Below are positions 1 to 64,000 of a stretch of DNA of 64,000 bases, piece after piece (positions within the stretch are counted from its first letter, which is position 1; each line of letters opens with the position of its first letter). Under the pieces are notes generated by a model. The model had not been told where the DNA came from. It worked only from the letters and a program-made list of their open reading frames with translations, and ran no database searches. Source of the stretch: Cloeon dipterum (Eukaryota; Arthropoda; Insecta; Ephemeroptera; Baetidae); the NCBI RefSeq assembly GCF_949628265.1, contig NC_088789.1, positions 22,437,883 through 22,501,882 of the forward strand. Reading direction: 5' to 3'. Made by a program: the position numbers and the translations under genes.

Positions 1-71
1 ACTAAAATTAGAGCTTCGATTCCTTTGGCTTAATTTTAGATTTAATCGCGTCATTGAAATTTAAAAGTCAC

Positions 72-1416
<1,345 letters not shown>

Positions 1417-2889
1417 TTCAGCTTGCTGCCGCCAAAGAATAACTTTTAAAACTAAATCACTGTTTACGCGTTTGATTTTAAGTTTTTTCGGGCAATATTG
1501 TTGCAGGAAAAATAACTGTTATTTGGCTTGGTAAACAAATCATATTTGTTTTATTTTTTTCCATTTTCAGCATACAGCAATGAGGAATGCATTAGTGTAA
1601 AAGTATACCGAATCGGTAACGGCAAAAAGAAAAATAATTTTTCTACCCAATTTAATAAAAATAATAAATATGTTCGTTTGTGAGAAGATTGTTGAATGAA
1701 GAGGTTAGGAAACAGGTTTTTCTTAAAGAAAAACAATAATAGTTGCTTCAGGACGATAAAGAAAGGCTTTATTTTTATTTTCAAGTCGTATATATTTATC
1801 ATGCTATATACACACACACGACTTTATCGTCGTCAACAGACACGCTCTCTTCTTGCTTGGTCAGTGGACACAATATTAAGAATAAATGTTTTAATTGGCC
1901 ATGGAGAGAACACCATTAAATCTAAAAAATTAAGAAGTTTTTCGATACCATTCGATTTTGTGTCTAAATAATATGGCAATTTTCGCCAAAGGAATTGAGT
2001 TGCTGTTATTGAAGGTTCGCAAGATCAACGCCTCCGTAATTTAAAAATCAAGATTTTAATCATTTTCACACCGATAACTAAGTGGTCTAATTTCAAGGAA
2101 ATTTTTATTTTTTTGAAATCTGCTCAGCGAGACGAATTGAGTGATGTGCAGTTTTCATTCTTTTGGAAACGTTCGTAATAGAAAGTGTTCTGGGAAAATA
2201 ACTTGCTAGTAATGAATTAGACGACTTTTCCGAGAAATTTGGCACAGCAAATATTTTTCTAAAGCTTTTAACTAAAAGTTACAAATTTCATCAGCTTTCC
2301 AAATTTGCCAAGATTTTTGCTCTGGCACTCATAGCCGCTGAATTATGAAAAGCCAAACTAGCATCCGTATCGTTCTATATAAAAAAAAAAGAAAAAATGC
2401 CGTCAAGCCGGATTTTAAATTTCTTTTACTATAATCTAATACCTCTTATAGACATAAAGTTTCCATAATTTTAGATTTAAACGATCATAACTAAAATATT
2501 TTCATCTCATTTCTCGCTCTGTAGGATGGTAGAAAGAAAAAAATATATTAAGATTATTAGGTGCGCTCTCCCTGTAAATTGTGCAAGGCCGTTCAAAGAT
2601 GCCATATACGCCGTGGTGAAATTAGCAAATCACATAAAAAGCAAAACAGATCAGGCGCGTGTCACACGCATCAGAATGTGTTTTATCAGAAAAACAAAAA
2701 CCGGATTAGTCGGCTCACTGCATTCTGAACAAATATGTACTATGCAATAAGATCACTGGTTCAACGCAGTACAAACTAGACTTTTAATCAAAATGCACTG
2801 GAAAGCTGATCACTGGAATGAGTCGTTGGGTCCCAGCATCCATTTCACTAGAGAAACGCGAATCACAGAGAGAATAACCAAATCAGTCT
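1417..2889. other. Intergenic region between cathepsin and VPS8
   Basis: AT-rich sequence upstream of the cathepsin start and downstream of the VPS8 stop (both genes on the minus strand). It should contain the cathepsin promoter and the VPS8 3' UTR. Open frames here, such as 2526-2750 on the plus strand, show no family motif or splice context. I see no gene. Confidence 0.6.
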
Positions 2890-5800
2890 CTAGAAGAGAC
2901 CCTGCAGGTAGGCGTGGCCGGGCGGGGGCGCCAGGTTGAGCTCCAGGCTGGTCTCCTGAGGACGCGCCCGCCTCCGCTGCCGCCTCCAGGACGCCTCCTC
3001 AACTGCCTGACTGACCTTGGAAGGCGACTGCGCGGACAAACTGCTTCCAGGGTTACACAGGGGACACTCTGAGCTGCCGCCGGCGCATGAACAGTGCAGT
3101 GCGTGACCGCACCTGGAAGCAGCACCAAGAAAAATTTAATACAAACTGATTTTTGCTTAGATATACCGACTGGAATAATTTTTTTTAAGTTTAAATTGAC
3201 TAGTTGAACAAAAAGGTGAGAAAGGGTACCATTTCTAGCAAACAACGTTAGAAAACTTGCGCTGAAGAGGTTCAAATTCAGGGTTGCAAAAAAACACTAG
3301 TTTTTTTCTAATGCAGTGCACCGGTGTATTTTTTCAATTTTTATCATTATCTGGCAGGCATCAATTGCACTTCAGTTTTAATTTCTTAGGCCATAACCGA
3401 CTTGAACTAGGCAGGAAGAGCGTTTTTTATTTACAACTTCACAAATGAGCAAATTTTTTCACCTAAAACCGCTAATTTTGGATTCTTGCTGAGAAAAAAA
3501 ATTAAATCTCTGTCACCCCTAAAAGTTTAAAAAAATCCACCGCCATTTAAAAAAAGAAATCTTATAATTTTCTTAAAAATTTAAGGCCCTTCATACAGAA
3601 ATTGAGTTGTCCACGCACTTCTCGCGGTATTTGAATGGAATAGGGTTACTGTTTTGAATGGGTCGATCATGTGCTTTGATTTTGATCTCGTATTGAAATC
3701 CCTTTAAGCGCGACAAAATATCTCTGTACTCAAAAAGTAAATCATGTAAATCTTTTGACGCTGCTCAAGCAAGTCGCAGTTATTTACGGATGCCACACTC
3801 TCTACCGCCGTGCACAGCGTCCTGTCACAAGGGTCACTCACCCTCACACGGTCATAAATCTACAGTGATGTATTTGTTGTTTAAGATAACAACCAGATGT
3901 GCGCGTCGGATTTTGTTCTTTGAAATTTAAAGTTTTTTTTCCGTGTTAACAATACAAAATGGGTAAGAGCTGTCCTAAATGTAATAGATCTTTCTTAGGG
4001 GATGCTCCTTGAAAAATTTTCGTTAGACCTTTTCTCACGGTCTTTCACATTTCCCAAATAAATGACTTTCTTACTGCTTTATAGAAATCGGGTTACACAA
4101 GTATTAAGTTTGATTTCTCCTTGTTACCTTCTATTCCATTATTAATAGAGAAAATTTAATTTTATACCTGCTAAAATAGCATTGGATTATTACAAAATCA
4201 AGTGAGTTTACTATTTATTTGAAATATTTTCTTTTTAAAAACTTACGCGAAAACGACGACTGGGGCAGCGGGCGGACGCAACAGCGGCGCGTCGCAGCGT
4301 GAGCAGAGCGGCGGCGCTGACGCGGGGACGGGACCGCCGGCAGGATGCGGCGCCAGCGGTCGTCGTGCCCGCCGCAGCGTTTTGGCTAGCCGCGCGTGAA
4401 GGTCGGCATTTAAAATGCGCTGCGTTGTACGCAACACGCGCTCCTCGTGCTCGCACCCACGCAGCATGCCTAAAATTGGTTTTAATGAATTAATTCTGCA
4501 GGTGCTGAAAATACACATGATTAATTGATTGGAGCGACACTCACTTAGCAGCAGGTCGCGCACCTCGCCAAACTTGCCCTGCCCAAAGGACGGCTCCTGC
4601 AGCATCAGCTGAGTCACTGCAGACAAACTCACGTGGCCCAGCATGCTTGATAGCACGTGTTGGCACATGTCGCGCAGAGCTGAGAGCAAAATTTTGATTT
4701 AAAACAGGTAGAAAATTAATAGAAATTAATTGGAGGCAGCGAAAACTTTTTATAAAAAATATATAAAATTACACAACTCGGGCAATTGTTCAATAATTTT
4801 TGCTCATACTTAAAAATGAAAAAATATTCTATGAATTGACTTAGTAAAATTGAATTCACAAAATGGTTACTCCCCTAGGAAACATCAAACTTGTAAAAAG
4901 AACAATATTACTTCATTCTTCATTTCTTTATCATTTATTAAAAATTGTTCCTTGTTGTTTGCCTTTGGAAGAAGTCATTTGAATAATTTTGCTTAATTTG
5001 ATTGAAAATTCTCTTCTTGAACTGCTTAAAAAGTATGAAACAAAATTAGCAATAAATTTCTTTGCTTTAGTTTTCCAATAAATTCAATCAAGAACAGTCA
5101 TTTGAGACAAGATTAGTACCGTCATGGTTGTGTTGGTGGTGAGCGTTGGCAGCGCGGTGACGCATCAGCATCTGCAGCAGCGGGAACCAAAGCGCCTCGC
5201 GTGCCGCCTCGTCCAGCAGCGTCACGCTCCGCTGGCCAAGTTGAACAGTGAGCAGCAGCCGTGCCTGCGCCAGACTCCATGCCGCCTCTCCGCCCTCTTC
5301 TTCCAGAGCCTGTGGAAGAAGATATTTCACAGTTGGACCAAATCAATAATTTATGTTTGGGAAAAAATGAGAGGTTCTGATGGAAAGCTAAATAGTGAAA
5401 TAATATTTAAGAAAGTTAAAATGCTCAGAATAATATTTTAATTTTAAATTATTTTTCCCTCGTTCAGTTTGTTAAATTTTTGCAAAAGCAGCTGCTAACT
5501 GGATAAAAGAGGGCACAGGTTTAACTCACCTTGAGCAGTTGCGTTTCAAACTGCGTCTTGAGAAGAGCAAAGGCAGCACCAACGTCCCCAGCGCGCTCCA
5601 ACAAGTGCGCCTCAGCCTCCACTTGGCCGTATTCGCGAACCACCTAACAAGAGATAAAAATTGTTGAATTTTTAACTGACTAGCATGAAAAAGGGTTTGG
5701 TTAAAAAATTTAAAGATTTTGGCGTGGACTAACCTGGAGGGCGTTCTCGAGGCGGCAGTGGGCATCGGCGCGGACGTGAGCGGCGACCTCGGTGGGCCGG

Positions 5801-8800
5801 AGGCGGCAGAGCAGTGTCAGCAGCGTCTCGTGCACCTCAGGGCCGAGCGGCTCGTCACGGGCGGCCGAGTGGCTGTGCCGGTGGTGCAGCAGCGCCTGCA
5901 GGAACGAAAGCAGTGGCTCTGGCTCGAGCAGGTCGAGCAGCTCCGGCACCAGGTCCGGCGCGTGGCTGTTGACTAGTTGCGCCGTCTTTCGACTGTCCAC
6001 AGCGACCAGCTGCGCTGCGTTCTCCACCAGCAGCCGTCGCGTCTTTTCCGCCTCCAGGTAGCCAGGGTTGACTAGGAGGTTGCGCAGAAAGCCGAACACC
6101 TGGCCCTTGCGGAATGGGTCCTGAAGGTAGCACTGCACGATCGGCTCGTACTCCTGACGCCGCTGGTGCAGCAACTCGCACACGCGGAAGCTGGAAAACG
6201 CGTTAGCTTGATTTTCGTTTGTTCATATGTTGAGATTAAAAATAACATAAAATTAAAGAAACTTAAATTTTAAAAATTTTTAATCTAAGAATGCAATATC
6301 TCATCTGTTTTAAATCAAATTTAAAAATATAGGTGTGCATTGTATTCCTCTCTCATCAATCCCAATCGAATGAACACCAAATTTCAGATCATTTGTCAAG
6401 GAAAAAGGTAATTACAGGCAATTTTCTCTGAATTACGGGTGTTTTGGTACATTTTAAAGTAGTAAAAGTATTAATCTTTTTCTTTTATTGTTTAGTTTGC
6501 AAAAAACCTGGGCTAGTTATTCCTATATTTATATTTGGAATTTTTGTAGAAAATTTTTCAGGAGTGGGGAGGAGCATAAAGCTAGGAAATTGGGGAAATT
6601 GATGAGTGTGGAAAATCAGTTCCAGAAAATCAGTTTTATACTGTCTAAAGTTTCAATATAAAATTGTACTCACAACTTGGCCTTGTAGGCTTTCTGCAGG
6701 AGCTGCTCGTGGTCACTGCAGAGGTCGAGCCCCTGCGGCGCCGTCAGCAATTCCATCAGCGCCTGCTGACGTTCCTCGTGCTGGCCTGTTGGTGTTGTCA
6801 GCGCCGCGTCGTCCAACGGCGTCGTAAGAAAGTCGACTACTTGGTGGAAGAGGTGCGGCTCGACCATCAATGCTGCGCCAGGACGAGCCAGCTGCCTTGC
6901 TAAGAACGTAAAGAGGGCGCCCACCTGACTCGCCTGTTGAAATATAAGACAACAAATTATTTTTCGTGGTTTTTATGGGGGAAAATAGTTAACTCACCGA
7001 GAAAGTCTCGCCAGGCACGACGGTCTGCAGCAAAATGTCTACAATGCGCTGACGCTGTCGGACGCCCAGCTCCGAGCTGAACTCGGCCTCTTCAAATGCA
7101 AGAGCCAGCACGTTGAGGAACTCCCGCGTGTCAAACTGCAGCAGCGCCCTTTAAACACATTTTGAAATGTTCAAGTGATCACTCAAAAGAAGTGAAGAAA
7201 TGTTTAACCTGAGGTAAGGATGGGGAGGCTCCGAGTCGGTTGGCGCACGCGAATGCATGGTTGTCAAACACTTGAGCAGCTCGTGCTTGACCTGCAATTT
7301 AATTTTTTAAATTAAAAAATGTTGAAAGAATGTCCAAACGACTAGAAATTAGATCTTAAATAAATTATTAAATAATATCATTCAATGCAAAAGTTTCCCT
7401 GGAATTTTTATTTTTTACACAAAACTTTCCTTTTAACGAAATTTTTCCTTTTTCCTTTTTTAACGAAAATTTCAATTATTTTTCTCTGGATCTTGATATA
7501 CAGTCTAAACTATAGAAACGCACCTGTGGCTGGAGATGCTGGGGCACGTCTCCACGGAGGGGGTAGGCGCGGCCCGCGAGGCAGCAGCTAACGTAGACGA
7601 GCAGTTTGTTTCCAAGCGTGACCTGCTGCTCTGAGAGCTGCTTGCCGGTGGACAGCGCCGACTGCAGCACAGTCAGAAGCTCAACCAGCGGCGTCACGTA
7701 GTCCTGCATGCCGCGCGTGTGTACGCTCAGGATGGCGTCAAAAAGGTTGTGCTGCCAGCACAGCGTCATCGTCTGGTGGATGTCCAGGCATGAAACGTCC
7801 ACGTGCACCAAACAAGCCTCCAACGCCTGCGTTACAACACCCATCAGGTTAAAAAATAAAATAATTCAAGCAGAATTCATCAGGCATGTTTGAAAATAAT
7901 ACATAATATAATGGAAAAAAATTGAAAAAAATATATTATGTAGCAAGTCTCTAGGTGGAATAAAAAAATCCGCATTTGAAATAATTATGAAAATTAATGC
8001 AGAAAAATAGTAAGTAAGTGCTAAATCCATTTTGTTATTATCATTTTTGTGTGCTTTTTTATCACTTCATTACTGGTGATAACATATTTGAAAAAATCTC
8101 ATTTATTTAATCTAGGAAATTATTTCCCATTTTTTGCATCTCAAAATTATTTACACCAGTCTAGTAATTATTCTATAAATTGGAATTTCAGCTTTGAACA
8201 TTTAAAAGTGACAAACCTGGAATTTGGCGACCTTCTCGAAGTGCAGCACAAATCGCTGCATGACGGCGGTGGGTGGCGCGGGCAGCTGCTCGTTGAGGAT
8301 GTGCGGCTCGAGAGCCTCAAGAAAGGCGGCCTCAGCTTCAGGTTGGCTGCTGGCCGCTTCCCAGTACCTCCCAAATAGCGTCTCTCTGCGGTCCAGCAGG
8401 ACGCAGTAGTTGGCGGCGGCAGCGAATGTCTCGCGCAGCTCGTCCACCGACGCTTCGCCGCTCCCAACCATTTTGTCCACGAAAGCGTCCAAAACAGCAA
8501 AAATCTAAAAATTCAATAGAAAATAAATTACTAAAATAAAATCAATTATTACAAGCCAAAAACGTTGACTTTTAATGCTTATATATGTGACATGAAAGAA
8601 AATTGGAAGAAGGAAGCTTTCCAGAGAGCAAAAAAGCATTAAAAGTCCAAAAACGTATTTAAAATATGAAACTTTTGACCTAGAATAAATATTTGATAGC
8701 AAATCTTGTTTAAATGGAAGGGAAACTAACCTTTTCTTTGATAAGATGTTTACGATGGGCCTTGGGTCCACGGAGGCCCACAACAGCCTTTGCCCGCTCC

Positions 8801-11800
8801 TCGTAGAAAGCAAGTCCAAGCTCTAGGGCGGCCAGCGGCCGACCCTGTCTGGCCACATGATCTATTCGTTCATTCCACGTACGCATGTGCAAAGCGTGCA
8901 CGGAGCGGGTGCCCACCAAAAGAAGTTGCTGGCCGAGACTGACCACTGTGTTGTAGCAGGCACGCTCGCCGGCAGCCACCTGAAAAGATTTTCATTTTTA
9001 AATTCTTTCCGAGACTGATATTTTAATAATATTTTTGAGGTGTTTAAAATGCTCTTTAATTTTTATTTTAAAAGCTGACCTAGCCATTAATAATAACTAC
9101 AACTTAATTAAGCTGTATTATTGTTTTAACTGTCTCTTATTTTTTTATTTTACTGTAATTTGCATATAAATAAATTAAATAAGTAAATCCTCATCGTACA
9201 AGCGCTTTGCTGACGTTGCCGCCAGTGGCAATGGCTTTGAAGTGGCTGGACGCGAATACAAGTCTAGCTGAGGACACGTCGAGCGTTTCCACCTCAGTCT
9301 GCGAGCGCACGTCTATCACGTGGACGTGCTCCCGTGTGTCCAGCACGGCGAGCGTGCGGGCGTTCAGCCAGTGCAGACTCAGCATCTGGAAGGAGAGCTG
9401 CGAGCGGTGGAGCAGCGTGGCTCGCGCCCGTCCACCACCATCCACTCCAACCTAATATATAAATGACAAAATAATAGATAACATTGTATTAACTTGACGG
9501 AAAATTTAAACTATATCACCCACCAATATCTGGTATTTAGGGACTGCATAGTAAAGTAAAAAAATGGCACATGGATCGCGAAATTGAGTCTGCCTTTAAA
9601 AATCAATCGTAACGATTGAACGAATACTTGCATTATTTTCCGATAATACAAATATGATTTCTGCGGAAAGTACCATAAGGATTTTATTCATTCTAAGCTC
9701 GGGATTTCCGGAATTCACTAAAATCATTGAATTAAAAATAAGTCGCTTGGATACAGGGCTGAAGAATAAGAATTAATGTTTTTTTGCTGGTTTATTCCTT
9801 TCTGCACGAAAAAACAGTTAAAAAATACGACAAAACTAATTAGAGCCCTGAGAAATTTTGGTTACCTGGTAAAAGAAGAGTGCGCGATCGCGTCCAAAGG
9901 CGAGGACGGGGTCGACGACGCGCGAGTGGTCGGCCACCTGGATGAGCACCATCTGCCAAGCGAGCAGCGGCAGCGAGTCGGCACGCGCGGGCAACGCGTG
10001 CGTCAGGACGACCTTAGTGCGGGGCCGCGTCTGTACCACGATCACCTTGCTCAGGGTGGCCATAGCGAGCAGGGAGTGCGCCTCGAGCGGGTGCTGCCCG
10101 CCGAGTGGCGCCAACAACAACGGCTCCAGGGCCACCACCTCGCCGCGTGCCCCTGAAAACAGGCATCGTGCCTCGCAGCCTCGCACCCCCAATACCCGCT
10201 TGAAGGCCAGTTCAAACACCGAGCCACCTGAGTCGCTGCACAGCGCCAGGGCTGACGAGTCGGTAAACTGAAACAAAAGGAAAAGTATTTTATGATTCGA
10301 AATTAATTTTTTAAAAAATATATCATCTTTCAAACCTCTGGAATAATTAATTTAATATACTTTTTTCGACATATAAAGCTGAAAAGTTTGTTTTGTTTGG
10401 TTATCATTACGTAAACAATGCCACATTCATTGTTGGTATTGTTGCACTGTCGCCAACAATCAAACCAAGGTTATATATAGAGGTTACAATCGGGAAACAA
10501 TTCAAACACTGCGAACTCCTGGAACAGTGCACTACTCTCCTGCTCAGAACGCCACGATGAGAACCACGATCGCCCTGACGATGATGCTGCTCTGCACCCT
10601 CTACGAGATCGACGCCCGATGGCCCCCAGAAGACCAGGACACAAGGATAGACCCCCAATGGACCCCAGAAGACCAAGGAAACGATGAGTATTTGACCTCA
10701 GACACTAGACACGACCGAACCCTGACAAACCCCCGACGACGCACTTGGCGCACCTCCCCACCAGCAACTAGCTACAACTCCCACCCCTGGAATAACCCCC
10801 GAAAACTCTACCAAAATGACGAACTCCCTCTGCCCCCGACAAACCAACTAAGAACTCGGCGACGGGCTCAGACCCAACGAGGCCAGCAGCGACGCCCCCG
10901 AACCGAGACAAGGCCCGAACACCCACGCCACCTCCCTCGCAGGGAAAGAAACCAGCCCCCACGGCCCCTAAACAATCCCCAACGCCCCCGCAGGCGACAG
11001 ACAATGCTGACAATCACTCGCCCAAACACCCAGAACGACAACAGACAGCCCCGAAAAGTCGGCAGACGCCCCCTGCCCCCAACAAACACCCGACGCCGCA
11101 ACTGGCGCACCTCCCCACCAGCAAATAGCTACAAATCCCACCCTTGGAACAACCCCCGAAAACTCTACCAAAATGACGAACTCCCTCTGCCCCCGACAAA
11201 CCAACTAAGCACTCGGCGACGGGCTCAGACCCAACGAGGCCAGCAGCGACGGCCACGAACCGAGACACAGCCCAAACACCCACGCCGCCTCCCTCGCAGG
11301 GAAAGAAACCAACCCCCACGGCCCCTAAATAATCCCCAAAGACCCCGCAGGCGACAGACAATGCTGACAATCACTCGCCCAAAGACCCGGAACGACAACA
11401 GAGAGCCCCGAAAAATCGGCAAACGCCCTCTGCCCCCAACAAACTTCCGCCGCCGCCAGCGGAAACAGACTGAGCCCCAAAAAGGCCGGCAACGAACCCA
11501 ACCCCCACAAAAACGAATCACGCGCCCAAAGACCTGGAAGCCCAGGGGTCGCCACCAACCTCTCGGGACGACCAAGCCCCCACAGCCACAGCCCCTCACC
11601 AAAAATCCTGAAACCAAAACGAAACTCCCGCCCCAACCCACCACCGAACCTCCACAAACCCAACAACAAGCACCCCCGACAATCCTCGAACGCCTTCGAA
11701 CCCTGAGGAATAAGCTTCACCTCCACAACCCGGCCACAATTATCCACACTGAACTTTAACACTGAATAAAAACTTCTTCTTGAATTAAAACAAAAAAACA

Positions 11801-13346
11801 TTTAATTCAGCCCTCTCCCTAGAAAAAGAAAAAATATAATAAAAGAAAATAAATATTTCGGTTTGGCAATATCATTTTAAATTGATACACACATTTTCGT
11901 TAAAATATTAAATTAATTTCTATTCATCGAATTTGTGATCAAAGAATTTTTAATTTTAAAAATGCTAACAAAGCCAATCAATTGCATGGTAATTTTAATT
12001 GTTTTGTAAGGAATTGTTAGGTTATATCATTTATAATCAATGCCAAATTCATTGTTGGTGGTTGTTGCACTGGCGCTAACAATCAAACCGAGGTTAAAAT
12101 AAAAAACAATTCAAACAGAGCGATTGTTACCCACCTACAATGAGCATGGTTGTTGTTTGCGTAATGCTGTATCACAATAAACCTCTTCTAAGTTTGCTTT
12201 ATTTAAGGTTTCTTTTATGTGCGAATGACGCAATCAGAAATCGTCTAAAGCCAATTAGTTTGAATAAAATACTGCGAAGAACCTGTACAGAAGTAAAAAT
12301 TTAAATCCATTAAAAGATACATGCAAAATATTAAGTCTGCAGAGGACAAGAAATCAAAATTATTATTGATCACAAAAACAACAAGAAAAATCAGGTTTCG
12401 CGTTTAATTTAAAAACGAGAAAACACAAAACAATTTCATAAATGCTCACTGGCTCAAATCCATAGTTTAAAAATAAATTAAAACACCCAGTCAAAAGCAA
12501 AAACTTACCTTGACGTGCAACACAGCTGTAGCAGGTGCGTGGGCGTCAGTGAGGGTGCGTAGCAGGCGGCCGTCTTTCATGTCAAACATGCGAATGAGTC
12601 CCTTGTCGTGGCCGACGAGTAGGCGGCCGCCGTCCCCAGAAGCGGCCAGGCAGGTGACGGCGCCGGCACCTTCAGCAGCCTCCAGAAGGAAACGCAGCTT
12701 CTGCGTCGCATCGAACATGAGCACGGCGCCGTGCGAGGTGCCAACGCACACACACCCGCCGCCCCCGCACGCCGCCGTCGCAGTTCCGGCGCCCGATCGC
12801 TCCTGAGAACCGAAAATTTAAGACAGAACTCGGATTGTGGTAAGCAGTTTTCTCACAGCGGCGGCGTTGATCTGCGTGGTGAGGCCCTTGAGCACGACGT
12901 GGCGCAGCACGTTACCTGAGGCGCTGGAACGGCCCATGGGACTCGCCCGCCGACCCCTCGAACTCCTGCTTCGCCCCTCTGACGAGCATTGTGAGCTAGT
13001 TTCCAGGCCGACCTGAAAATGGACCAATTTTAAATGTGTTAGGAAAGACGAGCGACGCACCTCTGGCGCGAGAAGAAACGGCGGCTGTGACCCTTCCTCA
13101 GGGTCGCTGTCGTGGCCTTCGTCATCGTTCAGGATGCTCTCCAGGGACGGAGGCACTGTCACGGGTGGAATGTCAAATTCAGTGTCATCAAGCTGCACGA
13201 ATTTAAAAATAAATTTAGCTCTTATTTAGTGAAGATGACGTTTTCAAAGCTTTTTTCAATTTAACCTCATCCAAGTCGAGATCTAGCGCGTCAGCTGTCC
13301 GTTCGGCGTCACCTTCGGCCTTTCCAGGAGCGTCCGAGTCGGCCAT
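2890..13346 (-). CDS. VPS8: VPS8, CORVET complex subunit
   Basis: CORVET-specific subunit that binds Rab5 and tethers early endosomes. I place 18 coding exons (minus strand): 13266-13346, 13061-13192, 12857-13012, 12509-12802, 9866-10267, 9200-9451, 8731-8979, 8217-8504, 7524-7826, 7209-7291, 6998-7148, 6674-6933, 5734-6190, 5530-5643, 5120-5309, 4545-4679, 4247-4469 and 2890-3112. All junctions are GT-AG and in phase, giving about 1330 residues (human VPS8 is about 1430). The N-terminus is acidic. Exons 3-6 read as a WD40-type propeller (VGTSHGAVLMFD, LLVGHDKGLIRMFD). The family signature LLQFDTREFLNVLAL lies in exon 11 and the helical repeats continue with VVREYGQVEAEAHLLE. A C-terminal RING is split between exons 17 and 18 (CSRCDAPL ... 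ACGHALHCSC ... CPLC). Intron 4 (10268-12508) contains an unrelated gene on the other strand. Confidence 0.93.
3113..4246 (-). other. VPS8 intron 17
   Basis: This 1.13-kb AT-rich intron splits the RING domain. The donor is GTAAGT at 4246-4241 and the acceptor CAG at 3115-3113. I see no gene or clear repeat in it. Confidence 0.7.
10388..10515 (+). promoter_or_regulatory. TATA promoter of the nested secreted-protein gene
   Basis: A TATATATAG box at 10472-10480 lies 77-85 bp upstream of the ATG at 10557. The block contains ATTCATTGTTGGT, TGTTGCACTG and AACAATCAAACC. All of these recur 1.6 kb downstream (12000-12122), where the TATA box is missing. The gene therefore seems to have its own promoter inside the VPS8 intron. 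Confidence 0.6.
10557..11759 (+). CDS. Secreted Arg/Pro-rich repetitive protein, nested in a VPS8 intron
   Basis: Single-exon gene of 400 codons, antisense to its host gene. I chose the ATG at 10557 because a typical signal peptide follows immediately (MRTTIALTMMLLCTLYEIDA). The mature chain has no Cys and is dominated by Arg, Pro, Gln, Asn and Thr, so it is very basic. After a short acidic stretch come two near-identical 119-residue units (codons at 10726-11082 and 11083-11439). Each contains WRTSPPA, NNPRKLYQNDELPLPPTN, RRRQTMLTITRP and ends in a Gly-dibasic site (KVGRRPLPP, then KIGKRPLPP). A Pro/Thr/Gln-rich tail closes the protein. The coding strand is rich in A and C, unlike VPS8 exons. 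I do not recognise the family. The signal peptide, dibasic sites and basic composition suggest a processed peptide precursor, possibly antimicrobial, but a structural or glandular secreted protein is equally possible. Confidence 0.8.
   Translation: MRTTIALTMMLLCTLYEIDARWPPEDQDTRIDPQWTPEDQGNDEYLTSDTRHDRTLTNPRRRTWRTSPPATSYNSHPWNNPRKLYQNDELPLPPTNQLRTRRRAQTQRGQQRRPRTETRPEHPRHLPRRERNQPPRPLNNPQRPRRRQTMLTITRPNTQNDNRQPRKVGRRPLPPTNTRRRNWRTSPPANSYKSHPWNNPRKLYQNDELPLPPTNQLSTRRRAQTQRGQQRRPRTETQPKHPRRLPRRERNQPPRPLNNPQRPRRRQTMLTITRPKTRNDNREPRKIGKRPLPPTNFRRRQRKQTEPQKGRQRTQPPQKRITRPKTWKPRGRHQPLGTTKPPQPQPLTKNPETKTKLPPQPTTEPPQTQQQAPPTILERLRTLRNKLHLHNPATIIHTEL
10726..11439 (+). repeat. Two tandem 357-bp coding units
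   Basis: Unit 1 is about 10726-11082 and unit 2 about 11083-11439. The offset is exactly 357 bp (119 codons), with only scattered substitutions. The duplication keeps frame, and few differences have accumulated, so it looks recent or homogenised. Confidence 0.85.
11765..11770 (+). terminator. Poly(A) signal of the nested gene
   Basis: AATAAA lies 6 bp past the stop codon at 11757-11759, on the same strand. This gives the nested gene an almost absent 3' UTR and a self-contained transcription unit. Confidence 0.6.
12000..12122 (+). pseudogene. Decayed promoter copy of the nested gene
   Basis: This block aligns with 10388-10515: both carry CAATGCC, ATTCATTGTTGG, GTTGCACTG, AACAATCAAACC and AACAATTCAAACA. 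The segment holding the TATA box is deleted or altered (GAGGTTAAAATAAAA). A 54-codon frame starts at ATG 12140 just downstream but lacks the Arg/Pro-rich sequence. I read it as the remnant of a second tandem copy. Confidence 0.5.
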
Positions 13347-14692
13347 CAGGGCAGCGATTTGAAGTTTCCCTTTTTGTAATTAGGGAATTTAGGAACAGTC
13401 TTTCGAGTTGATCAATTTACTGTAAAACGCCCCTCTGCAACAACTCTCACTGTCAGCTGCAAAATAGGAGTGCGGAAAGGAGTTCAGTTAGTTCAGTACT
13501 CGACGACAACACCTCAGCAGTTAGCTCTCAAAATCAAATCGATTAATAAAAAATCAGTTACGAATATGTATTTTTAGTATTTTTTGGGCAATTTCTTAAG
13601 AGATTGAAATGAATTAGAGAGAAAATCTTTTGGCATGTCTTTCATATTTCTCTCCTTTTATCGTATGATGTTAATAAATGTCAAAATTATTTTAACAATT
13701 CCAAGAAGATTGAAAAAAGCGCCATTTTCAACGTATTAACTTGCGGGAAATTGACTGTTTGACTTACACTTCTTGATCTTCTTCCCTAATATTGCATTTA
13801 AATCTCTTTTCTCGTATACTTTTGTAACTTTCATTTCTTAATAAAACGTGTATTTTAGACAATTGAAAACTTTCGAAAATTTCTCTCACTCTCGTGATAT
13901 TAATTAAATGCGTGCGTCCTAAATTTTCAATTAAAAATCATAACATCAATCTAAAGGCGTAGTCATTGACATTAAAATTAGGTAAATTTGGGAAATTCGA
14001 AGGAAAATTTCAGGGATTGTTGAAAAGTCCTAAATTAGAAATTTATAGAAATTATAAAAATTATTGCCTTTTTGAGCTACAGAAATTTTTTTAAGTAGAT
14101 AATATAGAGTGAATATCATGGATTACTGCTGTTTTCATTTTTTTATCGATGAAATAGCCTTAAAGTTTTAGCTTTTAGCCTAGCCTTTCTCCAAGTGTCG
14201 TGAGCACCACGCTGTGGCGAACATTTTAGTTTTACGCTTAGATCACAGATATCTCTTGCATCGTGTTTTGCCGGTCTGGTGCTTGGTGCACAGACATGGG
14301 CCTTTGTTAGTAGACAGACTTTTCAAATCTCTTATAAAAACTATAAATTTTCCGGAGGAACGGCATGTTTATAAGGTTACAAATCTTTGTGCCTCACTAC
14401 TCACGTGCTGATTGCAGCAGCTGATATTTAGAGTAAGAGAATGTTTAATATAAAATATAAATAAAATTAGTTATATAATGTTTTAAATTTTTATCTGTCA
14501 CTGCCAGATAGTTACAAAATTATAAAGCAAACAATCGATTCGTAATAAGGCAATAAATATTTAATTTACAAGAATTCATGAGTATCATTATTTTATCTTT
14601 TCAGTTCGCGCGTCACATTGTTGCGCCATTCGCCGGTTTGCTGCTCACACCGTCTCAGTCAGCTACGTTTATATTAGAGAAGGAAATAAAAA
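13347..14692. other. Divergent intergenic region, VPS8 to NUDT16-like gene
   Basis: This 1.35-kb stretch separates the divergent VPS8 and Nudix genes. An arthropod-type initiator (TCAGTC, 14655-14660) lies 33 bp upstream of the Nudix ATG in a GC-richer patch (14605-14670). The frame at 14214-14411 shows no recognisable protein. The rest is AT-rich with no feature I can support. Confidence 0.5.
14655..14660 (+). promoter_or_regulatory. Possible initiator of the Nudix gene
   Basis: TCAGTC, matching the arthropod initiator consensus, precedes the ATG by 33 bp. No TATA box is visible. It is supported only by motif and position. Confidence 0.3.
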
Positions 14693-16601
14693 ATGTCAAG
14701 TGCCGGCCACTGCATGATTTTCGCCAAATCCGAGTCCCAGACCATTGGATTCCCCTCGAAAGCCATCGTCCTGGTAATTAAAATTAAATACTCCAAATTC
14801 GATCGACGATTGAATTGACAAATTCTTGTGCAGATGCAGATGCGGTTTGACGGGAAGCTAGGCTTCGCGGGCGGCATCATCGAGGCGGAGGACGAGAGCG
14901 TCGAGGCTGGCATCGGCCGCGAGATGCTCGAGGAGATGGGCATTGACCCGGCGGTGTACCCACTCAGCAAGGAAGACCACGTCTCTTCGCAGCCCTTCCA
15001 CTGCGACACCCTGCCCCAAGTCAAAGCGCTTCACTTCTACGCGCTGGAAGTCACGGAGGCGCAAATCGCTGAAATCGAGAACAACGCTAGGAATGCCATT
15101 CATTACGGCGAAGAGGTTTGATTTTTTTATGGCTTTTTGAATTAAATTGATGGCCTTTAAGTGCTAAAATTTTAGGACAATCGTCAATATTTAAGAATTT
15201 ATATGAGACAACAATTGAAAAATGAACCCAAACTTAAAGTAATTATTTTTAAAGAGGAATAATACTGCAAAAGCCTGGGAAATGCTTGTTGCCAATGCAT
15301 AAACTCGTCCCTTAGGATTCAGTTAAAGTCTAAATTGACCTAGGAAGCACTGTAATTTTTCGAGAAAATTGGCTGGAAAGTTACCGTGCTTTTCAAATGG
15401 CAATGGCTGTCTCCTTACTTGAAATCCGATTTAATTTCAAAACCAAGAGTTTCCCCAATAAGTGGCATACACCGTTGAACAGATCTCGACGAGAGGAATC
15501 GGAATATGCCAAGAAAATATGTTCGAGCACTGTAAATTTTGGAGAAAATTGGCAAAATTTGAATTTTTATTGTAGGAAGGTCATTTTTTTATTATTGCAA
15601 ATTGTTGAACAAATTGTTTATCGGTCAATTGTTTAAGGCATCCAACAATTTAAATAATTTTCAATTGTTGCCCAGTATCATTCCACTTTAAATCAAGTCA
15701 AATTTTTCTAAATTAATATTTACCCCTAAAAACAACCTTTATGTACTGAAAAATTCTTAAAAATGTTTTGTCGTTACCTAAAATAGTCTTTAAAAATTGG
15801 GGAAGAGCTGAAATTCCCCAGGTTGCAGTTTAAATTTCTGAGAAAATTGGCTACGAAGGGTACTTGCTAATCAAGCGGCGAGCACTGTCTCCTTTTTGGT
15901 GAAAGTCAGGATTTATTTTGCGAAAAGGTAAATTTACCTCTAAATTCGCACACCGTTGGATAGATCTAGACGATAGGGATAAAAAACAAGCGAAAAATAG
16001 TAGGACTTTCTAGCCATTGATTTTTTTTTCAAGTACAAGATAAAAATTGAACCGTAAAAAAATTGTAGAGCTGAATTACTTTTTGTAGAGATGAATCACA
16101 TTCAATGAGTCAATTTTAATGATATAGTCAACATTGCAAAATGCCATTAATTGCTTGGAAAAATTATAAATAATTAAAGACCAGGCATTATGAACGCTAT
16201 CGATTTGGATGATTCCCTTTGCAGTTCAGTAAAGTAGCGAGATAATTGAAATACGGCATCAATACTGTTTTACAGCAGATAAAAACTTTTAAAATATTTA
16301 TTTCTGTAATGTATTCTTTTTGGAACGAATTTTGTACCGCAAGTTTAATTAAACAATCGACTTTTTCATTCTAAAAAGGCATTGAAAGATTTAAATAATT
16401 TTTCGACAGGTGTTGGGCTGGGTGCGAGTGCCTCTGTACACAATGACGGACGGCTACAACGGCTTCCCAGCGTTCTTGGACAACAACTTCGTGGGCAACG
16501 CCCGAGATCAGCTATTAGAGGCACTGATCAAGACCGGCCTCATGACCAAGGAAGAAATTGATTCAGCTGTGAAAGTCGCAAAGTTCTCCAAAAATCAATG
16601 A
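14693..16601 (+). CDS. NUDT16: NUDT16-like Nudix hydrolase
   Basis: Three exons: 14693-14773, 14834-15115 and 16410-16601, all GT-AG and in phase, 184 residues. NUDT16 enzymes remove nucleoside diphosphate caps (U8 snoRNA decapping) and hydrolyse (d)IDP or de-ADP-ribosylate; the precise substrate is inferred from the family. The strand MQMRFDGKLGFAGGIIE leads into the Nudix box (G-x5-E-x7-REMLEEMGI; glutamates of REMLEEMG). The C-terminal part VLGWVRVPLYTMTDGYNG FPAFL and FVGNARDQLLEAL closely matches the NUDT16 family, as does the length (human about 195). The N-terminus (MSSAGHCMIFAKSESQ) is shorter than in human. Intron 2 is 1.3 kb and filled by interspersed repeats. Confidence 0.9.
15251..15690. 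mobile_element. Interspersed MITE, family A, copy 1 (in Nudix intron 2)
   Basis: A roughly 440-bp element, nearly identical to 51841-52277 over its whole length (for example CCAATAAGTGGCATACACCG and GCCAAGAAAATATGTTCGAG are shared). The ends are inverted: AAAGAGGAATAATACTG on the left and the complement of AAAGTGGAATGATACTGGG on the right, both next to TTAA. It has no coding capacity. Degenerate relatives lie at 15829-16012, 51595-51835, 56165-56410 and 63795-63990. Confidence 0.7.
15829..16012. repeat. Degenerate family A copy
   Basis: It shares GAGAAAATTGGCTA, GCACTGTCTCCTT and a CACCGTTGGATAGATCTAGACGA-like block with the intact family A elements, but the ends are lost. Confidence 0.45.
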
Positions 16602-18960
16602 CAGTATTTTTTCCTCCGTTGGCTGAGCGAAAAACATTCCCGTTATTTATATTTCTCGTTGCATGATTTGTTTTTGTTATGAAATAAAAGCTGACCTTTT
16701 CAGATCAGTAAAAGATTGTTCTTTTTTTACTCGGAACTGCAGTCACGCTGGACACGTTATTTTGATGTCTGAGCCAAAGCAAATATTTTGCACCTCTCGG
16801 AGAAATGACGCGCTTGCCGCTTTCTCAAACTGTTTCCTGACGAGATGCGAAAATAGCTGCTGCAAATGAGTAGATTGCAAAAGATAGATTTTAACAAAAA
16901 TTAAAACGCAAATAGGGCACATAATTCATCTATAAAATTTTTCAACCTTTAAATAAGATGTTCCAGTTTTTATCTTTGATTTTTTTTCTGGTGAGACATT
17001 TTCCGACACTCGCGAGGCTGGGAGCCAAGGTACGTCTGCTGCTCTCGGCGGGTTGACACGCGAGCAGCGCCGCAAAAGCCAAATAAAGAGGCTGCTTCTG
17101 CGGAGATAGGTGTGCTGTTATAATATTTGGATGGAACGCTGAGAAGAGCGGGGCCATAAATTTTGGCCACCCGCTCGCGCCGCTCTTGCTCTCTTCAGTC
17201 GCTCGCTCGCATTTGGCTTTTCACACTGGTGAGCACCAGAATAGAGCAAAGATTTTCGCCTTTCCTCTCGTCAGTCTCACTCTGCCTGTAAATATAAATA
17301 TATTTCCGCCTGGAGAGTGCTCCCTACTGGACCAGCGTGGCAGCCGTAAATCAGCATGAAAGTGAGCTGCCATTCTCAACCCTAACTGCAAACGGCGAGG
17401 ATGCGTTTGAGGTGAGTTTATCATTTATTCAAGCCGAATTCAGAACAGAAAATTTTAAACCTGTAAATTGGAGATAAAATTGAAGGATTTTTAGTGGAAA
17501 ATAACGTTGTTTCTCGAGTCTTACAAATAATATATTTAATTGCTTGGTTGAATAGCGAAAACTGAAGCTTAAAATTTATCAATTATCGCGTGCAAACAGC
17601 GCAGAGTCACGGTGGGCAAATCACATTTAAGTCGGACTGAGTGTAGATAGTAGTACAATTGGTTCTGACCCACTATTGCACCGAGCGTTCGTTTGCAGAT
17701 CACGCCAAAGGTGCCTTATCACCGAGACGCCATCGCCGCCGAACGCTGCGCAGCAATAAAACGACCGAAAGTGCTGATGCTGCCGGCGCCATGAGACTCG
17801 GACAAAACACTTAAGGCGCTCCGAAACAGCCCAAATGAAGGAGGTAACTCAAAGAAACGCATGCGAAAGCTTAAAATACGTCTCGAAATGCAGCCGGATT
17901 GACACGTCTGTCGTGCGGGTTGCAGACCTGCTCTCGTTCCAGAGGCTCATTATTTCACGCAACTCAGATATTTTTATTTCATTTTTTAACCTTAAAAAAA
18001 GAAATCCACGAAGAAAATATTTTTTAAGCAAAACAGAGTCGTTGGAATTTTGAAATCGGATTCTGTGTAAGCAAACGAGAGTAATGGACAAAAACGAGAG
18101 GGGCTAATAAATTGTGACACGTCATCAATGCTCAGGGTGGCATAGATAAGGAAGCGTACATTTTTCAGTGATTGTTAGGCTAAACTTATTGGATTTTCCT
18201 TTGATTGCTATATTAGGCTCTTTAAATTCCTTTACGCCCCTTCTGTTACAAGTAGAGGATTGGTTTTTTGATACACATCAAGAGTTGATATTATAAATGG
18301 TTTTCGTAGTGAATCTTTCAACGTTAAAACTTACCCCCAACCCCCTTCCCACTCCTTAAAACTTGAAGAAATCTACCTCCCTTGATTTTCTTGGCGATCT
18401 TCATCACTCTAAAGACTCAAATTAAGGTTGAAATGCAGCTTACCCTTCTTCACGAGAGTGCTCACCCCCACTATTCCGATGTCGTTGCTCCGAAAACGAC
18501 AATTTTGCAGTAACAGGTATTGTTTATTCTAATGTCAGCCACTTTCAAGCAACGAAATCAGAAGGGCGGGGGTGAGCAAACCCATGATGGATGTGGGGAG
18601 GGAGGGTAAGAAGGGTAATATGCGTATTTCAGCCTCAGTTCATGTCTTTGGAGTGATTTTAGAATCAACAACAGAAGTCGGATCCACTTCGGAATAAAAA
18701 TCGAACTGTAAATTCCGAAGAAAACATTTTGGTACTTAATTGTGTATATCAAGGAGAGAAAATACAGCCAGATTTTTTCCCTTAATTTTTTAGTGTTAAA
18801 ATGCGCAAAAAACGCTGGGCTAACTAAATTATATTTTTAGTCTTACATTTCCTTGAAGGCTGGATCTTACTGCACTACATAATTCCTGCCTTTTTTTTAA
18901 ACAAATCTTATAGCATATATATAGTTTTTATATAGGGGGCTCCCAGTTTTTGCTGCAGCG
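16602..18960. other. Intergenic region upstream of the kinin receptor
   Basis: An AATAAA at 16683-16688 fits the Nudix 3' end. At 17000-17420 and 17640-17830 there are GC-richer patches. One ends in GAG|GTGAGT (donor at 17412) and could be a non-coding first exon of the receptor, whose first coding exon is preceded by an acceptor-like TGCTGCAG at 18951-18958. This is not proven by sequence alone. C-rich inverted repeats lie at 18430-18635. Confidence 0.45.
18430..18635. repeat. Imperfect inverted repeat with C-rich arms
   Basis: The left arm reads TGAAATGCAGCTTACCCTTCTT ... GCTCACCCCC. The complement of the right arm reads TGAAATACGCATATTACCC ... GCTCACCCCCGCCC. The pairing suggests a decayed palindromic element like the one at 34712-35092. 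Confidence 0.35.
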
Positions 18961-21900
18961 ATGCGCATGAAAATGCAAAATAGCCTCTGTCAGAGTCTGG
19001 TCTTTTCGCAGTACGGCGGGAACTACACGTGGTCCGAGGCGGACGAGCTGTACGGGCCGTCGACGGAGGTGGTGGTGCTTCTGTCCGTGTGCTACGGCGC
19101 CATCTCGGTGCTGTCCGTGGCCGGCAACTCGCTGGTCATGTGGGCCGTGGTGGGCAGCCGCCGCATGCAGCGCAGTGCCACCAACTGGCTGCTGGCCAAC
19201 CTGGCCTTCGCCGACGTCATCATCGGCCTCTTCGTCGTGCCCTTCCAGTTCCAGGCGGCGCTGCTGTGAGCCCTGACCCTGCCTTCAAACGAATCCCCCT
19301 GCTCACACACTTGATTGCGCAATTGCAGGCAACGCTGGGACCTGCCCGATTTCATGTGCTCCTTCTGCCCGTTCGTGCAGACCCTGAGCGTCAACGTGTC
19401 CATCTTCACCCTGACCACGATCGCCGTGCGCAGGTACAGGGCCGTGGCCAAGCCTCTCAAGGTGTCCCGCTGGCAGGCCAGGTTCACCATCATCACCATT
19501 TGGGCAGCAGGAATCGTCCTGGCCATGCCAATGATCATCACTTTACAGGTAATAAAACTGATCCCTGATATTTGCATCAAGAGTAAAAAAGAAACCATAA
19601 TGACTGGTGAGAAACTAAAGGAGTACCTCTACTTGTTTAAAGATTTTGTGGGGAATCGATATTGTACCAATTGCAGCAGGGGATGATTGGTTTTATTGGG
19701 GGGAAATGTGGTTGTTGCAATTTATAGTTTTTGGTACATTTTTTTTAAATCACATTCAGTAGCATTATTTACTTGAAATTTAAAAAAAGAATATAATCAC
19801 TCACTTTAATATATTTTTTTGTAGTATTTTAGGTTTCAGGAATATTTAAATTATTTAAGCTGTACACTTTTAACGGATATTTTGGGCAAACAAATAAATG
19901 CGTGTTTATCAGTCCCAAATTGGGAGCAAACCACAACAAATCTCGTGTCTTTAGATTAGAAAAAACGGGAAAACCCCTAATGCATTGTACAAAATCTTTT
20001 TACCGCGACATTTGCTTACAAAACATTAGTTTCATAAAAATATCTTTTGAAAAATTGATAGACTTTTGTCTTACTGGGCGAAAAATATTAATTTTTTCAG
20101 GTAAAATGCGGGAAAAACAAAATTTATATTTTTTTCGGGAGGTGTTATAGATAAATAAATATATAATGTTAATAACTATCTGCAAAACAACGAGTGCAGG
20201 TCCGCGAGGTGCCCATTTCGAACTCAAACCCGCATCTGACCAAGCCGTTCTGCGACTTCGTCGGCGTGCCCTTTGAGGTGCTCAAGTGGTACCGGCGGCT
20301 GGTGGTGGGCACGCAGTATTTCCTGCCGCTGGTCATCATAATCGTCATGTACGTGCTGCTGGCGCGCCGCCTCTGGGGCGCCCAGCCGCCGGGCAACGCG
20401 CAGAACCAGAGGGACGCCACGCTGTTGCGCAACAAGAAACGGGTGAGCCTGATCGGACGGCAGTGCGTACTTTTTTTACTTCGGAAGAAAAAGAAAATTG
20501 TCTGGAAAGAAAGACTCGGAATTTTCGAATCTGTTTAAAAAAGTAAAGTGAAATTGTCCGAAATATTTTAGGAAATGGATGCAAAAATATTTATTAAATC
20601 ATTATTTGAGCAAAATAAGATTTTCGAAAGTATATTCATTCCTGTTTTTGAACAAATTCCGATTCGGTCAGTTTCCAAATTATTCAGAAAATTCCTTACG
20701 AATAAAATTACTTTCGGAAATATTATATAACCCGAATCGGACGGACATTCTTCCAATTAGTAATCGCGACGCGTGGGCCGCGGCAAAAGATGTTTTTCCA
20801 CGCAGAGTCAACACTCTCTGCTTTGAGACAATTTTGCCGCGCACCAAAATGTTTGCTCGGCGCTCTTTCATCTTTTTACTGCTTCTCACGTGTATGTCAG
20901 TCAGTCATTCTCTGATCTCGACGCGCTCCGTGTTCGCAGGTAATAAAAATGCTGGTCGTGGTGGTGGCGCTTTTCGCCCTGTGCTGGCTGCCGCTGCAAA
21001 CCTACAACGTCCTCCAAGACATCTTCCCCAAAATTAACGAGTGCGTCACAAACACACACACGCATCAATTTTTCACTCTTTTAAATTTGTCTGGCCCACA
21101 GGTACCGATACATCAACATCATTTGGTTCTGCTGTGACTGGCTCGCCATGAGCAACAGCGTCTGCAACCCGTTTGTCTACGGCATTTATAATGTACTGCT
21201 CCATTAACTTTTACTATTTAAATATTTACTTGCTAGGAAACTCTGAACAGGATGATTTATTTTAGTTGCGGTGCTGAATTTATTGAGTTTGAGCAATTTC
21301 CAACGATGACTATTTTTTTTTAATTGAACTACAATACTCTCAAATACTCCCAAAAATCATGCGGGGTTTCCCTCAAATAAAAAGTTGTACCAATACATTT
21401 CAATGGAAATTTGTTGAAATATTGATGAAACGACTTTTTGGGTTAATTACTGGTATCATATTTATAAGACCAGAAATTTAAAAATAGGGAAAATCCGTAT
21501 TGCCATAAAAATTAATTTTGTTAGGGCTCTTCAAATTAAATTATTCCAATTTTTTACCAGAGGCAAGGGGATTCCCAAATAATCTAATTATTTCGACCAC
21601 TGCACTTGATTCACATCACCAAATAAGAGTTTTCTTGTTTGCATACATAAAATCAAGACCGCGTGTAGAAAAAGCATTAAAGAATAAATACGAAAAACAA
21701 ATAAAACTACTCTTAGGTAAATTACTTCAAACTGTCGCTTTCAGCATCAACAAAAATTTATAACCAGTTTCGCACTAAAAAAACCCATAATTGTTTCAGG
21801 ATAACTTCCGAAGACGTTTCCGTAGTAGATGCGTTTTATGCAGTCGGCTGTTGAATATGCCGCAGCCAGCACAGAGTTTGGACACGGGACGCGTGCCTTC

Positions 21901-22027
21901 TTCAGTCCTGTACCACCCGAGCAGACAGAGTGACAAGAGGAGACGCAGTAGCAACCTCTCCGCCTTGGCTGCCACCCAAATAACCTACCGAACTAATGAC
22001 GTCAGGGACAATCGACTGTCCGTGTGA
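18961..22027 (+). CDS. Lkr: Leucokinin-type neuropeptide receptor (class A GPCR)
   Basis: Six coding exons: 18961-19265, 19329-19548, 20200-20442, 20940-21040, 21102-21192 and 21800-22027. All junctions are in phase, total 395 residues. The kinin receptor signals through Gq in diuresis and feeding circuits (family knowledge). The N-terminus has a glycosylation sequon (NYT). Seven membrane segments are visible. Strong kinin-receptor blocks are ADVIIGLF ... PFQFQAALLQRWDLP, FMCSFCPFVQTLSVNVSIFT, RLWGAQPPGNAQNQRD, NKKRVIKML, CWLPLQTYN and INIIWFCCDWLAMSNS. The Cys pair of TM3 and loop 2 (FMC, KPFC) and NPFVY in TM7 are present. Oddity: the DRY/DRH motif reads RRY (GTG CGC AGG TAC), losing the acidic residue. 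The C-tail is short and Arg-rich. A 5' non-coding exon may exist upstream. Confidence 0.93.
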
Positions 22028-22123
22028 ATTGTGCGAGTTCAAAACATCGAAATCCACTGATTGTATGATACGAAATTTTATTCAATCCTCTTTGTGTCAT
22101 TAAGCGAACATTGAAATCAAGAC

Positions 22124-25100
22124 TCACGATTTGTATGTGTGGCTCTTCTGGTTCTGGCGTTGAGGGAAGTTGAATCGCTTTTTCTGCAAACAGAATCGGA
22201 CAAGGGAATCAGTATCATATTATTTGTATTGTAAATAAAATTAAAAGTTGTCGGACTATTAAATTAATAATTTGTTCGTACCTGTTTGCCTTTCCCACGG
22301 CTACCTTTGTCGCGCATGTTCTTCTTGTTGGCGGCTTTGCTGCCGCCCTGGAACTTGTTGAAGTCCACTTGATTGTAGTCGAAAGACTGACTACTTGTGC
22401 TGGGTTGGTTTTGACCTTGCTGCGGCTGTCCGCCGTTGGACCAGTTGCCCTGTTGGTTGGACAAGCCTTGTCTCTTCTTCAACATACTTTTCTTTTTATT
22501 CCTCTGGAACTTGGATTGAATCTGCGCGGAAAAAAATTGTTAAGAAACTAAAATTGAGTTTGGAGTGAGGAAAATCTTACATCGTTGACAGTGAAATTCT
22601 TCCTCCCTGGCCTGAAGTCTTTGATTTTTTCTCTTGGGCTATCACTAAATTTAATTTCTCCATTGTCAGCGGGTTGCGGCTCCCCAGCTTCCTCAGCACC
22701 CGCTTCTGTGCGTGTTTTTTTGTTAGGCTCCTGTTCGCCTTCAATCTCCTCGCTCTCTGACCGAGGCCTCTTGATCGGCTTATTTTGGGCGGCTGTACGG
22801 CTGTCCAACTGCTCAAAGTGTTTCTGCACCTGGAGAAAATAAAAATAAAACAATGCTTAAAAATCTGGACAATGTTGCAATAAATCGGAAGTGTTTGAAA
22901 ACTATTTTGTAAGTTTTATCTGATTTTTGACAATTTCTTGAACAGGCAATTCTTGCAATTCTATGTTTCAAAATGTGTTTTAGTCATCTGCGACAGAAAA
23001 TTATAATTGAGGGCTAAGCAAGCTTTTTTCGTGGCAGTAGATTTTTACCTTAAACTATTCTAGTTGCAAAATTAATAAACTGTATTATCTTTCAAAAATT
23101 GGTATAAATCAACTGAAAAAAAACTAGAGCAAACCCTGGAACCGTTGAGTTCAATATTTCTCACAAAGACTTACCAGCTTCAGTCCTTGGAGCGGAGCCA
23201 ATGGCGCCGGGGCTGGTTTTTCGGCCTCTTTCTCGGCGGCGAGTTGAGCCAAGTGCTGCAGGTAGGGTTTCGCCATCAAGTACCGCTGGTAAGGGCTCAA
23301 AACCTTCTTAATCGAAACAGGCGCCTGTGATTGATAAAACATTCAGAATAAGGTAGAAGAAACTTTTTTTTGCTCTCACAGGTCGATCAAAGGCGCTGAA
23401 GACGCCGATCCTGGCAGTGTTCTTGAGAATGTCACCATTTTTGGGGGCAGGCTTGGGTTTGTCGTCGCCGAGCAGGGTCGGCAGGTTGTCTCGCTGCTCG
23501 TCCTTCAGCAGCTGGTGCGGACAGTGCAGCGTCGACTCGATGTTCACCTTGGTCCATTCTGTTTGCATTGGACGCACGCTTATCTCCTCTGTGGCAGCGG
23601 TCTGAAACAAGGACAAAAGTAATTAGTATGAAATAAAACATTACAAAGCAATGAAAAAAAAATTCGTCCACTTTAAAGCTTTTCATCAACTGATTCCAAC
23701 GTTAGCACAAGAAATTTCTTATTGCATTCATTACAACCAAACCAAAATAATTTCAAATATATCTAGGAAAATAATTTAAATTAAAAATTATGTTCAGTGT
23801 CGATCTGCAGGGTGTCTTTATCCCATAAAACCCTGCATTCAAATAAATAATTAATTTACACTTTAGTTTAATTAATTTATCCGTAAATATTTTATTCTTT
23901 TATAAAACTATGGGAATTTACTTAATGTGTTTACGATTTAAGTTGACAGCTTCTAAAATTAAATTCTAACTAAAAAATCATAAAGAAATTTATCTCTCAC
24001 CAGCAAAAAGACAAAGCAATAAATTTTAGAACTCCTATCTTGGGCTTACCTGGATGAGGGGCTTCTCCCTGGCCTCGAGGATCAGCCTATGAATCGTGTT
24101 GAGGTTCTGGCGGACAAGCGATGGGATGGGATTGCAGCAGGCGAGGATACCCTGTATTTCCCTGGGCAGCGTTTCCGCAATCTGCAGAAGCATGTGGTTG
24201 GGCAGCACGAACTGCACACTTTCGTCCTCAGTGGCGGCCGTCTGGAAGCGCCACGCAAAAATCTCTTTAAGCGCACACATCTGCCGATTGTTGAACATCT
24301 TGCGAGACTTCTGGTACAACACCAAGTGCGCTTCCTCTGTCAGCTGTGGCTTCACGTAAATCTAAAAATATACAAAAGTGGAAAACTGATTGAGGATGCA
24401 TTATTTAAAAAAGAAATACTGAATATGCAGGAATAAAAATTCAAGATCACTATTTCATTCAGCTACGAAATTATTGCTTACTTGAAAATAGAGCTCACCT
24501 TTTTACAGAGTTGAGTACTTTGATGGATGGCGGCCCTGATGAGCCGGTCTGAGTTGAGTCCAGTCTGCCACAAATCGTTTTTAAGCCTGTCGTAAATGTA
24601 AAGCAAAAGGTGTGTGTCCATCCTAGCATACTCGATCATTTCCTTCGGCAGAGGCCTGCAGCGCGAAGAGAAATTATACTGCATGCGTATTTTTAGCTTG
24701 GGATTACCTCAAGCGCCAATCGGCCAATTGGTATTTCTTGTCCATGTCGTAATCACAGTAATGCTTAGCCAGGAAAGCTAAATTCAGCCTGGGAAGGTTC
24801 AGTAGCTTACTAGCCTGATGCGTGTCAAACATGTTGACCAGGTATAGGCCAAAGTCCTTCTGCAGCCACTCGACGTCATTGTCAGCACCGTGTAAAACCT
24901 TTAAGTGTTAAAATTGGATCAGTATTAATATTTAATTAATTGTTGGTGACAATTTTGTCGGAAATTAATAAGTGCTAGACAATTTTACTAGCTGGCTAAA
25001 ATTAATTTTACTAATTTATATGAGTATGATTTATTTTCAGGCTTATTTAATTGGTTCCTAGCAAAATTAATTTACTTTTTTTCATGAACATCCAAATCAT

Positions 25101-26999
25101 TTGGATATTTTTAATCATAAAATAACAAAATAACAATTTCATTTGTATAACATTCCAGTCAAATTGAAAATATTTTAGGGGGGGAAAAATTTGTATCGTG
25201 AATAAGTGGGATACCAGTACATAAATAACTTCCTTTGAAACTATTAGGAGCATTCTCAACATGTTTTGACTTATTGAGAGGAATATAATCAATCAAATAT
25301 CAAGATTTTAATAAAATAAAATAAAATCTGTCGATTTATTTTTAAGAGACGACAAAAAATAAAATTATGGTGGGTAAATTCGCTTTTTGATTTAAAAAAT
25401 TAAGCATAAATTTAAAAAAACACGTTAATGTACCTTGACGACTTTTGGATTAGTAAAAATCTCATTGAGACAGTGTAGCTCGCCTCTCAGTTTGAGGGTG
25501 TCCACGATGAAGTCTGTGTGTCTGCTTGAGATTTGCATCAAGCACGTGAAACCTTGAAAAGACCTGTAGTTGTGGTACTGAAAAGTTAAAAAAATTGGCT
25601 TCAACCTGACATTTAAATATACTAATTGGTTTACCTCCAGATCAATTGCCAATTCCTTGTAGTTCTTAAGGTGCTGCAGCATGTTTTGCAGTTGCTGAAC
25701 ATTCTCAACAAATTCCACCGGAGTTTCTACTGGCCGAGGTAATTTTGGTTCGACCTCTTTTAGTTGGTCCTCAGGAGGGTTAAACAAGTCCAATTCATAC
25801 TCGTAAGGGTGGTTGAAACTGCCATTAAATTAATTTAGCAATTCAATTGATTTAACAAGGACAATATTTTGTTACCATTCACCAAAGTCAGTTTGGTAAA
25901 GTAGGATGGACAGGGGTTTCAGGGCATTCGGTTTCTCCTTTAATATGGGTTCAAAAGGTCCAGACGAGTTGTCAATTTTGTCTGGAAAGCTCAACTGAGG
26001 TTTTGTGGTGACCTTTGGCAGGTTGGGACGAGCGACCATCGGAGAGCCGGCTGGACTCCTTGCAGCCTGTATTTTATAATTTACTTTAACACCTAAATTT
26101 TAAACTTGGCAGGAACCATACCTGAGGACTACTGGAGTGTTGCGGTGGAAGGTAAGATTGGTTCCAAGATCCACTCAATGGTCTGGCCACAATTATGTTT
26201 TTCTTTGCTTCACTCGTCTCCACAGCCGGGTTTTTCCTGATGCCTGCAACTTCGTCCAGGTTCAAAGCCTGACCAAATTGATATTTTTATTTTTACACCA
26301 AGTAAAGAAAAATCTGTAACTCACAACTTGCTCTAGGATTGTATCAGTTGTGTCTAAAAGCAGCTCGAATTTCTCTTCCAGGTCTCTTCTAATAATATTT
26401 CCCTTCACTCCTGAATTCTGAATGACACTTGAAATGCTGGGAAAATATTTTAGGATTCAAAAACAATCAGAAAACGTGTGTGAATGAGGATCACTTATGT
26501 ATGGAAGACTCACACACAACTCACACTTCTCGCAAGTAGGATTATGGCATTATAACATTGATTTTTCCCATCAGAGCGAGAAGTGTGAGTGATCAGAAAT
26601 GAGTCCCCCATAATTATTCACACAAGTAAAGCGTTAGGAAACATATATTTTATACCATTTGAGGGCCTGATTTCCCTGTTTAGTCATTGCCTCTTCAAAA
26701 GCAGGGTAGCTGGAGTAATAGTGAAAATGTTCTTCACTAGGCAAAGTGTTAGAAACTTTTGTCATTTCTAAAACGGATTTGTAGCCCATCTGAAAACACG
26801 AGAACATTTAACTTTTTAGAATTTAATCCAACAGCAGAGATTTTCTGATGTCAATGACTAGAAAATTACTAACTTTAATAAAATCGTCAATAGTATTGCA
26901 TCCGGGGAGAAATTCTTCGTCTGAGGAACCTTCCATCGTGCCAGATTTCGAGTTTTTCTCTATTCTTGCGGTGCTCACGTTGTGTTCGTCGGCAGCCAT
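22124..26999 (-). CDS. EXOSC10: EXOSC10/Rrp6, nuclear exosome 3'-5' exoribonuclease
   Basis: Fourteen exons (minus strand): 26874-26999, 26656-26789, 26325-26436, 26122-26268, 25876-26066, 25635-25818, 25434-25577, 24708-24898, 24499-24655, 24050-24361, 23380-23601, 23175-23324, 22581-22829 and 22282-22521, plus a 22124-22183 terminal exon. The frame is continuous, about 872 residues (human 885). Domains in order: PMC2NT ([19 protein letters not shown]); DEDDy exonuclease with [40 protein letters not shown] and [18 protein letters not shown] ([36 protein letters not shown]); and a Lys-rich nuclear tail with [16 protein letters not shown] and KKRFNFPQR. All catalytic acids and the Tyr are intact. 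The MAADEH start is preferred; an in-frame Met 7 codons upstream is possible. It is divergent from TMEM267. Confidence 0.95.
26489..26594. repeat. Short perfect inverted repeat in an EXOSC10 intron
   Basis: ACTCACACTTCTCGC (26519-26533) pairs perfectly with GCGAGAAGTGTGAGT (26576-26590). An outer GATCACT / AGTGATC pair (26489-26495, 26588-26594) overlaps the right arm, so it is an alternative and cannot form at the same time as the full inner stem. It could fold as an RNA hairpin in the intron or be a tiny MITE. Confidence 0.5.
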
Positions 27000-27167
27000 T
27001 AATTTTGTAAACATGCGCATGCAACGATCACCGCGCATGCGTCAGCAGAGTGGGTCTTTCATTGGCTCTCCTCTACAGCTGATGTTTTGTTTATCAATTT
27101 TCTGATGTGTAACTAATGGAAACGGCGTGCACTGCCTGCACTTTTCCGCCGATTGCGCCCAAGCAAA
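27000..27167. promoter_or_regulatory. Bidirectional promoter, EXOSC10 / TMEM267
   Basis: Only 168 bp separate the two divergent start codons. The interval holds two NRF1/Ewg-like palindromes, ATGCGCATGC (27013-27022) and CCGCGCATGCGT (27031-27042), and a reverse CCAAT (ATTGG, about 27061). No TATA box is seen. This is typical of housekeeping divergent promoters; function is inferred. Confidence 0.55.
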
Positions 27168-29054
27168 ATGCTGCACGCCGACCTGGTGCTGGGCTCCTTG
27201 CTGCTGGTGTCCGTGTGCGTCCTGGGCGATCGTGTGTGCGGACTGTCAGTGCTGCAGGCGAGCAAATGGGCGGCCCTGAAGGCCCTGGCTGACTCGGTGA
27301 CCCACGGCCTCGTCGGCGGACTCTCGTGGTGGATCCTCGTCGGCATCCAGTGGCCGCACACGCCTACGGTGTCGCGACTCCTGCAGACCGTCTGGGTCAC
27401 CTTCCTTGCCTCGGCCGTCGATCTGGACCACTTCGTCGCCGCCGGCACGCTTAACATTCATGTGAGTAAGATTTTAATAAGTGGATTTGATAGCTCGCTA
27501 TTTTTTGCTGTGCGTTAAGTAAAATTTATTTTTATTTGCCAGAATGCCAGATGAAATGATTTTGATCAGGGAATTACCAATTACATACTTATTCTTGAAA
27601 GACTTCAATTTATTGGTTAAAAGTTTTTGAAATACATATATTAAATTAGGTTAGCTTATAAGGAGAGAAAATTAATATACATATTGTGATCCTATGCATA
27701 GCATGTATTTATTTTGAACTTATCAACCGGAAAATAAAATTCTTCGCACATAGTATGAGCAATTTTCCAAAGCTAAATGACATAATAGAATTGATATGAA
27801 ACAAATTAATTGTTAAATTATTCTCATTCTTCATGTACTGATCTTTTTAATTAGTTCAATACTTGCTACTAAGTTGGATTATTTTAATTATTTAATCTAC
27901 GATATACATTTTTTTATTTTCAAATAAACGCTACCACCTTAATTACAAAATCTACCCACCGTTATAGACTCGACTTGACCTCCCTTGACCAGCTGGAGGG
28001 TTTAGGGTTGCTCACCCCCAGTTTGCTTGACCCCATGCTACTTTTTTCCTCCAACCCGTGACATTTCGTCAGCTTCATTTTAACCTTTTTATTCAGGATT
28101 CAGCTGTTTTGATATTAACTAAAATGCACCAAAGGTATTTTGCGCATAAATCAAGCCAGAAAATCAACCAGTTTTGGGGCTTACCGCATTTTATCGTGTG
28201 CTGGTTTCTTTTTTTAATGGCATATGACCTTTAAAAAGGGCGAAAAGGTCATATATATTTTGAGCCAAAATATTAAAAATAATTTTAAACTTTTCACTAT
28301 TTGAAATAAGTTAGTTTTTTGAAATTCATTTTTTTGCCGTGCAACGTAGATGTTTACGATCTACTAATTAAAAAATCGAGCAAAATTGTGGAAAAAAAAC
28401 GCAAAAACGTTTCTTGCAATGCATTTTGGATCTCCCTTCCCAAAATAAAAGAAACGCGGGTTTATTTGGCGGACACTGTTCAATTATTTGAATTAAAAAT
28501 AACTGGGATTGGTACATTAAAAGGATTTATAAGATTTTTATGCTAAAAAAATCAATGAATCTGGCATCGCTTCTATTTTTAATTTATTTCACTAGGGTCG
28601 CTTTTTCTCGCTTTTTCTGGCTTTTGCATCTGCTTGTGTTGTTTGCTTCTTCTTCTTCTTCGGTGGCTTTTTCTTCAATAAATCCTTGCCGTGTGGGTGG
28701 CTCTGAAGAGAGATGATGTTGCAGGAGGTGGTGCGTCTGCCGCACCGGCCGCCGCTCCACTGCACGGGGCTGTGCGCGGTGGCTTTCGGCGCGCTGCTCG
28801 TCTGCGCCCGCTTCTACCCCGGCATGCACCTGCTGCCGTGGCAGTGGCTGCTGGCCTTCTCGACGCACCACGTGCGCGACGCCACCCGCCGCGGCCTCTG
28901 GCTGGTGCCCGGCCTCTGGTCAACGAGGCCGCTACCCTACGGCCTCTACTTGGCCCTCGAGGTGGCCGCCGCGCCCCTCGTAGCCTTAATTGCACCCGAA
29001 ACCGCCCTCAGAGGTGCTGCAACGAGTCCGAACAAGCTTGCTGCGCTCATCTGA
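27168..29054 (+). CDS. TMEM267: TMEM267 family multi-pass membrane protein
   Basis: Two exons, 27168-27461 and 28713-29054, phase 0 at the junction, 211 residues (human 215). The first exon gives hydrophobic segments and the family blocks ALKALADSVTHGLVGGLSWW and FLASAVDLDHFVAAGTL. The second gives LPHRPPLHCTG, LPWQWLLAFSTHHVRDATRR and GLWLVPG. These match the human protein (DVDHF, RRPFLHCS, TSHHIRDGIRHGLWICP) closely. The conserved His/Asp pattern resembles membrane-embedded hydrolases of the YdjM type, but no biochemical function is established to my knowledge. The ATG at 27168 gives the expected length. The 1.25-kb intron contains repeat fragments. Confidence 0.92.
27941..28065. repeat. 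Partial copy of the palindromic element seen at 34712
   Basis: AATTACAAAA ... CACCGTTATAGACTCGACTT GACCTCCC ... GGGTTTAGGG resembles the left arm of 34712-35092. No matching right arm is found, so the copy is truncated. It lies in the TMEM267 intron. Confidence 0.5.
28090..28460. repeat. Interspersed repeat family B, copy 1
   Basis: It shares blocks in order with 56700-57030: AAATGCACCA, CCAGTTTTGGGG with CCGCATTT, GCAAAATTG with a GAAAAAAACGCA-like run, and GGATCTCCC/GGATTTCCC. The copies are diverged. The nature of the element is not recognised. Confidence 0.4.
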
Positions 29055-29332
29055 ACGTGCCATTTAATTTAATGCGTGGGACAATCAGAGACGGAAAGTA
29101 CTCGTTTCATTGGTAATAATTGTTGTGAGCTTTTTACTTAAATGTGATTTAGCAAGGTGTGACATTTTACAAAATATAGTTTTTTTGTATTAATATGTGC
29201 ACGCTGATAATTTATTTATAAAAAATGTGCAAAACACACAGTAAATTTAAGTTTTTTACAATTATTGATTTGTTTTATTGCAAAGGCTTAAAATCATTTC
29301 GACAATTTGGTGAATGAGCTATAATACTCTTT

Positions 29333-29400
29333 TCTGCCACCATTGACATAGACACTATCAAGGTGATTCAGTCACAAGCATACTAATCAGTCCTCCGATT
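29333..29400 (-). pseudogene. Relic of an ALDH3 C-terminal tail exon
   Basis: CCATTGACATA ... AGGTGATTCAGTC ... AATCAGT aligns with the last exon of the two ALDH duplicates (CCATCGACATAAGGTAATTG AGTC at 40039 and CCATTGACA ... GGGGATTCAGTC at 30211). A roughly 10-bp insertion and stops break it. It suggests a former additional ALDH copy downstream of copy 1. Confidence 0.4.
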
Positions 29401-29426
29401 GTTTAAACATAATAATCTGGCTGAAG

Positions 29427-29490
29427 CTATGCTCGTCTGCGGCCGTTGATTTTGTAAATCCAGTCATCTGCACTGATCATTGCGCATAAA
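29427..29490 (-). pseudogene. Relic resembling the EXOSC10 start and promoter
   Basis: GCTCGTCTGCGGCCGTTGAT TTTGTAAA ... GATCATTGCGCAT aligns with 26984-27037 (TTCGTCGGCAGCCATTAATT TTGTAAA ... GATCACCGCGCAT). On the minus strand the EXOSC10 start MAADEH would read TAADEH, with ATG changed to ACG. The match is short, so chance is not excluded. Confidence 0.35.
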
Positions 29491-30101
29491 ATACCTGTGT
29501 TTAAAGGTTGGATGGGCGGTGCTAGGTTGCGGGGTATCTTTATTCGTCTTACTTACTAATTATATAATATTCACCAACATCAACATGCTGTGATTTAATG
29601 CTATTTTTGGCTGTATTTTTTAAATTATCGTCAAATCAAGGCCAGGTGCATCAATTATTATTTCTTTTTGCCTTTTTAGCAACAGTTTTAAGGTTTAAGA
29701 AATGGATGTAGCTTTTAAAATTATTTCTTCTTAAATCTGCTTGAATTAATTCTAGTAATCGTCTCGGTTAGTCAGGAACACCAGAGGAATCGCTAGTTTG
29801 GAATTATTAATTTCCTAGGTGTTCTAGCAAACAACAGCGATTGTCACCTTTTAATTTTTATGCTAATCGCCTTGTTTAAATTAGCAATCATCTAAATTTA
29901 ATACGTTAAAGCATTTCTATCATCGGGTTGGATTCGGCAAATAGTTTAAAAAAATTATGTTGATTTCTCATTAATTTAAGAATTTTTCAAAAGATGCAAC
30001 TTTTTATGTCATCGTTAAAGTTACCAGATGCGAGAGAGAATGGAAAGCAATTAATTCCATAATTATTCATCAGTTCTATCTAATGAAGATCAAGGCAGAG
30101 T

Positions 30102-33100
30102 TTATGAATGAAAAATCGAGGCACCGAATGATAAAAACCGGTCAATGATGTTCTTTGTAGCAAAATTTGTTGAATTACTGCTGCAATTATTCTGCACATA
30201 ATTATAATCCTCCATTGACACCGGGGGATTCAGTCCCGTGCACGTCCAGTAATCATCAGTGGCCTCTGAATTTGTGACGCGATTCTGTGGATTTGAATAA
30301 TTTAAAGATCAAATTAAATTATTTGCAATCGATCGTGCACATACCTCTGTCAGGAAAAAAATCACAGCAAAGCAAAACAATAAAGCCGTAAATGCCATGA
30401 GGGTGAAGCCTGAGTATATAAATAGGCGGGTCCTATCTTGTCGTCTAGGGGTCAGGGCAAAATCAATCAACATTTTGCCGAGCGTAGAATCGCATCGAGG
30501 GTATTTTGGTCTATTTCCAGGCGAAATAATTAATAAAAAATCGATAAGTCACGAAAAAATAGTACCTAGCCATTAACTCGCTGAACCAGTTGAGCTTCTT
30601 GGCCTGCATGCCCTTCTGATTAGTGAAGGTGAGGTAGGAGCTGTGGCCGTGGTACTTTGGTCCCATGCCGCTGGCGCCAACCCCTCCAAAGGGCAAGTCT
30701 TCAATGCCCGAGTAAACGATGCATTCGTTGATGCTGAGTGCACCGCCGTACGTGCTCCGACGGAATAGCTCGTGCGTGGCCGCGGTTTCGCTGAAGAGGT
30801 AGACGACCAGTGGCTTGTCCCTCGCCCTGATGAAGCGTACTGCCTCCTCGGCACTCTCCACGCACACCACGGGAAGGATTGGCCCGAAAATCTCCGCCTG
30901 CATCAGGGTGTCGTCCTGCGGCACGTCTACCACCAGGGTTGGCGACACCCATTGCCGATCGGCATCCACATCGCCCCCAAATACCACGCGACCTTTGGTG
31001 CCACTCAGCATTTTCTCCAGCCGCCTGCAAATTGAATTTTATTTGCAAAGCAATTTCAAATTTGACATAGCAATTAGGCTAAAAAAATTAGGATATTTAA
31101 GATGATTTTTGTGATTTCTGTTGAATGATGTCTATGGCCTAACGGTTACTTGGTTAAAAGAATTTGATATTTAGATTTCATATTTTAGTAAAAACTTTCA
31201 TCCATGAGTTTTAGGAAAATAATAAATAATCCCATTTTTGATAATTATAAATTTTCTTTCGTTCGTTCAATTTTTTTGTCTCTCGTACTTAACGTGTTCC
31301 TTGTTGACTATCTTTCCCAAATCCTCCGATTGCATCATGTCATCCGTGAAAAACTGCTGCATGGTTTCTTGAAAGTGCGTCACGAATTTGTCTCGAGTTC
31401 GCGGAGTGCAGAGGATATAGTCAGGCGCCATGCACATTTGGCCAACATTGACCGTTTTGGCGTAAGCGATCCTCTTCACGGCCGTATCAAAGTTTTTAAT
31501 ATGCTCGTCGAGGAATACCGGACACTTGCCACCCATTTGGATGGAGGAGGGCGTCATTTGGCGGGCAGCGGCCGCGGCAACGACCCGCCCTGTCTCGTTG
31601 GAGCAAGTCGCGAAAATGTAGTCAAACTTGTTCTCGAGCAGCTCTTGCGTTCCGGCCGCGTCGGCTAAAACCACTTTGAAGCATTCCTGAAAATTTTTTT
31701 GTGCATGAAGTTTTACCCTCCGGCTTTATCTGGTTTTTTCATACCGGGTCAAGGTACTTGGGAACGAGACTTGCAATGAGGGCCGACGTCTGTGGTGTGA
31801 GATGCGAGGGCTTCAGGACTACGCAGTTTCCAGACGCAATTGCACCGTGCAGGGGAATGGAGATCAGCTTCAGGGGGTAGTTGTACGGGCCGATGATGAG
31901 CACCACCCCCAGCGGCTCGTTGATAAGTCGAACGTCGTCAAAAAAGTACATGATATTTTTGTATGGCTGTAAAAGAAAAGCCGTGATAAAACAGACTGGA
32001 ATTTAAAAAAAATCATGTCCACTGTTTAAAACTCAGGGGTTGGTTGTGTTTCTCAATATTTGATAAATACGACACCAATTAAAATATTTCATGCGAGTAA
32101 ATGTTAGTCATTTATGTGGTAGGAATCGAATGCTAATGGACCATTTAATGAGTTATTACACAAGTTAAAAAATAAAATGTCTTTTGATTGAGAAAGCGTC
32201 TCGATTAAAATATATCTCAATCCAAGAGAGAACAGGTTTGATAAATATTATTGTGTTTACCGCTTTGATGAACCAACACACGAAAATCAAGGTTGCACAT
32301 TTCATTTCATAGGCGATCGGTGGCAATGACTAGAGGTCTCAGCCGCGAGATTTAAGGCGGTGGCTGGCCATTTTTATTGACGATAAATTTTGTTTAATTA
32401 ACAATATTTTAAACGTGATGTTTGTTAGCGCTTAACGGCTGGAAGGGCCGGAAAACATTTTATTCTCCTGCACTTTTGTATTTTTGATCCTTTTTCACCG
32501 GCAGCTGGCGGCTGCCCTCGTTACAAAAATTTTGCTGGCTCTATATATGCAGCAATGACCAATACCGTGGGAAAACCCCAAACTTCCTACTCCCCGTGAC
32601 TTATATTATGCAACCTACATGTGACCAAATCGCAAAGCAATTAAGTTTCGTAATTCCTTTGATGATATATTCGAAAGTTAAAAATTTTTCATTCGTAAAA
32701 GAAAGGATTTATTTGGCAGTTTTAATGTTCTTTAATTACAGCCTTGTTTTGTTTATTCGCATCTGATTTTGAGTCAATCTCGCATCAATTATTTGCATTG
32801 CGACAAGTATAAATTGCCACTACTTGCTGTAAAATTTTGGGATCGCTGATTGCTCCAAATTTCCCATTTGATTTAATCCGTAGATTCGTGTGGCACCTAG
32901 CATAGCACACGGGCCGCTTGTGCACATGCGTCCGTGTGCTTCTTGCGCTCCAAAGCGAGCAGGCAGCATGCTTAATATTAGAGACTAATATTGCGACGAA
33001 AGGGCAATGTTGCAAGGAAAATTAAAATTTCGGAATTTTTCCCTTCTTGCCTTTTTTGATCACCTCAAGTAACCCTCGACCCACTTATATGCACCGATCG

Positions 33101-33835
33101 CCAATGGCACCTTTATAACTTTCTTAAGTTGCCAAAAAGCGAGCACACTCACTCCTACCAAACCTGTTATTTCGTGGGGTAAGATCGGTTGAGATAAAAT
33201 TTCATTAAAACCGTTCAGCGTTCAAGGATTTTTTTTAACTCTCTTACGAAATAAATAAACTTTGCACTTTCACCAAAGTAAATTTTTTACTTTTGACTTC
33301 CTGTCAAAGGATTAATTTGCTTGTGCAGATTGATTCAGGTGAAATTATGTAATGAATGAAATGCTCCTATTTTTTTTCTTCCTGCAAGTCTCATACACAG
33401 TGAAAATCAAACAAAAAGTCTTTAAACACGATCGTAAATCAAAGTTATATAACTGTGGAAATATTTTTAGAATTTTTATGTCTTGACAAATTCAAAAATT
33501 GTTCAGAAATTGTTAGTAAATTAACTCACTTTTGGCGGGTTCATCCACTTGTGCAGTTTGAAAAGGGTGCACTGCAGTTCGGACTTAATGTATCCCAGTT
33601 CCAAGAGGTTTGCTTCCTTGCTGTTTTTACCCAGATCAGCCTTCAGGGCGGCCAAAATCTCTTTTGTATTCTCTTCATAAAGTTGCAGCAGCCTCTGTAA
33701 GTTTCGTCGCCGAAATTCTTCGCTTAGAGTGCGTCCGCTTTCGAATGCAGCACGCAGTTCGCAGAGAAGATCCGAATAATTTGCTGCGCACATTTCTGTT
33801 TTGGGCGGCTCTACCTGAGAGAGGCCCTGATGCAT
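30102..33835 (-). CDS. ALDH3-type aldehyde dehydrogenase, duplicate copy 1
   Basis: Six exons (minus strand): 33530-33835, 31745-31966, 31289-31686, 30566-31024, 30345-30510 and 30102-30284; frame continuous, about 577 residues. ALDH3/FALDH enzymes oxidise long-chain aldehydes at ER or peroxisome membranes. Visible motifs: GPYNYPLK (oxyanion Asn), [10 protein letters not shown], catalytic Cys in [23 protein letters not shown], and [14 protein letters not shown]. The general-base position, LELGGKSP in the family, reads IQMGGKCP, so Glu is Gln. A C-terminal membrane anchor ([20 protein letters not shown]) is followed by an unusual 60-residue tail ([20 protein letters not shown], two sequons). 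Four consecutive exons match copy 2 exactly in length (222, 398, 459, 166). An additional start upstream of MHQGLSQ is possible. Confidence 0.88.
32331..32518. mobile_element. Diverged relative of the 555-785 MITE
   Basis: It begins TA-GAGGTCTCAGCCGCGAGA and carries TTAAGGCGG and TAGCGCTTAACGGC, then TTTTTCACCGGCAGCTGGCG, in the same order as the complement of 555-785. The right terminus is degraded. It lies in intron 1 of ALDH copy 1. Confidence 0.5.
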
Positions 33836-34479
33836 CTTCGTCGGCAACTGCTGGTGGTGTGAGCGTACCGCCGCCGCGCGCGCTCTTTTTGCACAGAGGC
33901 AGATCACGGTAGACCTTGTGTATGGGTGTCGAAAAGCAGTCAAGCAACTAACTTCTTTTCCTCGTTATACTACTTTTCTTTCATTGCGTCTTTTGTATGG
34001 GGTAACTGATGTGTAATGTGTGTAGTTTGGAGGTGAGAAGATTGTACTATAAATTAAATATGTATAAACATGCACTATAAATTATTGATTTTGTACAAGA
34101 AGAAAAAATGTTTCCTTATCCATTTAATATCTTCCTGATGGTGAGTACTGCGATGTGATTAAAACAACTATTACATAGTTCAATAGTTGCTTACCCTCTG
34201 ATGTATGAGTAATTATTTCAAGTCTTTTTCCGGATTGTTCATTCACGCGAAATCTCCTTAAAGGGTCTGGCAAGGTAAAAAGTATTTAATTCTTAAAAGG
34301 TTATAATATAATGGTTTTAATTTTTGGGTTCCATTATTTAGCTAATTTAGAAGATTTGCGGGCCGTGGGTTTTGTAAGCGCTTGAAGTTAATAACAGCGT
34401 GGGATGTTTTTAAAATTACTAAGGGGTGTAAAAGAGGTTGGGGTTCAGTATCCCCAAAAAACCACAATCAGTGGGGGTA
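33836..34479. other. Upstream region of ALDH3 copy 1
   Basis: The first 110 bp resemble the equivalent region of copy 2 (AAGGTCTACCG, AGCGCGC), so a shared promoter is likely. The rest is AT-rich up to the hAT insertion. I see no gene. Confidence 0.5.
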
Positions 34480-34487
34480 TATAGATT
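34480..34487. repeat. hAT target-site duplication, left
   Basis: ATATAGAT immediately precedes the left terminus TAGAGCACTG. It is identical to 39595-39602. Confidence 0.85.
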
Positions 34488-34711
34488 AGAGCACTGTGCG
34501 GTGTCAATTTTCATTACCATGGTAACCGCATTTTTTTAAATCAAAAACCACAACCGCATCGGTCTTGACCAAAACCGTAGTTGCGGTAACCGCAAAATTA
34601 CCGCAAAACTGCAATTTATTTAATGTTTTAGAACAAAATAGTTTTCTTTTGGCAAGGCTTAAATTTAATTATTTCTGCGTGCAACTCCATATCGCGGGTT
34701 TTAACCATCAT

Positions 34712-35092
34712 AATTGCAAAAACTATTCACCGTTAGACTCGTCTTGACCTCCCCTGAGCAGCTGAAGGGTTTAGGGGTTCTTACCCTCCACCCCTATACT
34801 TTAAACCCTTCGGAAATGAATAACATTTTATAGATCTGGATAATTTTATTAATTTAAATTTTATTAAAAACATTTTTTTTAGTTTTGGTTGAATGGGCGG
34901 GGTGGTAATTCAGTAGGAATTTAGGATGATTTTAAATGTTTTGAAGCCAAGTCGATGCAAATGGAAGCAGATTAATTTTTTTATTAAAATTGAAGCAATG
35001 GAGTTGAAAGGGGATGAGGGTAAGCTCCCCATAAACACTTGGGCTGTTAGTGGAGGTCAAGGCGAGTCTAACGGTAGGAAATTTTTGCAATT
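34712..35092. mobile_element. Palindromic element nested in the hAT element
   Basis: The left end reads AATTGCAAAAACTATTCACC GTTAGACTCG. The complement of the right end reads AATTGCAAAAATTTCCTACC GTTAGACTCG. The inverted arms continue as CTTGACCTCC. It is about 381 bp and non-coding. A truncated relative lies at 27941-28065. Confidence 0.6.
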
Positions 35093-35449
35093 CTGATTGT
35101 TGGAACCTGAGATTTGGAGGTTCAAAGAACCCAAAAAGTGGAAAAATGTAATTTATATTAAGTTATGAAATAACTATCAAGATATCATAAAAATTACGCC
35201 ATTCTGAAAAATTTAGCCCGGTTTTTAATTGCGGGCACACATTTAAGTGGCACTTGATCCGATCAACTTGTCCACTAAAAGAAGCCCAAATATTCCATTT
35301 ATGATGCATCAATAACGTTGAAGTAGTTGATTGGCTTGATATTAGATTTAATACTTAATTTATTCAAAGAAAGGAGATTTTTTTAAATTTATGGTATATC
35401 ATAAAAAGTGCCGTGCGAATTCCCAGAAATTACAACAACGTTATACATA

Positions 35450-38400
35450 TACCCGTCTCGCGCGACGCCCTACCCGTCCCGCGTGACTCCGGGACGCCCT
35501 ACCCGTCCCGCGTGACTGCGGGACGCCCTACCCGTCCCGCGTGACTGCGTGTAGCAACAGACTTGATTGCGAAAATTGTGCTCAAACTGATGGCGAAAAA
35601 ATGCACCAAACTTGTGAGGGAGGAGGAAGAAATGGAAGTCCTGATGCTCCCAGCCCTTAGCCTCTTCCTCGCCATGAGGCCTGCAAAAATTGATCTAACC
35701 GCCTTTCTTACGTTTTGTCCGATGAGTCTGAAATGTCGGTATTTCAAAGAGGTAACTGTAACAAAATAATAAATTCATCTTTAAATTTAAAAAATAATGT
35801 TTTTGGCGGTGATTCGAATCTCTGCAAAGAACCCAGAGGTGGAGGAGTTGTCTCTGGCCACCCTTGCAAATCGATTCTTCCTCACAATTGATACAGTAGC
35901 CGATGCTGAGCTTTTGGATGTTCTGGGAACTGCGGGACGCCATACCCGTCCCGCGTTACTGCGGGACGCCATACCCGTCCCGCGTGCTGGCGGGACGCCA
36001 TACCCATCCCGCGGGACGCCCTACCCGTCCCGCGTGACTGCGGGACGCCCTACCCGTCCCGCGTGCTTGCGGGACGCCATACCCGTCCCGCGGGACGCCC
36101 TACCCGTCCCGCGTGACTGCGGGACGCCCTACCCGTCCCGCGTGCTTGCGGGACGCCATACCCGTCCCGCGTGACTGCGGGACGCCCTACCCGTCCCGCG
36201 GGACGCCCTTCCCGTCCCGCGTGACTGCGGGACGCCCTACCCGTCCCGCGGGACGCCCGACCCGTCCCGCGTGACTGCGGGACGCCATACCCATCCCGCG
36301 GGACGCCCTACCCGTCCCGCGTGACTGCGGGACGCCCTACCCGTCCCGCGTGACTGCAGGACGCCCTACCCGTCCCGCGTGACTGCAGGACGCCCTACCC
36401 GTCCCGCGTGACTGCGGGACGCCATACCCGTCCCGCGTGACTGCGGGACGCCCTACCCGTCCCGCGTGCTTGCGGGACGCCATACCCGTCCCGCGGGACG
36501 CCCTACCCGTCCCGCGTGACTGCGGGACGCCCTACCCGTCCCGCGTGCTTGCGGGACGCCATACCCGTCCCGCGGGACGCCCTACCCGTCCCGCGTGACT
36601 GCGGGACGCCCTACCCGTCCCGCGTGACTGCGGGACGCCCTACCCGTCCCGCGTGCTTGCGGGACGCCATACCCGTCCCGCGTGACTGCGGGACGCCATA
36701 CCCATCCCGCGGGACGCCCTACCCGTCCCGCGTGACTGCGGGACGCCCTACCCGTCCCGCGTGCTTGCGGGACGCCCTACCCGTCCCGCGTGACTGCGGG
36801 ACGCCATACCCATCCCGCGGGACGCCCTACCCGTCCCGCGTGACTGCGGGACGCCCTACCCGTCCCGCGTGCTTGCGGGACGCCATACCCGTCCCGCGGG
36901 ACGCCCTACCCGTCCCGCGTGACTGCGGGACGCCATACCCGTCCCGCGTGCTTGCGGGACGCCATACCCGTCCCGCGTGACTGCGGGACGCCATACCCAT
37001 CCCGCGGGACGCCCTACCCGTCCCGCGTGACTGCGGGACGCCCTACCCGTCCCGCGTGCTTGCGGGACGCCATACCCGTCCCGCGGGACGCCCTACCCGT
37101 CCCGCGTGACTGCGGGACGCCATACCCATCCCGCGGGACGCCCTACCCGTCCCGCGTGACTGCGGGACCCCCTACCCGTCCCGCGTGCTTGCGGGACGCC
37201 ATACCCGTCCCGCGTGACTGCGGGACGCCCTACCCGTCCCGCGGGACGCCCTTCCCGTCCCGCGTGACTGCGGGACGCCCTACCCGTCCCGCGGGACGCC
37301 CGACCCGTCCCGCGTGACTGCGGGACGCCATACCCATCCCGCGGGACGCCCTACCCGTCCCGCGTGACTGCGGGACGCCCTACCCGTCCCGCGTGACTGC
37401 AGGACGCCCTACCCGTCCCGCGTGACTGCAGGACGCCCTACCCGTCCCGCGTGACTGCGGGACGCCATACCCGTCCCGCGTGACTGCGGGACGCCCTACC
37501 CGTCCCGCGTGCTTGCGGGACGCCATACCCGTCCCGCGGGACGCCCTACCCGTCCCGCGTGACTGCGGGACGCCCTACCCGTCCCGCGTGCTTGCGGGAC
37601 GCCCTACCCGTCCCGCGTGACTGCGGGACGCCATACCCATCCCGCGGGACGCCCTACCCGTCCCGCGTGACTGCGGGACGCCCTACCCGTCCCGCGTGCT
37701 TGCGGGACGCCATACCCGTCCCGCGTGACTGCGGGACGCCATACCCATCCCGCGGGACGCCCTACCCGTCCCGCGTGACTGCGGGACGCCCTACCCGTCC
37801 CGCGTGCTTGCGGGACGCCATACCCGTCCCGCGGGACGCCCTACCCGTCCCGCGTGACTGCGGGACGCCATACCCATCCCGCGGGACGCCCTACCCGTCC
37901 CGCGTGACTGCGGGACGCCCTACCCGTCCCGCGTGCTTGCGGGACGCCATACCCGTCCCGCGGGACGCCCTACCCGTCCCGCGTGACTGCGGGACGCCAT
38001 ACCCGTCCCGCGTGCTTGCGGGACGCCATACCCGTCCCGCGTGACTGCGGGACGCCATACCCATCCCGCGGGACGCCCTACCCGTCCCGCGTGACTGCGG
38101 GACGCCCTACCCGTCCCGCGTGCTTGCGGGACGCCATACCCGTCCCGCGGGACGCCCTACCCGTCCCGCGTGACTGCGGGACGCCATACCCATCCCGCGG
38201 GACGCCCTACCCGGCCCGCGTGACTGCGGGACGCCCTACCCGTCCCGCGTGCCTGCGGGACGCCATACCCGTCCCGCGTGACTGCGGGACGCCCTACCCG
38301 TCCCGCGGGACGCCCTTCCCGTCCCGCGTGACTGCGGGACGCCCTACCCGTCCCGCGGGACGCCCGACCCGTCCCGCGTGACTGCGGGACGCCACACCCA

Positions 38401-39414
38401 TCCCGCGGGACGCCCTACCCGTCCCGCGTGACTGCGGGACGCCCTACCCGTCCCGCGTGACTGCAGGACGCCCTACCCGTCCCGCGTGACTGCAGGACGC
38501 CCTACCCGTCCCGCGTGACTGCGGGACGCCATACCCGTCCCGCGTGACTGCGGGACGCCCTACCCGTCCCGCGTGCTTGCGGGACGCCATACCCGTCCCG
38601 CGGGACGCCCTACCCGTCCCGCGTGACTGCGGGACGCCCTACCCGTCCCGCGTGCTTGCGGGACGCCATACCCGTCCCGCGGGACGCCCTACCCGTCCCG
38701 CGTGACTGCGGGACGCCCTACCCGTCCCGCGTGACTGCGGGACGCCCTACCCGTCCCGCGTGCTTGCGGGACGCCATACCCGTCCCGCGTGACTGCGGGA
38801 CGCCATACCCATCCCGCGGGACGCCCTACCCGTCCCGCGTGACTGCGGGACGCCCTACCCGTCCCGCGTGCTTGCGGGACGCCATACCCGTCCCGCGGGA
38901 CGCCCTACCCGTCCCGCGTGACTGCGGGACGCCATACCCATCCCGCGGGACGCCCTACCCGTCCCGCGTGACTGCGGGACGCCCTACCCGTCCCGCGTGC
39001 TTGCGGGACGCCATACCCGTCCCGCGGGACGCCCTACCCGTCCCGCGTGACTGCGGGACGCCATACCCATCCCGCGGGACGCCCTACCCGTCCCGCGTGA
39101 CTGCGGGACGCCCTACCCGTCCCGCGGGACGCCCGACCCGTCCCGCGTGACTGCGGGACGCCCTACCCATCCCGCGGGACGCCCTACCCGTCCCGCGTGA
39201 CTGCAGGACGCCCTACCCGTCCCGCGTGACTGCGGGACGCCCTACCCGTCCTGCGGGACTGCGGGACGCCCTACCCGTCCCGCGTGCTTGCGGGACGCCA
39301 TACCCGTCCCGCGTGACTACGGGACGCCCTACCCATCCCGCGGGACGCCCTACCCGTCCCGCGTGACTGCGGGACGCCCTACCCGTCCCGCGCGACGCCC
39401 TACCCGTGCTAAAC
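35450..39414. repeat. GC-rich minisatellite of 29-bp and 21-bp hairpin units
   Basis: The basic unit is GGGACGCCCTACCCGTCCCG plus CGTGACTGC or CGTGCTTGC (29 bp), mixed with 21-bp units lacking the spacer. Each unit contains GCGGGACG and CGTCCCGC, an 8-bp perfect inverted pair around a 7-nt loop. Higher-order structure is visible: long blocks recur at an offset of 1064 bp (for example 36919 and 37983, 37559 and 38623). It is very CpG-dense against an AT-rich background. A unique 385-bp insert interrupts it near the left end (35549-35933). Confidence 0.92.
35549..35933. other. Unique insert within the minisatellite
   Basis: Non-repetitive sequence flanked by ACTGCG on both sides. On the plus strand two open segments (to about 35754, and from about 35797) are separated by an AT-rich stretch bounded by GAG|GTAACT and TGCAAAG, which looks like a small intron. 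Neither peptide (VREEEEMEVLMLPALSL; VEELSLATLANRFFLTIDT) is recognised. It may be a captured gene fragment or the progenitor sequence of the element. Confidence 0.4.
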
Positions 39415-39594
39415 AGTCGCATAATAAAAATGGTAAATTTTGATTCTCAAGATTTGCGGTTTTTGGTGGTTCCACCGCAACCGCAAAAATGAAACCGCAA
39501 CCGCACCGCAACCGCAAAATTATAACCGCATCTGCGGTTGTGGTGGGCGGTTTGCGGTTTTTTAGTACCAAAACCGCAACCGCACAGTGCTCTA

Positions 39595-39602
39595 ATATAG
39601 AT
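39595..39602. repeat. hAT target-site duplication, right
   Basis: ATATAGAT directly follows the right terminus ...CAGTGCTCTA and is identical to 34480-34487. Confidence 0.85.
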
Positions 39603-40007
39603 AAATGAGTTGACGGAGTGCTGTTTAATTTAAAATATCTCTTCTATACTGATGGTCAGGTTAAAATCGACCATTATCTATTTATTTCTCTTCTAACATC
39701 AAAGATTAAAACGTTTTTCTTATTAAGTTTATTGTCTCGGGAAATGATTATAACATTATTTAATAAATTTGATGTTTTCATATCAATTAACAAATTGCTA
39801 CTCTGTTGCATGTGTAACTTTTAATAACATCGTTTCAAGGTTGAGAGGGGGATAATAAAACTATTTTGAATCATTTTGATATATTATGCAATTTATTTTA
39901 AAAAAATCATTTACAAGGATAAAGGCAGAATGGCAAGTGACAAATATAGGCACCAATTAATAGCCAAGACTCCATTTTGGTCAAAGCCGCTCTCATAGTG
40001 GCATAAG
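39603..40007. other. 3' flank of ALDH3 copy 2
   Basis: About 400 bp of AT-rich sequence between the hAT element and the stop codon of ALDH copy 2. No gene is seen. Confidence 0.6.
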
Positions 40008-42615
40008 CTACTGACGTAATTTCTGTACGATAATTTCCTCCATCGACATAAGGTAATTGAGTCCTGTGCACACCCAGTCATCTTCAGTGGCTTCTGCTCT
40101 TAAGAAACAATTCTGTGGATTCGAATATGAAAAGATGAAAATGAATTAAGTTGCAAACAAATGATCGTGCATACCTTTGTAAGGTACAAAATCACAGCAG
40201 AGTAAAACAGGAGAGCCGCGAATGCGAGGAGGGTGACAACTAAATATATTAAAAGGCGCCCCTCATCTTGTCGTCTCGGGGTTAGGGCAAAGTCGTTCAA
40301 CTTGTTTCCTAGCAAGGAATCCTTCCGAGGGTACTTGGCACTGTTTTTAGACAAAAATTACAAATATTTAATTCGGTGGCTACAAGAAAATTACCTGGTC
40401 ACTAGCTCACTGAACCAGTTGAGCCTCTTGACGTGCACGCCCTTCTGGTTGGTGAAGGTGAGGAAGGAGCTATAGCCGTGGTACTTGGGGCCCATACCGC
40501 TGGCGCCCACTCCTCCAAAGGGCAAGTCTTCAATGCCCGAGTAGATGATGCATTCGTTGATGCTGAGAGCACCGCTGAATGTGCTCTGACTGAAGAGTTT
40601 GTGCGTGGCCGCATTCTCGCTAAAGAGGTAGACGACCAGTGGCTTGTCCCTCGCCCTGATGAAGCGAACTGCCTCCTCAGCACTCGCCACGCACACCACG
40701 GGAAGGATTGGCCCGAAAATCTCCGCCTGCATCAGGGCATCGTTGTGTGGCACGTCTACCACTAGGGTCGGCGATACCCAGCGCTGATCAGTGTCCACCT
40801 CACCGCCAAACACCACGGTGCCTTTAGTGCCGCTCAGCATTTTCTCCAGCCGCCTGCAAGTAGCATTTTATTTTCCAAGTAGCTCCACAGTCGTTATAGG
40901 CTCCAGAATAAAGACATTTTGTTATTTTTTATGGAAAATATATTTTGTGGACAATTAAGCGTTAATTTCTCGGGATATAAATTTCAAAATTCTTAAATTT
41001 AATTAATTTGGTCGTACTTGACGTGTTCCTTGCTGACAATCCTGCCCGAATGCTCCGACTGCCTCATACTATCAGTGAAAAACTGCTGCATGGTCTTTTG
41101 AAAAAGCGGCACAAACTTGTCTCTAGTTCGCGGAGTGCAGAGTATGTAGTCAGGCGCCATGCACATTTGGCCTAGGTTGACAGTCTTGGCGTAAGCGATC
41201 CTCTTCACGGCCGCATCAAAGTTTCCGATCTGCTCGTCGAGGAATACTGGACACTTGCCACCCATTTGGATAGAGGAGGGCGTCATTTGGCGGGCAGCGG
41301 CTTCAGCCACTAGCCGCCCTGTCGCGTTGGAGCACGTCGCGAAAATGTAGTCGAACTTGTGCTCGAGCAGTTCTTGCGTTCCGGCCGCGTCGGCCAAAAC
41401 CACTTTGAAACATTCCTGCAAAAATTTTCTGTTACTAAATATTTACTATCTGGCTTTGGTTTTTTCATACCGGGTCAAGGTACTTCGGCACGAGGCGTGC
41501 AATAAGGGCCGACGTCTGTGGTGTGAGGTGTGAGGGCTTCAGGACGACGCAGTTTCCGGCTGCAATGGCGCCATGCAGGGGGAGAGAGAGCAGCTTCAGA
41601 GGGTAGTTGTACGGGCCGATAATGAGCACCACCCCCAGCGGCTCGTTGATAAGTCGAACGCCGTCAAAAAAATACATGATATTTTTGTATGGCTGTAAAA
41701 GAAGTCGTGGAAAAACTAATTGAAAGACAAGGTTACATCAACATCATGAATCAAAGAAATGATTGTGCATTCATAAGCATGTGTGAATTAAATCAAGGGA
41801 CGAATGTCTAGCGTTTCAATAAAGATGAAGACCTCTCGGTTCAGGGGAGCTGGTCCTTATCAGGACTGGGCTTCCTCCAATGAGGCCCATGCGCCCATTT
41901 TATCGTTCGTGATGTTATTGGGACTCGGAGTTTGTGCGAGTTGTTCGCTATTAGGGGTCACTCATCTCGAAAGAGATGAACCAACCAAATGAATAAAGTT
42001 AAAAGACTTGAACTCTCCACACTACAATAAAGCGTAAAATTTCTGAGGGATGTTCTAAAGCCAAAGATTTTTTTAAACTTTAAACTGGTCAATTAGTAAT
42101 AAAGTAGCCGAAAATTCTTCGAAATTGGCTGGACTTGTGCAGAGTCCAAATTAAAATGATTAAAAAACAATTAAGTCGTAAAAATACTGCCTCAAGCCAT
42201 GCCTGTAATATTATATAAAATATAATTGCGTAATTATTTTTAAATGCTGCGCAGCTTTTAAATATGTACCCATAAATGAAATATGATTTAACTTTTTTTA
42301 TATTTAACTCACTTTTGGCGGATTCATCCACTTGTGCAGTTTGAAAAGGGCGCACTGTAGTTCAGACTTGATGTAGCCCAGTTCCAAGAGGTTTGATTCC
42401 TTGCTGCTTTTACCCAGATCGGCCTTCAGGGCGGCCAAAATCTCTTTTGTATTCTCTTCATAAAGTTGCAGCAGCCTCTGCAAGTTTCGCCGCCGGAATT
42501 CTTCGCTTCGAGTGCGTCCACTTTCGAATACAGCACGCAATTCGTAGAGCAGGTCAAAATGATTTGTGGGCATTTTCGTTTCGAGTGGCCCTACCTGAGA
42601 AAGACCCTGATGCAT
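40008..42615 (-). CDS. ALDH3-type aldehyde dehydrogenase, duplicate copy 2
   Basis: Six exons (minus strand): 42313-42615, 41471-41692, 41018-41415, 40395-40853, 40175-40340 and 40008-40112; frame continuous, about 550 residues. It is a close tandem paralogue of 30102-33835 with identical splice positions. Motifs: GPYNYPLK, catalytic Cys in [23 protein letters not shown] and [19 protein letters not shown]. The Glu-to-Gln change at IQMGGKCP is shared with copy 1, so it predates the duplication. The membrane anchor ([20 protein letters not shown]) is followed by a 34-residue tail ([12 protein letters not shown]) that is shorter than in copy 1. Intron 1 contains a structured-RNA candidate at 41815-41990. 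The enzyme may have altered or lost dehydrogenase activity. Confidence 0.88.
41815..41990 (+). ncRNA. Candidate structured RNA in intron 1 of ALDH3 copy 2
   Basis: This GC-richer islet sits in AT-rich intron sequence on the strand opposite the host gene. It can form GTCCT-TATC-AGGAC, GGGCTTC-CTCCAAT-GAGGCCC (a 7-bp stem with one G-U pair) and CATCTC-GAAA-GAGATG, the last closed by a GNRA tetraloop. The G-U pair and GNRA loop only work on the plus strand. An AATAAA follows at 41991-41996. I do not recognise a known snRNA, snoRNA or ribozyme core. The open frame over it (41804-41992) is probably incidental. Confidence 0.3.
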
Positions 42616-43183
42616 CTTTGTCGACGGCTGCTTATGGTTTGAGAGTGAAATAGCCGTGCGCGCTATTTTCGTACCGGTAGACCTTGAATTAGAGCACGTC
42701 AAAGGTGCTGCTCCGACATTTTAATGATTTCCCTATTTTTTTTGCGCTGCAGGCCTTTTACGTATAATCACACTATTTTATCATCAAATTAGGAGGTTGT
42801 CGTTCTAGGTGTATAATTTTAAGCGAGCAGCATTAACGACGGCAGAGAGGAATTTTATTTGAGATAATCAAGCATCTCTTAATTTGGTAATGTCTTTTAC
42901 ATCGTGCTCAATAAGTAATACAAGATTTATTCGCGATAGAAATAACATGCTTCATTTATGGGTAAAATATTTTTATGTTAGATAACAAGTGAAAGTTCTC
43001 AAGTTTCAATTTTTCAACATTGGCGTATTTATTACAAAAAATAATACGAGCGTATATAAAATCACAAACATAGAGAGGCAGAGGCTAGGGTAGAATTGGT
43101 TAACACAGCAGGCAGAAAACGTTTCGCGGCGATTTCCGTCAAGGCGGCCGCTTCCAAGCCGTAATATCATCTCCAAACTTCAC
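42616..43183. other. Intergenic region between ALDH3 copies 2 and 3
   Basis: It holds the presumed promoter of copy 2 (AAGGTCTACCGG, as at copy 1) and the 3' flank of copy 3. It is AT-rich with no other gene. Confidence 0.55.
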
Positions 43184-46100
43184 TCACTCGCTGTCACCAT
43201 TTGTGGCCTGCAATCAGAGAGAACACAAAATCAATCCATGCGTGCCGAATTTCGAGATCACAAACACACACCTCTGCGTCTTTGCGAAATTCAAAACGCG
43301 AACTCATTTTATGTTTTTAACCCTTTTACGAAAGCGAATACTGTCCTCAACGTTAGGCCGCGCTACAAAACACGCAAATCAACATGAACATTTATGAGGG
43401 AAATGAGATTTTGATTGTTGTCTGCATGCAGGGTTGCATTTCGTCGTGGTCCCGGCAAAATTGCGTAGCTTTTAACAACCAAACGCAAATTTCCTTTTTG
43501 CAACAAAAGGTCAACAATCAATTCGACAGTTAAAATTTGGGTTTGTCGAACGTTGCGCAATTTTGCCGGGACCAGGACGATTTGTTAACAACTGACTTTT
43601 CCCCGCTTGTTTTTGCTGTTTTTACCAGTATTATATATGTACACTTTTCTTACGCAAATGATATTATTGCTCACATTTACAAAAATTTATTTGCGAGTTG
43701 CAGTGATTGACTATTTTTCAACATTGATATCCACACTAAATTAAATGTTATGGTCCTTTTTAAGGGTGTTAAATGCTATATAGAAATCTAAAAATTAGGA
43801 AAATATCATTTTAGATTCATGATTCCTGAAATGCCCAACAAAAAAGTTATTTAATATAACAGATTCAAATTGAAAATTGGTAAATATTTAATGATATGTA
43901 ATTTATGCATTTTTTTAAAAAAAATAATTGCGGGTTTTTGCAACCATAAATTGGTGGACAAATGACAATTTTTCCTGTCATTTTTTAATTATTTTGAAAC
44001 AACAATCAAAATAATCAGAGTTGTGAAAACCTACCCTGACGATGGCCTGTACAGCAAGGACCGACGCGGCTCCCAGGGCGAAAAGAGCGATCTTTGGCAG
44101 GCACTTGAACAAGCCGAACGAGTTGCGCTTCTTCATCAGCATGTTGAGCATCTTGATGTTGTTCTCTGAGTAGGGCGGGTAGCGGAACCTGAAACGCGAC
44201 AGAGTGAGCCTGGCTGCTCAGGTGGTGTTCTCTGAAGGACTCACCCTCCGAGCGTCTCGCCGATGAAGCCAAAGTTCCTGACCAGGCATCCTTTGGTGTG
44301 TGAAAACTCGTCGAAGCTGACCTTGCCGTGATACTGGCCGATGCCGCTCTGGCCGACGCCGCCGAACGGCAGGTTTTCGACGCCCAGGTGCATGACGACA
44401 TCATTGCAGCAAACGCCGCCGCTCGATGTGTTGTTCAGGATAAGCTCGCGGTCCTTCTTGCTCTCCGTGAAAATGTACAGTGCCAGCGGCTTCTCCCTGC
44501 TGTTGATGAACTTGATGGCTTCGTAAGCGTTCTCCACGTTGATGATCGGCAGGATTGGGCCGAAAATTTCCTCCTGAACATGAAATATTTATTTATTAAT
44601 TAAGTTCAAGGATAATATTTTTTCTAAGCTTTCAACCGGCACGGAACTGTGATATTGCAAATTAAAATGCAAAATAGCATCGATTTAACAGTCCAAACTG
44701 TTTAAATCGACCAATAATCTGTCCTAATTTTAGTTGGTATTTTTCTTCTAAAAATGATTCGATCTATTTACCAGCCCAAAAGAAGTTTTTTGTGTTTACT
44801 GCCAATTTTTAGAACTACATATTTAGGTATATTTTTGTATTCTTTGAAAAATAATTAAGACGATGATTCAACTACATCGTTGTTGCTCAAAGAATCAGGT
44901 AGGATTTTTTATACTGATTTTTTTATAACTTGTTGCATAGCAAAACAACAATAGCAATTATGGGCGACGTTTAAATAAAAAATTAATTGAAATCAACCAA
45001 CTGAGATTTTTAAATTTTGCTAAATAACTTTTTAAAATTTACTCATTTTTCTTCATTTGATAATTTAAAATTTAAATTAAACCTCTCTTTCTCCCCCCCC
45101 CCATTTCCCATTCTCACCTGCATAATCGGGTCAGTGGGCGCGACATCGGCGATGATGGTTGGTGGAATGAAGCGTTCCTCGGAGTTTCCATCGCCTCCGA
45201 TGACGACGCGACCGGTGGTGCTCTTGAGTAGTCCCTGCAGTCTGCTGAAGTGGCGCTCGTTGATGATGCGGCCCAGGTCGGGCGACTCGATGGGGTTATC
45301 GCCAAACCAGGAGGATAGGACCCGCTTGGCCGTGGCCACGAATTTTTCCTGCACCTGCTTGGTGCAAAGCAGGTAGTCAGGCGCGATGCACGTCTGGCCC
45401 ACGTTGATCAGCTTGCCCCACAGGATGCGTTTCGTGGCGATCTCTATATCGCATGAACTGTCCAGGTACGTCGGGCTGAAATATTAAATTAAAAATGAGT
45501 TCATGATGTTAAAAGGGAAATATATTATAACAAACTGAAATGAGAAAATTGCTTAGAGGTAAACTTTAAAAAAAATAAATAAACTGTGCAAAGAGAGGAA
45601 TAATATAATCGACTGGGCTACTAGGTATCATTCCATGAATTACCCCACAAATGGGTTAAATTTTGTTATAAATCACTATAATTTTCAAAAAATTTCCGAA
45701 TTTTCATTCAATATCCAGGCAATAAAAATTTGGGAAAATTTTAACTCCTATTTTCAATTTGACATATTAAAAATTACTGTTGTCAATCTACTCTAGACTT
45801 TATTTCATAAATTCCCTTTCATTTCAAATTAAAATTCTGGAGCCTTATTTTAAAATAATGATATTTTTCTCTGCTCTCCTTCACTTATAGAACGTAATTT
45901 ACTAACCTCTTAGATAATATTTAAAACATTTTGTTATTGTAGCGCTCTTGTTTACATAATATCATTGTACAGACAACTGATAATGAGGGAAATCAAAGTC
46001 CAGTTTTAACCTCTGATGTTATCAACGTGGTATTGATATTACAGTCCACAGTGACCTTGAGAGCGCACTCCAAAGTCATGAGAATCAAGCAAAAAATTCC

Positions 46101-49100
46101 ATTACCTCTTTCCTCCCAATTCCAGGGTGACCGGGGTCAAATGCTGGTTGGCGGCGTCGCGCACGATTTTTCCCACTGTCGTTGAGCCGGTGTAGAAAAT
46201 ATAATCAAAGCGCTCCTTCAGCAAAAGCGTCGTTTCAGGAATTCCACCCAGCACCACTTGGTAGCACTCCTAGACAACCGAAATCCCGTCAGTTTCATTT
46301 CGGTTCAATTTTCTTTTCGACAAACCTGGTCGAGGTATTTTGGAATAAGTTCTGCGATCAGTTTGGCTGAGTTGGGCGACAATTCTGAAGGTTTGAGGAT
46401 GACACAGTTTCCAGCTGATACCGCACCGTGCATGGGTAGAAGGGTGAGTTGCAAGGGGTAGTTCCACGCGCCCATCACCAGGGCCACGCCGAACGGCTCC
46501 CTGTAGAGGAAGACGTCGTCCAGCATGTTCACCAAGCCTTTAGGCGGCTGGAAGAGGATTTTTGTTTATATTTATTTTTTTCTTGAACATCGGTGGTCCC
46601 AATAACACCGCCGAGCAGATAATATGGGGCTTGAGTGACCGCAGAAGAGCTTGGGCCTAATTTTGCCATCATTTTGCCTCCTCGCACTGAGGAAACGCCA
46701 GAAATTTGTCTTTTAAACCGCTTGGAAGGTGCAAAAATCAGCTATTGATTCTGAGAGCTTTTATAGCATTTTTATGGCTACATTTTTGTCATCTCTGACA
46801 TTCTATCTCCCATTGTCTTGAAATTCCTAAAAATGTCTTTACAATATGATCCAACGGGCTGATATCCAGTACAAAATTTCAATTAAAGTGATTTCTGGGT
46901 TACGCCCCCTTCGTTTTTTGCAGAACTCTCACCTTCTCAGGTTTGACCCACTCGTCCAGATGCGCGAGGCAGGCCCTGATGTCATTCTTCAGGTACTCCA
47001 CCTCGAGCACGGTGGCCTCCTGTTTGCTCTGCGGTCCAAATTATTGTTAGAAAGAGCGGTGGCAGTGACGCAACTGAGGTTACCTTGCGAAGGTCCTTGT
47101 TGAGAACCTCAAGCATCTCGTTGGTGTTTTCTTCGTACATGCGGAGCAGCTGCTTAAGGGTGCGGCGCCGAAACTCGACGTCGCGCGTTCGGCCCGACTG
47201 GAAGGCATTGTGGGCCCTCTGGACAACCTGGAAATTAACCTTTAGGACCGACCAAAGGGAGTGATTTCGAGGGCACTCACGCTGGAGTAGGTGGACATTT
47301 CGACGGCGGGCTCCACGGGCGCTCCTGAAACACCAGTGTACATGCAGGTTCAGAGAGTGGCGATCGAGAGTCACAATGATAAGCGGGGGCACATGATAAG
47401 AGCGGCGAAACAGCCAGTCATCGGCCCGGAGACCAATCTAGCTGTTTAGCTGACAGAACGGAGCACAGCTGAATCGAAACGAAAGCTGCCGCCGCTTTGC
47501 GCAACCGCGCCAGGTGAAAACAGTAGACCCCACTTTCCCGTACTGACTTTTACGCTCTTCCCCGACCAAAGCCGATTTTTAAGAAATAAATAATAAACTG
47601 CCTGGCTATAAACAATAATCATCACCTATAGTATAGTATAGTTTTGATTTGCGTCTGCCGAGCGCCGAGAAAGGTGTGGCTGGCTGCAAGAAGTGTTTTT
47701 ACGCTGCACCGCGCGAGGAGTAAATGGGGAGCTGATTGCATTGAAAGTGCAGTGCTTATTATATGTGTTGCTCAACATTATTATTATTTGCAGCTTGACG
47801 TGCCCTATGCAATAGATCCAGCGGGCAAGCGGAGAATAGGTCAATGCTGTCGTCTTTCTATGACAAAAACTGTAACGGCAAAATCGTCTATCACCTATCG
47901 ACTAATGCAACTTAATTGTGGATCATTGAAATAATTATTTTTGTTCGTAAATAAATTAACAAGAAATATTTTTGAATTTAGAAAATGTTGCTTTGTTTCT
48001 AAATTTCACACGCTTGATGGCAGTTGCATTTTCTTTGCGGTTTCGCTTCGGAAACTCCAATTTTAGAAACCGCAGCTTCATCAGTCAATATAGTTTATGG
48101 CAAAATATTACACAATATGAGTAACCAAAATTATCACTCTTGGAACCGTAATATCTACGGTTGCAAATTTAGCCTTTCTTTCTTCAGAAAATAGTTGACA
48201 ACAAAATAGTCGAATATATACGGTTTTTTGACACTGACGACCACTATCACTTTTTGTTGATATTTCGATTAAATTGTCATTTTCCAAGGAATTTATGAAC
48301 TTATAAAAAGATTTACAAAGACGAAATTGAAGGTTAATTGTTTTTATTTTACTTCCAAGGTGAAAAATAGAAACAAATATACAACTTTGAGGTTTTTCCT
48401 TCCCTTTTTATTTGAATTGAACGCCAGTAATCTTTAGGCTTAATTGAAAATCATTCCTTAACTTAAATCTTCGCTTACTAGTATATGTATCATTTACTCG
48501 ACTGTATCAAACAACTTTTAACTTTGTCTCAAGGTGCCTGTTAAAAGAAACAAAAATTGAAATTAAATCGTACGCCAATGGTGTCCACTGAATAAATAAT
48601 AATATATTCTTTTATAAAATAAATCGCCTAATAATAGTAATTTGAATGAATACCCGACCGAAATTAACTTCAGGCTTAAAAATGTGACGTGAGAGCCGAT
48701 TAAGATTATATTTTCTTAACCAGAGCAAAATGCTTTAAACCAACCTTCCTTAGCAGTGATGCACATTTCGCGATGCTTTTCAGTCAGATCTTACGTTCAA
48801 ACTGCCAGGAGAGCAAGCAGGTATAAAAGAGAACAATCTTCCTTGTCCCCCCGGTGAATTTGGTTTATTTTCGGATAAATACAACCTTGACTTTGGGCAG
48901 AAGTACAGATATCCCTGCACGATTTATAAAAACAAGATCGGCAGGGCATTTTTTGCAGCGTTGTAGCCTTGAAACGATCCACTTAATGAGAACAAAAACC
49001 GACCATAAACAATATATTTCAGCTTGCAAAAATAATGATTTACGAAAAATCTTTTAGATGTAATTTTTAGGGCTGGAAAGTGAAAATACTTCGAAATAGT

Positions 49101-49835
49101 TTGAGGATGAAGCAAAATTACAAAAAACGACGTGTTTGACCTTCCTGGTAGTTTTTGGCTGTTAGAATAAACTTTCAACCTTGAAAGAGACAAAATTAAA
49201 GCGATGAGTGTACGAATTAAGGCAAATTGCGCTTCTCGTTCAGTTACTTGGGAAATTATTTTTAATTGGCCACGCTCTTGCAGCAGCCAGCTTCGTGTCT
49301 TCGTGTTGTTTGCGCATCAATCTTTCAGATCTTAAAAAATTCCAAAATTTGAAATCTGAATGAGGTCTTTAAAAATAATAAAAAAATACACACCAGATCA
49401 TTTTAAATGGAAAAACCATAAAATTTCCACCTACTTGCAATTCCAGTCTCCAAGCTCGCCATAGTTCCCGAATTCTAACCCCAAATTGTGAGACAAACGT
49501 CTGCAAAGTAGTGTAGAGAGCTCCTCTCTAGATTCCGGCCGAAATTTAATCGACCAAATCCAGTGCTTTCTAAAGCAACACAACTTTTCGCAACTCATCG
49601 CAGTCTGACTTTGCAGATTTTTTTTCCATTTTTACGCACTAACGCCATTACCATGCTGGAGACAGATATTATTTCCTCTCCAAAAATCGAGAATAGAAGC
49701 TTCGCACTTGACAATGAGCAGAGCAATTTGCATTTCAAATCGAGCGTCGGGGGCGGGATAGTCACCTGCGTGGCGTGGTTCGGTTTCGGCCCCGCTGTCG
49801 TCGACCACTCGCACCTCCTCAAGGTCGGCGGACAT
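43184..49835 (-). CDS. Aldh-III: Fatty aldehyde dehydrogenase (ALDH3 family), conventional copy 3
   Basis: Ten exons (minus strand): 49766-49835, 47281-47324, 47084-47227, 46933-47028, 46326-46547, 46106-46269, 45118-45475, 44245-44573, 44035-44188 and 43184-43207; frame continuous, about 534 residues. NAD-dependent oxidation of medium and long-chain aldehydes, anchored by the C-terminus to ER or peroxisome. Motifs: [31 protein letters not shown] with the general-base Glu intact, [11 protein letters not shown] with the catalytic Cys, [19 protein letters not shown] and [20 protein letters not shown]. The tail has [10 protein letters not shown] and a hydrophobic anchor ([18 protein letters not shown]). 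The first exon ([13 protein letters not shown]) is 2.4 kb away, with an initiator-like TCAGT (49851-49855) just upstream. The last 8-codon exon (ATNGDSE) is the weakest call. An alternative start at MSTYSS in exon 2 is possible. Confidence 0.9.
43441..43580. repeat. 140-bp inverted repeat (MITE-like) in the last ALDH copy 3 intron
   Basis: 25-bp terminal arms with one mismatch: TCGTCGTGGTCCCGGCAAAA (left, continuing TTGCG) and the complement of CGCAATTTTGCCGGGACCAG (continuing GACGA). The loop is about 90 bp. No second copy is seen in this window. Confidence 0.6.
47325..49765 (-). other. ALDH3 copy 3 intron 1
   Basis: This 2.44-kb intron links the short N-terminal exon at 49766-49835 to the rest of the gene. 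GC-richer sequence around 47400-47520 could be an alternative promoter. No other gene or clear repeat is seen. Confidence 0.5.
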
Positions 49836-51594
49836 GGTTTCCTCCGGCAAACTGACTGCACTTTGAGCCTTTGCTGACTGCCAGAGTGCAGCGTGCGTTC
49901 GTATCTTCGCTGGTGCGGCCGGCCGGGGTGGCGGGGAACAAGAAATATGAAGAATAATCACCAAGCGTCTTTTTTGTGCCGGTACACGCGTGCGTTCTTG
50001 TGCGTGACCAGCGACCCAATCGCAACTTACATAATTAACTCTGTTACTTTCGGGGGAAATTACTTCTCTCCTAAATAAAAACGCTAAACATGTGCTTATA
50101 AAACACTGCGATAGACTGTAATTTTCATTCCATAAAATAACACGAGCGTGTCCTTCAATTTATTTTTTTTTAATTTATTAAAAATCTTGTTACAATCTGG
50201 AAAAAAATTGATTCTCTAAATCTTTTAAATTATTTTGCTAGGAAAAATTATGAGAAAAATTTTGAATGTTTAAAATATTCCCTGGAACAGTATTTAGAGA
50301 TTTAATTTTGTAAGGCTAAAAAGCGTTGAAGGCCAAGTAATAAACGCAGAGCTGGGTGACAGTTTGGTGCTGCGTAGACAAAAGCGGTTAAGCAGGCTTC
50401 GTATTGCATTTGAATACAAATGTGTTCTCGCACTGAACTGCCTTCTTAGGGTGCCCGATTTTCCGTCCTGTACTCCGCTTTATTTTCGTCTCGGCTGTCT
50501 CTTTAGCGTCCCGCGAGTGATTTGCATGTGTCAAAAAGAGCGTCACACAAACAATTGACCGCGCTGACGCGACCGGCATTAATTATACTTTTAAATAGGC
50601 TTGTACCCTGATGTGCTTGCATCCTTTCAAAGTTTCTCTAGCTAACCCACGAGACACTTCTAGTTTTTCCTTATGCTTTCATTAAAGTTAGTAACATTTT
50701 AAAAATGAGAATGCAGACGAACCAAGCAGGGAAAATTTTTGCAACAACTCTATCAAAGAAATAAATATCTTAAAAAGGAAACACTTGAATGAGGTTAATA
50801 CAAGATGGTCGGTTTTTACTTTAAAAAAGAAATTTAATCATAAAAAAGGATAGATAAAAGGGGAAAAAGTGGGCAAAAAGAAAGGCGACGTACCACTATA
50901 AAGATAACAAAAATGAGGACCGCGCAGCAATAAAAATTACATTTTATTTTATAATCCTTTGTCCTGCAATTTTCCTTTGAAAATTTGATTTATTATATAA
51001 CAATATTTATGTATCTATAATATTTTTGTTTTGAAATTTAGTTTCATTTTAATTTGTTTAAAATCTCAGGTGAAAAATAATGCTCTAATTTCAAATGAAA
51101 CTATCTTGAAATTAAAGAGAAAACTATTATTTTATGACGAAGAAATTAGCAACAAAATTGACGTGTTGGTTGGCAAGACACCTGTCGGCTCGCCGCGGTA
51201 CCGCCGTGTGTGTTTCTACTTTTTCGCGCAGATGTCAGCGCGCGGGAAAGAATATTATTTTTTTCCTTCGTCATTCGTTGTGGCGCCTCTTTCTCCGGCC
51301 GACTCGTTGACGAGTTTGCTTTTGAAAAACACACGATTTAAATTGCACGCAGCGCTTTATCGCACTCGCGTCGGTCGCAGCGGGCAAACAGCCGCGCGAT
51401 AAGAGCACACGGCGAAATTAACAGCGCGAGGTGCAGAGCAGAAAAGTTCTCGGCGCGACGCGACTCACGCCTATATGGAAATGGAAAAATTATTTCTCTG
51501 GTCGTGACAGCATGAGCAATAGGCCCGCACCAGCCAGCTTGAACTGACGGGACAATAACAAAATTGTTTTGGTTTCAATGAAGCACTCAACAAA

Positions 51595-51835
51595 CCCTGA
51601 AAATCCTTGTTGCTAATGCATACATAATTCCTAAAACGGTTTAGTTAAAACCAAAATGGACTAAGGAAGCACTTTAAAATTTTGATAAAAGTAAACATGC
51701 TTTTCAAATTGTGAGGACTGCCTCCCTACCAGAAATCTTAAATAATGTTTCTTCACAACAAAGAGTTTCACCGAAAAGTGTAATACTCTATTGAATAGAG
51801 AACTCGTCAAGGGGAGAACATTAATATCGTTAATC
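51595..51835. repeat. Degenerate family A copy
   Basis: It matches the first half of the family A element (CTTGTTGCTAATGCATA, AGGAAGCACT, CATGCTTTTCAAA) with many changes. It lies directly beside the intact copy at 51841. Confidence 0.45.
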
Positions 51836-51840
51836 CTGTT

Positions 51841-52277
51841 AAAGAGGAATGATACTGGAAAAGCCTGGAAAATGCTTGTTGCCAATGCATAAACTCATCC
51901 CTTAGGATTAAGTTAAAGCCTAAATTGACCTGAGGAACACTAATTTTTTGAGAAAATTGGCTAGAAAGTTACCGTGCTTTTCAAAGGGTAATGGCTGTCT
52001 TCTTACTCGAAATCCGATTTAATTTCAAAACCAAGAGTTTCCCCAATAAGTGGCATACACCGTTGGACGGATCTCGACGAGAGGAATCGGAATATGCCAA
52101 GAAAATATGTTCGAGCACTGTAAATTTTGGAGAAAATTGGCAAAATTTGAATTTTTATTGTAGGAAGGTCATTTTTTACTATTGCAAATTGTTGAACAAA
52201 TTGTTTATCGATCAATTGTTTATGGCATCCAAAAATTTAAATAATTTTCAATTGTTTCCCAGTATCATTCCACTTTA
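51841..52277. mobile_element. Interspersed MITE, family A, copy 2
   Basis: A 437-bp element nearly identical to 15251-15690. The left end AAAGAGGAATGATACTGG and the complement of the right end, AAAGTGGAATGATACTGGG, form terminal inverted repeats. TTAA overlaps both ends, suggesting a TTAA target preference. Confidence 0.7.
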
Positions 52278-53670
52278 ATTTTGGATTGTAGCCATTAAAT
52301 GTTAAAACTTTCAACTTTTGCCTCGTATTATTCCACTTTTTTAAATTTACGCGGTGGTAATTTGTTTTGCTGTCCAAAAATTAAGCAGAGCAGGACAAAA
52401 CTTTCGAGTAAATTATAAAAAAAACATGGTGCATTGTGACTAATTGCGAGAGTAAAAAAAATATGAAATTGAATTTTGAACTGCCTAAACCACCTACAAA
52501 ATTTCACAGCTGAACATGAACAATTTTTTGAGCTTCTCCAATCATTACAAATTTGCACCCCCGATCGGAATCAGAATGTGGCGGGAGAATGTTGAATAAT
52601 TTAATATTTTTAGTTTAAAGAAGAATAATAATCATTTTAATTCTTTAATGTCCAATGCCGGTCGGTAGCTAAATAATCAAATAAAACTATTTAAATGAGT
52701 TAAAAATACATGGCAAAACAAAAAAACGTGGTGCTCTTAAAAAAATCGACAATGCCTTTTTAAGAAAAAAAAAATAATTAAAACAAATAATTTTTTTTCT
52801 TCTTTTACAAATTTCTAGATATCCTTTTTAGACTTAAATTTAAATAAAAAGAAAAAATTATAAATCGAGCACTCAGTCTCTCGTTTCATTTGTGTTCTGG
52901 TTTACTCTGCACATTAAGCTTTGGATTATTTGATAGGGAGTCTGTTGACACGCTTAACGCAAATCTCCACTTTGAATTACGACTATTTGAATAAAATGTT
53001 TTCCCTTGCACCAATGACTAATGGTTGACAAACACGCAATCTCTTTTGAAATAATATATCTTTTAGAAAAAAAATGAAAGAGTCTTAACGATGACGTGTG
53101 TGCACCGCATTGCCTGGAATTTAACACAATTTGTAGAAAAGCAGTGTTTGAGCGGAGAAAAGGCAGGATGCTTGTTCCCCTGGAGGTGTTAATTGTGCCT
53201 GATGTGGTCGCGAGCGCTCTCACAAACCTGGTCTATTTAGCCGTTGCTAATTGAGCCACGTTCCGCGTCCAGACACCCTTCAAGCTGGAATTTTTTCGCC
53301 ATAAACAAGGTGTACAAAAATGACAAGTAGTACAGTGTCGCTTTCAAAATAACAAGAGAGAAAGAAAAAATGCGGCTAATCAGCAGCAAAAACAATTGTG
53401 TGGAAAGAAGTGGAGACACGTTTTGAGAAAATTTCCGCGTGCCTGAAAACAAAGCGAGTGTCGAGGCGGCGGCGGCGTCGCCGGCGAGAGGGTGTTTGCT
53501 CAAGAGTTTAGAGATGCCACGGCGATGCGTCGTGTCGTTCGTTGGTCTCGCCTGCGATAAAGGTGTTTGGTTTGAGTCGAGCCATAAAGAGAGCAACTCC
53601 ATGACAGTGTGTTCCGAACTCTACTGTCGACGGATAGCTCTCTTGAAGGCACTGACTGAACTCTTCTTTT

Positions 53671-53692
53671 GCTGCTGCTGCTGTTGCTGCTA
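53671..53692 (+). repeat. (CTG)n microsatellite
   Basis: GCTGCTGCTGCTGTTGCTGC followed by T, within a GC-rich patch. It gives a poly-Cys run in an unsupported open frame. Confidence 0.7.
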
Positions 53693-54675
53693 TCGCACGC
53701 GTTTATTGCACCCAGGCATGCAGGCCTCCGACGGCGTCGCCGTAATTATCGCCCGCCGCCCATTAGCGCACCACCAGCAATTGGTAAACACACGAGCCAG
53801 CCAGCGAGCGAGAGAGCGGGTTGTTAGGCCCTGGGTGCGAATCAAGCCTGGCTCGGCGGCGGCGGACACCTGGAAATGTTAACAACGTGTCACAATCACG
53901 TGGAAGCGCCCGAGGAAGTGCGATAACAGGAAAACGGCGATTTCAACACACGGGGTTGCTTAAACGAAGTTTTCGGAGAGTTGGAAAGGGGGTGCACCGT
54001 GCACGGCACTGAACAAATATTTGAAATAAAGTAAATTAGTGACGGAAAATTAGATTGAATGATTTTTTTACATTTAAGGAGTTAAATATAAGATGTCCAA
54101 ATGTAAGCAGAGAAGCACATATTTTTTTTGGAAATTTCTGGAGAAATTAAGAAAAAAAATTCACCAAGAAAGCTTAGTTTGATTTGAACTGAAAAATTAA
54201 AATCAAAAGCAAGAAACGAAAGGCTAATTCCGATCCTGCAAAAACAAACAGGAAACGACTCTATTGATAAAAGCGAATTTAGCAAAATCGTCATATTAGT
54301 GTCGACGCTTTCTTATCTTAATCGCGCTCCTCCCATCACATTCTCGGAACAGAGACGATTGGAAAGCCAAATAATAGAAAAACAGCTAATAAATATTAGA
54401 GTGCACGAGCACACAAACAACTCAATTATCTGCTTGGAAAGCTGAAAAGTGGCGCTTACATAATTTAAAATTTATAGCAAACACGCGCCTATACACGAGC
54501 ACGGGTGCAGAGAGGTCGTAAAACCGACTGAAACTCGATTATGTTATGCAAAAGCACGCGTCTCGAATTGAAAATGGAAAATATTGGATGTCATACCTAG
54601 AGTGGTGGGTGTGCTGTCGCACGGTGTCGCCGGTGCTGCAGCTCGAGGAATGCCCTGCGCCTCACCTGGCGCGCC

Positions 54676-54716
54676 TTTTATACTGCGGGCGTGACGTTCG
54701 GCTTGTCTTATCAGTC
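54676..54716 (+). promoter_or_regulatory. Possible core promoter (TATA plus initiator)
   Basis: TTTTATA (54676-54682) and TCAGTC (54711-54716) are about 31-34 bp apart in a GC-rich patch with many CpG. The spacing fits an arthropod TATA-Inr promoter firing rightward. No downstream coding exon on the plus strand could be identified. Confidence 0.25.
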
Positions 54717-56164
54717 CCCTGGGCGCCTCCTCGCAGCCGGGAGTCTCAGCGGGACCGCACTCGCCTCCACGCCTGGACGCGAAATCGCCTGCACGCCCCC
54801 CGAACATCACTTGACAGGGCTGCAAGGGGACATTTCCTTTTTTCGCCATATCTAGATAAATATGCGCGTCCAATCGTAAGCTTCAAAAGCGCAAAAGGCG
54901 GCTGGATTTTTACTTGTTTTTCGAGCAGGACTAAATTTGTATTTGATGGTATTATTGTTGTGTTATTCTTGCCGAAGTCATACAATTAAGATCAAAATAT
55001 AAAAATTAGAGCAAGAAAATAGAGCTTAAATCAATTTTATGCAATGTTTGAATTTTTAACTTTAGGAGATTTTTAAAATTTTATATTTTTCTGAAGGTGT
55101 AGGCGGCTGCTGTGCAATTTTGAGAAAAAATCGTTTTTTGCCGAGTTTGACAGTTTTTTATGATGTTCATGATTCGCCTGCTCAATTTATGGTTCCGTGC
55201 CGATTAATAGATTAAAAATTAGTCGATCGATTATATTTCACAGCCCCACATATTTGATCTCCTTGTTGACGTCAAACTATTCATCTTGAAATTTTTCTGA
55301 TCAAAATAAAGTAGGTAATCAAATAAAAAATATTTGTGAGCTCATGCTAATAAAACAATGCTTAATCATGTGACTTCGGCTTCAATGACGATAAATTTGA
55401 GGAAGATAGAATTCAATAACAAAAAAGTTTGTGGGTGTCTTTTGATTTCTAAGTTATTTTTATGTGTTTCGGAGTCTCATATTATCCAAAATTTCCATTT
55501 TGATCATTGATGCACTTAAAAATAGAAAACAAACCGTGTGTTGTCAAACGAATTCCAATGAAACTATTAACTAGTCTCTATGATCACCTCAAAATTTAAA
55601 AACAAAAAGTCTATATGGAAAAATATCCAAACTCAGGATAGCTATTCCTTGCTTGATTGAGGATGGCCCGCATTTTGGCGTGAGTATGCGTGGGAATGCC
55701 GCCGATAGAGCCGACTTTACTGCTGATAACCACAATTTCTGGTCGCGATTATTCGGAAAGCGTTATCAGCGGCCGCTGCAGCAGTTAGCCCTAGCTGGAC
55801 ACCTGGACACCTTTTTGTTTATGCCTCTTTCTCCACGCAAAATTGCTTTTCGGTTCCAACTGAACGGTTTACACACGTGTGTCTTGTCAGTCGTCAGCGG
55901 GGGTTGCACACTCGAAAATCTGAGGTCTGAGCTTCTTTTTTTTGATAAAAATTTGGTAAAAGGAAAATATCCCGTGGAGGACGCCGTCGCATTTTGGCCT
56001 GCCGCTGGGCACACGTGCTTCAAAAATCACTTTTCTGGATGGACATGTTAAAAGCAAACTGATATATATCTCACTCACCAGGAAAATGTGTGCAACAGAA
56101 AAATTCTGGTTACAAAATAATAAAAAAAACAAGTAAATAATAAATTGGAAATAAAGTCAATATT

Positions 56165-56410
56165 ACTAAACCCGGAAAATCCTTGTTGTTATACGCATAA
56201 ATCCTTAGAATTCAGCTGAAGCCAAAATTGACCTAGGTAACGCTGAAAAATATTTTAGTAGAGCGTCTACAAAGTTTGACTGTCTCGCCCTACTTGAAAT
56301 CTTACTTTAACTCACGACAAAGTGTCATACGCCGTTGGATAGAACTCGACGAGAGAAATCGAACCTGCCAAGAAATTATGGTCAAGCGCTGTAAATTTGG
56401 GAGATTATGA
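56165..56410. repeat. Degenerate family A copy
   Basis: It matches the family by GGAAAATCCTTGTTG, AATTGACCTAGG, CGCCGTTGGATAGAACTCGA and GCCAAGAAATTATG. The ends are not preserved. Confidence 0.45.
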
Positions 56411-56699
56411 TTATTTTGACAAAATTTGAATTTTAACTGTGCGTCAACCTCGTGTGCTTCTGCCTCCATTGGCATCCATCAACAAGAGTATAATCATAAC
56501 ATTATTTCCTTTTCTCTCTCCATTCTCTCCAACTAACACAATTTTGAATTTTGTAATAAACCCTACCTTTCGTGTAAGGGGGAAATACCTTTAGGACCAG
56601 AAATTTAAAACCAAGATCGAAAATAATTTCCACTCTAAAAAAATTCCATTTACAAAGTTTGATTTTTAGCTGATTTAGACTGCGTTTACAGACAGGGTT

Positions 56700-57030
56700 C
56701 GCCAATTTTGCAATGATAAAAAATGCACCACTGTTTTTAGCGCTTAAAACCAGCTGGAAAAAACCACCAGTTTTGGGGTTTTCCGCATTTTTCCAAATTT
56801 AGCCCCGAAAAGGTGAAATTTTGGAAAATTTCGATTAGTGTGTTAAAATTTTTAATCTTTTGGTGAAACCAGTAGCTTTTATACTGATTTTCTAATAATT
56901 CCTTGTTTGGTTATCCATCATGAGAATTTTTGATCTTCAATAAAAGTGCATGTGTTTCGAAAATATGCGCAAAATTGCAGAAAAACCCGCAACAAGTTTG
57001 TTTGAAACGCAGTGGATTTCCCAGAAAAAA
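56700..57030. repeat. Interspersed repeat family B, copy 2
   Basis: It shares blocks in the same order with 28090-28460, including AAAATGCACCA, CCACCAGTTTTGGGGTTTTC CGCATTT and GCAAAATTG followed by GGATTTCCC. It is non-coding. Confidence 0.4.
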
Positions 57031-57608
57031 TGCGTTTTTTTGCTAACTAAGTTTACAGACGCCTTTGAATGGTAAAAAGTCTTAAAATAGCAAAATTCAT
57101 GCACTTTTATTGCTCCATTGACAATGGAAGCCCAAAAGCAATATTATTTTGTTCAATCACATTAAAAAATCGTCAAAAACTGATTTCAACTACTGATAAA
57201 TTCAGGGTCAACAAGAAAAACACGCAGTTTATGAAATATAAAAATTTGTTTATTGAAGTATGTGTATGGTGAATGTGGCAGTAACAACAACAAAAACAGC
57301 TCTTAAAATGAACCAAGCAACTCGCCAAATTATCACCGCAGCGTTAATCACTCTAGAGTCGGAAACAAATCGCCTTACGATTAGCATTCTGGTAAACAAT
57401 GGTGAAACCACAGAGAGACAGGACTAGTCTGATCAGGATACAATCGATAATAATGATGCATATTCACGTGATATATCATTAATCAACAGAGGCGTAGAAT
57501 ATATGTATAATAAATGTAAAAATAAACTACGGAAAGTGTGAATATGGCCCAACACGGTGTGGCTAGGTATTATTTATCTTTTATTTCATTTTCCTCCCTC
57601 GCAAACAG

Positions 57609-60600
57609 TCAGTGACGGCGTTTTGAGCGCCAAACGGCCACAGCTGCGTGCACCACCAGCGGCCACAGCACGATCACCATCGCTGTCCGCGGCGAAACAT
57701 CACTCAGCGGCCAAATTCCAGCCAAAGACGGCTTTTCCTGCAGGGATTAAAAAATAAAATCATTAAAAACCGGCAATATTATATTAGAATATTTTTGGTA
57801 GAGAAAAAATTCAGATTTTAACGATGAAAAGTGAACGATAAAAGAGAATTTACCCAGGGAATTTTAAGAAATACGGATAATTGTTTTAAAAAAAGTAGGA
57901 ATATCAAATGGTCATTATGCCTAGCAGAAGTCACCTTTTCCCCCACTATCACCTGTGTTCGACTCGACCCCTTTGGGGGAAAAATTGGCTGCTGCAGCCT
58001 GTTGTGAAACATGTCAAAATTCGCATCTAATATTTAGTTCGTTTGTTTGATGCAAGAGCAGAGTGGTAGAAAACTTGCAAGAATTTAATTTTAAGAATGC
58101 TGCTTTTTTGTGTTTAAAATTTATAGTTAATGATAAATGACTAACAATTTTCAATTGAATTCAGCATTTTTATAGGGTAGTGAAGCAAAATTCAAAAGAT
58201 GGTAGAGCAACATAACTATATTCAGTCACTGAAATATTAATTTTTTGCTTGATTATAATTAATTAAATGTGTACCTAAAAATTCTTGCGTAAACTAGAAC
58301 GCAAAGAAAAAATTAAAAAAGCAAAAACAGTGTGGCAATTTGAATTAGAACTTAAAAAATCGCACCTACATTAATTTCAACTCATTGTTTTGAAACAAAA
58401 GAAGCGTGTGAAAATTTTTACCCTATTTTGCTGGCTGCTCTTTTCTTCGAGCCTGAGAAGCCTGGTATTGATTGCGTTGAGGTCTCGCTGAAGCTGCCTC
58501 GTCGTGTCCCGCAACTGCTCGGCCACTTGCTCATCCAGCCCTTTTTGGCTCATTGCCGTAATCCGGGACGCGAGCTCCGCGGCATCCCCAGCCGGCTTTA
58601 TGGCATGACCATTTTCTACAAAATTCCACAGACTGTTAATTTATTATCCAATTTTATAAAATGAAATAGCGTACTTTTGGCAGTGACTGGTTTGTTTTGT
58701 ACAAAGTTCTCCACGTCTTCCTGCCTCAACTGTAATTAAAATATAATTTATTTATTTATTTAAAATAATTTATGATATTAAATCGATGAGAAATTTGAAC
58801 AGTTGAATAATTATTATCACCTCGACCAGAGAGTCTTTGAAATCTTCATATTCGTCTTCGTCGTCCTCATCCTCTTTGTCCATGGCTTGGCTCAGCGACT
58901 GTTTAGATGGCAGCGAGTGCACCGGGCTGGAGGCGCGGCTGCTGACTCTCTCAATGATGTCTCCGACGGCCAGCTGCAGGTCCTCTTGCGGCACCGCCTC
59001 GTAGAATGAGCCCAACGAGCCCAGGAACTCGGCCACATTCTCGTTGTACGACATTGTCTCCACGATCTAATCAAAATTCGTTAAAAATCAATTAAAATAA
59101 ATTAAAAATTACGCAATAAAAGGATTTCAACAGTTAGTTAATGAAATGAAACTGAAAATTTTGATGATAAAAGCTTTAAATTTGCATAAATTTTGCAAAG
59201 TGTCGAAAACCATTCAAAAATGATATATACAAGTCATTTTTTTCGTCTATGGGAGTTAAAGATTGCCACTTAACAACCGTGACTGCTACTATTAAAATCA
59301 ATATATTTTTGTGCAAAATTTCACTGGTTACATTTTTGCTCTAAACTTATAAAAATTCGAACGGGAAAATCACCCTGAAAAGTGAAAAAACTTAATTTTC
59401 TAAAATAAGGTTGCGAAAGGCGACATTGACCTTTTTGTAAACTGAAAAGTGGTTTGGGATCAAAATATAGGTTGGTAGATACAAATTTAAATATCATATC
59501 TTGATTCTAGAGTCCATCTTTAATTCTCATATTTTGATTTTGTGAAAAAACGGGATACTCCCCACTTTTACAGGCCTCTACCTTGAAATATTCCCACCTC
59601 TTAGCAAGTAATTTAAGTAAAATTAAATATCGGTCTAAAATTTTATCAAAAACATTTGCGTCATAATTCACCTGAAACAATTCTCTTAAAAATTAAAATA
59701 TTTGTTAAACCAACCAATTCTAATATCGTTCTTGAAATATATGATAATTCTATTTTTGGGTTTAAATGTGTCCAGAGAAGAGCAAAATTCCCAAGTCAAT
59801 CAAACGATCAGTCGTGTACCGAAGAAACAATGCTATCAGACCGATAAGCATTTTCGGTTCTAGATTCAAGATTAAATATCGCTAGAATCAAACTTGAATA
59901 GATTTGTACCATTTACCAATTTAAGCTTTGTGTTTCCTAAATCCACAATGCATCAGCAATTAGACCGATAAAAATAACTAGTTTAAAAAAATTGCAGGCG
60001 CGAAAAGTTCAATTAGCGAGCGTGTCATGAAAGAGTCATTACAAACAATTAGGAAATGCGGCGAGGTCAGTGTAGCAGAGTGTGCGAAAAAATTCAGCCA
60101 AATCACGGTGGTTGCCGACACACGGCGGGCGGACCGAATGGAAAATATCAAAGCGTGTTTGTTGCAAAAGTGTCGAATCAGCAGAGTGAAACCGTCAGAG
60201 TGTCAATTGGCCCAAGGAGGAGGAGGAGGAGGAGGAGAGCAAACAATGGAGCCCGACCTTCTTGAGTTCCTCTACGTAGCTCTCCATGGCCTGCTGCTTG
60301 GGCATGTTGGCCAGCTTCTTCCATGCTTCCCATTTCTTGCGACGCACCACCTCCCAGAAGGCCGGCTGCGACTCCGTGCAAGGGCCTTCCGTCGCCTGCT
60401 TGAAGAACGCGTAGAACCGCAGCTGCAACTCGTACGACGGCTGGTACGAGCCTGGAACAATTACATCAATTAAACAGCTGGTTTAAAAACTTAATTACAT
60501 TAAATTCGAAAGTTAAACAATTTATTTAATTAACAAAATTGGCAGTGCCGGTTAAAAAACACGGGCTAACAAGGCTAATTAATTTATTATTTCGTATTAT

Positions 60601-62282
60601 GATGGACTAAAATCCAGATTTTGCCGGAATTTTCTCAGAAATTTTCGTTGTTTTTTATTTGCCTGATTCCACTTTTTATTCTCGTAACGACAAGCACGTG
60701 CGGATTTTGTGAGGAAAATTCTTGTTTTAATCGATGTATAAAACGTTTTTAAGTAGGTGGACAGGGAAAATTGCGGAGCTGATTTACTCTGAAATATTTA
60801 AATCACTTAGGTATATTTTCTTATACTAAGATTTGAAAAATTACAAATGCCAATAATATTTTTATAGCAATTGGGTAGAAGATCTATGCAGGGGTTAATT
60901 TAGTTAAGCACCAGTTTTTTCAACATTTTTTACCGTTTATTAACAAAAGACTTTTTACCAATATTAAGCGCAAAATATGCTAGAAATTAATTTTCCGTTT
61001 TTTTAACAAAAAATCCTAACTATGTGATACGTGGAAAAAATGCTGCACATATTTTAAAAATGCCCTTTCCTACTCTCAATTTCGCATGAATTTTCCGTCT
61101 ACCCTTAGCTTTCCTTATTTTAGTGGGGGTAAAAACTATTAAAAATCAGTGCAAATAATATGGGAAAATAAACTGGTAAATAAAGACTCGTGTATTGCAT
61201 TTGCCAAAAACTCGCCGATCTTTTTTAAATCCCCTGCAACCGGTTTTTAACCTCTGGTTATTACCGTTTAATTCTGATTTTTACCAATTTCTTGAGCAAA
61301 AGAAGCAAGAAATAAGAAACAATATAATCTTTTTCTAACCAAAATCGAAAATTATCCTCTGTTTTGTAGAATTTTATTTTAAAAATAGCTATATGAGCCC
61401 TACCTTGCCATAATTTTCTACTTACCCTAACCACAAGTTGAGGTCATACGCAAGCTACTAATAAATTATTTAAAATAAAAGTGCAAAGTATTGGTAAAAG
61501 TTGTCGAAAACCAACAATAAAACGAAAAAAATTATAACACCCACTGCAATTAAAAAAAACTTGCGGATAATTTTTTGCAACCCTAGAGATGTAAATTTAA
61601 ATTAATGTAGATTGCTTCACATCAATGTTCAGAATAAAAATAGCTTTGCTACATTGATCTTGAAAAATAATATTCGTCCTCTGCGCTGTCATTGTTGCTT
61701 GATAGATAACCTTGGTGGGCGCATCGTCTGCATTATTTGGCAAACAATATTTTTGCGGGCTCATCGCAGCGTCTACTTCTTACTTCCTCTACTGCCCAGA
61801 CTTCTAATTTTGTTGCAAATTTATCCTTTGGTAATATCATTTAAAGGGAAAAAATAGATTAAGCATGAAGCGTTCCTCTCAATTTTCCAATAAAAGTTTA
61901 TAGCGACTGGCTTTTCCTCGGCTGCACCGATTTTTCTGAGAATAACGACCTAGAAACCCAGAGACAGGCATGACTGGTCGCGCTGCATTGCATTGGGCTC
62001 CAACAATAATTGTTGAATAATGAGCCGTGACTCGGCAAGTGCAGCGCCGGGAGCGGGGGGCACGGAGAAAGTGCCCGGGGTCAGCGGGGCCCTTTGCCTG
62101 TGGCTCGCACTTCGGACCCGCCGAGTGATAAGCCCTTGCCGATAAGCACGGCCTATCTCGCGTCCAGGGGCGTCGGGCCCGCGACGGGGGGCCTCGGAAC
62201 CCCTTGTCCCAACAAACTCACCGTTCTTGGGCAGGCTGCGGATCACGTTGACGGCCGCGCGGAACTTCTCTTCGGTGCTCAT
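57609..62282 (-). CDS. ACBD5: ACBD4/5-type acyl-CoA-binding tail-anchored protein
   Basis: Six exons (minus strand): 62222-62282, 60258-60451, 58821-59066, 58675-58729, 58422-58615 and 57609-57737; frame continuous, 292 residues. The ACB domain (residues about 5-90) has FRAAVNVIRSLPKNG, YELQLRFYAFFKQATEGPC, FWEVVRRKKWEAWKKLANMP and AMESYVEELKKIVETM, as in peroxisomal ACBD5. An acidic stretch ending EYEDFKDS looks like a FFAT motif for binding VAP at the ER. A coiled coil (EQLRDTTRQLQRDLNAINTR) and a C-terminal anchor (TAMVIVLWPLVVHAAVAVW) with a basic SKRRH end follow. The architecture predicts a peroxisome-ER tether binding very-long-chain acyl-CoA; the length is nearer ACBD4. The exon 2 donor (AAG|GTCGGG) is weak. 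Confidence 0.9.
59067..60257 (-). other. ACBD4/5 intron 2
   Basis: This 1.2-kb AT-rich intron includes an (AGG)n tract (60215-60237) about 20 bp beyond the donor. No gene is seen. Confidence 0.6.
60215..60237 (+). repeat. (AGG)n tract
   Basis: A run of AGG triplets. In the transcript of the minus-strand gene it is a CCU repeat just after a weak splice donor. Confidence 0.8.
60452..62221 (-). other. ACBD4/5 intron 1
   Basis: A 1.77-kb intron, AT-rich apart from the GC-rich 200 bp next to exon 1. No gene or well-defined repeat is seen. Confidence 0.6.
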
Positions 62283-62541
62283 GGCCGCCGAATCAGAAAA
62301 GCCGCCGATTCGTGTCGTCCGTCGGCCCAGCGGCTGCAGCAGCTGATCTTGTCGCTCGCTCGCCTGCCTGCCTGCAGATCTTTGCTACTGGCCCGGCCTG
62401 TCGTTCAAAACAAATCACAAATCTGGCATCTGGCCCCTCTACAAGCAAAGCAAGAAACGGTTTTCTTAAGCAGAATCAAATAAACTGGTTTCACCGCAAA
62501 TTGTTCTGAAAAACTGTCAGTTAAACTGGGAGAACTTCAAT

Positions 62542-62617
62542 TAAACCGGTTTTGTTTATTAGAAAACCGGATAACATCACCGGTTTTACTGGATTTACCG
62601 TTAACTAAAACCGGTGC
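62542..62617. promoter_or_regulatory. Cluster of AACCGGTT-like sites upstream of ACBD4/5
   Basis: TAAACCGGTTTT (62542-62553), AAAACCGG (62563-62570), CACCGGTTTT (62578-62587) and AAAACCGGTGC (62608-62617) occur within 76 bp. AACCGGTT is the Grainyhead consensus, but subterminal repeats of a transposon would look similar. Confidence 0.35.
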
Positions 62618-63794
62618 TACCGGCAGAATCGCACCTTTAATAAAGGCACCGCCCATCTCCCCCGTAACGACGCAGAGAGTAAGACTAATTCAGCCGCCAT
62701 TGTTGGACTGTGAAGCTTAACTATCACTCACAGGACCAATCATGGCGTCTCTTCCAGTCCTGGCCCTTCTATAAGGGTCACGTGACTGACTGAATTACGT
62801 GGAAATCGCAGGCGGCGGGGAGAGATCGCACCAGGCTGCTATGCAACGCGGCATGCACTCTGCGAAAAATGTGCAACTGGGAATATATTTTTGCTGTGCA
62901 ACGCTGCTGCTTTTTGCAGTCGAGCAGACACCTTCACTTTTGCAGAAAGAAAGCATGATGTGCAATCAATGACACTACGCGACTACTTACTTACACTGAG
63001 TCCTAAAAGAAAAGTTGATGCATGAAAATGCGTCACAAACCGAGACGACACTTCAATGTGCATTTTATCGATATATTTTTTAACCTCAATTTGGGCACTG
63101 TTTTGCTATCACTGATTCCAGTCACGCTTGAAGATTTGATTTAAACTTTTTTAATGCTTTAAGAGCACTTAAACGATTTTTTGGAGGTTTAAGGTAAGAA
63201 CAAAAAATGAGAAAAAAGAATGCCAGAAATTCCAAATCAACTTAAAGCGTTTATGTGATACGTATTTATATGATAATTGAATATATCGTCCATAAATTGC
63301 CTTAATTTTGTTTCAACTATCTGAAATTTATTTTGGGGATTTTTGTCTCATCTTTTAGTAACAGTTTTTAGGAATTTATTATCATGATAATTAGAATCCC
63401 ATTTTGCCATCCGAGAGTATGTTGAACTCATCTTGAAAAATTCAATCGGCACTAACAGTTATAGACGGACGGGCAACGACTTTACAAATTAATAGTCGGG
63501 AGTGTCAGACCATGACACGAGCAGCGTATGCAACGCGCTTTTCTCGCGTGTCGAGCGGATTGCATAACAAGTAGTGGCACAAGAAATGAAGCCCCGTGCT
63601 TCAAGCACAATCACACCGCACACGTTTTGTAAGTGCCTAAGCCCTAAGCTTTTATTAGATTCTCTCAATATAATCCTATGACATCAATTATATTTTTAAA
63701 CAGAGTAAATTCTTTCGATTTTAAAAGTGGATTCGTACTGCAAAATTATAAAAAAATATTTTTTTCCTTCTGTGATAATTGGGAAAGAGAAAAA

Positions 63795-63990
63795 AATTCC
63801 CTGTTTGCAAGCAAATCGGCTCCAAAATTTGCATGCTATTCAAATAGTGAGCACTGTTTCCTCATCGAAAATCAGGATTGATTTCGCCTGAAGGGAAATT
63901 AAACTCATAATTCCTACAATGTTGGACAGATTGCGACGAGAAGAATTGAAATAAAGCGAAAAAATCATTCAAACCGTACAATTTTTCGTT
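63795..63990. repeat. Degenerate family A copy at window end
   Basis: It matches family A by GTGAGCACTGTTTCCTCAT, GAAAATCAGGATT and GTTGGACAGATTGCGACGAG. It is truncated and diverged. Confidence 0.4.
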
Positions 63991-64000
63991 AAATTTGCAA

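Follow-up and report, generated by a model that had tools for sequence, protein, structure and literature searches.

A family of predicted secreted, Arg/Pro-rich repeat proteins in Cloeon dipterum with one member nested in a VPS8 intron

Two exons of a minus-strand VPS8 gene are found in the window (the whole stretch of 64,000 nucleotides of Cloeon dipterum DNA that was analyzed), and the intron between them holds a gene on the opposite strand. The match to the VPS8 beta-propeller domain is contiguous across this intron, continuing from position 118 of the domain to position 119, and thus the intron splits the domain between consecutive positions. The nested reading frame is preceded by a TATA box and followed closely by a poly(A) signal (Table 1). 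Its openness does not merely reflect A/C-rich sequence, since frame 2 of this strand is interrupted there by 13 stops and frame 3 by 12, while frame 1 stays open in six family members, the window gene among them; it is a real intron-nested gene. T is rare in the frame (5, 12, and 9% at codon positions 1, 2, and 3), and its rarity at every position suggests an A/C-rich transcript that is likely to be little structured. Codon choice is mixed (CGA for 22 of 73 Arg codons and CAA for 21 of 38 Gln codons) and appears to give no plain sign of a very abundant product.

Table 1. Features at the nested gene (window positions) and the loci of its family (contig and position)
Feature	Position	Strand	Description and basis
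VPS8 exon 3' of host intron	9869..10267	-	Pfam PF23410 Beta-prop_VPS8 positions 119-251, E 2e-52
VPS8 host intron	10268..12508	-	2241 bp, GT-AG, phase 0; borders read from sequence and domain match
VPS8 exon open frame 5' of host intron	12509..12817	-	Pfam PF23410 Beta-prop_VPS8 positions 17-118, E 9e-32
Promoter P	10390..10556	+	conserved, five AACAAT/ATTGTT motifs, 5'UTR included; family alignment
TATA box, TATATA	10472..10477	+	85 nt 5' of ATG (distance 85-88 nt in the remaining 5 intact genes); sequence reading
Coding sequence	10557..11759	+	400 codons, ATG to TAA, intronless; translation and 6 intact family ORFs
Signal peptide, residues 1-20, MRTTIALTMMLLCTLYEIDA	10557..10616	+	read by eye; cleavage predicted by eye after EIDA-20
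Residues 21-59	10617..10733	+	net charge -6 in the window protein; charge count
Repeat unit 1	10707..11063	+	357 nt, 119 aa; self-comparison
Constrained block of unit 1, RR-TWRTSPPATSYNSHPWNNP-RK	10737..10805	+	residues 61-83; unit alignment, pN/pS
VGRR	11058..11069	+	followed by Pro; translation
Repeat unit 2	11064..11420	+	357 nt, 119 aa, likeness continuing to ~11456; self-comparison
Constrained block of unit 2, RR-NWRTSPPANSYKSHPWNNP-RK	11094..11162	+	residues 180-202; unit alignment, pN/pS
IGKR	11415..11426	+	followed by Pro; translation
Poly(A) signal, AATAAA	11765..11770	+	starts six bases past the stop; also close 3' of the stop in other intact members
P', second promoter-like copy	12011..12160	+	TATA lost, AACAAT cluster kept; DNA search and alignment
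Window gene	C4:22.448		400 aa, two units, intact
"22.77"	C4:22.767		518 aa, three units, intact
"17.47"	C4:17.473		396 aa, two units, intact
"C2a"	C2:12.655		271 aa, one unit, intact
Two C5 genes	C5:5.721 and C5:5.729		250 aa each, one unit each, intact
Further copies	C2:12.656, C2:21.508, C2:21.519		decayed or truncated

The window gene is not unique but a member of a small scattered family. A search of the genome (190.1 Mb, 10 contigs) with the DNA and protein sequences, the promoter, and the products of two paralogs as queries found at least nine loci on three contigs of 33 to 37 Mb, six of them intact and three decayed or truncated; this count does not include two weak places, C4:20515221 (E 0.077) and C5:31412539 (E 7.66). 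The intact reading frames span 250 to 518 amino acids and contain one to three units, and the two 357-nt units of the window gene are 91% alike over 300 nt. In the flanks of the other copies, partly read by eye, no host exon was recognized. The window protein had no match in Pfam, where the best match among the six members was to an unrelated family (E 0.24), and the family had none in NCBIfam. A profile search of PDB gave weak matches only, at E 0.029 and 0.89, to ribosome-related proteins of basic character, and none of the 4 pattern matches in viral contigs or the 40 in prokaryote genome contigs was confirmed as a relative. Literature searches on mayfly antimicrobial peptides and on the family itself found no account of it among the papers listed. 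This would be a secreted-protein family without a recognized relative in a mayfly, which belongs to a lineage close to the base of the winged insects.

The signal peptide is clear by eye and is conserved in the six intact members, with its 20 codons showing 0 to 6 nonsynonymous differences per pair. The mature part of the window protein contains 19% Arg, 17% Pro, and no Cys, and it has a net charge of +62. Five of the six members are alike in this respect (Arg, 18 to 19%; Pro, 16 to 17%; no Cys); the C2a protein has six Cys and 12% Arg. Across all six, the mature parts carry net charges of +39 to +84, Thr (9 to 12%) is below both Arg and Pro, and Gly accounts for 2 to 4%; judged by composition, the products are probably disordered. 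The segment that follows the signal peptide is acidic in all three C4 proteins (-6 and -3 in the two besides the window protein) but has a positive charge in the remaining members, the C5 pair and C2a (+1, +1, and +3), and a conserved acidic propiece as a family-wide trait was rejected. An initial annotation had described an intronless 400-codon gene with its own TATA box and poly(A) signal, antisense within a VPS8 intron, and coding for a signal peptide, a mature part of extreme Arg/Pro content without Cys, and two 119-residue units of a family that it did not recognize; all of these points held up, the signal peptide on reading by eye.

The upstream element of the gene is shared by the family and accompanies the copies. 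All seven promoter copies examined contain 4 to 6 AACAAT/ATTGTT motifs, which we take to be Sox-like, compared with a mean of 0.13 to 0.18 in base-shuffled copies; since the copies are homologous, this enrichment counts as one event and not as seven. TATATA is present in six of the seven and missing from the decayed C2:12.656. A DNA search with the element returned 11 places, 8 of them promoters and 3 P' copies, and alignment raised the P' copies to six, located 3' of the window gene, 22.77, 17.47, both C5 genes, and the decayed second C2 gene. C2a has no P' of its own; the next element 3' of it is this neighbor's promoter, so that the C2 tandem consists of two genes and three elements. The TATA box is gone in five of the six P' copies (that of 22.77 retains a TATATAA stretch), and each P' differs from the P of the same gene; thus, P' is an old duplicate. 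For the same reasons, an LTR-like element formed by P and P' as direct repeats was rejected, and inspection by eye showed no target-site duplication. Because P, gene, and P' recur in this arrangement across the copies, the whole cassette looks like the copied unit, reaching here from about 10390 to 12166. When the seven downstream regions (six P' regions and the C2a-C2b spacer) were aligned, identity was 0.86 to 0.90 in the element core, 0.68 to 0.83 in most of the spacer, and 0.82 to 0.85 in the first 60 columns past the stop. The core of P' is better conserved than most of the preceding spacer, and P' could be an enhancer. A second ATTGTT/AACAAT cluster is found at window positions 15600 to 15670, where there is no gene of the Arg/Pro family.

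Pairwise comparison of the six intact genes gave dN/dS values of 0.47 to 0.64 with bounds below 1 for seven pairs. These were the window gene with 22.77 (0.47; bootstrap, 0.30 to 0.87) and with each C5 gene (0.48; upper bounds, 0.68 and 0.69), 22.77 with the C5 genes (0.52 to 0.53), and 17.47 with the C5 genes (0.61 to 0.64). Another seven pairs had values of 0.79 to 1.08 and bounds above 1: the window gene with 17.47 (0.80), 22.77 with 17.47 (0.95), and the five pairs with C2a (0.79 to 1.08). The two C5 genes (0.25; upper bound, 1.36) are too close to each other to tell. These ratios bear on whether the family is a dispersing cassette that has lost most or all of its function, the copies of which are open only because they are young. 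The three decayed loci among nine, the repeats P and P', which could seed recombination, and C2a, which by its dN/dS, its six Cys, and its lower Arg content may be drifting, all agree with such a history. However, the bounded ratios of the window gene with 22.77 and both C5 genes, together with the retention of the frame, the TATA position, and AATAAA in all six intact genes, speak against it, and we give this explanation very little credence.

Constraint is concentrated on the signal peptide, on a C-terminal stretch outside the units (positions 323 to 348, where 20 of 26 are invariant across the six members), and on one block per unit. Across the ten units that these genes contain, this block has the consensus RR-[TN]WRxSPPAxxYxSHPWNN-RK, with a pN of 0.066 and a pS of 0.200 versus 0.186 and 0.187 in the other 86 gap-free columns (pN/pS, 0.33 for the block versus 0.99 for the rest of the unit). 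Twelve pairs of columns are dibasic in at least three of the ten units, and only the two that bracket the block are dibasic in all ten. When columns were shuffled, the lowest 21-column window was matched in 3.3% of 3,000 trials with all ten units and in 3.7% with the nine that remain when C2a is left out. When four genes contributed one unit each, the figure was 26%, and another window, at column 64, was the lowest. The block is therefore a fair lead and not proof.

Two Gly-dibasic sites, VGRR and IGKR, are present in the window protein as the initial annotation had claimed, but its reading of them as amidation and cleavage signals was not supported. Insect precursors of amidated peptides carry a conserved, cleavable Gly-dibasic site at the end of each peptide, while the whole family here has seven such sites, all in the three C4 genes and none in C2a or either C5 gene. 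The dibasic pair is followed by Pro in six of the seven and by Ser in one, and Pro in this position usually blocks convertases. Nor are two such triplets surprising in the window protein, since its mature part contains 27 dibasic pairs and 6% of 5,000 shuffles reached two or more Gly-dibasic sites. Amidated Gly-dibasic peptides were thus rejected as the best reading. From the earlier interpretation as a whole, the nested gene, the signal peptide, and the unrecognized family remain, and the idea of a processed precursor survives only in a different form, as the 19-residue core between the RR and RK that are kept in every unit.

In that form, convertases would cut at the bracketing RR and RK and release one Trp/Pro/Asn-rich peptide, [TN]WRxSPPAxxYxSHPWNN[PL], from each unit, with the rest serving as spacer. 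The invariance of the bracketing pairs, neither of which precedes Pro, and the low pN/pS of the block are what such a polyprotein would be expected to show, although the signal is lost in the four-gene shuffle test. RK is a poor convertase site, the core is only weakly charged (+1 or +2), and the C-terminal stretch is conserved as well without having such brackets. In addition, the window protein has 20 dibasic pairs that end a run, 16 of which lack a following Pro, so that free cutting would shred it. We consider this polyprotein unlikely. The fuller proposal, a new class of insect peptide polyprotein that frees a 19-mer at RR/RK and whose gene spreads as a cassette between two AACAAT-cluster elements, with one copy in the intron of a housekeeping gene, is a little less probable still. 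A released 19-mer would represent a new type of insect peptide.

A cationic, proline-rich host defense protein or precursor, acting in the mode of proline-rich antimicrobial peptides (PrAMPs) or of myticalins, is suggested by the Arg/Pro content, the conserved signal peptide, and the presence of both intact and decayed copies in a multigene family. Mussel myticalins follow the same general recipe in the part of PMC5577615 used here, being multigene, with a conserved signal peptide, a cationic Pro/Arg region, and a segment of opposite charge, the last of which is found in only part of our family. However, the anionic part of myticalins forms a C-terminal extension that follows a KR site, and their genes have a phase 1 intron, while the acidic segment here is N-terminal and confined to the C4 genes, and there is no intron. 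By the definition in Box 1 of PMC7736402, as far as that source was available, PrAMPs have at least 25% Pro, a net charge of at least +1, and antimicrobial activity with an intracellular target (DnaK or the 70S ribosome). The charges of mature parts and cores lie within this range; however, the Pro content of the mature parts is only 14 to 17% in the six members, that of the cores is 16 to 21% in eight of ten units and 26% in the two C5 units, and PRP occurs one to three times per protein. The apidaecin-type polyproteins in the consulted part of PMC11549390 share the Pro/Arg content and a varying number of repeats with the family. They are built from an 18-residue peptide ending in PRPPHPRL and a short RREAEPEAEP-like spacer, and on reading the window protein, which has 119-residue units, we found neither of these elements. 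In the kilobase upstream of each intact gene, we found no strict kappaB motif and, in the six regions together, a single relaxed one, located 893 bases before 17.47. Because so short a length of AT-rich DNA would contain few matches by chance, this argues only weakly against immune control. Overall, a host defense role seems quite improbable to us.

The reading that we prefer, with somewhat less than even confidence, is an orphan secreted polycation that is probably disordered and would remain mostly intact, resembling a glue or matrix protein of a glandular, cuticular, or egg coat secretion, with the number of units as its valency; we rank it above a precursor of the 19-residue core. The TATA promoter with its AACAAT cluster would drive a short intronless transcript, and the signal peptide would send the product into the secretory path. 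Outside the cell, the highly charged protein would then work mostly intact, its Arg residues and the few conserved Trp and Tyr residues of the block binding polyanions and one another. Such contacts may lead to coacervation and yield a coating, a gel, or a glue-like secretion, with the one to three units setting the number of contacts. The family would grow by copying of the promoter-gene-P' cassette in tandem and to distant sites, the VPS8 intron among them.

Several observations agree with an intact polycation. The frame is kept in all six intact genes of the nine loci, seven pairs have dN/dS bounded below 1, Gly-dibasic sites are absent outside C4, and the upstream regions lack strict kappaB motifs. 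In the bulk of the unit, pN is about equal to pS while composition is steady, which fits a disordered polymer, although divergence is small. Against an intact polycation, the strongest constraint within the unit falls on a short block inside invariant dibasic pairs, as a peptide precursor would show; seven pairs have dN/dS of 0.79 to 1.08; N-terminal acidity is confined to the C4 genes; aromatic residues are few; codon usage is mixed; and the glue precedent is partial. If the protein does act intact, it would offer materials research a new Arg/Pro polycation.

Nested genes for secreted products have precedents. An intron of Drosophila Gart contains a pupal cuticle gene on the opposite strand, resembling the window gene in its secreted product, its orientation, and its housekeeping host; its product is a cuticle protein, and we claim no sequence relation. 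The best parallels are the nested Drosophila glue and new glue (ng) genes and an Arg/aromatic tick cement protein. According to the part of PMC10835880 drawn on here, Sgs4 and the intronless, signal peptide-encoding ng genes sit in an intron of dunce, and Sgs3e sits in an intron of Mob2; high turnover is reported there for Sgs3b, Sgs7, and Sgs8 and not for Sgs3e, and no functional study ties the ng genes to glue. The family described here shares with these genes a signal peptide (read by eye), repeat or low-complexity products, the intronless state (ng and Sgs4), multiple copies (ng), and nesting in an intron. However, ng products are Thr-rich and short, while ours are Arg/Pro-rich and strongly basic with a moderate Thr content; the Sgs/ng class is defined by sequence homology and by salivary gland expression before metamorphosis, and the parallel drawn here is one of gene organization and type of product. 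In the tick, as described in the portion of PMC11794139 consulted, a secreted glue protein with an acidic N terminus phase-separates via Arg and aromatic residues. This cement protein, GRP77, resembles what is predicted for the C4 proteins in being secreted and disordered, and it has, as they do, an acidic N terminus with Arg and aromatic residues further on; it is Gly-rich, and its relatives contain 9 to 20% aromatic residues, compared with 3.4 to 6.1% in our family. The locus would then exemplify an effector- or glue-like gene that is copied with its own control element and settles in an intron.

Elsewhere in the window, we noted a Nudt16-like NUDIX exon at 14819 to 15121 (plus strand; E 3e-25), an aldehyde dehydrogenase exon at 30514 to 31011 (minus strand; E 2e-20), and a microRNA precursor of the mir-46/mir-47/mir-281 family at 53574 to 53658 (minus strand; 66.6 bits). 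A 3.5-kb GC-rich minisatellite at 35929 to 39407 is made of interleaved 21-, 29-, 50-, and 79-base units and contains three plus-strand ORFs of 154 to 175 amino acids. In the genome, no run of five TTAGG was found, and COX1 was matched only weakly and in pieces; for C. dipterum, PMC8977481 reports that no TTAGG repeat was identified, PMC6446309 gives 2n = 10, and PMC7250882 describes a 180-Mb assembly. At the start of contig C4 (1 to 8000), a 72-base satellite fills the first 8 kb, and contig C2 starts with other AT-rich repeats.
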